A DNA stretch of 64,000 nucleotides from Heterotrichella gracilis. Its lineage: Eukaryota > Sar > Xanthophyceae > Tribonematales > Xanthonemataceae. The stretch lies in contig JAULBX010005553.1 of assembly GCA_032358255.1 (NCBI GenBank), positions 62,001-126,000 of the forward strand. Reading direction: 5' to 3'. Positions 1 through 64,000 of the stretch are shown piece by piece. The notes beneath the pieces are model-generated. The model made no database searches. It was given only the letters and a program-made list of their open reading frames with translations, and was not told the DNA's origin. A program made the translations under genes and the position numbers. The stretch's first letter is position 1. Each line of letters opens with the position of its first letter.

Positions 1-846
1 CAGTGGCCTCGCTGGTGATGTCCCCCTGGAGCTGAGTCACGCCCTCGATGGCCGCCATGGGCTGCAGGTCAACGGACACAATCTTGGGCAGGTCGGTGGT
101 TCTGCGCGTGTGGGGTGTGGCGGTGGTGTTGGCACGCGTGCAAGGCTGGTGATCAATCCACGCCACGCACTGGTGGGGTGTGGCGTCAATAGATGCACTG
201 GCACTCTGCTCATCCATGCATGCACAGGTGTGTTCATGAGTATATGGCAAAGCACCTCGCACCCTGTGCACCCCCCTACCTCCTCCCACAAGTCACGGAT
301 GCCCACCCTGGTCAAGGGGCCATGTATTATACTCGCAGCCCGCTCGGCGCACACAGTGGGACACGCCCCTCCCATGTAGCCACCAACCCCGACAACCCGC
401 AGGCAGCCCCACATGCACACACACCACCACCGCTCACCTCCCCTGCGCCAGCGCCGGCAGGTACAGCCTCCGGCTCAGCACCTGGCTCCAGCTGCCGGGG
501 GCGGCGCACAGGTCAACCGCGTGCTGCACACCTGGGTGCGCAGGCGGTGGGTGGGGTTCAGGGGCGGGGGCAAGGGCATTAAGCACAGGGGTACACAGCG
601 GTGGGTGCTACAGGCACTGTAGGCTGAGTGTGAAGCAATGGCGCCGGGAGGGTGTTTGCACCATGCCCACTGGCGACTAGCTTTGCCCCCAAGGGCGTGC
701 AAGCTGCTTTGATGTAGCCACGTGCCTGTGAATATGTCGAACGCCTCATCTATCTGTAGCAGCTTGAAGGCGCTGCGCGCCCTCCACCCCTCCTCCTTGG
801 CCTTGCGGTAGTAGATGTCGCGCTTGTCCTTGGAGGCACGACCCAT
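1..846 (-). CDS. TRM7: tRNA 2'-O-methyltransferase, Trm7/FTSJ1 type (3' part outside window)
   Basis: SAM-dependent RrmJ/FtsJ-family 2'-O-methyltransferase, most like the eukaryotic Trm7/FTSJ1 group that modifies the tRNA anticodon loop. Hand-spliced exons: 846-726, 531-438 and 101 to beyond base 1. The protein opens with [20 protein letters not shown] and then [14 protein letters not shown], whose Lys fits the first residue of the family KDKE tetrad. Exon 2 carries the SAM-binding motif [13 protein letters not shown]. Exon 3 carries [18 protein letters not shown] followed by LQGDIT, as in Trm7. Intron phases match (1, then 2). The first intron can only be spliced in frame with a GC donor (CAG|GCACGT), so it is probably a GC-AG intron. 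The gene runs off the left edge. It is divergent from the mS37 gene, which starts 835 bases away. The family call is very secure; the Trm7 subgroup rests on the N-terminus and the VDLQPM block. Confidence 0.93.
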
Positions 847-1681
847 AGGGGGGCAGGAGCGGCGGGGAAGAGGCTGGGGCTGGGGCTGGGTCTGGGGCTG
901 GTGGAACTGGGCTGGGAGTGGGGTGGGTGCTGGTGGGGGGTGTGGGGGGTGTGAGGGGGAGCCCCACTTTAGTGTGCACGCCAGTCAGCCCTGGGTGCTT
1001 GTTTCCCTGCCCTGTCCAATGTGAAGATGGTACGCCTTTGCAAGGTCTTTAGGTGAGAAACTGGGGGTATTGACTGGGGTCCAACCTGGGTGGAGTCCAA
1101 CCGCGCTGGTTTGGAGTCTAACTCACTGACTCGCTTGCTACGGGAATGCCGGAACGCTGGCCGTTGATGTTCTCGACACAAGCGTCTACTTCACCGGTTG
1201 ATACCTGACTTATGACCTGAAAAGCGAAGCCGGTGTACATTGGTGGACACTTTCTGCTTGCTCTTGACGATAATAAACGGTACGCGCCGCATGCATGCAT
1301 TACAAAAGCAGGCACTGTGGTAGCCGTGCCACTTGATATGGGCCATCAAGTTCTTTCAGGTTCTTCACGCCAGTAGTTTCCCACGCCTTTTCGCAGGCTT
1401 CCGTGCTACAGACTCCTTACTGACAACCGTTCGGTGTTGCAGTGGGTCTGTATTAGCGTCATGCCATATGCATGCATATAACGCTGCACACTTGGTTGGG
1501 TTAGGAGAGTCCTAGCTGTTACATCTTGGCAGTGACACTGCTGTTTACTGGTTGCGTTCAAGACTGGGTTTGCGCGAGGAGTACTGGGCAGACCAGGGCC
1601 AGCTTGATCTAACGGGTTGCAGGGCACCATAAACAGCTTGGTGGTGCTGCTCTGCACCTGGGACACACCTCGTTCCCCGCC
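847..1681. other. intergenic region between divergent Trm7 and mS37 genes
   Basis: About 835 bases without a supportable exon on either strand. It should hold both 5'UTRs and promoters. Two TGCATGCA-type palindromes lie at about 1291-1300 and 1467-1476. The 850-960 stretch is G-rich on the + strand (repeats of GGGGCTGG), so it is C-rich in the Trm7 leader. I see no convincing TATA box. Confidence 0.5.
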
Positions 1682-2356
1682 ATGGGCAAGCAAACCAGCC
1701 GGCCCATCAAGGTCAACCCCAGGCGAGGTGCCAGGGGGTTTGACTGCTACGAGGAGCTGCAGTCACTGTTCGTGTGCATGTCGGTGAGAGCCTGTAGCAA
1801 CTGCCATCCTGTGTGCTTATTGTGCTACATCACATACAGATTTACAAGAATAGGAAACTACAGTAATACAGTTACAATAGTACTTGCATGCGTGCGCCCA
1901 AACAAGGGTGCAGCCACCTGCTGTGGCCACACGCCTTGCATTGCCAAACACAGTCAATGACATAAGCCATTGGACTCTATTGCCATATTCAGTGTAAGGC
2001 GTTTTGCAAGCAGGAACCAAGGTCATGATTTTCATGGTGGGGCCTGCAGAGGCCCCTGCCTGTACAGCAAGCATGCACCCTGTGTGCAGTATTGCATGCA
2101 TATGGTTGACGTGTGTGTGGCGGTGTGCAGAGGGCTGGCGGGGATGGGTTCACCTTGAAGTGTGGCACGGAGAGGAAGATGCTGGCAGACTGTGCCACGG
2201 CAGCGGTACGTATGGTCCACAACGTGTTGCCTGTTCATGCATTGATAGGCAGCCACAGTCGATGACATTCCTTCCATGCTGCAGGCAAAGCAGCCGAAAG
2301 TGCGCAACACCATCAACTACCATCTCAACCGGTTAGCAAGAGCGATCGGGAAGTAG
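1682..2356 (+). CDS. MRP10: mitochondrial small-ribosomal-subunit protein mS37 (MRP10/CHCHD1 family)
   Basis: Small CHCH-fold protein of the mitochondrial ribosome small subunit. Three exons, all phase 0: 1682-1783, 2131-2205 and 2285-2356, giving an 82-aa protein. It has the twin CX9C signature: Cys-YEELQSLFV-Cys in exon 1 and Cys-GTERKMLAD-Cys in exon 2, nine residues between each pair. Proteins of this type are usually oxidised by the Mia40 pathway in the intermembrane space. The tail KVRNTINYHLNRLARAIGK resembles the C-terminus of yeast Mrp10 (an NINYH...RL block), which is why I call mS37 rather than another CHCH protein. The basic N-terminus (MGKQTSRPIKVNPRRGARG) also suits rRNA binding. 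The ATG is the first in the exon. The stop lies 90 bases from the end of the convergent gene on the other strand. Confidence 0.88.
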
Positions 2357-2445
2357 GGGGTGCGCCTGCAGCTTTGTGAGGCAGCCATGCCGGACTGCGC
2401 CAACGCCCACAAATGTGGATCCAACAGCAGGCTAGGCCCCAGCTC

Positions 2446-4435
2446 TCAAACACACAGCTGCGCCTCGGCGGACGGCAGCTGCGCCAGCCATGACGCTGTG
2501 TGGTCGCCAGGTGGCGCCTCGGCCTGCCTGCTGTGATGCGCCAGCTGCCTGCACACCCAGTGGCAAGCATATTCAGCAAAGCTTGCGAACCAACTCTTGT
2601 CTTTTGGGTGCGCCCTCCTACCCACCGCCGTTCTTCCCCGCCACAGCCCTACCTGCGGCACTCGGCCACCAGCACAGCCAGCTGCTCCGGCACTAGCGGC
2701 GGGGTGGGGGCCGCGGTGCGCAGGCTGCGCAGGGCGGTGTCCAGCTGGCGCTGCTGACGAGCCTCCTCGCGGACCTGGAGGGGGGCGAGGGGAAGGGGGT
2801 TTGCACAGTGGTGGGTGCAGGATTTCGACAGGGGGGCGGCTTGATGTTGGGGTTTGCATAGGGTTTATGTGAACAGTGTTCGTGGCTGGCAATTTTGTCC
2901 ATCGTTTGATGTGGGCCGGTTTCACAGCATGTCAATGGGCACATAGCATGTTTTATGGTGTGCAAGCTTACCAGCTGCAGCTGCATCAGAAAGTCGTCCT
3001 TGAGGCTGTTGTGCTTAGGCTTGCTGCTGCTGCTGTGGCCATCGTCATGTCCTGCCTGTGTGCTTTGGTTGCCCCATGTGTGCACCCTAGTCGCTGTGGA
3101 AGCTGGTAGTGAAGGTGCAGAGCTGGGCCGTGTGATGGACCTGGGCAGAGTGGGCCATTGTTTGCTTTCGTGTGGGTTCACCTTAGGTAGTTAATAGGAC
3201 TTTGTGCAGTCAGTGCAGTTAGGCATAGAAGCAATGCTCAGGTGTTTATTCAAAACCCACTTGAAATCGCACAAAGAGCAATTTTCGTCCCATGAATGGT
3301 CGAGTGCCAGCTCGGACAGCTTGGAGTCAATATCCGCTAAGGATGCCTCTGCAGTCATGCCGTCTGCAGTTGGATGATTGCACTCTCCAAAGTCTGCTGC
3401 GTGCCAGTCAAAAGGGTTGTCCCAAAATGCTGCGCTGTCACCTAGCTGCAGCAGCTTCGCTACCAGCGCCTCGTGCTCTGGAAGCAGCCTGCTCAGGTAC
3501 TTTTGGTAGATGGAGGGAGCATCTAGGGAACCAGTGTCTGTCTCAGGTGGCAAGAGGCCGCTCTCCTCCAGTAAGGCCCGCTGCACAGCAAGATCATGAA
3601 GGCGGCGCTGGCGGGCTCTGCACTTGGAAAGGGGACCAGTATTTACCCATTTGATCAATCTATGATGAGCACAGAGCAACAGTATCTAGATGTATCTTGC
3701 TGATCAATTGCTGCAGTGCTTTCTAGGGGGTTTGATTGTGCAGGGAGCTGACGAGTGTGCCACGGTACCTCCTGATCTTTGCAGCAAGGCTTGGGCGCTT
3801 GCTCCCGGCGCGGTAGCGAGCATCGATCCCACCAAGTCTGTAGTCTAGGACCTCGATTTGGTGAAGGCCTTCACGGACTATGGACTCCTCGCCCAAACAG
3901 CTGCTGCTGGCTGCCGCTGCTGGGTCCGCTGGGTCAGCGTTGCCCAGCCAACCTGCCCAGGTACCAAAGGGTGTCATTTAAATGGACTAGTTTACGGAGA
4001 GATCAAGAAGAATATCTCCCACCTTGCAAGCTGCGGTACTCTTGGATTTTCTCCTTGACCAATTCCTTGACAACAGCCCTGAAGGTGGCAGGGTCATAGT
4101 CCTCGTTGTGTGGGGCTTCCCTCTCAAACTCCTCCACGTACGCCTGCAGTTCTGACCTCTGGCTAGCCTGCATCGCAGCAAACTGTTAGTAAAGTCACTT
4201 CACTTGCCATATAGTAGCAAATACCCAACAGTGTGCTTGCCTGCAGGTCATCTAGCTCTGTACCCTGTGGGTCTTGTGCCTGGCCAAGGAGGTCATCGCT
4301 GTCACTGTCACTGCCTGCTTCCAAACTTTGTAGCAGGCTCGATGTGCTTTCGTAGTCGTCTGTACATGCCTCGCTGTGGCAATCTGCACGTTAGACAGGG
4401 AGCCTGTGGAAATAGGTATGCAATAGCGGTAGCGG

Positions 4436-4486
<51 letters not shown>

Positions 4487-4576
4487 GAGCTTGGTACCTG
4501 ACCAACCGTCGTCGAGGAGGATATCAAAATCGCTTTCATCAAAGACGTCTGGCCTGCGCAAGCTTGTGTAAGCCAT
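2446..4576 (-). CDS. unrecognised 433-aa acidic, helix-rich protein
   Basis: No family recognised. Eight exons fit one open frame with consistent phases: 4576-4498, 4383-4241, 4167-4023, 3952-3769, 3617-3261, 3140-2972, 2774-2653 and 2548-2446 (1302 nt including the stop). The start is MAYTSLRRPDVFDESDFDIL. Next come an Asp/Ser-rich acidic stretch (GSDSDSDDLLG, about residues 53-65), probable helices (QAYVEEFERE; FRAVVKELVKEKIQEYRSLQ), a basic segment (AAKIRRARQRRLHDLAVQRA, about 180), a single CSLC pair near residue 297, then a Ser-rich linker and amphipathic segments (DDFLMQLQLVREEARQQRQL). Exon 2 ends CAG|GCAAGC, probably a second GC-AG intron. Intron 1 holds a long TG microsatellite. The joint between exons 5 and 6 is the weakest; without it the gene would stop at 3191 and the rest would lack an ATG. 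Helical scaffold or regulator is only a guess. Confidence 0.7.
4437..4485. repeat. (TG)n microsatellite
   Basis: About 24 uninterrupted TG dinucleotides (CA on the coding strand) in the first intron of the 433-aa protein gene, just upstream of its second exon. Likely polymorphic in length. Confidence 0.97.
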
Positions 4577-5184
4577 AGAGTTGAGCTGATTTGGATGGAG
4601 TAACTAGCATGCACACGATTGCCGGCATCTATCGGAATGTGCTGCAGTTGTCTGTGCAATTGCCCATAGCAAACAGCAAGCCAAACAGTTTAGTTAGCCT
4701 AGCACCGATTGCAGACAAGTGGAAAGTGGTGTATAGACCACTAGAGGAGGCGTCGTTGATGCCATAAAGACCAGGGTGATTGTTTCTAGTCAGAGGAACG
4801 GGAGGACAAAAGGGCGCCAACCCGTTGCAATGTGCATGCAACTTCGCGCTGCTCGCAAACTTAAAGTATTATATCAGTCCAGCGAGGTTTAAGACTTTGT
4901 GGGATGACCAAGCAACACCATAACTGGTATATTTCTCGTTGGTCAAGCAGCTGATTACAAACAGCCCACCTTGTGTTTTTCGACTCTGTCCCCTTCAAAG
5001 TTGTACAAAGGAGTGCCTGTTACTTTAGTCAGCCGCAGTCATAGAATTCTTTATAGTCCGGTGGAAATAAGTGGCGCATGGGTTTGACCAGGGAGTCTTT
5101 CTGATGGGCTGTGCTAAGGTTGGCGCCCATCACACGATATAGTTTACGCAGTGTTGTCCCAACCAGGGTTTGAAAGTGGCAGTC
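4577..5184. other. intergenic region between divergent 433-aa gene and NUP93
   Basis: About 600 bases with lower GC than the flanking exons. It should contain the two divergent 5'UTRs and promoters. No exon, RNA gene or clear promoter element seen. Confidence 0.5.
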
Positions 5185-8100
5185 ATGGGGGCGAACGGGC
5201 TACCGGACTGGGACTCGCTCCTGCAACAGAGCGATGACCTTGTAATGAAGGTAAGACTTCAAACCTGGACTGCCACAATGCATGCATATGCAACCCAAGG
5301 ATGGTATGTTTGATCACTGTGTGGGTGGTGTGGATATGCTAGGTGCACTGTTGCCCATAGCTAGACTTTCTGCAAGGAACTCTATGCCCCGTGCCGTGTA
5401 ATGCCATATTGCCACCCTACCCACCTGCTCATCACCGGCCTCTCGGCACCAACCTTGTGCGGCATCCAAACCTTGCTGGGCAGACTGTGCCTGCCCTGAT
5501 CAAACTTCTACCAAGTCTGTCAACCTCCTGCCGCAAGCCCATATATGCAACCCAGGTCCCCCGCACAGCACCCACACACCCCACCCTGCCTGTGCTGCAC
5601 CACCGCCCACCCACACACACACACCGGCCCCACCACCTCCACCTCCCGCAGGAGAGCCGGGGCTTCCCCGTGGTTGAGCGCGACATCCGCCAGGTGGAGC
5701 AGTTCAGCAGCCAGCTCAAGCAGCGCACGCAGCGGCTGGACACCACTGGGGAGTCGCTGGCGGCGGCAAGGCTGCTGGCGGGGGAGGGTGTGAACGCACA
5801 GCGGTGGGTGTAAAGGGGGGGGGGGAGGCAGCAAGTACGAAGGGGGGAAATAGCGGACGTACCATGGAGGGGGATGAGGTTGGATATTGCATGTGGGTGT
5901 GGTCTAGGAGGGCATGAGGCACAGGTGTTGCAGGATGGCAATTAGCAAGGCCAATGTGGGGCACGCCAACTGAGTTGCACATGCATCACCGCACACGCAG
6001 AGCTAGGGCGGCTGGTCTCATGACTGCACGCCACCCATTCGTCTAGGGCACCACCTCCACGCCATCGCCTGCACCTCGACCCCCCACCACCACCACCACC
6101 CACCCACTCGTGTTCGCAGGCTGACCGACGCGCTGTCCAGCATCGAGCTGCGGCCCTTGTACTCGGATGTGTTCCCCGAGGAGGGTGGCAGTGTGGAGGA
6201 GTACCTGCAGGGGGTCAGCCAGATGAGCGTCATCGCGGCTATACAGGTGGGGGGGGGTAGGCGGGAAATCATGTTATACCAACAGTTTGGCACGGCAAAG
6301 TTGCAACAAAATACAATTTTATATCAGACCGCACGACCTGCTGTCACATTGACCGTATTCATCGTATTATTGCTTTTGCAAAGCATGCCAGGCCTTGAAC
6401 AGTCGAGCCCAAGCTGGTTGGCGCCTTGCCTGCCAGCGGCAGTGCATGTTTGGCTGGGTGTGAAACCACCACCACCACCACCATGGTGCACCCGCAGGAG
6501 GCGCAGCGCGACAGCGTGAGCTCGTTTGACGAGTACATGGGGCAGTGCATGGATGCGGAGTGGGGCGCGGCCAAGCGGGTGCTGTTTGACGGGCTGGCGC
6601 ATGGGGCGGGCGCATCCCCCTCCCCTGCCGGCCTACTCACGCCTGGGATGAAGTCGCCAGGCGGGTTTTCACCAGGTGAGGCGCAGTGCATGGCGGTGGG
6701 GCGGTGCTGAGGGTGTGGGGTGGGGTGGGACTGATTGCTGATTTCACGGCTCTGGGATTTCGGGATTGGGTTAGCCGGTCGCGCTGCGGCTGCTTTCATG
6801 CCTGTGCGCAAGACATTGGGTGGTGCTGTCAATTGAGCGCTTGCCAAGGTACCTTGGCAATCGCGGCACCATTATTCAAAAGATGTTTTCCAAGAGCTGT
6901 CGGGTGCATGGTTTGCAGCAACAGCATTCAAATGACATTCCAAACAGGCGTGGTTTGCAATGCCCATGACCCACCTCCCCCCCCACCCCAGGCATGTTCC
7001 CCACCCCCGGGGTGCGCGGCGTGTCTGCACACGTCACCACCCCCGGCCCCAGCGGCGCCAGCGTGGCGTTGTCGGGCCAGGCTGCGCGCTACCTCCAGGT
7101 GGTGAAGGCGCTAAATGAGGCCAGGGGAGGGAACCAGGCGTTCAATGCAGTGGCGCAGTTTGCGGCCGCGTGCGGGGATGAGGGCGCAGGTGGGGGAAGG
7201 GGGAGGGAGGGGCCTACAATGGGCGAGGGGGTGGGGGAGGGCGTGGCTCTGGTGGGGGGCAAGCATACGCAAAGGGCGCCTTATTTCTCATTCCATACAA
7301 CCATTTATCTGCTGATCGGTAAGGAAATTGTTCTGTGAATTGGAACAGGAGCAGGCGCATGTGTGGTGCACCGGTAAGGGCACAGGTATGGGGCTTTGCA
7401 CAGGGGGCTCGTAGTGTTGCAGTTTGAGCCTCAACAATCCAGCTTTGCGGCTCCTAATTCAAATTGCACCTACTAGTACAAATGCCACATACTACAGCCT
7501 GCTCCGAACAATTCAGGTTGCAGTTCGTGAGTGCATGTGGGTGTGGTCCCGGCGACGGCACCGCCGCGCACTGGCGTCACTGGCAATTGCTGTCATGCCG
7601 CCATGTGGCAGCACAGCACCCAACCCTCGACCGCAGCCCCACCCAACCACCCGCTGCCCCCGCCTGTGCAGGTGAGCACAAGACCACCATGCAGCGGGTG
7701 TGGAACCTGCTGGTGGCGCTGCTTGGCCCCGCCGCAGGCACCCCGCCTGCCACCCCCAGCCAGCGCCACGCGCTCCTCGCAGGCGCCAAGCAGTACCTCC
7801 AGGAGGGGCATGTGCAGCATGTGCAGAACGTGGTGGCGCAGAACCGGCAACAGGTGAGAATTTGTGCTGCCAAGACCCTAGGTGAAGGCTGCCCGAACCC
7901 TAGGATCCTGCGCAAGTGCGGCATGTGCAGCGTGTACTCAATGTGCCCCCAGCTTTCATGCCTGCCCAGGTGCAATCGATCACCATTTGATAGGCAATCT
8001 TTGTTGTATTGCTGTTATAAAAAGGGTGTTCATGTCAAACTCCTTGCGTTCAAACTCTTTGGCAGCCATGCAAAGCTGTGATACTGCCTCCTCCCACTCC

Positions 8101-11100
8101 CTCCTCTCGGCGCCCGCTCACCCCTCCCACCCTCCCTTTCCCCCTTAGGCTAGCTTGGGTGGCGTGCCTGGGCGCCTGTCCCTGATCAAGGGCTTCTTGC
8201 GCGTGCGGGAGGGCGACAAAGGGCAGCTGGACTTTGACCAGCCAGGGGGGTACGACACGCGCTGGCAGAGGATCTACTTCTGCTTGCGCTCGGGGTACGC
8301 TGACGAGGCGCTGCAGGTGAGCGGAGGGGGGAGGGTTTGGGTTGGGGTTTTGGGAGGGGTCTGGGCGTGCAGTTGGCAGATAAGGCGCTTCAAGTGCGTT
8401 TTGGGTAGGATTTGGGCTAGGGTGTTGGATTGGGCCAGGGTGTTGGGGATGGCAGTCGATGGGCTCTAGGTGAGGGGTTTGGTCTGCGAGTGATCAATGT
8501 GGGGGTTGGATTGAGATGCGTAGGGTGTTGGGTGGGGATTTAGGGTTTGATGTGGTTCTAGGTTGTTGGGTAAAGACGTGGTATGTATGTCATGGGCGAG
8601 CAGCTGTATCTCGCAAGCCAAATGAAATGTTCCGCTCGCCACCGTGTCCCACCCTAAACCCTAATCATTCCCCCATCCTCGCCCCCTGCAGGTTTCCTCC
8701 CGCGACGCCGACAGTTTCCACCCCCTGCTCCAGCGCTGGCTGGCCGCTGACTCAGCGCAGGGGGAGCGAGGTGGCGAGGGCGAGGGTGTGGCTGCGCAGC
8801 TTGACCAAGGTGTGCGTGAGTACAAGGGGCTGAGGGCATCCAAGCCCTGGCTGGTGTACAAGGTGGCGCTGCTGGGGCTGGTGGCGGGGGACAAGGGGGT
8901 GGCAGACATGCTCATGCGGGTGAGTGGGGGGAGGAAGGGCTGGGAGGGTGGGGGGGGCTGGTGTTGTGTGCTGTGTTTTGGTGGTATATGGGAGTAGTTT
9001 GTGTGTGGGGTTGTTTGGGTCAGGGCATTGACCAATGGGACACGGTTCATACGGGTGAGCGGGTGGGGTGGGGAAGGGGGATTCGTTGGTGTATATGGAA
9101 GGAAGTGATGTTTGCAATTCTGTTTGCATTGCTCAATGGAGTATGGCAGACATAAGGATGGCGCGGGGCGGCATAGCGAGCATCTTGCACCCTGACCCAG
9201 AATATGCCCTACCACAACCTGTCACAAATTCCTGAACCCTGACGGCTCCCTACCACCGCTTTTAGAAAGCCCTCGACCCTGCCAAAACCCTATTGCCGCC
9301 TTAACAAAACCCTTCACCCCCCTTCCCCAGGACAACCCCTCCCTGTTCCCCACCATCGAGGACTTCCTGTGGTACAAACTGGCACTCATACGCCGCCCGC
9401 TCCCCGCACCCACCACCTCCACCCCCCCCTTCACCCTCCCCGACCTCCAAGCCTACCTCAACCAGTTCCCGGCCTCGCACTACTCACACGGAGGCCGCGA
9501 GCCCCTGCTCTATGCAATGGTGCTGCTGCTGAGCCTGCAGTTTAGGGCGGCGCTAGGGTTTTTGTGGCGCGACGCCAGCACGCGGGCGTACCGGGTGGAT
9601 GCGGTGCACGTGGCGGTGGCGCTGCTGCACCATGGGGTGCTGGATGCGGGAGGGGAGGGGGAGGCAGGTGGGTGGCGGGGATGTGTGTGTGGCTGGGAAT
9701 GCAAGGCACTTACCCGCCTGTGCAAATGATGCGCATGGGTGCCGCACAGGACATGTGGTATGGTCTGATATAAGCATCTTCCTCTGGGTGCCCATCCACA
9801 CACCCCACTCGACCCACCTCTTTCCCTCCATACACATGACTTGCCTGCATGCGCCCATCCCCATCATGCCCGAGCAGTGAGCACCCTCCTCACCCAGGTG
9901 TGGGTGGTGGCCAGCCACTGTCTCTGTACCTCATCCACTAACCCTTGCTATACCTCCCATGCAAGAGCCACCAGAAGCACATGCTCATGCCACCACCACC
10001 CCACTCACATTGCACCCATCCCAACATCCAAACCCATCACATCCCCTACACTAGCCCACACCCCACGCTCTGCTCCACCCACCCCTCACCCTCCTCCCGC
10101 AGGTGTGGATGTTGGCCAGCTGCTGTCCCAGTACGCAGCGGAGTTTGCCTCCAGTGACCCTCAGACAGCGCTGGAGTACACCATGCTGGCTGCTGAGGCC
10201 AGGGGCGGGGGGCTGGCGGTGAAGGGCCAGCTGCTGCAGGAGCTGCTGGCGGGGTCAAAGGCATACGGTAGGTGGCGGTGGGGCAACTTGGTGGTGCGGA
10301 TGAAAGGGTTTGGGGCGTGATGATTGCCGGCCGCGCCGACATGAGCATGTCTGCTTTTATGTCTGTTGGGAGTGCTGGTAGGAGTGGTGGTAGGAGGTTT
10401 ATGTACATCCCATGCGCCATGAGGCATGTGCACATTACCACCCCTGAATTGCTCGCAACACCATTCGCACGCCACACGTTCCCCACACCATGGCCAACCT
10501 CACCCGCCCCTTCCACCCCACCCTAGGCTACCTCCTTGGCTCCGGCGGCGCAGCCGGAGAGGGCGGCGCCCTGGCCTCCTTCGTGCCCGACCCGCGCGAG
10601 CGCATGCGGCTCATCGCTGCGGTTGCGCAGGCCTGCCAGGCCGCCTGCCAGGACGAGGAGGCTGTTGAGCTGTTCATGGCTGCGGGCGAGGGGCGCCAGG
10701 CGCTGTCGGTGATCAACAGGCGGCTGGCGGATGCGGTGGACGCAGCGGTGGAGGATGGGAGCAGGGGTGAGGTCCTGCACACACACATGCACACATACCA
10801 TTCCTTGCTGGGTGGACAGCTGCACACACTCCCCACCCCCAACCCTACTTGCACCCATGTGAAAGGCACCCACTCGCAACTCGCCCTCCGGGGGTATACC
10901 CTCACCCTCTTTTATGGGAGAATACCCCTCACCCCCCACCCCTCACGCCCCCCCCCCACCAACCCCCACCAACCCCGCAGAGGAGGATGTGTCTGCGCTG
11001 CTACTGCGCGGTGCCGCCGCTGCCGCCCTCATCCAGCGCTCCCCCCTGCAGCAAGACCAGGAGGCGCTGGCTGCATTTGCTGCGCTGAGGACCATCCACA

Positions 11101-12019
11101 CGCTGTTCCAGGCGGCAAAAGCGTACGTGCCATATCACCCTTTGAACCCCGTGACACCCAATGGCAGTGCCTCCTCCTCTAAAATCCCTTGGATATCTTT
11201 GACAGTTAATAGTCCACATCTCATGGGCGCGTGGCGTCACGTCTCTAATGTCCCCTTGTGGTGTATGTGGCTGCTGCCCCATGAGTGCATGGGAGAAGCT
11301 GATTGCTGCATCTGCAGGGAAGCCCACCTGCTTGCCACCGCCGCGTGGTACACTGTTCATGTATGGAACGCCACGCAAATGCATGGACCAAATTTCGGTT
11401 TCCACCCTTTCCCCTCTCCTCTCCAATCCTGTCCTTGTACATTACATCCTTTCCATCCCCATCTGCAGCCAGAACCATGCGCTTGTGCTGTCCCAGCTCA
11501 GCGACCTGCCCTTCATACCCCAGGACAGGCAGAGGCTGGCGGCATGCGCGGAGCAGGTGAGACAGGGTACCTGGCATGTATGCACCGAAACGCCTGTATG
11601 CATGGATTTCGATGGTTGTACACCCCTGGTGGGTGAGGGGCTGGCCGCGCAATGCGGTCTCAGGAATGAACTGCCTGAAATTGGGCATACAAGGCGGCTG
11701 CGCTGCTGGACCCAAGTGCCTTGCTGTACTGCTGGAATGCCATGTGACAGTCTCGTCTACCGCCAATCCCCTGTTTAGGGTTTGTGACTAGCTAACGCAT
11801 GTGACCAACCTTCCCCCCACCCCCCTTCAGGTCCAGTCACTCCCCCCTCCTGTTGGCCAGCGCCTGCCCCGCCTGCTGCTGGCCGCCGCCACCTCCATGG
11901 CCGCCAGGCACATGCGCGACCAGCTGGCGCTGCTGGTGCAGTTTGCTGGTGCCATGCACTACCGCGTGCCGCAGCACGTGTACCAGGAGCTGAACAGGCT
12001 CAACGCATCGCTCATGTGA
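5185..12019 (+). CDS. NUP93: nucleoporin NUP93 (Nic96 family)
   Basis: Linker/inner-ring scaffold nucleoporin of the nuclear pore complex. Fourteen exons with matching phases: 5185-5250, 5652-5803, 6120-6246, 6498-6675, 6992-7189, 7672-7853, 8149-8316, 8692-8919, 9331-9667, 10103-10267, 10527-10766, 10981-11122, 11469-11556 and 11831-12019; total 2460 nt, 819 aa. The N-terminus (MGANGLPDWDSLLQQSDDLV) and a helical segment (VERDIRQVEQFSSQLKQRT) suit the Nic96 N-terminal coiled region. The body has family-like blocks: RWQRIYFCLRSGYADEAL, FPTIEDFLWYKLALIR, HYSHGGREPLLYAMVLLLSLQF and DAVHVAVALLHHGVL. The C-terminus is all-helical (QLALLVQFAGAMHYRVPQHVY). A Gly/Pro-rich linker (SPAGLLTPGMKSPGG) sits near residue 165. 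The length is close to human NUP93. The start is the first ATG of an exon with a clean GTAAGA donor. Confidence 0.93.
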
Positions 12020-13468
12020 AGGAAAGATCTTCCACGGGGGATGCTCATGTGAAGGGAGAGTGGGTGGTAGTGTGTTATTGCGTACCCTAGCAAGGGGGGA
12101 GTTGACAGGCTCGACGCATACTCATGTGAGGCGGGGTGAGGCAGGAGATGGGCGCTGGGATGCAATGCGGTGAGGAATGGGTGTGCTTGTGCTGGCAGGC
12201 GCATCCCATCTGAACGGGGGAGCGCTGTGGGGTGGCGAATGGATGTGGTCAACGCGAGCGCTGCCGTTAAGGTTGCCGGGGCATACCCTTGGGAGGTGGA
12301 TTTGTGTTTGGGGAATATATGGGTGGGTGGGGGGGCTTAGAGGGGGGGGGTGGGGGTCATGCTGCGGCGCTGCGGGGCGGGGCGGGCAGGACCATGGGAT
12401 ATGTGTGGTGGGAGGAATTGGAGACTGCATGGGCAAGAGGGGTGTATGTGGGCTGCTGCGTAGGACGCAAGGGTGTGGACTCAAAATTGATTTCAGATGG
12501 CATTGCCAAGGGGCTGTGGCTTATGTTGGCTCCCGCATTGCAATTGTGTAGTAACCAATTTGGACCCAAGGATTGTTACTTGCAACGTGCAGCATGTCTG
12601 AATTTGAAAGGCGCGCTGACTGTCAGCGGCATCTAGCAGGATGACCTCAGTCACATGTGTAACGGTCACTGTCTCCTTACTAAGCCTCCATAATGATTGA
12701 CGAACAGTTATGAGTTGAGGCCATGCGGCTTGGGTTCCATGCTTTGCAAAACCCTAATCAAGGGCCACCCTCGAGGTGGCGGCCATTGGCAATAATTGGA
12801 TTATCCGACAGGCTGTGAAAATCCGACTCAGTCGCCGTCACCTGTGACACTGACAGCGGTAAGGCCACAGCTACCCGGGGCCCAGCGTAACACTGAAAGC
12901 CTTAGGGCCGTGTATACATGATATATCAGAATGCCCCGTAATGTTGTGGCACTACCTGGGTGACTTCACACTGAGTTCAGGTTGCAATAGAATCCCTCGG
13001 GGCAAACAGTGTCGTTGCACGGCGACACAGTGACTGCACGGTGACCTGGCCACGCCTCAAGGCTAGCCTCGGGCTGCTCACCATCCCCAAGCTTCTGGCA
13101 GTGCATGCAAGGTACGTTGTTCAAAACATGATACGCAGACAGTCCTGGTCACCAATAGATTTCTAAGGCAGTCAGACTTTCGACACCAAGGGACTTGCTT
13201 GAGCGACAACCCTCAGGGTCGTCCATTTTGGGACACCATACACCCTCAAGGTCCAGACAGACAATCTTGAGCACTGAGGCTAAGTGCAGCCTGCCCGGCA
13301 GTGGCATAAACATAAGCATGCAAACGTTGTGGCAGTGGCATAGGTATGCAAACGTTATGCGTGATACTCACCCCCCTGCACAGGTTCTGACTCAGGCCTG
13401 ACAGAGCCCGAGGGTGCTGCACCCAGTGGTGGCACAAGCGCTACCATGCACCACCAGGCACCGCCAGC
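12020..13468. other. intergenic region between NUP93 and the RING-finger gene
   Basis: About 1.45 kb with no convincing exon. 12,060-12,400 is G-rich (probable NUP93 3'UTR); 12,500 onward is closer to 50% GC. A 34-base period direct repeat occurs at about 13,297-13,357 (GGCAGTGGCATA ... TGCAAACGTT twice). Untranslated exons or an upstream coding exon of the RING gene could lie near 13,200-13,400, but an in-frame TGA at about 13,387 closes the frame of the first certain exon. Confidence 0.5.
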
Positions 13469-16400
13469 ATGGTTACAGACACCGCCAGCGCCAGCCACGT
13501 CACTCTTTCCCCCCAGGGCCTACACCACCTGGCTGCCCTCCACAACCCTGCCCCCAATGCCCCACCAGCCGCAGGAGGGTCAGTCCCCACTCACCCACAT
13601 GCATCGTATGGCCATGGAGACGCGGCAAGGGGAGTCGACCCATGTGGAACAAGGGGGGTGACAGGTGGAAGCAGAACAGGGGAGGTGGCGCATCCACGTG
13701 GCAGTGCGTGCAGCGGTGCCAGCGGCAGTGGTGGGTTTGATCGGTTTGAATCAGGTGGAATTAGCGAGGAGGTCATCGTGATTGGGCGGGGTGGGGAAGG
13801 GCATGGGATGGGGTTGGATGGTGGTGGTAAATACCCTAATCAGACCATCAGCGGTGCAGTGGCCAGCAACACAGACAGTGAGGCAGGGTTGCAGGCAAAG
13901 GGGACGTGGCAGCACCATGAAAGGAAGAGACAGCCGGCACCATGGGCACTGCCAGCCGGTGCGGCCAATGCTAAGGCACCCCTGGCGCAGCCTGATCCTG
14001 GAGCTAGGGTTTCCCCAGTGCAACAGAACCCTAATGCCCACCACATGGAGCACATGCGGGGTGGGCAGGCGCGCCAGCAAGGGAGTGACAGCAGTGACAG
14101 CAATGCCGGGGCAGCGGAGAGTGGGGATGGTGGCCGCTGGGACCATTTGGGTGCGTATGGGGTAGGGGGACTGGTGGACGTCCCCCGGGCAATGAGTGTG
14201 GACATATCCAGCATCGCTCTCAGTCACACAGAGCCTGGCGCCCAAGATGGTGATGGTGATGGTGATGGCACTCATGATGGCGTTGGTGATGGTGATGGTG
14301 CATCAACTGGTTCGCCCATGGGAACACACTTGGCAAGCGAAACCGGGGATATGGTGATGGCATGTGAGGATTTGGATCGGCGGATACGCTCCCCGTGTAC
14401 GTACTCCCCACTCTCTTCCAGCGAGAGGGGTACCAGTTTGCAAGCAGGTTCGACATACAGCGCAGCATGCCTACGTTTGAGATCAACAAGGAGCAGTGGA
14501 TCAGGGTCACCTGAGTTTGAGTCAATCTCTTCTGCCAGATCAGATTCCAGCTTGAATGCATCCCCAGCGCAGCCCATTGGGAGCACAAATCCCTACGCAC
14601 CAGCTGGGGACAGTCCCAACATACGCCAGGCCACCGCCCCACCGCCCAGCACATGGCCCCCATTGGTCGGTGATTCTCCACACTGTCACACCCCGCCACC
14701 TGGCTATGTCCAGCACGCGTCTGCAGCCCCATTAACAAGCAGCAGTGGCCAACCCTGGGGTGGCGCATCTGCCCAGCAGCACACCGCAGGTGCCAATACC
14801 TTACATGCGCCTGCCAGGGCAGACAACCAGGGTCTGTCTCTGTCACATGAGATTTCGCACAGGCCACAAACCCTCACCAGGGCTTTGTGCCACACAACCA
14901 GGAGCGGCCTGCCCCCCGCCATGTCAGCAAGTAGACCCAGATCAGGAGGTGCAAGCTCAGCATCAGGACAGGACTCTATACGTGGGTCCATGTTCGAGTT
15001 GCAATCTGCAGGATCTGTTTCTGCCAGGTCCGCGGGGTCATTGGAGTGGCCACAGCAGCCAGCAGAGTGGCAGCATGGGTATGGTCAGCTGGGGTCAGGG
15101 TTGGCGAGCAGCAGCCGTGGGGATGGGGTTGTACCACAGCCGCTTGTGGTGCAGGGGCCTGGCGTGGCGTCACAGGCAGTGGCGCAAAATGGTGGTGCTG
15201 GACAACAAGCAGGGGCGCAAGGGGGTAGTGTGGTGCCGCAGTCACTGGCCCACGCCATGACCATTGCTGGCCACAATGGGTGGGATGCAGGTTCAGATCC
15301 GCAGCTCTCTGTGCTCCCCCCACCAATCAGCTACCCTCACCATACCCCACCTGTGGTGACCTCCCCAGTTCCCCACAGCACCGGCACCTCCCTTGAAGCA
15401 CTTGCACCAGCCACAGGCGATGCAACAGCCTCCCCTTCCACTTGCCATGCAGCCTCCCCCTTGCGCATTAGCAACCCAGCTCCCTTCCCCCACACACCAC
15501 AGCTCCTGCCTGCCCCTGGCAGAACGCAGCAACCTCCCACTTCCCCTATAAGCTCCTCTCATCCACTTTCTCCCTTGACCACCGGGACCAATCCAACTGG
15601 CGGCACACAAACCCCTACTAGGATTTCAGAGGGAGCTAATGGCCCTCAAAGCCCTATTGGGGTTTCCGATGCGGCAGCCCTGGTTGACGCCAGCAAGCAG
15701 CAGGGTGTGCGCATCCTGGAGGTGGTGCAGCGCTGGTGCATGGTGGTCAAGGGGAGGGCAGACCAGGCGGAAGGTGACATGTGGCGCATGCGGGTGCAGG
15801 TGCGCGGCCCCCTTGCAACATGATGTTTCTTTTGAACTGACTGATACACCAATTTGTGACAGTATAAAAACAAATGCTCAAGGATGTTTTAGATGCGTGT
15901 CATGGAGTGGTAGCGATTGAAGGTGCCTGTGGCCTGCAGCTGCGCCAGGCGGAACAGCGCGCCGCTGACGCTGAGGCGGAGCATGCTGCTGACGTGGCGG
16001 CCGCGCGGCAGGCAGTGGATGAAGGGCGCAGGGCGCAGCGGGCGGCCACAGAGGCGCAAGGTGGGGTGCGCATGTGCTCACCATTGGTTATGTCTACTGT
16101 GTGTGCGGGCCGCATAGGCAAGGAATATGGCCATGTGCGGGGCGCGGTTGGTGCTGCATATCCGGCTCCCTGGGCAGATTTGTGCCGCAGGGTTACACGT
16201 AGCTTACACTGAGGGTTACAGCGCCTCCAGTCATGTAGTGCTGGTAGGTCAGGCATGCAGCAAAGTGCAGTGCCACAGGAAGCTATCCTGCCCCCAGCAG
16301 ACTCCCAGTAGCAACCCCTTTGCACACTGTATCAGCCACAAGGTCCACCCCTTATTTTTTTATTATTATCTCAGTTGGTATGGTATTAGTATAGTTGGCC

Positions 16401-19400
16401 CACTTCCAATATCTTGATCTGATGTGCGTGACTTATGTGCAGCTGAAGCGCTTGCCCTGGTTGACCATGCACACGCCACCTCGCGCCAGCTGGCAGAGAT
16501 GCGGCGCCAGGTGGAGCAAATGGACGAGACAAGGAGAGAGGAGCAGCGGGCGCACCAAGGAGAGGTGGAGCGGTGAGCCAGACACACACTTGCAAAGAAG
16601 ATCCCCGCCGGCACAAAGCATTCCTATTCTTAACATCCTTGTCCTTGGTAAACTGGCGATGCTGCTGCAATGCATGAAGGTAGCTAAGTAACATCGGCGC
16701 TTGCAACCCTCGAGGTTGAAAAATCATTGTACACCATGCCACACGCTGCACTGTGGTCACGTGTTCATTTTCCCATTCTGGTGTGCTACTCTTAGGCTGC
16801 AGAGTGAGCTGGCTGGGGTTTTGGCTGAGCGCGACGACGCCACCACCGCCCTGCACCACACAGAGGGGGAGCTGCGGGAGGCGCACCGCCAGGTGGCGGC
16901 GCTGCAGCAGGCCCAGGGTGCTGATGTGGCGCAGCTGCGGGCGCTGCAGGGGGAGTTGGAGGATGTGCGCAGGGCGGGGGCCCAGCAGGCGGGTGAGCTT
17001 GAGGCCACCATTGGCCAGCTGGAGGAGGAGGTGGGTGGGGGGGCGCTGAGGGAGGGTAGTGGGGGGTGGCGTGGAGGTACCCTAATAAGGCTCTGACTGT
17101 AAGGACTGTTTTGCCACACTCACAGACACATGGCAGGGCCAAATTGCAGGTTGGCTGATATTACCACGCATGGCGATGGCTGTGTGCCAGTCAACTGCAT
17201 GGCTCTTGTGAGGTGCAGCTCATTTTTTGCGCGGGGTACACCACTGTGTACATACAACCACAGCTATAAACCCATCTACTCTACATGGCCGCAGTATAAT
17301 ACTTGTTCAAATACGAGTAGTGGGGGACCGACCATGGCATTGATTTCCTCGCGAGTGGCATGGGTGACCCTCCCGTTTTTTTCCTCCCCAGCTCGACCAC
17401 CTTGCCACAGAGGTGGAACTGCACCGCCAGGAGGGCAGGCAGCTGCAGCGCCAGTGGGAAGATGCAAAGGAGGAGGCAGCGGCGTGCTTGGCGGCGCGTG
17501 ATTCGTCCTTGGAACTGCTCCATGAGGCCCAGAGGCGGGAGGTAGGGTATGGCAATGAATTAATGACAAGGCCTGTCAAATGATCTGGAGTGTAGCAACC
17601 TTTGATCTGCGGCAGATTAATTTGGCATAGCAGCTTGCCCAATACTTGCGGCTGGTGCTGTTGGTTTGAATCATGCTTGAATGATCCTTCTCCTCAAATA
17701 TAATCTTGCGCTTTGCTTGACCGCCAACAAAGTGTGCTGCCCGCGTAGAAAGGGCACCGGATGGCACGCATGTGGCTACACATGGTGCGCATGGTGTGTG
17801 CTGGTAGAGAATATGCTCATTGAGGTGTGTTGGAGTGGCTGTGTGTGTGTGTGTTGTAGGCAGAGCTGGAGGGTGAGTTGGCTAGCGCTCGGGAGGAGGC
17901 TCGGTCAGCAACAGATGCAGCGGCTGAGGCGCAGCGCCAGGTGGAGCGTGCGCAGAGGGAGGGGAGGGAGGCGGCTGCCGCTGCGGCTAGACAGGCGGAG
18001 GAATGCAGGGAGAAGAGGTGGGGGGGGGTACATGACCCCATGTAGAGTGCATGGTGCCCTGCGTTATTAGGGCTTTGACACGTAGTGTCCAGTCTAGTGC
18101 GTGGGCTTTTCCCTGTGCAAGATGGTACTGCGCATTACCCTTGTGGATTTAATTGCATCTGCAGGTTGTGCATATGCACATGGGGACACACATGCAGATA
18201 AATTGTGATACGGGTGTGTGCATGACCAAATGCATAAAGTTGATGCAGGCACAAGTGTAACTGCAAGAATATGCAAATGTAAAGGCTCACATCCAAGCCC
18301 TGCACACGCGCCATTCACAACGCTGCATATGTATGGGAGCATATGCTGCACTGCCCATGCATGTGCCCCAAGAACCCCCTGCACCACACACTGCTGTGAC
18401 TCCTCCTGTCATTGGCCCTTCTTTACTCCCCTTGCAGCGCCCAGCTGCGCCAGGTCAGTGCCAGCCTGTGCGCCGCCCAGGGCGAGGTGGCGGAGGTGCG
18501 CGCCAGACTGGACGCAAGCGCAGCCCACTGCTGCCAGCTGCAGGTGAGGTTCGTATTACGCAAATATTTGGATATGTAGATAACATGGTGATATACTATC
18601 GCATGTCAGACTCATATTATTACACGTCTCCAAGATGGGAAGCAATGCCCTGCAATTAAGCAAGCATATGCACAACTGTCCATATCAACACAAACACATA
18701 TTCAGTCGGGCACGTTGACGTGTGGATGTATGCCAATGGCATATGCTATTCTTGGCATTCCTTGAGAACGCAAACGAATGAGTACGCCATGATAGCAATT
18801 AATTACTTCAAGTCAATGCACAGTGTCTCCACGCCCATTCAATGCTCACCATTGCCCCATTGCGCAGGCTGAGGTTGATTCACGTGACGAGGCATGTGCC
18901 GCAGTCAGGGGTGAGCTGGAGAGCCTGCAGCTCAGCTACGAGTAAGTGAAACACCCTGATCCTACTGCCAGACAAAGTGAAGGGTTTGTCCACTGTATCC
19001 ATTTTAACTTTTTGAAGATTAATCATTTCTTTTTTTTTGGATAAATTGGAAAAAATCAAGACGGGAAGTAATCCTGTCCATCACAACTGCTTATTTAGTG
19101 GCGCCGCCCCTTGCTACAATACATGAAATTTTGCAACTGCCTGCCTAAATTAGATTAATTGTGGCGCCTGCCCAGTACTAGCCCTCTCCAAAACCGTGCT
19201 CAGCATTGGAATGCTTTCAAGCGATTTAATCCTGTTTTACTTTGACGTACCGTAAATGCGTACTACAGGTACCTTGGCACAGAGCAGCACCGCCTGGGCA
19301 CCGCCCTGGAGGCAGCCGCAAGCGCCCGCGACAGTGCCGAGGCCAGGGTGGAGGAGGTTGAGGGGGTGCTGGCGTGCATGAAGGGTGCGTAGTGTTTGCA

Positions 19401-19977
19401 TTACGGGTAGCCCTTTTCCTTTTTTTTTTTAATGGAGAAGGGGGCCACATTGTGAAATGCACCTGCAGCTGTGTCCAGCAGTAGACCGTGGCTACACAAG
19501 CACAGCCTCACACCGTCACAGTGTGTACACTCTTTATATAAAGGATTGTCATGCAGAACCCCCATGACACCAGTCTGCACCGAGCAAGCAACATTAATGC
19601 TTTGAAAATCCATCATCATGCGGCAACACCCCAACCCAACATTTCTCTTCATCCACCCAAGTGTCCAACCCCTCCCCACCCCTCCACCAGGCGACGAGGC
19701 CGCCTGCCGCCACCGCTCATTGACCGACCTCGAGTGCCTGCTGCGAGAACTCGAGGCCGCCACTCCGCTGCTGCGTGACTGCCTCACCGAGCGGCGGGTG
19801 CAGGCGGCGCGCAGCGAGGGCCAGGGCACCTCCCCTGCCTGCTGCGTGTGCTGCGCCGCGCCGCGTGACACCTTTTTGAACTGCGGCCACCTGATGTGCC
19901 GCGGATGCAGCGAGAGGGTTGAGGCGTGTCCCATCTGCCGGGCGGGGATCACCAGCAGGAGCAGGGCGTTTGTGTAA
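13469..19977 (+). CDS. large disordered / coiled-coil protein with C-terminal RING finger (putative E3 ubiquitin ligase)
   Basis: Predicted E3-type protein, about 1235 aa. Ten exons: 13469-15799, 15940-16060, 16443-16572, 16796-17030, 17392-17541, 17860-18017, 18438-18543, 18868-18941, 19269-19384 and 19691-19977; all phases agree. The 777-residue first exon is low complexity (Gly, Ser, Pro, Thr, His) with an Asp-Gly run near residue 260 (DGDGDGDGTHDGVGDGDG). From about residue 760 to 1130 the sequence is Ala/Glu/Arg/Gln-rich with heptad-like spacing (QLAEMRRQVEQMDETRREEQ), a long coiled coil. The last about 45 residues form a C3HC4 RING: CCVC, NCGHLMCRGC, CPIC, resembling the RINGs of IAP-type ligases. 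The start is the first ATG after an in-frame TGA; upstream exons cannot be excluded. The substrate is unknown. The RING is certain, the N-terminus provisional. Confidence 0.82.
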
Positions 19978-21022
19978 GGGGTTTGAAAAGACTTTTGCGT
20001 CTGTAATATGAGAAAATGGGGTGGGACAGGGGTTGGGTGGGGCACTGTGGTTTGGCGGCTGCATGTGAAGGAGGGTGGTGGGGTGGGTGGGGCAATGTGA
20101 TTTGACTGTGCATTCATGTGGAGGGAGGTGGGGGGTGCTGCATGTGATTACCACTGGTACTATGATAGTGGGGTACTGCATGTGGCATGCGGACCCGGGT
20201 TCCTTGCCCTGGGTCTACCTCAGGGGGTTCAGACACTGTAAAATCCCTGTGACATCATGTGGCGAGCCTGCAGGCTGCCATGGATCCAGATCTTTACAAT
20301 ACTCTGCCGGTTGGACCTACTTGGATCCTGGATAGGATCACCCCTTTGCAAGGGGTTTGGGACAACCCTAGGGGCCTGCATGCCACACCCAGGTCGAAGC
20401 TGCAGGGCAAGCACGCCAAAAACCGTCTTGGTCCCCTATCATGTGCCCATACGGTGCACGTGCACAGGGGGTAGTAAGTCGGTGGTGGGTATTTTCAGCT
20501 CCAAGTGCCCATCGGAAGCTGATGATTTGTAGGTGCTCAAAAATGATTATGGCTGCAACCGATTGTCTTACTGTTTTTAACCCAAAGAACCGTTGCTCGT
20601 ACGTGTGTTTTTACAACTGCACGGCGCCAGGCTGAGAGTGCCACATCGGATGTTGTGCAGAGGACTAATAGTATTGACTGTACTTGAAAGGCCTCCCTGG
20701 TTGGGAGGCACTGCCAACCAACTGAGTAGTCGGACACCCATAACGCTCGTACTAAAGTTGCCCAATAAGACACTCCTCCCCCGAAGTAGGTCCAACAGAC
20801 CCGCACGCATAAAGGCGATCTAGGAGCATAAAGGCGATCTAGGAGCAAATTCACTTTCGAAATCATTTCTGCCACTGCAATTTGCCAAGCGAGCTGCGTG
20901 CAGCGTTTCATTCTACACAGTCTGCCTGGCCGCTCAAAATTCCGCCGGTTGCAGCACCCTGCTACACTACCAAGCGACTGGGTCTTAACCTATACGGTGG
21001 CAGCGCCTCAGTTGATTGTCAG
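19978..21022. other. intergenic region upstream of the amino-acid transporter
   Basis: About 1 kb. The first 180 bases are G-rich and probably 3'UTR of the RING gene. No exon seen. A perfect 19-base tandem duplication lies at 20808-20845. The frame of the transporter is open back to about 20,880 but without an ATG, so coding is assumed to begin at 21023. Confidence 0.5.
20808..20845. repeat. 19-bp perfect tandem duplication
   Basis: Two exact adjacent copies of CATAAAGGCGATCTAGGAG, about 180 bases upstream of the transporter start codon. Confidence 0.95.
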
Positions 21023-24000
21023 ATGGGTTTGCTGACCTGGCTGTTCGGGAGCTCGCTCCCCATCGGCGACCTCTTCAAGAGCTATGGCCGCAGCATGGCC
21101 CACCTGCCGCAGGTGTTTGTGGGGTCGGCCTTCAGGAGGCGGGGGGCGGCGGCCATGACTGCCGCCTCCCACGCCTCTGGCCACGAGCTGAAGCGCAGCC
21201 TGACTGCGCTGGACCTGCTGGCGCTGGGTGTGGGGATGATTGTCGGGGCGGGGGTGTTTTCACTGATCGGCCTGGCGGCCAACGCCTATGCGGGGTAAGT
21301 AGGGTCCACCTACAGGGTACCGTACTTGGCAGGGCCTGGCAAGCAGCTGGGGAAGGTGGCTATGCGTGAGAGGGTGCATGCGGGTTGCACATGTGGAGTG
21401 GATGTGGGGTGCATGCGGGGAACACGAGGGACACATCCACATCCAATCCGCATCCCAACAGGACCTCTGCTTGTGCTCATGGGAGAGCATAAGAAGTGCC
21501 CGGCGCAAGCGCGCCACCGCCTCCACCTGCCACGCGCCCCCTGCCAGTGCACATCCTTACAGATCCTGATCCTTTGGAGCTGTAGGATATTGAATCAGTG
21601 GCAGCTGCTGTGCTATTGAGGTCAAAAACTTCAAATCTTGGACATGGCGCGCAGTGACGCATCCTGCATGCCTGTTGGTGGGGTGCATCTGATCCTGTGG
21701 TACCCGATAGACCATGCACATGTGCACTGCTCCCTTGGCCATCTAGTACAAGGTGCCATAGTAGAGTACCCATTGGCAGATTCAGCAGAGTACCCACTGG
21801 CAGTCCCGCCCCAATCCACCCCCATTTTGCACATGAGCGTGTGCAGGCCTTGACCTTTCATCCACAGCATCGACCCTTAGCCCTTGCCCCGCCCGTTGGC
21901 AACAGCAGGTGAGGGGCCAGGGGCAGGCGCTGCCGATGCAAGGGAGAGGCCTGCACACGCTCATGTGCATGACCCCACGGGCGTGGCAAGCCGCTCACAA
22001 GGTACGCAACGCTGGCGTGAACGGCTTGCCAAGCCCAAGGTTATGCATGCATGGCACAACCAGGAACTTCCAGTTGTACTCCAGTATGCTGCGGCAGCAG
22101 GGACAGTGTTGTCAGCCACCTGCGCTGGGTTTAGGATTTAGGGTTTAGGGCTTAGGATTTAGGGTTTAGGGTGTGGCAGCACGGACACTGGTGCAAACCC
22201 CCTGCGCCGCCCTCACCCCCCTCCCATGCGTGCCGCAGACCTGCAGTTGTCCTGTCTGTGATCTTTGCCGCCGCCACCGCCTGCCTGTCTGCTGTGTGCT
22301 ACTCGGAGTTTGCAGTGGACGTGCCTGTGGCGGGTGGGGGCTTCACCTACGTGCTCATCACATTCGGGGAGTTCCCAGCATGGTGCGTGCGGGTGTGGAG
22401 GGCATACCATGTTGGGCTGTGGCGCTTGCAATGCTGTGAGCAGTGCGCGCATAGACACGCAGCCGGGATGTGCGTATGGTGTGGTACATGTGCCATGTGG
22501 CGCGCATATTGCATGGGATCATGTGGCCATGGTACTGCGGGTCCCCTCCTGCTTAGGAAGAGGTGTCCTTGACATGTCAACAACTACAGTCTCCCCATGG
22601 ACCAAAGATCAGACCACAAACATATGGAATAATATTCTGACTATAAGGCTAGAGCTCTGAACCCGCCCCCCTCCTGTACCCCGCTCACCCGCACCCCCTT
22701 CCCTCGTTGCAGGCTGGTGGTGTGCAACCTGGTTGTCGAGTACATCCTGGCCAATGCCGCCATCGCGCGTGGCTTCTCCGCCTACCTCGCCCAGCTGTGC
22801 GCCCAGGACAGCGGCTTCTTCACCACCACCACCAGCTGGGCCACCATCGACTACATGGCCTTTGGCATGGTGCTGGTCATCACCGGGATGCTGGTGCTGG
22901 GGACCAAGGAGTCAGCAATGTTCAACCTGGGTGCGCTTAGCCAAGTGGGAGCTGACAGGGGCTGGGATTTGGAAAAATGTAGTGCTATTTACATGTGCGG
23001 GTGGAGGCCCTCAGGCGGCGGCGATCTTGGAAAATTGCATTGTTTGTTACGCTTCCATGCGCTGATTGGGGTGGAGACATTCAGGGGCAAACTAGGGGAT
23101 GTGGAACCCTTTTCCTTGCTGGTACCCAAATTGCGTTAAACCCCCAACCACTGTGCCCAATGGCACCTCCCCGTCGTTCTCTATTTCATGTCCCCTCCCC
23201 CCCTTGTCCCCAGTGATGCAGTTCTTCCACATCATCCTCATCATATTCACCATCGCCGCGGGCCTGAGCCAGGCCAGCGAGGACAACTTCCACCCGATGT
23301 TCCCAATGGGATCCCAGGGAGTATTCACAGGGGCTGGGCTCATCTTCTTTATTTTTGTGGGCTATGACGCAATCGCCACATCAGCGGAGGAGGTGGGCGG
23401 ATATTGGGTGGGCAGCCTCTGCTGTAGTGTGCCCCAGGGATTTGGTGCTGCAATTTGTCAATTGTATGGTTTACACAGTGACCGTGTAGGCATGATTGCA
23501 ATCGTACAGAGTGGGTACTGCGACAGCCTTGTCCCGTACAACAAGGTAACTTCACTTTACTATTGAGTGAAGTAGGCTTGTTGTGGGTGACCGCAGTGCC
23601 GCAGCACCCCATTTTATGATTGCAATTATGCCTGCATGGTCACCGTGTGAATCACACAGTTCTAAAAAATATCCATGTTTGTAGCATATGCCTAAAGGAC
23701 ACTCATTTGTCCACCCTAAATGCTCCAGACCATGTGCCGGGAGCCATGTGTGCACCGTGCGGGGCCCTGTCTGACAGTAACGGTCACCTGTCATGATACT
23801 GTTTTGTTAAGAGTCATGATGTGCCCATAGCTGGAAAGTATGTACTACACTCTTGAGCTCACACCAACCTGTAGGCCCAACTGGGCCGGGTGTACCAATG
23901 TGGCGTACCTTTCACAAACCTTCCTGGCACGCCAGTTGTACAGTACGGCTCATACCGCATTGACAGGCCCAAAAGGGCGGGAGAAGAACTAGGCGTACCT

Positions 24001-27000
24001 TCCTTTGCATATTTTTGAACCGCACAGGCTGCAGTTGCTACCTGTACGGCAACAGGGCGAGCTGGGCATGCGATGTCCAGCCTGAGATGTAGTTCTGCTC
24101 CTGTGAGGAGTGATGCACTGGGAGGCACTGCAGCATTCGCTCACAGGAGGAGAATGCCATATTCAGGCCGGACCCCACATCTGCAGCTCACATTCTTGCG
24201 CTCAGTATTTGCGCGTTGCATCCCCTTGATTCCTTCTCACTCAATAGGAGCTCCCTGTTGGAGGAGGTACACGGTGTGTCTGAAAGCATACTTTAATGTT
24301 CCTTTTGCCAATACCTGCTTGGTGCCTCTACATGTGATCATCAATGCCAGATCTGCCCAGTCCCCTTCACCCCCTGTTTTCCCCCTCCCCCTGCAGGTGC
24401 GCCACCCCAGCGCCGTGCCCATCGGCATGCTTGGTGCGCTGGCTGTGGTGACTGTGCTGTATGTGGGCATGAGCCTTGCGCTGGTGTCAATGGTGCCGTG
24501 GTATGACATAGACCCTATTGCAGGGTTTGCAAAGGCTTTCAACCAGGTGGGTGCATGTAAACACCATTGCTGTTCGAGGCATTTTTGTTGTGGTGGTGGG
24601 ATGGTGGTGTCGTGATGTGATGTGGCACAGGGCTGTTGTTGAGGAATGTCCATTTGCTGAGAATCTCGTCTTATATTTTTCAAACCTAAAAATCCAAAAG
24701 TCATGTTGAGCCCACCTGAGTGACCTGCACCTCACTGGTCGCCATGTCCACAACCAACGTCTGAACCACATGTTACACCCCCAATGCACCTCACGTTGCC
24801 CCCCCCTCCCCCTCCCCACCCGCGCCCCACATGAGGACTGGCCTCCCTAACCCCCACAGGTGGGCCTGGATTGGGCACGCTACATTGTGGCCGCTGGCGC
24901 CGTGATCGGCATCCTTGGGTCTGAGCTGGTTGGCCTGTATGGCGTGGCGCGCATCACCATGGCGGTGGCGCGCGAGTGGATGCTGCCGCCGCTGCTGGCA
25001 AGGGTTCACCGCCGCACAGGTGAAACCTGCTTGGGGCGTCGGAGTGATCCAAATGCATTATTTACTTCATCGTGAACATGCTACAGAACAACATGAAATA
25101 ATTACAAGCGAATACATACAAAAACTAATGCATTATTTATTTGACCATGGCGAAAGCAAATAAATGCAATTGCAAGAGTTTCAGACAGTCGTAAAGTACA
25201 CGCAATATAAGTACAAATGTAAAGTAATTATTGAAAAAATATCGTGATCCAGTAGATATAGTAGTTTCCAATTGCTGTCTGCCAGTTGATCCTTGGCTCA
25301 GCGCAATTTTATAATTACATTAATGCCTGAGTTGCCCCATTCGGTGATGCGCACTGGGTGAACTTTTAGAGTGGTATACGCCTACCATGCCACACCACAG
25401 ACACACCCCCACTGATGGGGTACGGACCCTCCCACACCCCATGCCACTGGCCCCCCAACCCCACCCGGTGCAGGCACCCCCATCTACGCGCAGCTAGCTG
25501 TGGGCATTGCCACCGCTGTCATTGCGCTGTTCACGGCATTCGACACCTTGGCCAACCTGGTGTCCATCATGACGCTGTACATCTTCGTCAATGTGTCGTG
25601 CGCGCTGCTGTTCAGGAGGTGGGTGCAAGGCTTTGAGACCCTAGCCTAGGGTCTATTAAAGGCCTCCTGCAGGTGCTGATCTTACCCTTAGCTAGCAGAT
25701 CAGCAAATACTTTTACCATGTTGCAATAGATGAGTTGTTGATAATGAGGCAAACCATACCAAATTTTGCAGTATTGCAGAAGTGGTGTGCCTTGCCTAAA
25801 GATCACCGGGTCATCTGTTGCATCATGTGAACAACGCCTGCTGGTCTGCAAGCGTCCAAGTTAGGCACTAGGAAGCAGCTGGCAGCTATTGCATTATACT
25901 TTGCTGCAGCACAGCAATCCAAGTACCAAAGGACAATATGCAATAGCTGCTAGCTGCTCCCTGATGCCCATGTCATTATTTACGGCACTTTCGTGGCCGA
26001 TCCATCAGTTGCCAGCACTTAGGGGGTTTGAGGATACCACAGCCCACCTCAAGATGCAGACTCTGAGTGTGAGTGTAAATTAGCATACACCAAAACCCCA
26101 TAGTGTTGCCAGCCGATGGACCGCCCACCAAATGCCACAACCTGTGATAAATTTCATGCCTACACCGCTGCAATGTTACATTTCTCCAACCCCAGACGCT
26201 GGCACCCTATTCTCCCTGACACTGAGCACATCCCCTCTCCTGTGTCATTTGGCCCAGGTACTACCCCAGTGTGGCCGCCAGCTACCGCTACCCCCACCCA
26301 GACATGCCCACCAAAGCGCCCACCTCCCCCGACCCCCCCACCACCGCCGCCACACCAGAGATCTCTCCCCCTGCCGACCGCCCCTGGACGCTCAGCAATA
26401 ACGCCCCCCCCTTTGCGCGCAAGCTGATGGTCGTGCACCACCTAGCGGTGGTTGTGGGTACCTCGGTTGGAATCGCTGCTGTGTTCAACGCGTCTGATGA
26501 TGTGTCAAAATCCAGCACATGGATCGCCTGCATGGTGATGGGGCTGGCCTTTCTGGCCATTGTGGTGGTGTGGAGGTTCACGGTGCCGCTGGAGTACAAG
26601 CCTGCGGGTGGGTGGGGGGTGGCGGGGGTAGGGTTCGGGGTCATTGCAGTTGCGGCGAGTGTGGTGGTGCTGCTGGTAATTTGTGCATGCTCTGGCACCT
26701 ATGTTGGCGCTGAAGTTCAGGTGGTACCACGTGTTGCTCTCCCTCCCAGTGTCTGTCAGTGCATGTTTACCATGTTCATCAGGTGGTGCACGGGAGAAGC
26801 ACCACTGAATTCAGCTCTATTAAAGCTGGAAGCTCATGACATACTTCTGTGTGTCCCTTCTGGTCCCCTTGAGTTTTTGAAGCCAAAGGGACCACTAGAG
26901 ACACACAGAAGTATATGATGAGCTTCCATATTTCATACAGATGAAAACCCTTGGCTGCCATGCCATACCTTGAGCCCTTTGCAAACCCATGTGCTCATGG

Positions 27001-29485
27001 CCACACCCTGCCTAGGGTTTTCAGTATTTGAACCCCCCTTTTCAATCCAGGTGCAGGCTGGGCCATCCCCATTAAGGTGCCTGCCAATCCACACCCTGAC
27101 TAAGGGTTTCAGGTTATGACCCTTTTTCCAAATCCCGGTGCAGGCTGGGCCATCCCCCACTGGCTCATGCCCTGGCTGCCCTGCCTGTCCATTGGCATGA
27201 CCATCTTCCTCATGGGGCAGCTGCCGGGGCCAGACTGGGTGCGATTCGCCATCTTCATGGCCGCCTACGTGTTCATCTATCTGGTGTTCAGCATGCACTT
27301 CTCGGCGATCAAGCACCAGGAGGTGGACCCGCTGCAGGAGCAGCTGCGCAAGGTTGGGGAAGCCCCTAGGGGAGGGTTTGCGTGCCGCTGTGTATGTTTG
27401 TGTCATCCTTGCGTGCCCCGGTTGCAATCTAAGCGTGCGCATGCCGTGTGGAACTTCAATTGCACACAATGGCTGGGCATTGGGCTGAACAACATTACGT
27501 GACGCATGGTTCCAAATTTATATGATTCATTAATCTAATAGGCTCAATAAAGCATTTACATTCTTTGTTGCAGTCGCACGATGCTTATGCAGTGATGGTA
27601 CTGTGCTATTTAATGCAGTGCATTAAACATGCATGGCCATGTGGGTAGTCTATCAGCAGCTGCACTAGTGATTTATCATGAACCACAGGTACAGGTTGTA
27701 TATTGCTTTATTGCTACAGCCGCATTGATCTGCCTATAATCCCCTTAGGATATATGCTGTGTCAACATGATATCAGTCTGTCATACGCCTCACCCTCACA
27801 CCATGGTTGCCCCACATCCACCAGGCCGGCAGCGGGCCCCCCGCACCCTCCAGCATGACGTTTGAGACCGACAACCTGCTGGTGAGGGAGAGCCAGGGCA
27901 TCAACGAGCCTGTGCAGATGCTGATGGGGGGTGCCATGCGCATGGGCGCCAACATTGGGGAGGAGAGGGAGAGTATTAGTGAGATACGCCACCTGGGGAG
28001 GGCGTCGCTGGGCAGGCTGGTGCCGCTGGAGAGGTGGGTGTGCGGGGAGCAACATGTGGAATGTGCCTCACAGTTGGAATGTAAGAGGTGATGTGCACGG
28101 GGAGGTTTGGTTCACTGAGGGCAAATTGTGCAAGAACGCACTAGTATCCCTGTGTGGTGTGGTGCCCTGGTGCGAGCCAGTGACCCCCTAACTACGCCTC
28201 TGTGCGTTCCCTCTCTTTCTTTCTTTTCTTTCTTTCCACCAGTATACCGTATGATGCCTAGGATTGCCTATGATAGCAATCACAGTTCCCACTGGACCTG
28301 GGCATACGGTATACTGGTGGGTAATAATGTTCACATGCATGTGCAACCCCCACGCCCTCATCCGGCACAGCGCTATTCGCGCCATTACATGCATGGTACA
28401 AGGGAAGCAAGACTCTTGCGGTTAGGAACAGGATCTGCATACGTTTGTGCCTTGCAATCTTGTAGCAAGTGCATGTGTGCCTGTGCCTTCATTACAAATA
28501 ATGCCAGGATCACAGGCATTCATGCGCTTGCTGCAAAAATGGCAAAGGAACAAAAATGTTCAGGTTATGTTTCCCATGATCATGTTTTGAACAAGCCACG
28601 CGTCCGATGTTAGTGACGCCCTTTGTCAGCCAACATACCTCAAGGGACATGAAGACGGCTCAGAAATTTGACAAAATGATCATGGCTGCCAGAACTGACA
28701 CCTCAAAGGAAGGCATCAAGCGCAGCTCCCTGGGTACTCTTTGAGAACTAAGTCTGAAGTAGACTCCGGGAGTTCCCTTCAGGCGTACTTCTTGAAGATG
28801 TCCCAGATAGCTGCGCGCTTGATGAAATCCTCTGGGGGGTCACGTCGTGCAGCCATGATCATCATGTAATCATTTGAGCTGTCTTCATGACATGACATTG
28901 TCCCCGGCAGGTGTGCCTGTTGGCAAGGGCCAAGGGCGCCAGCACTAAGATGCCTGTTTTGTTCAGAGTCAAGGGTAGCCTACTACGGCAGATGCATGCC
29001 TCAATGGCACCATCCACTCCACGTGACTGGGATGCATGTACGTCAGTGGGAGCTGCAAAGCATGTATGCACATTTGGAGCACGTGAATGGTGCATTGGGC
29101 ATGCATTGTGCACCGCTTGGCTGCAGGATGTGCAGATGATGTGGCGGATAGTATTACGTTCCCCATGACCTCCCCACACAGGACCAGCCTAAGGCGCCAC
29201 AGCCATCCAGGGAGTGGCCGCTACGCACCATCCACCATGTCAGTCCCGCCTGCCGGACCCGAACCAGCAGCTGCAGCAGCGCCAACCACCACCCTCAACC
29301 CCACCCACCCACCTGGGCAGGCCTTTGGAGACAGCCACCCTGTCGGCGGCAGCTGCTGGCCATGGGGTGACTGGCGGGGGTGCGCCGGTGGTGCGCACCC
29401 AAGGAGTGGGGGCTACAAATGGTGCAGAGGGGAGGGTTGGGGAGTGCCCCCGCGTGCGCCCGGTGACCCAGTTGCATCTGTCTGA
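21023..29485 (+). CDS. cationic amino-acid transporter (CAT family, APC superfamily)
   Basis: Multi-pass plasma- or vacuolar-membrane amino-acid permease. Exons: 21023-21294, 22239-22382, 22713-22930, 23214-23392, 24397-24546, 24860-25019, 25474-25618, 26258 to about 26682 or 26720, 27144-27352, 27825-28033 and 29182-29485; about 800 aa. Family blocks appear in order: ELKRSLTALDLLALGVGMIV then GAGVFSLIG (TM1, APC unwound-helix motif); GPAVVLSVIFAAATACLSAV then CYSEFAVDVP; VEYILANAAIARGFSAYLA; GLIFFIFVGYDAIATSAEEV; and VRHPSAVPIGMLGALAVVT. Later come VGLYGVARITMAVAREWMLP, then TPIYAQL, and the distal pair PHWLMPWLPCLSIGMTIF and FAIFMAAYVFIYLVFSMHFS, typical of CATs. The 3' end of exon 8 is uncertain: the next exon needs phase 1, fitting a weak donor after base 26682 better than the stronger-looking one after 26720. 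The long C-terminal tail and last exon are less certain. The introns carry four foldback structures. Confidence 0.85.
22126..22172. repeat. interstitial telomere-like TTTAGGG repeats
   Basis: A run of about six TTTAGGG-type heptamers, some changed to TTAGGAT or TTAGGGC, in intron 1 of the transporter gene. TTTAGGG is the Arabidopsis-type telomere unit found in many green algae. Intact genes on both sides show this is not a chromosome end. Confidence 0.85.
25868..25964. repeat. imperfect inverted repeat (foldback) in transporter intron 7
   Basis: The left arm at about 25868-25901 (core GGCAGCTATTGCAT) is the reverse complement of the right arm at about 25929-25964 (core ATGCAATAGCTGCT). The arms are about 34-36 bases with a few mismatches and the loop is about 27 bases. 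Could be a MITE remnant or an intronic RNA hairpin. Confidence 0.75.
26828..26927. repeat. long hairpin, pre-miRNA-like, in transporter intron 8
   Basis: Arms 26828-26870 and 26885-26927 (43 bases each) are reverse complements apart from about seven mismatches, spread as small bulges, with a 14-base loop (GAGTTTTTGAAGCC). The best-paired core is ATACTTCTGTGTGTC / GACACACAGAAGTAT. Size, mismatch density and position inside a transcribed intron resemble a plant or algal miRNA precursor. A small MITE is the alternative. Confidence 0.8.
27001..27158 (+). repeat. 88-bp tandem duplication spanning the 5' boundary of transporter exon 9
   Basis: Unit 1 starts at 27001 and unit 2 at 27089, both with CCACACCCTG. 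Both end in the same splice-acceptor context, GGTGCAGGCTGGGCCATCCC. Only the second acceptor (exon from 27144) leads into a long open frame; the first is a decoy copy followed by ATTAAGGTGCC. Confidence 0.8.
28236..28320. repeat. perfect 18-bp inverted repeat, 85-bp foldback element
   Basis: CCACCAGTATACCGTATG at 28236-28253 is the exact reverse complement of 28303-28320. A second shorter stem (GATTGC/GCAATC) sits inside, and a partial ATGCC-AGG match extends the outer stem. A TTTC-rich pyrimidine run (28212-28235) precedes it. It lies in the last intron of the transporter gene and has MITE-like terminal inverted repeats. Confidence 0.9.
28648..28889. repeat. large inverted duplication containing a coding-like fragment
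   Basis: The left arm (28648-28736) and right arm (28797-28889) are diverged inverted copies of about 90 bases, joined by a 60-base loop with its own small stems. Shared blocks include CATGAAGAC, GATCATGGCTGC and CATCAAGCGC. Read outward from each arm, both encode related peptides: MIMAARTDTSKEGIKR on + and MIMAARRDPPEDFIKR on -. The latter continues AAIWDIFKKYA and a stop. It lies in the transporter's last intron. Confidence 0.75.
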
Positions 29486-30182
29486 AACGGGCCGCATTGA
29501 ATAACGTTGGAGCCATTGCATGTTACGAGGTGTAGTTGTGTATGTTTTGGGCAAGACTGCAAAGTATCTGCCTCGGGCAACTTGATGCCGGCCGCATGCC
29601 ATGCTAGCACTCAGTGCTACCTGGGTCTCTATGGCTGTTGACCTTAGTGCTTATGCGTGTACATGTGCTGTGATAAGTTGTCATTGGGACACAGTATTGT
29701 GCACAGCACACCAATCCGCATTGATGGATCAGCCCAAATGGCTGCAGCGCTGATCAGTCCAACCTGGCATTCGGCCAAGTTCGATACCTTGACTAATGAT
29801 GCGCTTTTCCAGGGTAGTTGTACAGTGCACTGCGCGCAAGCTGTAGCCCACTTTAGTAATCCTGGTAGTCCAGGCATTACAAGTGTTTCCACGCTGAGTA
29901 AACCACTAGCTCAGATGAGTCCCCAACATCCATGCTAGCCTTGCAGAGGTGGCAAGCACTGGTCCTAGAGCTAGCCATAGCCTTTATGGGAAGGAGCGCA
30001 CATCCATGGGCTGCAACACACTGTCGCACTGCCTGGTTTGCAAAATGGCAAGCGCATGCAAACCATCACTACAAATTTTGCAGATCAAACGCTGCAGCTG
30101 CAGGTAGCACCACTACATGTATACAGTGCACTGGCCCTAATTAAGTGCACCCCCAGGGCCCTCCGTTTCACTACCGTTTGCT
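29486..30182. other. intergenic region between transporter and CXXC gene
   Basis: About 700 bases separating two convergent genes. No exon seen on either strand. A short palindrome CCTGGTAGTCCAGG lies near 29,861. Probably two 3'UTRs. Confidence 0.5.
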
Positions 30183-30440
30183 TCAACCCTGCTCACGGAA
30201 CACCCTGTTCTTGTTGCCGCAACGCTGGCAGCTGCCCTGCGCCACACCCTTGTTGTAGTCGTTGCAGGCATCGCACTTCATCTTCTGCTGGCGTCCTTTG
30301 GTTGAGGTGGCGGGGCGGGTGTGGTGGCGGTCGATGTCGGTCGCACCACTCTTGCCTGGTCCCACTCGTGTGTTGTTCATGAACCCCTCTTCATTGCCGT
30401 TCCAGCCGGATGGGTTACCAGGTGGGTACTTGTGAGCCAT
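30183..30440 (-). CDS. small double-CXXC (zinc-ribbon-like) protein of unknown function
   Basis: An 85-aa open frame starting MAHKYPPGNPSGWNGNEEG. The N-terminal half is Pro/Gly/Asn-rich, and a basic middle (HTRPATSTKGRQQKMK) leads to a C-terminal knuckle: CDAC, 11 residues, CQRC, then GNKNRVFREQG. Four cysteines as two CXXC pairs suggest one bound Zn. I recognise no named family. The frame is open upstream to about 30,710, but a good acceptor (CACATCTGCAG, near 30,490) lies just before the ATG, so I read an intron in the 5'UTR and start at 30440. The ordered composition and paired cysteines argue for a real gene; a longer N-terminus is possible. It is divergent from the RsmI gene, which starts 970 bases away. 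Confidence 0.55.
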   Translation of the reverse strand: MAHKYPPGNPSGWNGNEEGFMNNTRVGPGKSGATDIDRHHTRPATSTKGRQQKMKCDACNDYNKGVAQGSCQRCGNKNRVFREQG

Positions 30441-31409
30441 AGCGGTGGTGGTACGGCGGTGTTGGTGAGACGGTGGGTGATGGGCTATCTGCAGATGTGA
30501 AGTGAGGTGGGTGAACGCTGCCATGTGCAGTGCAAAGAATTTCAGCAGCGAAACAACGTTAACTTTCCAATAGTTGTGGTAACAGACATTTCCGCTTACC
30601 GAATGTCTTATAGGGCTATGCCCCTTCCAGCCTGACCTCTCGAAAGTGTGCGTGTGTACACGGCCAGCTGCGATATGCATGCACTGCGGCATGTTTGCAT
30701 GCATTGCCACCCTTCAACTGTGGCAAAAAACCACCGTCTGCATAAGACAGATTGCGCAACCTCAGACCATCAACCTCCAGTGTATGTGCACGTTTGCGCC
30801 GATACGGACTCAGTCATTGTTTTGTTCCTTGAAATTTGCGAACCTCCATCCCCAAGGCAAGTCCCCGTTCCAATGCATGCATGTCAGTACTGTCAACAAA
30901 ATACCTGTATTGCAGCCTCGTATCGATAGGACGCGCACGTACACTCAATACGAAACACTTTGCTTAGCGCTTCTATGTCGCTCCTCCCTGACATCGAGTA
31001 TATACAAAAAGCATCGTTGTTTGCACTTTTGGCTATATGCATGCATTGCGCCCTGCGCCTTCTCGATACCCAATATCAGTTCAGGCAGGCTAAGTCGTGG
31101 TTCGTTAACATTTCAAAGCACAAAAAATACATCTCGAGTGACTAGCCAGACCCCTTGCTGTGGTACCGCCGATAGCCACAGGTGACACACGCCTTGGCAA
31201 CTACACACACAAACACTTGAATATGGCCACTCCCCTCTCCCACTGCGGCCTCAAAAAGCATTGAGGCAGAGGCCTGCAATGTGGGCCACAGCAGCCAGCT
31301 GTGCACCCCAGTGCTTGGCGTCAGGCAGGTTTGGGCCTGCCCCGTGGCCATCCCAGCAGCCGGCTTGAACCCTAGCAACGCAGGGAAGCCCTTCTGAAGG
31401 GTTGCAGCA
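30441..31409. other. intergenic region between divergent CXXC gene and RsmI gene
   Basis: About 970 bases. No further coding exon is supportable; a probable 5'UTR exon of the CXXC gene lies upstream of about 30,495. TGCATGCA palindromes occur at about 30,677, 30,693, 30,872 and 31,038, the densest group in the window. Confidence 0.5.
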
Positions 31410-33746
31410 ATGGCTGTAGCTGGTGCCTTGTGGCGCCTGACCACCACCGCCCGCCCACTGCTGCCAGCCACCACCGCCCACCCCCCGTGGCCCCTCTCTT
31501 GCACCAGCCGCACCCACAGCCGCCAGCTGCACCCCCGCCACCCACCCGGCCCCTCCACCCGCACCCACGCAACAGCCCCCCATACCCCACCACCACCTCC
31601 ACCTCCACCAGACTCCCCAGAACTCCCTCCCTCCCTCTACATCGTCGCGACCCCCATCGGCAACCTCGAGGACATTACCCTGAGGGCTTTGCGGGTGTTG
31701 AAGGGTGTGGAAGTTGTGTTTGCCGAGGACACGCGCCACACACTCAAGCTGTTCCGCCATTTTGGGATCTCCACAAGGTTGATTAGCTTACACGAGCACA
31801 ACGAGCGGGGCAGGGGGCCTGAGGTGGTGCGCTGGCTGCAGCGGGGGGCACCCGTGGCGCTCGTGAGCGATGCAGGTGAGAAACCCTCACCAAGGGTCTG
31901 ACCTCACACACAAAGCCTAGTGGCAGGACATGCACGTGACACACTGGTCCTCATTGCCCTTGGCATGATTGGCTGCCACATGTAGCAGCGGTAGCACCAA
32001 CAGCTGAACGCAATGCTGGGCAGCAATCGTGTCGGAGCGGGTCCCTGATCACTTGAGAGGTAAGAGCTGGCCTGCACCACCCATGTGCGCAGAACAATAT
32101 AATAAAGTAATGAATATGCACAACAATGTACTAATTTTCACCCCCATGCAATTGGTTACCCCCCATGTGCATTGTCCACCTCTATTCTCCCCTTTGTCCC
32201 CAGGCACCCCAGGCATCAGCGACCCGGGATCCCAGCTGGTGGCGCACGTGCTGCAGGCGGGGTGCTCAGTGACCTCAATACCCGGACCATGCGCCTTTGT
32301 GTCGGCACTGGTGTCGTCGGGTCTGGACACAAACGCGTTCCACTTTGTGGGCTTCCTGCCGCCAAAGTCGGGGGCGCGGCGGGCCAAGCTGCAGGAGCTG
32401 GCAGGTGCGGGATGTGCTCATGGGCTGCCCTCATCATTTGTTGGTCATCTTGGACACTGACAATGGTGCTACTTGCAGTAGTTCAGTTGCATTGCATTAT
32501 CAATTTAAGGTCTTTTGGGTATAGAGTCATAGGAGCAAGCAGTCATTTTCTAATTGTGATTGCGGGTTGATTTGAAATTAGCTTGCAGATTGTGGTTGTA
32601 ATAATTGATGTAAATTACCCAAGTGTAATTGTTGTAATACATTGTATACATTCTAATCCCAATTGCAGTTGTAGCTGCAAACGAATCAAGGGTATATTTC
32701 CCCCTATTGATGCAGACCTGCCTGGTACCCTGGTCCTGTACGCCTCACCACACGCACTGGCGGCCACCCTGCAAGACGCGTGCGCCGTGCTAGGGGGGGA
32801 GCGACAGTGCGCGGTGGCCAGGGAGCTCACAAAGGTGGGGAGGGCTGCTGTGGCTGGATGTGGCAGGCAGTGGAAACGGAACTGGCGTTAGGCTGGCGTG
32901 TGTCGCATGGAGACTGCGATGTCCATGGTGGGACATGCGCAGCTGACATGGGGATGTGCAGACATGTGGTGGGAGCGGGACGCCACATGGGGATGTGGTA
33001 ATTGGCATGGGGGGGCCCACACACTGCACTCCCACATGGGGTGCCTGATGCAGCATCCTGCATGGAAGGGCAGGCCTACACCAAATTACTCGCAAAGCAG
33101 TGGATGAGTGCACCCTGACCTTATACTTCATCAGTGCGTCCTCACCAAAAATACGATACTTCCCTGTTTGCAGCTGCACGAGGAGATGTACCGCAACACA
33201 CTGGAGGGTGCACAGCTGCAGTTTGAGCAGCGCCAACCAAAGGTGGGTGTGATGGTGGTGGATGCGGGTCGGAGAGGATGCGGGCAGGGGGTGCTGGCTT
33301 TTGGTCAGGTCACGCAATTGCTCGAGCATGGTGGAGAAAAAGTTAATGCATTTACACGCAGCCAAAGTGGCGATATGCTTTCTGATACGCTCTGGGTAGT
33401 CTTGTTGACCAGAAACAGTCGATATGAAGTAGAATGAGGATACATATTCAGAGATAGGCCTCTTGCCTGCCGTTAACGGTATAATGCTTGTTCATGCACA
33501 TGGTTTGAAATGATAGTAACCCCCTCCCCTCCCCCTCGCCAGGGTGAAATCACTCTCCTCATCGCCGGCGCCCCCACCGCTGCCCCAATTGACGACACCA
33601 CCATCAGCGAGGCGCTGGCTGCGCGCCTGGCTGGTGGGGCGGCTGTGTCAGTGGCTGCGCGGGAGGTGGCTGCAGAGCTGCGGGTGGGCAAGCGGAGGGT
33701 GTACGCAATTGCGCTGGAGCTTGGCGGGGGGGAGGGGAGCGGCTGA
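31410..33746 (+). CDS. 16S rRNA 2'-O-methyltransferase RsmI family, probably organelle-targeted
   Basis: Tetrapyrrole-methylase-fold enzyme; bacterial RsmI 2'-O-methylates C1402 of 16S rRNA, so a plastid or mitochondrial ribosome is the likely target. Exons: 31410-31875, 32204-32404, 32716-32834, 33174-33242 and 33543-33746; 1059 nt, 352 aa. The first about 70 residues are rich in Thr, Ala, Pro, His and Arg with almost no acidic residues (MAVAGALWRLTTTARPLLPA), as in a transit peptide. Then come the RsmI blocks YIVATPIGNLEDITLRAL, FAEDTRHTLKL, TPGISDPGSQLV and IPGPCAFVSALVSSGL. Also present are FLPPKSGARR, LVLYASPHALAATL and the ARELTK...YRNTLEGA segment. The C-terminal domain (VSVAAREVAAELRVGKRRVYAIAL) matches the short helical tail of RsmI. 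All phases agree. Which organelle cannot be decided here. Confidence 0.93.
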
Positions 33747-35060
33747 GCATGCACACTCCACAAGTGGCGGGTGACCCCGCCGAGCTAGGTTTATACAGAT
33801 CCCGCAGCAAAACACCGACATACGAGGCAAGTGCTGGGGGCGTGTGGACTGCTACACGGCCAGTGGAATGCTATGCTTCAGGATGCCATCGGAGTCAATT
33901 TGGCACTGTGCACGCGCCAGTCAATTCGGGCACTGCCAGTAGTCGGGGATTTTGGGAAGCGGAGGAGCATGGCATGGCATGCATGCGACTTCCAGAAAAC
34001 TTGTGGGTTTTACACTGATTAAAAACTGTGGACTGGACTGAAATGCTAAGTATGAATAACAAAACTGTTTCAAAACTTGCACAAGTCGCCTGCGATCTGG
34101 CGGCAGTGCGGCATAATGACTGAATCTAATTTCAATGACTATAGTCTATAGACTCGAGTCGGGATCCCAATGGGATACTCTAATCATTGTGAATCTATGT
34201 AAGAATGTAATAATCTATACTATACAAACAACATGCATGCAACTACATGCATCAGCGGAAAACTGCGAAGGGCTAAGGCATGCAGCAAGTTGCCACGAAC
34301 AGACACTCATCTTGAATCTTGATACAAGTGACAGTGAATGGCAGCTGCTGTACTGGCGTTCTTGGACTAACATTATCAGTCTGAGACCTGTCACAAGCGC
34401 TTCAAATCGCGCGAATCCTCAGATGACATGCCATGGTGTAACTCGACCGATCCATGGGAAATACAAAACCAAGCCTGCTGCGCTTGACAAGCGTACTCGA
34501 GAGAGTGCTAGCTACTGCAGCTTGCACAAAGGCCGCTGTGTGACACTAGTTCACGTGCTCGGCAAGTTGCAAACTCACCACGAACACTGGCCGCAGCTAC
34601 AAAATTGCTGGAGTGGTGCATGCATTCTTGGGCCACTCAGCCACTACCTAACAGATACCACACTATACATTAAAATGAGAAGTAAACCCCCCTCTGTACA
34701 AACGAACACTCCTATGCTTCCTTGCAACCTACGCATGGTGCACAAGATCCATTTACCCAGGGATGGCCTGTGCACAGAGCCCACCCCACAAGTGACTTGT
34801 GTCCACTTCACCCACAATCCACCACACGCCACCTCAGGGCTCGCCCCACCACGCACCGCTGACTGCCCGTAGCGCACCATCATGCCATGTGGCACACCCA
34901 CACCAATATACGACCGCCATGGGCACCTAGGAACCACTGCAGGAAGCGCTCCCGCATCGATTGGCCAGGATGTGAATTGGACCCATGAGGTCAAGAGCCC
35001 ATAACACCCCTCCCTCCAAATTGGCCATGACCCACCCGCAGCCACCTTTCCCCTCCCCAC
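33747..35060. other. intergenic region downstream of RsmI and malate synthase
   Basis: About 1.3 kb between convergent genes. It should contain both 3'UTRs and possibly a short last exon of malate synthase. An ATG-started frame at 34135-34872 (+) has no recognisable protein features. From 33,950 to 34,700 the GC content is well below that of the neighbouring exons. Confidence 0.45.
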
Positions 35061-38000
35061 TCACATCTTCCCCTGCTGCCCCCCGTGCGCCTCCAGCGTG
35101 AGCAGCATGTCGTACGCGGGCAGGGTGAGGAAGTCCTTGAGGGTAGGGGACAGGCACATGGCGCGGAACAGGTCGGTGGCGGCGCGGTAGTGGCCGCGTT
35201 GGAAGGCGCTGGGGCCAACCTGGGGGGCGGGGGAGGGGCAACATTAGAGTTTATTGCTGAGATTGCAGCAATAAGGTTCCATTCAGAAATTTTGAGGTGC
35301 AAACGTATGTGCCGCTGTTCCTTAATACAAGAATGGGCATCAAAGTGTTCCGGTACGCGCAAACTGTCACTACCAGCGCAGGTGAATAGACTAAACCTTG
35401 GCCAAGCGTTGTTGTACCCCCTCCCCCTCCCCACCCACCTGCTGCTTGATCCCCTCCACCTCCTCCGCCAGCACGGCCTCAAAGCGGGGGGGCGTGAGCA
35501 CCTGGCCGTCGTCAAGCACAGCTCCATGGTGGAGCCACTGCCAGATCTGCAAGGGGGGAAGCAGATGACCAGCGAGGAGGGGGGGGAGGCGGCTGCAGGT
35601 GTGCAATGCTGACAAGTGGGGGAGGAGAAGAGGCGGCCAATGGGTACCATAGCGGTGCCCGATGGGTGATGTTGGAACGGTGCTGACGAGGTAATCGATA
35701 ACGCGGCCAAGAGGGTCCTATGGGTGAATGCATCCCACCTGTGGCCACTCAGGTAGCATGTAGCACAAGGTCGCAGATTATGGCATACTTAAATGTGGGT
35801 GTTGCAACTTGGATATCCTTGTGTGAGGTTCCATCATGGGTGGTAAGATAACAAATAGGAATATGGCTTAATACCCTTGCGTAGGGCTTTTATGTCACGA
35901 TTCCATGCACCTGCATCCTCAACCAATAGTGTAAACATCCTCCATTCACTAGTTCACTTCCTAGAACCGTGGGTTGCCTGCTAGGGCATTGCACCATACC
36001 CTAGGGTGCCATTGGGGTTTCCCCCCGCTCACCTGCGTGCGGCTAATCTCCGCTGTGGCCGCATCCTCCATAAGGTTGTGGATGGGCACGCACCCGTTGG
36101 CACCCAACCACGCCGCAATGTACAGGATTCCTACGCTGATGTTGGCGCGCAGGCAGGACACGGTGCGCGGGCCGGTGGGGATCTGCGGGTCAGGGGAAAA
36201 TATGTTCATATTCTTGTGAAGGGCAAGAATGTGTGGCGTGTGATGCATCCCATCTGGGGCATGCTTGGGGGTGATATCAGTGAGGCCCCTAAGGAAAATG
36301 TGGCGCACAGGACTGAACATGGTAGGGTGGCTTTGGCACACTTCTAAAGCAGAGATGCTCCATCTGAGATGTAAGAACAGGGTCCCATGCAGCAGCGCAG
36401 CCAGCTATACCACCCCTCACAGAAACCCTTCCCTAGGGTCCGCACTCACCGCCAGCAGGTCGTCCTGCCCCACCACCACGTCCTCCCTCTTCCTGTGGAT
36501 CTGGTTGGGACCCTTCATGTGCTTGTCAAACACGCTGCGCGCCAGCGGCAGCAGCCCTGGGTGCGCCACCCAGGTGCCATCATGGCCGTCAAGCACCTCC
36601 CGCTCCTTGTCGGCAAGCACCTTGGACATGGCGGTCTGGCAGGGGGGAGGGGGGTGTCAGGTCAGGGACAAGTCATGGCACTAGCTACATGGGATCCATA
36701 TACTAGGTATCAGATAAACAGTCTACAGATCTACCAAGCATCAGATAATACTATATCCCAAGCATGGGATAAACGGTTTATAATTATATCCTGCTGCGCA
36801 CGGCGCAATAGCCAAGGTCCCCCTCCCTCGGCACAGGCCCCACATACAGCCCCGCTACCCAGCACATTCCAGCTCCCCGCCTCCCATCCCCACCTCGTTT
36901 GCCTTGGGATCGTCCTTGATTGGGATCTGCGCCGCCATGCCGCCCATTGCGTGCACTCCCCGCCTGTGGCAGGTGCGGATGACCAGCTGCGTATAGGACC
37001 GCATGCAGTGCTGCGTCATGCCCACCGCGGCGCGGTCGGGCATGACTGCGCGCGGGTCTGCGCGGCGCGTCTTGATGAACGAGAAGATGTAGTCCCAGCG
37101 CCCGCAGTTGAGGCCTGAAACGGAGGCGGGGGAAGGGGGTTTATAATGTTACTGTACTGTGCAGGGTGTACAGAAGGACTGCTCAGGGCTTGAGAAAGGG
37201 AAGTGTAAGGAATTTGAGCAAGGCTTTGCTGAATATATATTTTGTGCAAAAGTTGATTGTCCAGGGTGTACATCACACTGCTTCAGGGTTTTTCAAAAGC
37301 CCTTTACAAGGTCTCTCTCCCTCCCCTCCCCTTTCCCAAGGTTCCTGCCCACCTGCCGAGTGCTGGCGCAGCTCGTACAGGATCTCATCCATCTCGAATG
37401 CTGCGGGCAGGGTCTCGATGAGCACCGTTGCCTTGATGGTGCCTGCGGGTACCCCCAGGGTGCGCTGCGCCTCCAGGAAGATGTCGTTCCACAGGCGGGC
37501 CTCAAGGTGGCTCTGCAGAGGGAGGTGAAGGGCAATTGTATGGTTGCGACTCTCAGTATCTGTCTTAATTTGCGCATGGAGGGGGATTGTAATAATCCAA
37601 TATCTAATCCAATCCGACATATGATTCTGAGGAAGGGGTTTTTGAGGAAGGGGTTTTTGTGATAATGTGCTTGTTATTCATGGGGTTCCTTCATGCACTA
37701 AAGAGGGCCCTTTTAAGGTACAAATGGCGCTTGGCGTCGCCCCGCAATGAAGAGCACGGCATGGCATGGAAACCACCATCCCTCCCCAGCACTAACAACC
37801 ACAGAGTCCCACATGCCTCTTGTGAACACAATAGTGCCAACATAAACCATGCACCTTCACCGCAAACCTTCCGCACCTGCATCTTGGGCAGGTAGAAGTA
37901 GGGCCCCGACCCGCGCTGCAGCAGCTCGCGCGCGTTGTGGAAGAAGTACAGCCCAAAGTCAAAGACGCCAGCTGGCACCCACTTGTAGTCCACCAGCACG

Positions 38001-38478
38001 TGCTTCTCCCACAGGTGCCACCCCCGTGGCCTCGCGATCATGACCGCCACCTTGGGGTTGAGGCTGTAGCTCTTGCCGGAGCGGGGGTCGGAGAAGGTGA
38101 TGGTGCGGCGGATGGCGTCGCGCAGGTTGAGCTGCAAGGGGGGGAAGGGAAGGGGAGGGTGAAGGGAGAGGGAAGGGCCGCCGGGGGTATGTGGTAGGAT
38201 TAGGGAGTACGGCGCCACGAAATCTTCACATTTTCATGATTTTGTGTTTATTCTGACAGCCTTGAGACCCAATTAGGTCCAAATGTTCTGCTTGCTCCTA
38301 CAATGCCTGGCGGTGTGCAGGCGTGCCAAACAGAAAGCCCTACAGTAGGGTTTTAGTGTGGCCTGCATGGAGACCGGTATGTTGGCAGCAGCAGAGATTC
38401 TTGCGCACCTGGCCCATCACCATGTTGTCCAGGGTTGGTGCGTTGGAGTCCTCAAAGTCTGGCATGTACACGCTGGCT

Positions 38479-38510
<32 letters not shown>

Positions 38511-39160
38511 GTCTGTGGGGCCGGTGATCTCCACGCGCCGGTCCTGCAGGTCGTCTGGCAGGGGGGATACCTTCCAGTCCGACTCACGCACCTGGGAAAA
38601 CGGGGATGGAGGTGGGTGAAGTGGTGTTTCACCGCGCAGGGGTGGTGGCCAAGTGTGGTGGGCCAAGGTGGTGTGTGACAAAGGAGAGGGTGGGGAGGCA
38701 GCCTTGCGCCACGTGGCCACGCAGGAGAATAGTGTGGGTTGACAGTAGAGTTGGTACAGTGCAGTAGACATCAATGGGCCATTGCGGGTCCTATTGTAGC
38801 TAGGTCACTGAATGGCTGCAACACAGTGTGGGTTGGTGTTAAGTGTGGGTGGTGCTGCATGTACAGTGCTGGGCTCAAAACAAGTGTGCAGGAACAAGTG
38901 TGCAGTTGCCAACAAGTCCCTGTCACTGTACTCACATGGCGGGTTTCTGCCAGGAAGTTGGGCTTCTCTCCTGCGTCAAAACGTGACTGCACCACCTGCC
39001 TGCGCTCAAGCAGCTCCTCCACTCGTGGGGTGAACTTGCGCGCCAAATTGGCCACGAAGGCAAGTGCCTCGGGCGTCAGTATCTCGGCATACTCGGGCTT
39101 GAAGTCCCCCAGCAGGACAACTCCCGGGAGCTTTGGGACCCCTCCGTTGGTGTACGGCAT
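35061..39160 (-). CDS. MLS: malate synthase (glyoxylate cycle)
   Basis: Condenses glyoxylate with acetyl-CoA to malate. Nine exons: 39160-38936, 38591-38409, 38131-37877, 37512-37353, 37114-36894, 36635-36450, 36182-36033, 35546-35439 and 35219-35061; 1647 nt, 548 aa, the usual size of isoform A enzymes. Family blocks in order: [20 protein letters not shown], then [56 protein letters not shown] then [20 protein letters not shown]; and [32 protein letters not shown] contains the catalytic Asp region; [20 protein letters not shown] and [11 protein letters not shown] follow. As read it ends GGQQGKM, lacking a PTS1, but the ATG-TGA end overlaps a strong donor (AT|GTGAGT), so a further exon is possible. 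It is head to head with isocitrate lyase. Confidence 0.96.
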
Positions 39161-41260
39161 TGTGTTGGGCGATAGTACAAAAGTTACCTGGGCGATGCAG
39201 TCAACACGGAGTTAACGTGATGTGGGGCACCAAGTTCAGGCACGACGGCTAAAACACGGACTGTACAGAGGAAAATGGTGGTCGATGTTAGCCCAAAGTG
39301 TGCTGCTGAGTGCATTGCATTCATACAACGTATCAACAGGAGATGGCAGAGGGGTGAGCCCACAATGCACCAGCTGAGCTTGGATGCCCATTTTCGATAT
39401 GAAAAGGGGCAATACAGAGGGCATCCGCTCAACACATAACAAGTGTACAACATGGTGTGTCGCATTCTGTGCGCTGGTCGTAGTTTTATCAGCACCCGCC
39501 GCGGGCACCAGGTCTAAAAGCAACTGGCACCAGGCACATTGGTACTATGTCTGCTTGCACAACGCAGAGAAAAAGCACTGTCAAGACATCACGTACCAAA
39601 GAGTTCCAGTAAGCACCGTCAACAGGAATTCTCCACAGCACGCTGCACTCGCACTGCTATTCCGCCGACACTTTCCGACACCTTCGAAATGAACGCACGG
39701 AATGTTTCGCACAGTGGGCAGAATCGGGGTGTTTGTGGCAAACGGTTAAGAACCCATCAAGGCCTGGAGTATCGCCGCTGTTGTTAAAGAGCCCTGTGTA
39801 GGCTACAGTGTGTGCTGTGCAGCCGGAGGAGGCCACTCGTGTCGACGTGAAGCGATGGCACCCTTGCAGCAAATGCCGTGCTGGCGCTGCAGCGACTCGG
39901 CTGCCTCCACACTGGGTACCCAAATGTCGGGGTGCAAAATTGCTCATGTGGACCGTCACATGGACTACCTTTAGTATTCATAATCCCTGAAATTTCTACC
40001 TTTAGATGAGACAGACAGTGGGGGAGGCAATTTGGGATCCCGAGCTACTCACAGTACATCCCGAGTATTTAAACAATGCGTCCCATGAATACGTTTTGCC
40101 CAATTGGGCGATTCCATGGTGGGCGTGGTTTACTTCATGGTCACCAGCAGTGCTGACTCGGCGCACATGAGGGGTCGATTTTGGGCATTTTGCCCATGTG
40201 CTTGCCACTCTGGGCTGCTGTTTTTAAAAAACGTGTTTGAAAATGCACAGGTGGCGGCGTCCGTGTCGTACGTGGAGGCCCCTGGCCAGCTGACGAGGCA
40301 CCCAGTTGCCCCTTGGCTGGCCCCAGCGAATCCGCCACATTTGTGCAGCCCCCCCAGCGCGCCCACTCGAGTGCAGAAAGTTCCGAAAGCTTTGGTGCCT
40401 ACAAAAGCCCATCAAGCCTCAATTCCCTATCCAAACCTTGCTTGCGAGTGTTATTGCGTCTCCTCTGAAGCCCAACTTCGTCAACATCAGGGCTCTGCCG
40501 TCCACACTGTCGCGTCACACTTGCTCGCAAGGTAAGGGCACAGTGGGTATGCATGCACTGGGTGATGCACTCGTGCACGACGTGAGCTGAACCTCATTGG
40601 GGCTTCCACACGTTGCATTGCACGCTTTAAAAGCTTATCTATGCTTTGAAACCGTCTCGGAACAACCCACCGAGCTTAATGCTGACAATTGCCGTTGCAA
40701 AGACGACCCATGTGCACAGCCCGCTGAATGCATAGGACGTGACGGATTCTCTCCGTGGCCTGTGCCTTCTTTGCCGCAAAACTACTTGAAAAAGCTGGTG
40801 TCTGTCTTTTCGGTATGTGAATTGCTATGTGCGACGGTCCAAACCCCTGCCACTTTTGAATTCTGCTGTCGAAACCACACCTCGCATCATCTCGTTGGTT
40901 GGACTTTGCCCACTGCGCCTCCACTCTGGGTCTTGATGGGCACAATTCTTACTTGCTAACTTACCGATGCGGTCCCCCAATGTGGTTGTGTTCTGTTGTG
41001 GCGGCGGCTGTAGGGTTGGCAGTGCGTCGGCTGTTCTGACTGCGCGCCCAGTACAAAACCTACGTAACCAATTCCTTACTGTCGAAACCTTCGCATGCTG
41101 TTGCCACCCTCTAGAACGTGACCCAATAAGACACCTTGTTATCGGTTGGTGGCACACTGCACAGCTCTGCGACTTTGGTATCCTTGACCAACCCCCATGT
41201 TATCCACTTGCACTCCACATGCCAGCTGACAAATGTCGGCTTCTCCGCAGGTTTCCCACA
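39161..41260. promoter_or_regulatory. shared 5' intergenic region of malate synthase and isocitrate lyase
   Basis: 2.1 kb separate the two divergent glyoxylate-cycle start codons. It must contain both promoters and 5'UTRs. A CTCCGCAG acceptor ends at 41250, ten bases before the isocitrate lyase ATG, so that transcript probably has a 5'UTR intron. Visible elements are a TATTTAAA at about 40,066, a CCCAATTGGG palindrome at about 40,098, a small GGGCATTTTGCCC palindrome at about 40,183 and a TGCATGCA at about 40,549. No protein-coding exon is supportable inside. Co-regulation from this region is inferred from the layout only. Confidence 0.6.
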
Positions 41261-44056
41261 ATGGCCTCCCAAATCAAGGTCCCAGAGGGCCGTTTCGACG
41301 GCATCGTGCGCCCATACAGCGACGAAGACGTGCTCAAGCTGAGGGGCTCGGTGAAGATTGAGTACACACTGGCAGACCGCGGCGCACGGAAGCTGTGGGA
41401 GCTGCTCCACGACGAGCCCTATGTGCACACACTGGGGGCCATGACTGGCCAACAGGTCAGTGTGTGTACTGTATTGTTGCCTTTTGATATCAGCTACATG
41501 GGTAGTGAAGAGTTTGGTGATGACTCATTCGAGTCCTGGCGGCATGCACGCCCACTTGGAACTTCCGACACTGATGATGCATTGGTGGCTGGTGCTGTTA
41601 TGTTGCTCATCAAGGCTTACTGTTCTCAGTAGTTTCTCTGTTGCCGCTTGATTGCCCAGCACGCTCATCCCAGTTGCTGTGACTCACTATTGCCTCATGC
41701 CTGGTGGCTGTCTCAAGCGTTCTCCCTCCCCTGACCCCCTTGCTGTTCCACTCCCCCCTGCAGGCGGTGCAGCAGGTGCTGGCTGGCCTCAAGGCCATCT
41801 ACTGCTCCGGCTGGCAGGTGGCCTCCGACTCCAATTCCTCAGGCCAGACCTACCCAGACCAGAGCCTGTACCCAGCCAACTCGGTGCCAATCCTGGTGAA
41901 GCGCATCAACAACGTACGGCCCCAGGCAACCCAAACGTTTCTGTGTGACACCCCCTTGTGCCTGCAGAACCCTTTTGGACCTGCACCTTGTGCTGCGTGT
42001 GTCGTGTCTGTCCTAAGATTGTATGGTTTCCTGGCAACTGCCCTCTTTCGCCTCCATTGTCGTCACAGCAGAGTACTGACGCAGCACCTCCCTTCCCCTC
42101 CCACAGGCCCTGCAGCGCGCTGACCAGGTTGAGCATTCAGAGGGCGGTGCCAAGAGGGACTGGTTTGCGCCCATCATCGCCGACGCAGAGGCTGGCTTTG
42201 GTGGCCCGCTCAACGCCTACGAGCTCATGAAGGTAAAACCCTAAACCCTAGACGTCTCTGATTCCAGTGCCCTACCCTCTTCTGTATCTGGAGCTGCAGA
42301 TCAATGACATATTTCTTGCTGCATTCACCAGGCCTCTGTGTTAAAAGCTCGGCACATACTTGGAGGTGCCACATCCCTTTGCCACCCGTTACTATCCTGT
42401 TGTCACTCAACCACCCACTCTCAACCTCACACCCCCAACCCCCCCTCTTCCCCTGCAGGGCATGATCGAGTCCGGCGCTGCCGGCGTGCACTTTGAGGAC
42501 CAGCTGTCCTCGGAGAAGAAGTGCGGCCACCTGGGCGGCAAGGTGCTCATCCCCTCCTCCCAGGCCATCAAGAACCTGATCGCAGCCCGCCTGGCGGCTG
42601 ACGTGGCGGGCGTGCCCACCGTGGTCGTGGCGCGCACCGACGCCCACTCTGCGCAGCTGCTGACCTCCGACATTGACGAGGTGGACAGGCCTTTCTGCAC
42701 CGGCAAGCGCTCCCCTGAGGGCTTCTACTACGTCAACTGCGGCATCAAGGTGGGTGGGGGCTGGCGGTGACGGGGAGGGGAAACCCTAGATAGGGTTGGT
42801 AATTCTGTGATGGTGGGTCGGAGTGTTCTGGATTGCGACACCTGCTTTTCTGTTGGCTGGAGATACTTTCATCAGCCAGTCCCTCACCTGTCCCCCCTGC
42901 ATGTTGATCCAGCATTCTGTGGCTTAGACCATGAGACAAGTTGCACCCTGCCTGGTTGTAACCATGGTCTAACCTCTTCCTGCAGCTGGCCATCGCCCGC
43001 GCCCTGGCGTACGCCCCCTACTGCGACATGGTGTGGTGTGAAACCAGCACCCCAGACATCGACGAGGCCAGGGAGTTTGCGGAGGCTGTGCGCGCAAAGT
43101 TCCCCAACAAGCTGCTGGCCTACAACTGCAGGTAGGGAAGAAATACTTTAGTAGGGTATTGATCGTATTGTGGGTATTGTCAGAATCCAATGCATAGGTA
43201 GTGTAGCCCTATCACCTGATCCCATGTAGACCTATCTTGCATGGCGACTTAAAAAGTGCATACCCTATCTACAGTTTGGTCCAGTGCATGACGGTCAGCA
43301 CCAAATGCACTGTTGGCAGGTTTTAATGGTGCTGTGCTATACCATGCATCGCTGTCTTGTTTGCTATATTCAAACAAAGGTTGCTGTTATCACGTATGTG
43401 AGTACTCATTCACCCACCCCACCCCACCCTCCCCCGCAGCCCCTCCTTCAACTGGGAGCGCCACCTGTCCAAGGACCAGTGCACCACCTTTCAGAAGCAG
43501 ATCGGGGAGATGGGGTACAAGTTCCAGTTTGTGACCCTGGCGGGCTTCCATGCGCTCAACTACAGCATGTTCAACCTGGCCAAGGGATATAAGTGCGTTA
43601 ACAAGCCCCTTAACCCTAAAACCTGCAAGTGCTTTGTAGCCATGTACGTGTAGCCACAGACATAAAAAAAGTACCTGGAATGCATGTGCTGATCTGCACA
43701 CAGTTGGACACCACAGCTGCCTCCCCACACATGCTCACCATAGATCACAGTGCATGTGGGCTACGAACTGTATCATCCAAACGGAATCTTCTCATTGCCC
43801 ACAAGCTGTTGAACACATTTCAATTCCCGCCTTACTCTCATCCTCACACCCCTCCCCCCCACCCAGGACCCGCGGCATGGGTGCCTACTCGGAGCTCCAG
43901 CAGGCCGAGTTTGACGCCGAGAAGGATGGCTACACCGCCACCAAGCACCAGCGCGAGGTGGGCACCGGCTACTTTGACGTGGTCAGCAACGTCATCACCT
44001 CCGGCACCTCCTCCACCACCGCGCTCAAAGGCTCGACCGAGGCGCACCAGTTCTGA
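41261..44056 (+). CDS. ICL: isocitrate lyase (glyoxylate cycle)
   Basis: Cleaves isocitrate to glyoxylate and succinate. Seven exons: 41261-41455, 41764-41913, 42107-42232, 42459-42749, 42986-43131, 43440-43592 and 43867-44056; 1251 nt, 416 aa. Diagnostic features: [35 protein letters not shown] (metal/substrate Asp residues); [20 protein letters not shown] with the catalytic-loop Cys signature [33 protein letters not shown]; and [11 protein letters not shown] (the C-terminal SPSFNW signature). The length suits a compact algal-type enzyme. The C-terminus ends TEAHQF, without a PTS1, so a cytosolic location is likely. The ATG lies just after a likely 5'UTR-intron acceptor and is followed by a plausible N-terminus. 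It is transcribed away from malate synthase. Confidence 0.97.
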
Positions 44057-45495
44057 GCGCAGCGTGCCGTGGGTGGGCAAGGAGTAGGGGGGTGGCGGTA
44101 GTAATGGCGTGAGTGGGTGGCTGGTGGAGCTCTTTGCGCTGATGCACCATTCCAGCTGCAATCTTTGCCAGTGCCTGCCCGTGAAGGTCATGCGCGGTGT
44201 GGTGTGGGTGTCGCGGTGTTGGGCTGTTTGTGGATTGGCTGGAGCATTGTGACGTGCCAGATGCACCAGTCTATACCTACCCACCATATCCATTGGCCAT
44301 ACACACTGGTCTCAAGTGCTATTGATTTGCACTAGTTCTAGTCGCAATGAAAACGTTTTTGGGGCACATGCCCGGTATAGACTTTTGTGCTGCTACGGTA
44401 GTTTTTGTATTAGTCGTTTGTATAGCTTAGCAATTTGTATCATCAGAAACAACCTCCCTAAGTTTTGATGGGGCGCGTTAGTCTTCATGTTATTACCACC
44501 TTAGTAAAGGGTTGTGCAATGGGTTTCTGCTGAGGAGGGCATGTGGACATGTCACCTCCCGTTTTTGCATCCCAGTTGCCAACTCAACAAAATCTAGTGT
44601 AGTATAGCCCAAATAGATTGACATTCTGGTTTTTTCTCAAGGCCAGGGTATAGCTCCGGTCACCGTGACCCAAGGGCGTTTGCGCTGTCCTCATGACCTC
44701 AAACAGTTTGTTAACCATAGAACGCATGCATAGTGGTCCATTCCAATGGCACCTGTCACACATAGAGTTGGTATTCAAGATTATATCGATTTGCATATGA
44801 AAGAGCGAGTGAGCAAGTTCAGCACACAGTGTAAGAAATAAGAGAAGGAAATGGTAGTTTATCAATGAGTGTGCGTCAAATTTCGACAGTGGCAAGTTGG
44901 GATTTCACTCAGCGACTGATCCAACTTCCTCCCGCAAAGAAAGCATGTGCCTCTTCAATGGAATGTGCACCCACAATGACTGACGGTGCTCAGCTGCAGA
45001 CTGCACTGAGTGCCTTTGTGCTACCAACAGTATCTTCAAAATATTTACGCCTGTTTTGTGAACATACACTGTCAAGCATCAGTGATTTAAAGGTTCGTTT
45101 ATGCTGCACATAGTGCGCACCCTGACATTTCTACTATGTCATATGTGCGTGGCATCATAATTCACAACTTGCGCTGCATGGTGGTGGCCGCCACCAGGCT
45201 GATGCACTGGGTTTGTGAAGTTACCATATCGAGGAAGACCAAATTGGAGGTGGTTGGGGACAGGGCTACAGCTGTGAAGATGGAGGAGGCTTGAAACCCA
45301 GTTTGCAATAAAACCCTTGTTTAGGGTTTCAGCCCAGTCATGTCACTGACATGGCATGTGGGTTTGCTTCAACACTGAAAGCCGCGGCGCAACGTTGTAC
45401 AGCATATATTTTATCAGCTTCAAGAGTTTACTAGGCCACAACTTGGAAGCAACGAGATTGAATGGTCGCCAGCTAACACTTGAACACTTGTTCGC
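44057..45495. other. intergenic region between isocitrate lyase and the amine oxidase
   Basis: About 1.4 kb between two genes on the same strand. The first 300 bases are probably the 3'UTR. No exon or RNA gene seen. A short AAACCC...GGGTTT inverted motif occurs near 45,311-45,331. Confidence 0.5.
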
Positions 45496-48400
45496 ATGGC
45501 AGCCGACAAGAGCACGTTTTTCCCTGTGGTTGTGGTGGGCGCAGGGGTGGCGGGACTGGCTGCGGCCAACGCACTGAGTAACCAACTGGGGGCGGACAGG
45601 GTGCTGGTGGTGGAGGCGGGGGGACGCATAGGCGGACGCATCAAGGAGGTAGGCGTACATTGATGCCCATGGGCCTTTTGCTCCCCACCGTATCGCAAAC
45701 TATAGACACGGGTCTTCTGGTACACACTGGATATATGAAATGAACGTAAAGTGCTAGTACTAGGCAGGGGACGATGTGCGTTGGCTGGTGCCAGGCCAGG
45801 GCAGTATCCATATGCATGCATGCATAAACATGTTTCTAGACATCGCCCGCATCGTCGGCAGAGGATGTTAACACTCTGATGCAACGCTGGACGGCTACAT
45901 TTGCGCTGATGAACGTGTTGTTGCCCGCGGCACTGAGGCAGGAGGGTCTTCTGCGCTGTATTGTGCGGCAGCCCGTAACCCTGCCTGGCACCAAGCACCA
46001 ACCCCCGCCTGCCCTGGGATAGGGTTTCACTGACGGTCAGCATCCCCACAGTGTGACCTATCTAGGGTCTCACACACTGTCAGCATGACACATGTGCCAT
46101 AGGCTAGGGCTTCAGACCCTGTCAGCGAGACGCCGTGTGCCCTACGCAAGGGTTTAGGGCCAAGATTGGGGCCCCATATCACCTGACGTTGTGTGGTGTG
46201 CCAGGTGGAAGGCATAGCCCCCTGGCCAGTGGCGCTGGGCCCAGAGTTTGTGCATGGCGCCAAGTCATCCCTCAAGGTACAGTTGAGCACCTTATATGCG
46301 CCAGATACTTCCACGCCTTCGTTGCCCCACCCGTGCATACCCTGCATGCTCCAAGCGGAGAGTTGCACCACATGCGCTTCAAGGGTGCACGGCGCATCCT
46401 GGAGTGGCCTCAATGGCGCAGTGTTTGGGTGCATGCGGGTGATGCCTCGTGCCCCATGTGACTTCCATCAGCGAGGGTGGATGCCCATGCATTTGGGGTC
46501 CATGATTTCCTAAACGGGCTGCGCCACGCAGCCCAATTCTAGCCATGCACAGAGGCCACAAACGCCTGAATATCTGACTGCATGCCCTGCGCATATGCAC
46601 TTATGTGTTGCAGTGAATGTAATTGATATCTGGTTGCATGTAGCATGGATTTTGAAATTCATTTCTGCATCAATGCAGCAGGTATTCAGTGAACCAACAG
46701 CACACCATTGGGTCCTTTTGCACATTGGGAATGAGGTAACACAGCGGCCGAGATGCATTGTGTGGTTGGTTGCAGCGCATCTTGGATGAGATGGGGTGCA
46801 CGCTGGGGGAGCACAAGTGGCCTGACCGATGGTACTTTGGATCGGAGGGGCGGATGATTGACAGCGACACCAAGGTGAGCGTGGCATATATGTGGGCAGG
46901 GGAGGGAGGAGACACAGCGTTGTAAATAGTAGAGTTGGTGTAACGTGTTGCTGGGGTATATATTGAGTACTTACTGGTGAGCTGGTTGCTGTGCGTGAAC
47001 CCACATGGTAGGGATCTTCGCTGTGCATGGCATCAGACAGGATGCACTGCTGTGCACCATGTCATTTGTTCAAGTGGAGGCTGTCCAATAAACCCTCAAG
47101 TTGATGTCAAAAGTCCTATTGCCTGATTACCAACTTCCCTCTCTCCTGCAAACTGCATGCATGTTTGCCTTTGCATTTCAGGATCCAGACGTTGAGGCTG
47201 TGAACCAATTGTTTGCCTCGGTGGGGGAGCTGCCTTACCCAGACGCTGATGTGGCGGTTGAGGATTGGCTGAGAGCGCAGGGGTGCAGCGAGCGCCAGGT
47301 GGCCATTGCAGATGCCTGCTTTGCAAATGACTTTGGGTGCTCACTCCGACAGCTGGGCCTACGGGATGTCATCAGTGAAAACAGGATGTGGGACTCGGGT
47401 AAGGAAAGTCGCATGTGCAGGGATTAGTAAGATGATGATTTGTTCTTGTCTGAAGTTGTCTGAAGAAAAATGTTTGGGCGATCCCTGTGCATGTGTCCTC
47501 GCCCATCTAGTCCTTCTCACTCATGCCAAGTAAGGAAGGCAATATACAAGAATCCACAATTGCACATGGGAGAACATGGGATGCTGCATTTGCAAGGCCA
47601 ATACTCTGGTTGCTGGGTCATGATAATTGCCCATGGGAGAATATTTACAAGGCCAATACTCCTTCAAGGTTGCTGGTTCACCATAGCCAGGCCAAGCAGC
47701 CTGCTCATGCGCACATTTCCGCCATGTCCAGGCGAAACCTACCTCCTCATGGACAGACCCCTGTCCTCCGTTGCCCACCACCTTGCCAGGAGATTAAAGC
47801 ACATCAGGCTAAACTGGGGAGTGTCGCACATCCAGCACAGTCCCCAAGGGGCAATACTACATGGCCCTGGGAAGGAAGTTGTGCGGTGTCGACATGTGGT
47901 GGTGACTGTACCGCTCAAAGTGATGCAGATGGGCAGGCCTGGGTTCGATCCTCCTCTGCCTGCTATTAAGGTGGCAGCAATACAGCGCGTGAAGATGTCA
48001 AACGCGATCAAGGTGAGGCTTTTGAGGAAATGCGTGGATCCATGCAGGGGCATGGGAAGGGCTTTCCAATGGTAAAACTCCTTGCAGTTTCTTTCTCTAT
48101 GTAAGGAGGTTTGCCTGCCGCTAGCATACGCATGAGCATGCTGCACGCGACATGCACCTAGAGGGTACGGGCAAAAGGCTTGTGCCGAGAATGCTGAGGC
48201 CGGAAATGGAAATCCACATGCGCGGCAATGGACTGCTGATGGCTGCGGGTTTGGAGCCTCAATGCACAGGATAGTAGTGCCCTTCCCTTATACAAACTCC
48301 ATATTCGGAATAAATACCACTGATCATTGACAGCGCCGCGCAGCATTTTCTTTGTTTTTGCTGTTGCAAACCACGCCATGCACCCCTGCCTGGCCCCCTG

Positions 48401-49776
48401 CACAGGTACCTGAATTCCCAGGTATCTCCACAGAAGGCATGCCACATGCAAGTGAAGCATGTAATGTGCTCAAATGGAGAAGCAAGCAACCCCATTCTGG
48501 CCCTCTGCAGGTCATCTTGGGACTGTCAAAACCCATTTGGCCTCGGGGATTCTTTGATGCGGTATGCGTGGACTGCTTCATCCCTGAATTTTGGGTCACC
48601 ACCTACCCCGCTGACACACACCCAGCGCCCCATGCCAGCTCACCGTCGCCTGCCACGACAGCACCCAGTGTGCCTGCTGGTGGTGCCACGCCAGCATCCG
48701 CCTGCATCGTTGGGTTTGTGGCTGGTGAGAGGGCTGAGTGGATGAGCAAGCTGCTGAGTCAGCAGGAGATTGTGGACAGGACCTTGGCGCAGCTGGATGC
48801 CATGTTTGGTGCGTGGCTGCATGTGGCAATGGGGATCGAAACGAAGGAACATGGGGATGTTCATTATGGCACATGGGATTGCCGTTTTGGCGCATAAGGC
48901 ATCAACAGAGGGTGACATTAAGTCTGCAAGGCAATAGAGGGTGCAGCGTGTGGTCAGTGACACAGGGTGTGGCACAAAGTGCTCTGGTACCTAGGGTACC
49001 AGGGAGGGTGTCCTCTTGGCACTGGAAATAGACATTATGGTCACCGCATAGAATCAACATTTATCTCTGGGGCTGCCAAGCATTATGCACAAAACACCCT
49101 CAGGGCATGCATGGAACCACACCAAGCAAACCCTCCAATCATTTAATGTCCCTTTGTTATCCCCCTCATACCACCCCCTTTGGCAGGAACGCCGACGGAT
49201 CCCTGTCCCGCAACATCCGCATTGGTCAAAGCCCATGTGGGCGATTGGTCGAAGGAGGCATTTGTGGGGGGTGCGTATTCCTACCCCACATTTGGCGCAC
49301 AACTGGGGGACCGGGACACAATTGGTGCTCCGGTGGGGACCACGATATTCTTTGCTGGGGAGGCAACCCACCCAGCCATCAACCCCTGTGTACAGGTGGG
49401 TGGCAATTCATCAATTGGCAGCGTTTGGCATGTAATGCAGAAGACACCCTGTCTTGATGCACACAGTGACGTGCGTGTTGTTCATTTGCTTGCTATCCAC
49501 ACCAAAACGTCGCACAGCGTAGGCGCATGTGGGCCCTCCCCCGCCCAGACTCAGGGTCCAAAAAGCGTCGTTGCATTTCCCTATGTGCGGTGTTTCAGCA
49601 ACCACACATATGGTTGACAAAGCGCATGGGGCTACCCCAGCACCACGACGCACCACAAACCCTTCTGAAAGGTTTCTTCTACCCGTATTGCCCCACAGGC
49701 TGCCATAGAGACTGGTGAGCGAGCAGCGCAGCAGGTGGCGGCGGCAGCTGCTGGGGCCCACCACAGCAGGATGTGA
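45496..49776 (+). CDS. flavin amine oxidase, probable peroxisomal polyamine oxidase
   Basis: FAD-dependent oxidase of the polyamine oxidase/monoamine oxidase fold; releases H2O2. Eight exons: 45496-45648, 46205-46276, 46776-46874, 47182-47398, 47732-48012, 48511-48808, 49187-49395 and 49699-49776; 1407 nt, 468 aa. The N-terminus has the Rossmann FAD motif VVVVGAGVAGLAAANAL then EAGGRIGGRI; next is GPEFVHGAKSSL. The middle has HVVVTVPLKVMQMGRPGFDP then PLPAIKVAAI. The C-terminal FAD segment FFAGEATHPAINPCVQAAIE closes the fold. The last three residues are SRM, a plant-type PTS1 tripeptide also found on some plant polyamine oxidases, so peroxisomal import is likely. All intron phases agree. Family certain, substrate inferred. 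An insertion rich in Pro, Ala and Thr (about residues 300-330) interrupts the usual fold. Confidence 0.87.
46018..46160. repeat. three diverged about 50-bp tandem repeats in amine-oxidase intron 1
   Basis: Three units share TAGGGTTTCAC / AGGGTCTCACAC / AGGGCTTCAGACC followed by CTGTCAGC-like sequence and a CC(T/A)A(T/C) spacer, then a final AAGGGTTTAGGG. Probably local slippage duplication of a telomere-like word. Confidence 0.6.
47559..47683. repeat. diverged direct repeat in amine-oxidase intron 4
   Basis: Two adjacent copies share CATGGGAGAA, CAAGGCCAATACTC and GGTTGCTGG(G)TTCA in the same order, each about 60 bases. The intron 4 acceptor follows within 50 bases. Confidence 0.65.
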
Positions 49777-51071
49777 CGCAAGGAGGATGCGGCCTGGTGA
49801 CAAAAAGGCCCTCATTACAGTATTTGACTTGAAATTTAAATTAAAATAAATTAAGTTAAATTAAATTAAATATTTCTCATCAACGGGGTGAGGGCCCCTG
49901 GTCTGGAGAGGCTTGCTCAGGGCTGCATAATAGCATTTAAGTTGTTTTAATGCTATATGGCTTGGGTGTGCCTGGTGTGGCATGGTGGGATTGCCTTGCA
50001 TGCGACACACGGTTTGCCTAAGGCGGTCCAAGTGGTTTGACAGGGCAGGCAAGGCGCCTAGGCGAGCTCAGCTTGGCATAACCTCTGCTGCTGGCCAGTA
50101 CTACCTGCCTGAAAAATAAGGGGGGAAGCATGCGTGCTTTGGTACAGCTGCTGCGGCTGTCCATGTCAGGCAGTGTCTTCAGGGAGCAGTTTTTGGGTGC
50201 CGGCAGTGGTGCTGTTGGTCACAGCTCTGCTCTCTGGCAGATGTGGGGGACAAGTGGGACGACGTGAAGGGGAGATGAACTGTTTATCGTTAAGTTTATG
50301 AGACTATTCACTGTACGGACCTTGTACTAACAGTGCAAAAGAGTGTCGCTTTGGGTCTTGGGACACAAGCAGCATGGCATGGGATATTGCAACCTCCCTC
50401 TTGCAACCCTAGGGTTTTTGAAGGTGCAGTGGAAGCTACCATTCCAGAACTGTAGTCATGGCCAGCACAACACACAACCGACTTTGCTTCGGTGGTCTAT
50501 ACGCAGCACCTAGAGTGCTTTTACAGTGGTCACAAACTCACCGATTCGACCGCCCAGGGCGGTGGTCCATTCAGTTGGCAGGCCAGTTGATCGTCACCTG
50601 TGCGTGTTACAACTAGACAGAGCCCAAACTGCAATTTGGGCCCATGGGCCCCAGGGCCGCGCTGATTAGATCCTTTGACAGACTGTTCTATGCACAGTAC
50701 ACGCTATTGCTCATAAAATTCGAGTAGACTCCTAGCAGGCAAGTATTGAACGGAGTTTGGAAGCCCGCCCACTTGCATGCATGCATTGAGCTTTTGAAAC
50801 TTCAACATGCGCCCTTAAAAGCAACATGCGGAGAAAAGACGGTGCCCCTTCGTCACCCTTTGACTTTTTTTTACAATTTCTTAGTTGTAGCCCACCTTTC
50901 CTCCCCCCATCAACCGTGCCCAACTGCAGCACGGCCTGCCTAGCCGCAACAAACGGATAGGCCTGTGGCACTGAACGACCGCGGGCGCATACCGCGGTAC
51001 AACCAATTCAGTTGATATAGCCAAGCCTCTGAAGCAACCTGCGCACTCCCGGATCGTAAGTGGGACAGGAG
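49777..51071. other. intergenic region between amine oxidase and the copper radical oxidase
   Basis: About 1.3 kb. Contains an AT-rich TTAAA-type microsatellite (about 49,831-49,875), an ACCGCCCAGGGCGGT palindrome near 50,558 and a TGCATGCATGCA run near 50,775, 300 bases upstream of the next start codon. No exon seen. Confidence 0.5.
49831..49875. repeat. AT-rich (TTAAA)n microsatellite
   Basis: About nine imperfect TTAAAT/TTAAA units just downstream of the amine oxidase stop, in an otherwise GC-rich neighbourhood. Confidence 0.9.
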
Positions 51072-54000
51072 ATGCGTCCCAGGGGCATCAGCAGGAGCTC
51101 TGAGGGAGGACCTGCTAGGTGGTGGTGGTGGCAGCTGCTGGTACTGGTGGCGTGCCTAGGTGGGGCTTTAGGGTTTAGGGTGTCACTAGGTGGGCCTGGC
51201 TATAGCCAGGCACACTCTTCGTACTTTTCCATCAGCTTGCATACACGTGCAGCTTGGCTTGACCTGTGGCAATCACCTGTTGTCGGGCCGCAAGTGTTTG
51301 CACCCACCGGTGTTTCAGACAGATGTCCCTTCCTGTTCTACTGCCACGCACAGTTCTGCTACCTATTTAGACGTGCAACGCACAGTTCTGCTACCTATTC
51401 AGACATGCTTGACGCACGTGTGACTGTATAAAATGCAGGTGTGTCACAAGGACAGCTTGACTCTCCACCGCCACCCTCCCCACCACCAGCACCTCCCTCA
51501 CCTCGTCCGCCCCCTTCCCCGCGGCCGCCACCACCACCACCACGCCCGCCACCGTCACCACCACGTCCACCGCCATCACCACGGCCCCCGCCACCATCAC
51601 CACGCCCACCACCATCGCCGCGCCCTCCACCTCCATCTCCACGGCCGCCACCACCACCGCGACCCTCACCACCACCACCACAACCACCACCTCCATCACC
51701 ACGGCCGCCGCCACCACCGCGCCCCTCACCGCCACCACCACAACCACCAACCCCATCACCACGCCCGCCACCATCACCACGCCCACCACCATCACCACGC
51801 CCACCACCATCACCACGTCCGCCACCATCACCACCACCGCCGCCACGCCCACCGCAATCCCCACCCCCGCCCCCATTCCCACCCCCCTCCCCACCAAACC
51901 TCTACCCAGGGTCTTGGACCCTCCTGGGCAAGTGGGCAGGCGCAATCGGGATCCACGCCGTCACCTTCCCCGGCACCCCCCACGTGCTGTTCTTTGAGCG
52001 CAACCACACCACCTCGGCCAAGAATGGGACTGTGCTGTACCCTGGTAACCAGTGCCTGCTGGTAGGGGCGCGCTGGGGATGGGAAATGAGTGTTGTGAAT
52101 CCCCGCAGTATAATCCGGTGTATGTCCAGGGTGTACTAAAAGTGGTGTACTAAATTTGTCACATTACATGCGTGCCCCCAGAGGGATGCATCTAGTGACA
52201 GTAGCCCAACGCCAGGCATTCCTAAAAAACGTGTGGATTCAGTTAACTAAATCCCCGCACTTAAATCCGGTGTATGTCCAGTGTGGTGCGGTGGGCTGGG
52301 GTGTGGGCCCCAAACATGCAATCCCCATTCCCGCCACCAGCACCACCACCACTACCATGCCGCAGGCTTTGAAGCCCCCCAGCCACTACCACCATCTTAC
52401 ATTATTTTAGAAATTACTTTTTAACTTAAAGGGGACAATATTTCAGTTGATTAAATTGCTCCAGGCCGGACTAAGGGTTAAGGCTGTGCCGCACCACCAC
52501 CACCACCTGGCTGACCCCTCCTCTCGCCCCCTTGCCCCGCAGAACCTTGAGAACCTGCAGTACGAGCAGGGCTCGCTGTTTGACTACACCACCGCGCAGT
52601 TCATCCCCGTCCACATGCAGTACACGGCATTCTGTGCGGGCCACGCCCTCACGCCGGCTGGAGCAGCGCTGGTGGCAGGGGGGAATGGAGCGGTGAGTCG
52701 ACAGGAACATGGCGTTATTGAAGCCACGAATGGCAATCTTGCTGCCATTCAATCATGCCTGTACCACAGCAATAGGTCACGTACGTCATTGTGTTACATC
52801 TGGCGGAACGGGGGCTGTTAATATTTACATTGCATGTGGACGGCTCAGCTGGGGTACTTTTCCAATGCTTGCACATACTTCCATGTTCTCCTCGCACCAT
52901 TAAGGGTGGCAGTCCTGATGCCCCACCACCACCAGTACTCCACACCTGGCGCAAATAGCGTACAGGCATGTGCCCTACCACATATACATACATTCACTAC
53001 AGAACATAACACGTCCAACCTTGGCTCACATGCGCATGGCCACATAGCAGCATCACGTCTAAACCCTAAACCCTACATTGTCTGTTTACCAACAGCTGCC
53101 TGGCATGTATGCAGACCAGCAGCTACTTTGCGAACGGCCTATCAGCCCTACAGCTGTTTTCAGCAGACTCCCAGTGCGACACCTGCACCGGGTCAGCCAA
53201 AACCCTACCAAAGCTGTCCGCCCCGAGGTATTACCCTAGCATACTCACATTGCCTTCGGGCAAGATGGCCATTATGGGTGGATCCAGGGTCCCAGTCACC
53301 ATCATTCCAACCATCGACCAGACTCTGAACAGCCCCAGCGTGGAGATTTTGGACCCCGTCACAAGTCAGCTCACAAATCTGGGAGAGGTGCCCTGGCTGG
53401 TGGATTCCTGGCCCATCAATTTGTACCCCTACGCCACAGTGCTGCCGGGGGGTGCGGTGTTGATCATTGCAGGTGGGGTCACCACCCATCAACTGAAAGC
53501 TAGCAATGGCAAATCCCAATCCCTCGTCAGGCCCATGCAGCGCCCTCAATAGCTGGCGTGCAACCCGTCGTCCTCTAAGCATTAACCCAACACTCCGCTG
53601 CATCAATCTGTCACCCTCCTCGTGCTTACATTGAAGCACTCCTTACTCCCCACCCTGCTTACTTCCAAGTCCTGCCTGCAGGCAAGCTCGTCCAGATCCT
53701 GAGCCCCGACACTTTCCTCAAGGACCCAACCTTCCCTGACCTCCCCAGCCTGACGGTGTGCGTCAACTTCCCTCAAAGCGCCGGCATCACCCTACTCACC
53801 TTGGACCCCTATGCTTCACCACCCTACAAAGCAGAGGTGAGTGCGAGCGGGTGCTGGATGCAGTGGCACACACTCCAATGTAGGCTCTGCAAGGCTGAAT
53901 GCTGATCCACCTTTGTGCCAAACAGCAAATAATAATAAAAACAATAAGGGACTGCAAAGCTGTACGTAGTATCCTGTGCACCACATGAGCGACAAATGTG

Positions 54001-56685
54001 CAATGCGCATGGCCTCAGAGTGCCCATCCGATGGTAACGTTGTTCTGGTGTCAGGCTAGTACAAATGCGGGTGCAGTAGTACCCCTTGGTTACGGCATTA
54101 ATCGCAGGTGTCACCCATCCCATAGCGCTATCCCTGGATTGACATTCCCCTCATGACCATGCGCCCCTTGCAGGTGTTGGTGGTGGGTGGCAGCACCGCC
54201 GACTTCCCGACAAAAAACACCCCTGCCTCATCCTACTCCTACAGGTATGTAATTTAAATTGAAGACTATGTAATATCACTGTTGAACACGGGACATTGCC
54301 TGATCATGTGCGTCATGAAAGGTCACAAGCATTGCATTGCATGTGCGTCATGCGCGCACACCATATGGAATCCAGCTCATTACATCACCGCATGTGCATG
54401 GGTCCAAGTTTGTGGATAACCAATTGAGTTGTTTTGTATTGATCAATGCGTAAATTCCTTAATACTTTAAATATAACACACCCACATGCATGCGTGTCCA
54501 AGTTTGTTTATGGGCGCATCGCATGGCCACATCACATGTGCCCCATATGTGCCCGCAGGCTGGACATCACATCAGCCATAGCACCAGGGGGCGCAAGCAA
54601 TGGATCAACCCCGGGGACATGGCAGCCTGCTCTGATGCCCGCCAGGAGGGTGTTTGGGGATGCAATAGTGTTGCCGGGCGGGAGCGTTTTGGCAATCAAT
54701 GGGGCTGCAGAAGGTACGCTGCTGCTGGGGTGCTTCGTTTTTAGTTATTTGCACATAATTATTGGTGCTGAATTGATGCGTGAGTGTCACAAGGCGTCTA
54801 GTCGCAGACTGCAGTGGATACCTCCTCACCCCAACCCCCTGGCGCCTGACCCCAAACCCCGTCCCTGCCATTGCCATTGCCAGGGTATGGAGGAGGGAGC
54901 TACAACAACCTCCAAGCCACCAAGTTCACACGAGGCCCCGCGCTGTACGATCCCAGCACAAACACCTGGGGATCCCTGTTGGCTGATTCCGGGATTGCCC
55001 GCGGGTACCACTCGGTGGGGATGCTGCTGCCCACAGCTCAGGTGAGGATGGGGTGCCTTGCTGGCGGGGCACCGGCTCCTTGATTTGACCATTGCCGAGC
55101 CCACACCTGCCAACACTAACCATCTTGTAGTGCATGCCAGTGTTTAAATTGAACACTGTCTAGCTGAGGTACATTTGGTAGGTCTACAGCTCGAGTGCTT
55201 TGGGTCAACCTTTCCATTTAATATCTCTTTGATTTGAAGCCTTTCAGGGGTTATTTTTGGAACCAATACAATTCCACCAGCGCTGCTATGTTTTCCTCCC
55301 CTTCACACCCTTCCCCCACTCCAGGTGCTGGTGTCAGGCAGCGAGACCACCCGTGAAACCAGTGCACAGCTGTATGACCCGCCCTACCTAAGCACGGGTC
55401 TGCCACGCCCGGTCATTGCCGCGGCCCCAAATTGGGTGACCTGGGGGTCCACATTTGAGGTGCAATTCAGCGGGGTGACTTGGGACCCTGCAGTGGATCG
55501 CGTGGTGCTGCACCGCTACTCGTCCGCCACCCATGTCACGCACTTTGATGAGAGACAGGTGAGGGGAAGCAAGGATGATGCCCTTCTGAAGTAGAGTATA
55601 TCAATCTATGCAATGAATAAATTCAATATGTTTGTAGTACATATAACATGCATTCCCGCCTGAAAACAAAATTAGCGGACATGTATTGTTTTCTAAAAAT
55701 ATACATTCACTGTTATTCACTATTTGTACAAATGCACATCATGAGTTGTGTATGATTCTCCTGATGTCCTGAGCAACATATTCTGCAGCCCACAGCCATG
55801 CGTGCATGTAACACCCAATGCCTTTTGCAGGTCATCCTCCTTGCCAACCTCACCAGCGCCACCACCCTGCAAGTCACCTCCCCTCCCGACGCCACCATCG
55901 CCCCCCCTGGCTACTACATGCTCTTCCTGGTATCCACCGGAGTGCCATCCATCGCCATCGACATGCTGGTCAATGACGGGTCCAGCCCCCCAGACGCCCT
56001 CAAGGCCCCAAACCCACCCATCCCCGATGGGATCTACACCATTTTCCTGGCGGGTGGCAGCGCGTGCGCCAACAGCAGCCTGGCGTTGACGTCCATGGCG
56101 GCATGCGGGGCGGTCAGCACGACCCTGAGCTTGCAAATGGGGAATGTGAGCAGCGATGCAGGCCAGGTGCCCCTCACTCAGAGCTGGCTCATTCGGCGGG
56201 TGCCGGGGACCAACGACTCCTACCATGTGCAGGCAATGGCGCGATCGGTGGCGTGCTACAATTACCTCACGTCAGGCTCGCCCCCCTCTTGCAGCAACAC
56301 ACCCTCGCTGTTCTGGTACGATGACGATTCAGGGCTGCAGCGCATCCGGTTGCTGAGATCCCCAGCCTCCCCATCAAGCCCAGATGTTGTTGGAAACCCT
56401 CTCCCAGGGACCAACATGGGTGTTTTCTCCCTGGGGATCCAGAACTCTTTCAACCGAAAGTGCGCTGCACGGTTCCTCACCGCATCGCAGTGCCAGTCTG
56501 GCAAGACCAATGCGGTGGCGTACCAATCCCTGGTCAGCAGCAGCGGCATGTCCTGGTTTTCCCTGACCTACCTCGCTCCCCCTCCAGAGGAAGTAGTGGC
56601 GGCAGGGGAGTGGCGATCGCAGTGCGGGGATGCGGATTACAATCCCAAGCTTGCTGGTGGGCAGAGCGGTCAGACCGGGGAGTGA
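51072..56685 (+). CDS. secreted galactose/glyoxal-oxidase-type copper radical oxidase on a proline-rich stalk
   Basis: Predicted extracellular copper radical oxidase (aldehyde or alcohol plus O2 to H2O2). Ten exons: 51072-51159, 51439-52061, 52543-52692, 53115-53472, 53682-53836, 54174-54244, 54559-54713, 54884-55041, 55325-55558 and 55831-56685; 948 aa. It starts with a basic, then hydrophobic signal segment (RWWWWQLLVLVACLG). Residues about 37-178 are almost purely Pro, Ser and Arg (PPPSPRPPPSPRP), like hydroxyproline-rich wall proteins. The oxidase follows with all the hallmark sites: FCAGHAL (Cys of the Cys-Tyr cofactor, about 267), PRYYPSILTLPSGKMAIMGG (cofactor Tyr, about 324), RGYHSVGMLLP (axial Tyr and His ligand, about 575) and ATHVTHFDERQ (second His). 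About 210 C-terminal residues, Cys- and Trp-containing (QSWLIRRVPG, YNYLTSG), form an extra domain, perhaps beta-trefoil-like. The substrate is not determinable. Confidence 0.88.
51476..51890 (+). repeat. low-complexity CCACC/CCGCC tract encoding the Pro-Ser-Arg stalk
   Basis: About 415 bases of degenerate nonamer to dodecamer units (CCACCATCACCACGC type) coding for PPSPRP repeats. It creates long artificial open frames on both strands (His-rich on +, Val/Met-rich on -) that are not genes. Confidence 0.95.
52098..52290. repeat. direct repeat in copper-oxidase intron 2
   Basis: AATCCCCGCA followed by AATCCGGTGTATGTCCAG occurs at about 52,098 and again at about 52,250, a period near 151 bases. 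Probably an old tandem duplication within the intron. Confidence 0.7.
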
Positions 56686-57388
56686 CTCGCTGGGAACTTG
56701 GTAAACAGCTGTTTAGATGAAAACAGGTGGTACGGTGGGGCCAGGGCCTGGCTGCTAAATTAGATTATAGGTTGTATTAAATGATAGGTTGGATTTCACT
56801 GGTAAATATGGTGATGTTAAAGCTCAAGTTGTCAATGAAAGTAAACAGTTTTCCTTCAAGTTCAGACAGTGTCACAAAAATTAAGCTGCAATATACGGTA
56901 TGTTTGTTTCACCTTCCCCCAGGGATACTACCTTCCACCTGGGACTCCATAAAGGCATGTTCTCAGGAGATTAATAGGCTATTGCTATCTTTTTACCCTT
57001 GGCGATACCCACAAATTGTGGGCCGCAGCAAATCGCTCTGTCCATTTGATTGCAACACCTTTCCTGTTTAAAATTCACTGACTATTTTTTGCCAAGGAGT
57101 CACTCGAGCAACATTTGCAGCGCATTGCCCCATCATGCATGTTACCGTGCAAGCCAGGCGGTGGTTTCCAATTCCCTTGTCGCAATGCCACTAGCAAGAA
57201 AATGTCTGACTATTGATATTACTGCGTGTGTGTGACAGTGATACGCTGTGTATACGTTACCAGCTGCATTACAAAGACACAATTCAATTGTCGGGTGTAC
57301 TCGGAGGGCACCTGGTGGTCCATTCAGTTGCCAGCTGTTTAACAACAATTTTTACTACAGCTGAGCTGTACAAAAGGGCACATTTCTT
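56686..57388. other. intergenic region between convergent copper oxidase and DEAD-box helicase
   Basis: About 700 bases, AT-richer than the flanks, holding both 3' ends. No exon or other element seen. Confidence 0.5.
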
Positions 57389-60300
57389 TCAGCCCTCTGT
57401 GAGCCCCGCCTCCTTGAGCACATCCAGGAATTTGTCCTCGTCATCATAGGGCACCGAGGGTATTGGGTGCTTGAAGTAGTCCTCTATGCTGGCAACCATG
57501 GCGGCTTCCTGCAGGGAAGGAGGAGGGTGCGTCAGCAAAATACTAAAATAAAATAGGGGAGATGGAGTGGGAACAGCTATGCAATTGCCACATCACTTTG
57601 AAGCGGAGTAAATTTGGAACAAGGAAAAGAAAATGGATAAACAAACAATCCACGAGGAGATGGGGATCCCCACCCATGACATGAATTGCGTGCCTCCCAC
57701 GCCAATGCATGCCGTGGATGGTTGCCACAAAAAAACGGCAGGTCTCCAAATACCCAGGATTTCAACTCGCAGTGCATGCACGCTTCAGGGTTCCAGGGGT
57801 GGGACGTGCGGCGGCACTCAGTCACGCACAAATCCTTCATTCCGCATGGCACCGCGTGTGGCGGGTGCTCAGGGAGTTGGATGAACAGGAGTGGTGTCAT
57901 CAAGGTGCCACACCAGTGCCCTGGGGTAGCCTGGCCCCCCTGGTCCAAGGGCGCCTGGACCCTTCTAAGGCAACACCGCTCCCATCATGCATGGACGTTT
58001 CCTGATGAAACCTTGAGAAGGGCTGGCGCCGGACCAACCATGAACAGGGTCCACATGGATTGATTTACCATTATGGATTCCATTTATTCCATGTAACTGT
58101 TTGCCCTGTTTGTGTGCAGTGGGGATGCACTTGTCCTACGATGCATTTCTCGCACACGAACCACCTCCATCACCCCCACCCACCAGATGTATGCAATTTA
58201 CCCCCCAAATCCCACCCCCCCCACACACACTCTCCCCACCGATCCCCCACCCACCCCACCCACCTGGTGCCCCGAGATGAGGTTGAACGCCGCCCCCTTG
58301 CGCCCAAAGCGCCCGCTCCTGCCTATCCTGTGCAGGTACGTCTCGTATGCCACAGTGCGCTGGTCACGCTCCACAGGCACGTCGTAGTTGATCACAAGGG
58401 TCACCTGGGGTCGGGGGTGTGTGGTCAGTGGTAAATTAAGGGTTGGGTGATGCATGTAGGGTGTGGACGTGACCACGCCCAGCCAATGATTTGTGTTCTG
58501 TAATGCCACTCTGCGAGTAAACTATTTATATCGTTGTTTTCTTCTTTTTTCCATAACCCTTTTAACTATTTTATAACACTTACTTTTTGTATACTAACTC
58601 TTTTTGTAACCCTGACTTCAAAGGCAGGCATGTGCACAATCCCGGGGATCAGCCGCTGCCTCCAATAGCCAAGTGCCACCCCACGCGACTGGTGACTGGT
58701 GAAAGCAACATGGAACCGTTAGAAACGTATCCAACCACAAATTCGCATCCAATCCTACATCAGGCTCGCAGAGTAAGTCAGATGGTCCCATGCAACGCAG
58801 CCAGATTAAGAGCCTGCAATATATGCCTTGCGCCAACCAGCCATATACCATATACCCCTTGGCGCTGATCACACCAAGACTTCCACGAGAACACTGATCG
58901 CCCCCCCCACCCCACCCCCTTCACACTCCCCGAAGAGGCTCTTTAAAAATTCCAAGCTACATTCCCCACCCCCACCTGCGTCACGTCGAACCCCCGGGAC
59001 AGCACGTCTGTGGAGATGAGGATCTTTGTGGTCCCCTCCCTAAACTCCTTCACCACCCTGTCGCGGGACTGCTTGTCCATGCCGCCCTCTATGCTGGTGC
59101 ACCGGTGGCCATCGCGCTCCATCTGGAGGTGGTGAGGGGGAGGGTAAAGGGTGGGCGGGGGGGGGGGGCATGCTTTTTTATATATATGGAAAGTACAAGT
59201 GCACCAAGAGGGGTGCCGGGGGCAAATCAGGGGATGCAGGACAAAAGATTGCAGCGCCACCAGCTTAGCGGAGGGCGGTTGAGGGTGAATTAAATGGGCG
59301 ATTACGTGACAATGGCAGCTAGATTAGTAGCCAGCTTGCGCCAGCACCTGACTCTTGCCGACACATAAGGCTGGGGCTTGCCCCGGTATACGGAAGCCGC
59401 CCTGGTGCATGCGGGTGTGAATGCACTGCAATCCTTAGCCAGGGCATCGTGGCCAGCAATGCCGCTTCACCTCTGAGTGCAGCCGTCTCGCGGTCTCCCT
59501 CATCTTGACAAATATGATTGTTTGTCCCAGCTTCTCGCACTGCGGGAAGATCATGTCCTTCAGCACCTTCACCTTGAGGTCGTGCGTGGGGCAAACCTGC
59601 AGGGAGGGGCGGCAGGGGAACGATTCAGTCACATGGGCATTCCAGCAGAAATTCCTTTGCACATTTCCATACCGCCATGGGAATAAGTTGGCAATAAGGG
59701 CATTTGGGCAGATTACCAGTTTGTACTACTAGATCACAATAACATCAGCTACCATCGCATCAAATCCGCTGCACCCATACCACCTTAAACCCACACCCAG
59801 CTAACAGGCCCTCTTTTGGCACAAACACTAACCACAACAAATGATAACAATGCCAGCCGCAATTTGGATGAGATGGCTGCAGCCTCACCACATTGCACTG
59901 CTTGATGACGTCTAGCGACAGGTCCTCTTTTGGCATACACAATAATTACACCAAAGATCAGCCGCAATCGCATCCAATCGGCTGCAACGCACCACTTTGT
60001 ACTGCTTGATGACGTCCAGCGACAGGTCCTCCTTGGGCACAAACACTTCGTTGGCGTTGGGCAGCACCTTGAGTGCAAAGCGCTTCACCCGCTCGTTGAA
60101 GGTGGCGGAGAACAGCAGGATCTGGCAGGCGGGATTGGCACCCTTTATTTGCTTGATCATGCGCACAGAGTCGTCGGCAAAGCCATCGGCCTGCAGGGTT
60201 GGGAGGGGCGCGTGGGTGGTGGTGAGGGGGGGATGCAGTGGGGGGAAGTGGGTGTTGTGGTTGTTGGGCATGGTGTGGGCAGGCATTGTGATAGGTATAG

Positions 60301-62803
60301 AGGGCTTGAAATTCATAAGAGAATTTGATGAAATGTGCATGGGGATTCAATTCATGTGGCTTTTGGCAGACGAAAATATGCACTTCGCCCTCCCCAGTTC
60401 CCCCTTCCCTCCCCTCACCTTGAGCATCTCGTCCGCCTCGTCAAACACCAGGATCTGGATGGTGCGGATGTTGAGCACGCGCTTGCTGATCCAACCCTTC
60501 AAGCTGCCGTGGGTGCCTACGATCACCTGGTCGTCGATTCTCGACCGCCTGCAGAGGAAGGGGGTGTGAGTGTGCCAGGGACGTGGGTGGGTTCATCCAA
60601 TGGCGCCTTATCCTCCCCCAATCCACCCCCATCAAGGACCCATGCCTCCTTGCCGTCTCACCAACACAGTGGCACCTTGGCAATCCCACCTCCACCGAGA
60701 CCCACCCAGGTACCGCCCCACTCCCGCCCAGCAAGCACCACACGATGGTCCGCACTGGCCATGCGGGTGGCTGGGATGCACATACCACCAATCACATTTT
60801 GCACTTTCCACTCAACTCCACCCGGACCAACCCTGCCCCATCCCAATCCCCACCCACCCACCGCGACATGTCGTAGTCCGCCTTGGCCGTGCTTGTGGCG
60901 CTGATGCCCGTGTGCTTGCCCATGCGCTCAAGCACCTCCAGGTTCTGGACCACCAGCTCGCGGGTGGGGCACACGCACAGCGCCTGCGGCTGCTTCAGGG
61001 ACACGTCCACGCGGCTCAGCATGGCCAGCACAAAGCAGGTGGTCTTGCCAGAGCCGTTGTGCGCCTGCATGGAAGTGGGTGGGGGGTGGATGGGGGGAAT
61101 GGGGAGGGGGGAGGGGTTGCGTTGGAGACGCGTACGGTTTCAGCGAATCATGAAAGGCTCCTTGTCTCCTTTAGAACTGTCAAGGCTGGAAATGGAGGTA
61201 AATGAGCAAAGGGATGGCACAGTGGGCACTGGGTTTACCAGCGCATTCAATGATCGTGCTTTCCGTCCGTGCAAAATTACCGCCCCCTGTGGCAATGCGG
61301 CTCCAGGGCACTTCACCAATGCGCTTGAAAGGTATTTGACGCAGACATGGGGGGCAGGGTTGGGATGGGGTGGAAATGAGCGGGATAATGATATGATAAA
61401 CGCTACTGGTAGGATGGAAATTGACCCCCTCCCCACCTGCGCGATGAGATTCCTGAATGGCGGCGTGAGGATCATGGGCAGTGTGGTTGCCTGGATCCTG
61501 CTTGGCTTCTCAAACTTCATCTCGGTGTACAGCCCCTGCAGCAGCTGCGGGGAGAGGCCAAGCTCCTCAAAGGTTGAGGCGGAGGTGTAGGGGGTGTCGC
61601 CCGCTGACACAGTCTTGATCTCGGTCTCGGGGTCGGGGTCTGCTAGGGTTTCCGATTTGATGGATAGGTCGGGCTCATCGGCAGGGGGCTCCTCAGACAC
61701 CTGGGAGGGGTGAAGGGGATGGAGGAGGTGATTGTGGGTTTGGGGTTATATTTATTTAACTTGTTTGTAGCCAGAAGTGACTTATGAAGCGCGTGGCGTG
61801 TGGCCACTGTTGGTGGGCGTGTGGCCATTGCTGCTAGACCCACCCCTCTGGGGGCACGGATCCTTTAGGTACTGCTTTGACATTTGCTGTCTGTTGTACT
61901 GATGGCATGCGATTGCCTAGCCAGCGCACCGGGCTGACCATCGGAGGGGGTACAAGCGTGGCGGCAGCCGTGCCACAGCGCAAGTAGCAAGCGCAACCAT
62001 CTGCCCCCATTTCCCCTCTGCCAAACCCCATGAGGTGCGTTGCAGGAGCGGCAGCAGCCAGCCTATAAGAGTCCATGGGTGCATGCAGGTGCAACGCCCA
62101 GGTACCCCCAAACCGCTCAGCAGTAATAAACCCCACCTTGAGGTTTTGCACTGCATCTGATATGGAGGCCTCGCCGCTGTCCTCCGCCTTCTGGGGAGTG
62201 ACATGCTCAAAGCCAGGCGGGGGGCCATCTGCAAGGGCGCAATGGCAGGGTTTGTTGTTGGTGAATGTGGTGTGTGGGGGTGCGTGAGGGTGCAGGTACA
62301 GGTGGGGTGTGCGTGCCCAATGCCAGACGACATGCCATGCATCACAGTAGCGTGACCACGGCTGCTCTGGTGGGCGCGACTTGCATCTATGCATAGAGGT
62401 GCAGGCAAATGGACTGGCGTGTACAAATTGCGAGGCTGCAGTAAACAAAACTGGTGCATGGGGTTCAAGTGTTGCTGCTTGCATATGCAAGCTGGGCTTG
62501 CGCCAGTGGGCCTGTAAAGATAACCAAATTTATGGGTGAAAAGGTGAGAGCTATCACAACGCACCGTCTTGTGTCGCATCTTCTTGCTCTGCTCTGTCTG
62601 CCCAAGCAGCATTGCCCTGCGCATGCATGCATATTCATGATTATCACAATTCATGTTGCGGGCACATTCTCGGGAGTGTGGGTGCATGTGAGAAGCATGC
62701 AGCACGAATGTGTTGGCGGATCCTTACCATCAGTCGTGCTGTGGAAGTGTGCATACTATGACATAATAGAACTCTAGGCATCGACACTTACGTTGGTCGC
62801 CAT
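57389..62803 (-). CDS. DBP5: DEAD-box RNA helicase, DDX19/DBP5/LOS4 family (mRNA export)
   Basis: ATP-dependent RNA helicase that remodels mRNPs at the cytoplasmic face of the nuclear pore. Eleven exons: 62803-62792, 62616-62565, 62228-62137, 61700-61437, 61064-60862, 60548-60419, 60190-59993, 59596-59471, 59122-58976, 58404-58264 and 57508-57389; 1485 nt, 494 aa, close to plant LOS4. Motifs in order: [17 protein letters not shown] (family N-flank); [16 protein letters not shown] (Q motif); [16 protein letters not shown] (I); [12 protein letters not shown] (Ia); [12 protein letters not shown] (Ib); [10 protein letters not shown] (II); and LLFSATFNE (III). Then come [17 protein letters not shown] (DBP5-type linker), GQTIIFVKM (IV), [12 protein letters not shown] (V) and [20 protein letters not shown] (VI). 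The start exon codes only MATN before a GTAAGT donor, and exon 2 extends it in frame. The window also holds NUP93, another pore component, but this proximity proves nothing. Confidence 0.95.
59765..60040 (-). repeat. tandem duplication of the 3' end of helicase exon 7 and its donor
   Basis: Blocks like [13 protein letters not shown] plus the following donor region recur downstream of the true exon 7 end (59993) at about 104-113 base spacing: anchors GGTCCTCCTTGGGCAC (60,025), GGTCCTCTTTTGGCAT (59,921) and GGCCCTCTTTTGGCAC (59,808). Copy 2 keeps [21 protein letters not shown]; copy 3 is degenerate ([16 protein letters not shown]). Confidence 0.85.
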
Positions 62804-63506
62804 TGCGCTGGCTGGCCTCTCGCCCAGGGCTACTTCGCAAACAACCACCAAAAGCTGGATATATAATCTTTGTAGTTTGGATTGTAACTGGGACCTGGTG
62901 GGTCTGCAGCTCAGCTTTGTTTAGGCATATGCATGCATTTGCGGCCAATAATAAGGTTGCACCGATGCTCCGCGGATTGACGAAAATCGAGCCAGGAGCA
63001 GGTTGTTGTACATGGGTTGTGCTTTGATACCGTTTGAAACTCAACAACAGGCGTTTAAAGTGGCGACAGTCTTGTGTCTGACTGGTGGCCAGGGGGTACC
63101 GTTTCGCCGAAACGAGGGTGTTGAAAGGGAGGAGTATAAGCGAAACCGTGTGCGGGGGTGCCATTGGTCGATCGAAATCGTACCTTTTGGCAAAAAGTGC
63201 AAGGCAGTGATAAACATGCGTTGAACTGCGGTTTGAACACCAAAAGCAGCTCAACTATCGCGTGCTGCAGCAGAAACAAACAAAGCTTTGCCTTTAGCAA
63301 ACTCGTTGGTTGGTTGAGAGAGTCTGCTTGCAAAACTTTGGGTGTTGGGTGCCAGCAAAACTGCGTTGGGTGACACCTCCCTGCAGAGACTGAGGGACAG
63401 TGGGATATGTGTTGCAACCCGGGCATGTTTACCGCGCCGTTACCCTAGATGTAGCAAGCCTTGCCGAGTCTCTCCGTTGTAGGCGTGGTTTTGCGCGTAC
63501 GCCACA
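62804..63506. promoter_or_regulatory. divergent intergenic region between DBP5-type helicase and CobB/CbiA gene
   Basis: About 700 bases separate two start codons transcribed outward, so both promoters lie here. A TGCATGCA occurs at about 62,931. No coding exon is supportable. Sharing of regulatory sites is not shown. Confidence 0.5.
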
Positions 63507-64000
63507 ATGGTGAAGGTGGTGGTGGTTGGGGGCACCAACAGTGGGGTGGGCAAAACATCCATATCCATTGGCCTTATGGCTGCACTGAGGTGAGGTTTGT
63601 GCACGTTTTCCTGCGTTGGTGTTTCCTATGCGGTGGCAAACGCTAACACGCATTTTCCCTGCTCAGGAACCGTGGTCTGACCGTTCAAGCGTTCAAAGTT
63701 GGCCCAGGTAAGCTGAAGGTTGTTTTCTGGTTGTGTGAAACACTCACAGCGCCGCATAGCTTACTCACGGCGCATGGTGTGCAGACTTCCTGGACCCTCT
63801 GCACCACCAAGAGGCAACCGGGCGGCCCTCAGTGAACCTCGACGGCTGGATGCTCAGTAAGGAACAGAACCTGGCCACCTTTCAGCGGCACACAGCGGAC
63901 GCTGATGTCGCAGTCGTGGAGGGGGTGATGGGCCTGTTCGACGGGAGGGACGGGAAGACAGAGGACGGCAGCACTGCGCAGATGGCAAAGTGGCTGGGCG
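63507..64000 (+). CDS. CobB/CbiA-family cobyrinate a,c-diamide synthase (5' part only)
   Basis: N-terminal ATPase part of a glutamine-dependent amidotransferase related to CbiA/CobB, which amidates the a and c side chains of (hydrogeno)cobyrinate in cobalamin synthesis. Exons: 63507-63589, 63667-63707 and 63785 to beyond 64000; phases 2 then 1 agree. The P-loop [20 protein letters not shown] opens the protein directly at the ATG, with no organelle presequence. Then [33 protein letters not shown] and [20 protein letters not shown] followed by [11 protein letters not shown]. These are the characteristic family blocks (FKVGPDY-DP, NLD, VEGVMGLYDG, GSTA). The glutaminase half lies outside the window, so I cannot say whether it is complete. 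Most algae need external B12, so its role is unclear; a related amidation of another tetrapyrrole is possible. Confidence 0.88.

Follow-up and report, generated by a model that had tools for sequence, protein, structure and literature searches.

The 64,000-bp stretch of DNA analysed here (the window), which is free of any N, is part of a contig of 375,903 bases (C57) in an assembly of 68.5 Mb and 903 contigs. It carries a malate synthase gene (MLS) and an isocitrate lyase gene (ICL) as immediate neighbours in divergent orientation. Isocitrate lyase splits isocitrate into succinate and glyoxylate, malate synthase combines glyoxylate with acetyl-CoA to give malate, and it is these two enzymes that set the glyoxylate cycle apart. 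Both gene models were rebuilt by hand from GT-AG splice sites, and the features of the locus are as follows.

35061..39160, minus strand: malate synthase A gene (MLS), 9 exons, 8 introns, 548 aa
39160-38936, 38591-38409, 38131-37877, 37512-37353, 37114-36894, 36635-36450, 36182-36033, 35546-35439, 35219-35061, minus strand: MLS exons
39161..41260, no strand: intergenic gap, 2,100 bp, non-coding-like, weak repeats only
40532..41250, plus strand: candidate ICL 5'-leader intron, AAG/GTAAGG donor and TCCGCAG acceptor
41261..44056, plus strand: isocitrate lyase gene (ICL), 7 exons, 6 introns, 416 aa
41261-41455, 41764-41913, 42107-42232, 42459-42749, 42986-43131, 43440-43592, 43867-44056, plus strand: ICL exons

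In these hand-built models MLS, read along the minus strand, opens with an ATG at 39160 and its stop codon ends at 35061, ICL opens with an ATG at 41261 on the plus strand and its stop codon ends at 44056, and the start codons are 2,100 bp apart (39161-41260). The adjacency, the divergent orientation and the 2.1-kb distance claimed by the initial annotation were thus confirmed, and its gene models, which it had described as carrying catalytic signatures, were recovered with identical coordinates and with family names and motifs that agree. The MLS protein matched the NCBIfam model TIGR01344 (malate_syn_A) with an E value of 9.5e-245 over residues 27-535, which identifies it as a malate synthase A, and contains at residue 270 the motif [16 protein letters not shown], which we take to be the malate synthase signature. 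The ICL protein matched NF011645 (isocitrate lyase, NCBIfam) with an E value of 1e-222 in a single stretch from residue 9 to 416, and its match to the longer model TIGR01346 was broken into two stretches. With its 416 aa it lacks the plant/fungal insert and is an isocitrate lyase of the bacterial type; KKCGH, presumably the isocitrate lyase signature motif, lies at residue 177. The top PDB matches of the two proteins are also named malate synthase and isocitrate lyase, respectively.

All 14 introns of the pair (8 in MLS, 6 in ICL) are of the GT-AG type, and both genes are ordinary intron-containing nuclear genes, the identity of which is evident from the family matches and motifs, and the expression and activity of which are predicted from the sequence. 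No second copy of MLS or ICL was found in the 68.5-Mb assembly in a six-frame search with PF00463 and PF01274 (E up to 0.001), the first step of which is loose and in which all matches were confined to the MLS-ICL locus. Although bacterial contigs seem to be present in the assembly (C552, C893, C191 and C1, with uninterrupted, nearly full-length family matches), an assembly artefact or bacterial contamination is a most improbable source of the pair, because the window is without any N and the two genes hold 14 GT-AG introns.

The remaining coding-like segments give the context of the pair. Five of the ten segments of the window sent to Pfam matched something, and the neighbours named in this way are listed below.

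Nup93/Nic96 family gene
TP_methylase match slightly below the cut-off, followed by an RsmI_C match, also below its cut-off
FAD/amine-oxidase-like segment
galactose-oxidase-like domain
DEAD helicase

A wider glyoxylate cluster was looked for and rejected, as the matches to citrate synthase, aconitase and ATP-type PEP carboxykinase (PEPCK) all lie on other contigs and none on C57. The locus is therefore, as far as tested, a two-gene pair and not part of a wider cluster. The absence of these three enzymes from the contig and the unrelated families of the nameable neighbours are what a chance adjacency, without selection or shared origin, would also show. However, by a rough hand count of ~13 genes per 64 kb, and thus perhaps 14,000 genes genome-wide, chance alone would make two named genes adjacent in ~2 of 14,000 cases and divergent in a quarter of these (a hand estimate), and bacterial MLS and ICL are often linked, so that we consider chance improbable. 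Many pathway pairs could have caught attention, and the adjacency by itself is therefore suggestive and not proof.

The initial annotation had placed a shared bidirectional control region between the two genes. No coding-like stretch was detected in the gap when it was scored by the pair's own codon usage, and a third gene in the gap was also rejected on the basis of the Rfam search, which gave no match at gathering score, and of the absence of any tRNA in the window. A search of the gap against the assembly returned only the gap itself, and its repeats are short, imperfect and weak. Neither TATAAA nor TATAA is present in the gap on either strand; one TATTTAA lies at 40066, and CCAAT is found at several positions, as occurrences counted without a control. 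The gap exceeds the 1.3-1.4 kb that separate the pair from the next coding-like segments outside it. Its top plus-strand donor is AAG/GTAAGG at 40532 (9.6 bits), and a TCCGCAG acceptor lies 10 bp 5' of the ICL ATG. As this acceptor scores below the 6-bit print cut-off, compared with 8.5-19.3 for the known acceptors of the pair, the leader intron is a candidate only. If it were used, ICL transcription would begin 5' of 40532, perhaps at some 1.3 kb, instead of 2.1 kb, from the start codon of MLS.

Gene pairs with a bidirectional promoter are recognised by transcription starts less than about 1 kb apart together with co-expression; the 2.1 kb measured here separate start codons only, not transcription starts. 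A promoter or enhancer in 39161-41260 that drives MLS and ICL together, which would be compatible with either of the origins considered below, is suggested by the head-to-head order, by the gap being free of coding-like stretches and by the joint presence or joint absence of both enzymes in 166 of 175 algal transcriptomes (according to the accessible part of PMC6642084). However, the gap gave no positive sequence sign of it: the start codons are far apart, TATAAA and TATAA are missing, the repeats are weak, and the candidate leader intron would occupy part of the space. A shared control region is thus possible and unproven, and we regard it as rather unlikely that one drives the two genes.

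Neither protein ends in a peroxisomal targeting signal of the PTS1 type, the C-termini being GQQGKM in MLS, which is not of the SKL type, and EAHQF in ICL. No PTS2 motif was found in the first 60 residues. An SKL-type PTS1 hidden in an alternative MLS 3' exon was also rejected, as none appeared when 200 nt were read from each of the listed acceptors down to 34214. The PTS1 on MLS that would mark a peroxisomal glyoxylate cycle is therefore absent, and MLS may be cytosolic together with ICL. In this respect the MLS described here differs from Polytomella MAS1, which is reported to carry a PTS1, Polytomella ICL1 being without a listed signal (accessible text of PMC9637915).

Prokaryotic genomes were scanned with MLS, and gene order was read at the best 80 loci among the matches listed, which are up to 65% identical. 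At 50 of these 80 loci an ICL hit lies beside MLS on the same strand, with only 31% identity at two of them (L027 and L047; L numbers denote loci). The other 48 have an ICL more than 50% identical next to MLS on the same strand, in the order MLS then ICL at 31 and ICL then MLS at 17. Divergent or convergent pairs were found at none of the 80 best loci; 21 had no ICL hit despite at least 3 kb on both sides, and nine more, with short flanks, had none either. Of 193 genomes of the phylum Myxococcota, 143 matched MLS, and at the best 30 loci the order was MLS then ICL on one strand in all 30, with 79-150 nt between the matches. One of these 30, L166, repeats the genome of L008, and G004, the genome in which L045 lies, is listed under the phylum of L008. 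A single open frame spanning both genes was present in two (L173 and L177) of 79 same-strand pairs, made up of the 48 of the first scan, the 30 phylum loci and L114; an Anaeromyxobacter fusion is mentioned in the accessible part of PMC1630690. The highest bacterial identities among the sampled loci were 73% over 406 columns for ICL and 67% over 523 columns for MLS.

Trees of 48 rows were built with 47 of the 80 loci, after removal of the 30 without an ICL hit, of L027 and L047 with their 31% hits and of L013, the ICL of which is cut. Since these first trees hinted at myxobacteria, seven Bacillota rows were replaced by 14 of the 30 phylum loci to give 55 rows, and the sampling therefore leans toward myxobacteria. 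The window is the only eukaryotic row, so that descent of MLS within eukaryotes stays compatible with the trees. In the 48-row MLS tree the window and L008, L012, L015, L045 and L069 make up a set of six rows (support 100/94), and in the 55-row MLS tree the window falls in a 20-row group (99/98) that contains 17 of the 18 rows labelled Myxococcota, by labels assigned in this analysis, together with L045 and L069. The same 20-row group was recovered in the concatenated tree (99/92). A placement of MLS with mainly Bacillota and Chloroflexota was rejected (p 0.0038); no rejection was obtained for a set of a cyanobacterium and three Pseudomonadota (p 0.108).

The placement of ICL shifted between runs, from L012 to L045 and back to L012. 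A quick tree joining the window to L012 was discarded as unstable, the next careful tree, of 48 rows, having given L045 (78/86). In the 55-row tree, in which L156 and L163 are less than half filled, the window grouped with L012, of the Myxococcales (87/87), and within a set with L154, L158, L045 and L012 (76/82). For ICL alone, none of the other placements tried was rejected (p 0.315, 0.22 and 0.20).

Five groupings taken from one gene were enforced on the other. The six-row MLS set was 1.31 log-likelihood units better than the free tree on ICL (p 0.496), and the ICL set of five (window, L154, L158, L045 and L012) was 0.20 units worse on MLS (p 0.488). On ICL, the MLS set of the window, L008 and L012 was 5.5 units worse (p 0.398) and that of the window, L154, L012, L173 and L177 was 21.6 units worse (p 0.093). 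The ICL pair of the window and L045 was rejected on MLS (13.7 units worse, p 0.032), and this pairing was gone from the ICL tree once rows had been added. None of the five rows nearest to the window was common to both genes, compared with a median of 2 for bacterial rows, and two of the nearest ten, compared with 5.5. After correction for rows that are near everything, five of the eight nearest were common to both genes, with a rank correlation of 0.31. By these tests MLS leans firmly and ICL weakly to Myxococcota, and one shared bacterial source of the two genes appears moderately supported, not proven, with cross-tests that are mixed and in part count against it.

The two genes may also have arrived or existed separately, for example as a eukaryotic MLS and a transferred ICL, and have been joined later by rearrangement and kept for the benefit of co-expression. 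The Chlamydomonas reinhardtii genes for the same enzymes, ICL1 (Cre06.g282800) and MAS1 (Cre03.g144807), are unlinked by locus name, unlike the pair described here; the Cre prefix presumably gives the chromosome number, which would place them on different chromosomes. Separate arrival is also favoured by the intron common to plant and coelomate malate synthases, which suggests a eukaryotic line of this enzyme (accessible part of PMC1630690), by the few nearest rows shared by the two trees of the window and by the rejection on MLS of the ICL pairing with L045. Against it stand the firm grouping of MLS with Myxococcota and the little cost at which the larger myxobacterial sets of one gene fit the other. 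We regard such a separate history as a real possibility.

Our preferred reading, to which we give a probability of about 0.4, is the transfer of an ace operon of myxobacterial type that was later turned head to head. On this reading the proximity of MLS and ICL goes back to a bacterial origin of both, most likely in a joint transfer of such an operon, with ICL following MLS on the same strand. Once in the nucleus, both genes would have gained introns, the spacer would have lengthened and one gene would have been inverted, which would give the head-to-head order. Separate core promoters for the two genes probably lie within the 2.1-kb gap, and co-induction on two-carbon compounds or lipid may be the reason why the linkage was kept. 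If the pair is the relic of an operon, it illustrates how a two-gene pathway of bacteria can be taken into a nucleus at once and remain linked for long enough to acquire introns and new promoters. This bears on the gain and loss of the shunt as a unit across algae (accessible part of PMC6642084), as linked genes could be lost by one deletion. The gap is also a candidate two-way promoter, perhaps acetate-responsive, for algal engineering.

Our literature search, most subscription papers being outside it, turned up neither a green alga with linked ICL and MLS genes nor a report of a myxobacterial origin. An opposite-strand eukaryotic ICL/MS pair has already been published (PMC1630690, accessible part); what is new here is that both proteins are of bacterial type and that both trees lean to Myxococcota. 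The view of the initial annotation that the two genes are unlinked in most eukaryotes stands in part, as Chlamydomonas fits it, whereas the Nematostella pair and the nematode and Euglena fusions described in the same source do not.

The bacterial ace operon, in Myxococcota and others, resembles the locus in having the same two enzyme families as neighbours. However, its genes share a strand and form a single transcription unit, with 79-150 nt between the matches at the 30 loci and no introns, whereas the genes described here are divergent, on opposite strands, 2,100 bp apart and interrupted by 14 introns. The ICL of Chlamydomonas reinhardtii is bacterial-type too, and a bacterial transfer of ICL into chlamydomonads has been inferred (PMC1630690, as far as accessible). 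In Prototheca both ICL and MLS were called horizontally transferred, with the malate synthase of Chlorella in the same clade (accessible part of PMC11302234). Nematodes and Euglena have fused ICL-MS enzymes, for which bacterial transfer was proposed (PMC1630690, accessible text); both activities are physically coupled in these eukaryotes, as one bifunctional protein and not as two genes as here. A further likeness is to Nematostella vectensis, in which Kondrashov and colleagues (PMC1630690, accessible part) describe adjacent ICL and MS genes on opposite strands of a eukaryotic nuclear genome, in the not self-consistent wording 'convergent, 5'-5'', with a bacterial grouping, and ask whether an inversion of the ace operon or an artefact of the assembly accounts for them. 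Nematostella is an animal, the artefact was left open there, and the two loci are compared by description only. Still more tentatively, a single transfer of a myxobacterial-type ace operon may have given the ancestor of the alga both enzymes of the glyoxylate shunt, which would survive as a head-to-head, intron-filled and possibly co-regulated nuclear pair, in parallel to that of the sea anemone.

Downstream of the isocitrate lyase gene (ICL) and at the right edge of the window, the following features were identified:
45493-45648, + strand (as ICL), FAD/amine-oxidase-like segment downstream of ICL
51463-51855, - strand, valine/alanine/methionine-rich open frame
55828-56085, + strand (as ICL), galactose-oxidase-like domain downstream of ICL
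63784-64000, continuing at 184-5884 of L151, a sequence that reaches past the right edge, CobB/CbiA-like gene (AAA_26 above cut-off; GATase_3, E 2.4e-14) and, after it, a periplasmic-binding-protein-like match

Hydrogen peroxide is a frequent product of the FAD/amine-oxidase-like and galactose-oxidase-like families. The open frame at 51463-51855 looks like a low-complexity repeat and is probably not a gene. The periplasmic-binding-protein-like match after the CobB/CbiA-like gene is weak, below its cut-off, and the link of this region to cobalamin is drawn from names only.

In four other contigs of the assembly (C1, C191, C552 and C893), the matches to PEPCK, aconitase and citrate synthase are unbroken and almost full-length, whereas elsewhere in the assembly they are split exon by exon, which suggests that these four contigs are bacterial.

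ICL was also found at 55 loci on IMG/VR contigs classed as viral (L088-L142), with the malate synthase gene (MLS) immediately upstream in 10 of them within the retrieved flanks. These loci represent either a glyoxylate shunt carried by phage or wrongly filed bacteria. At one such locus, L114, the MLS and ICL matches overlap but do not form a single open frame. In two genomes labelled Myxococcota (loci L173 and L177), one open frame of >960 codons spans both MLS and ICL.
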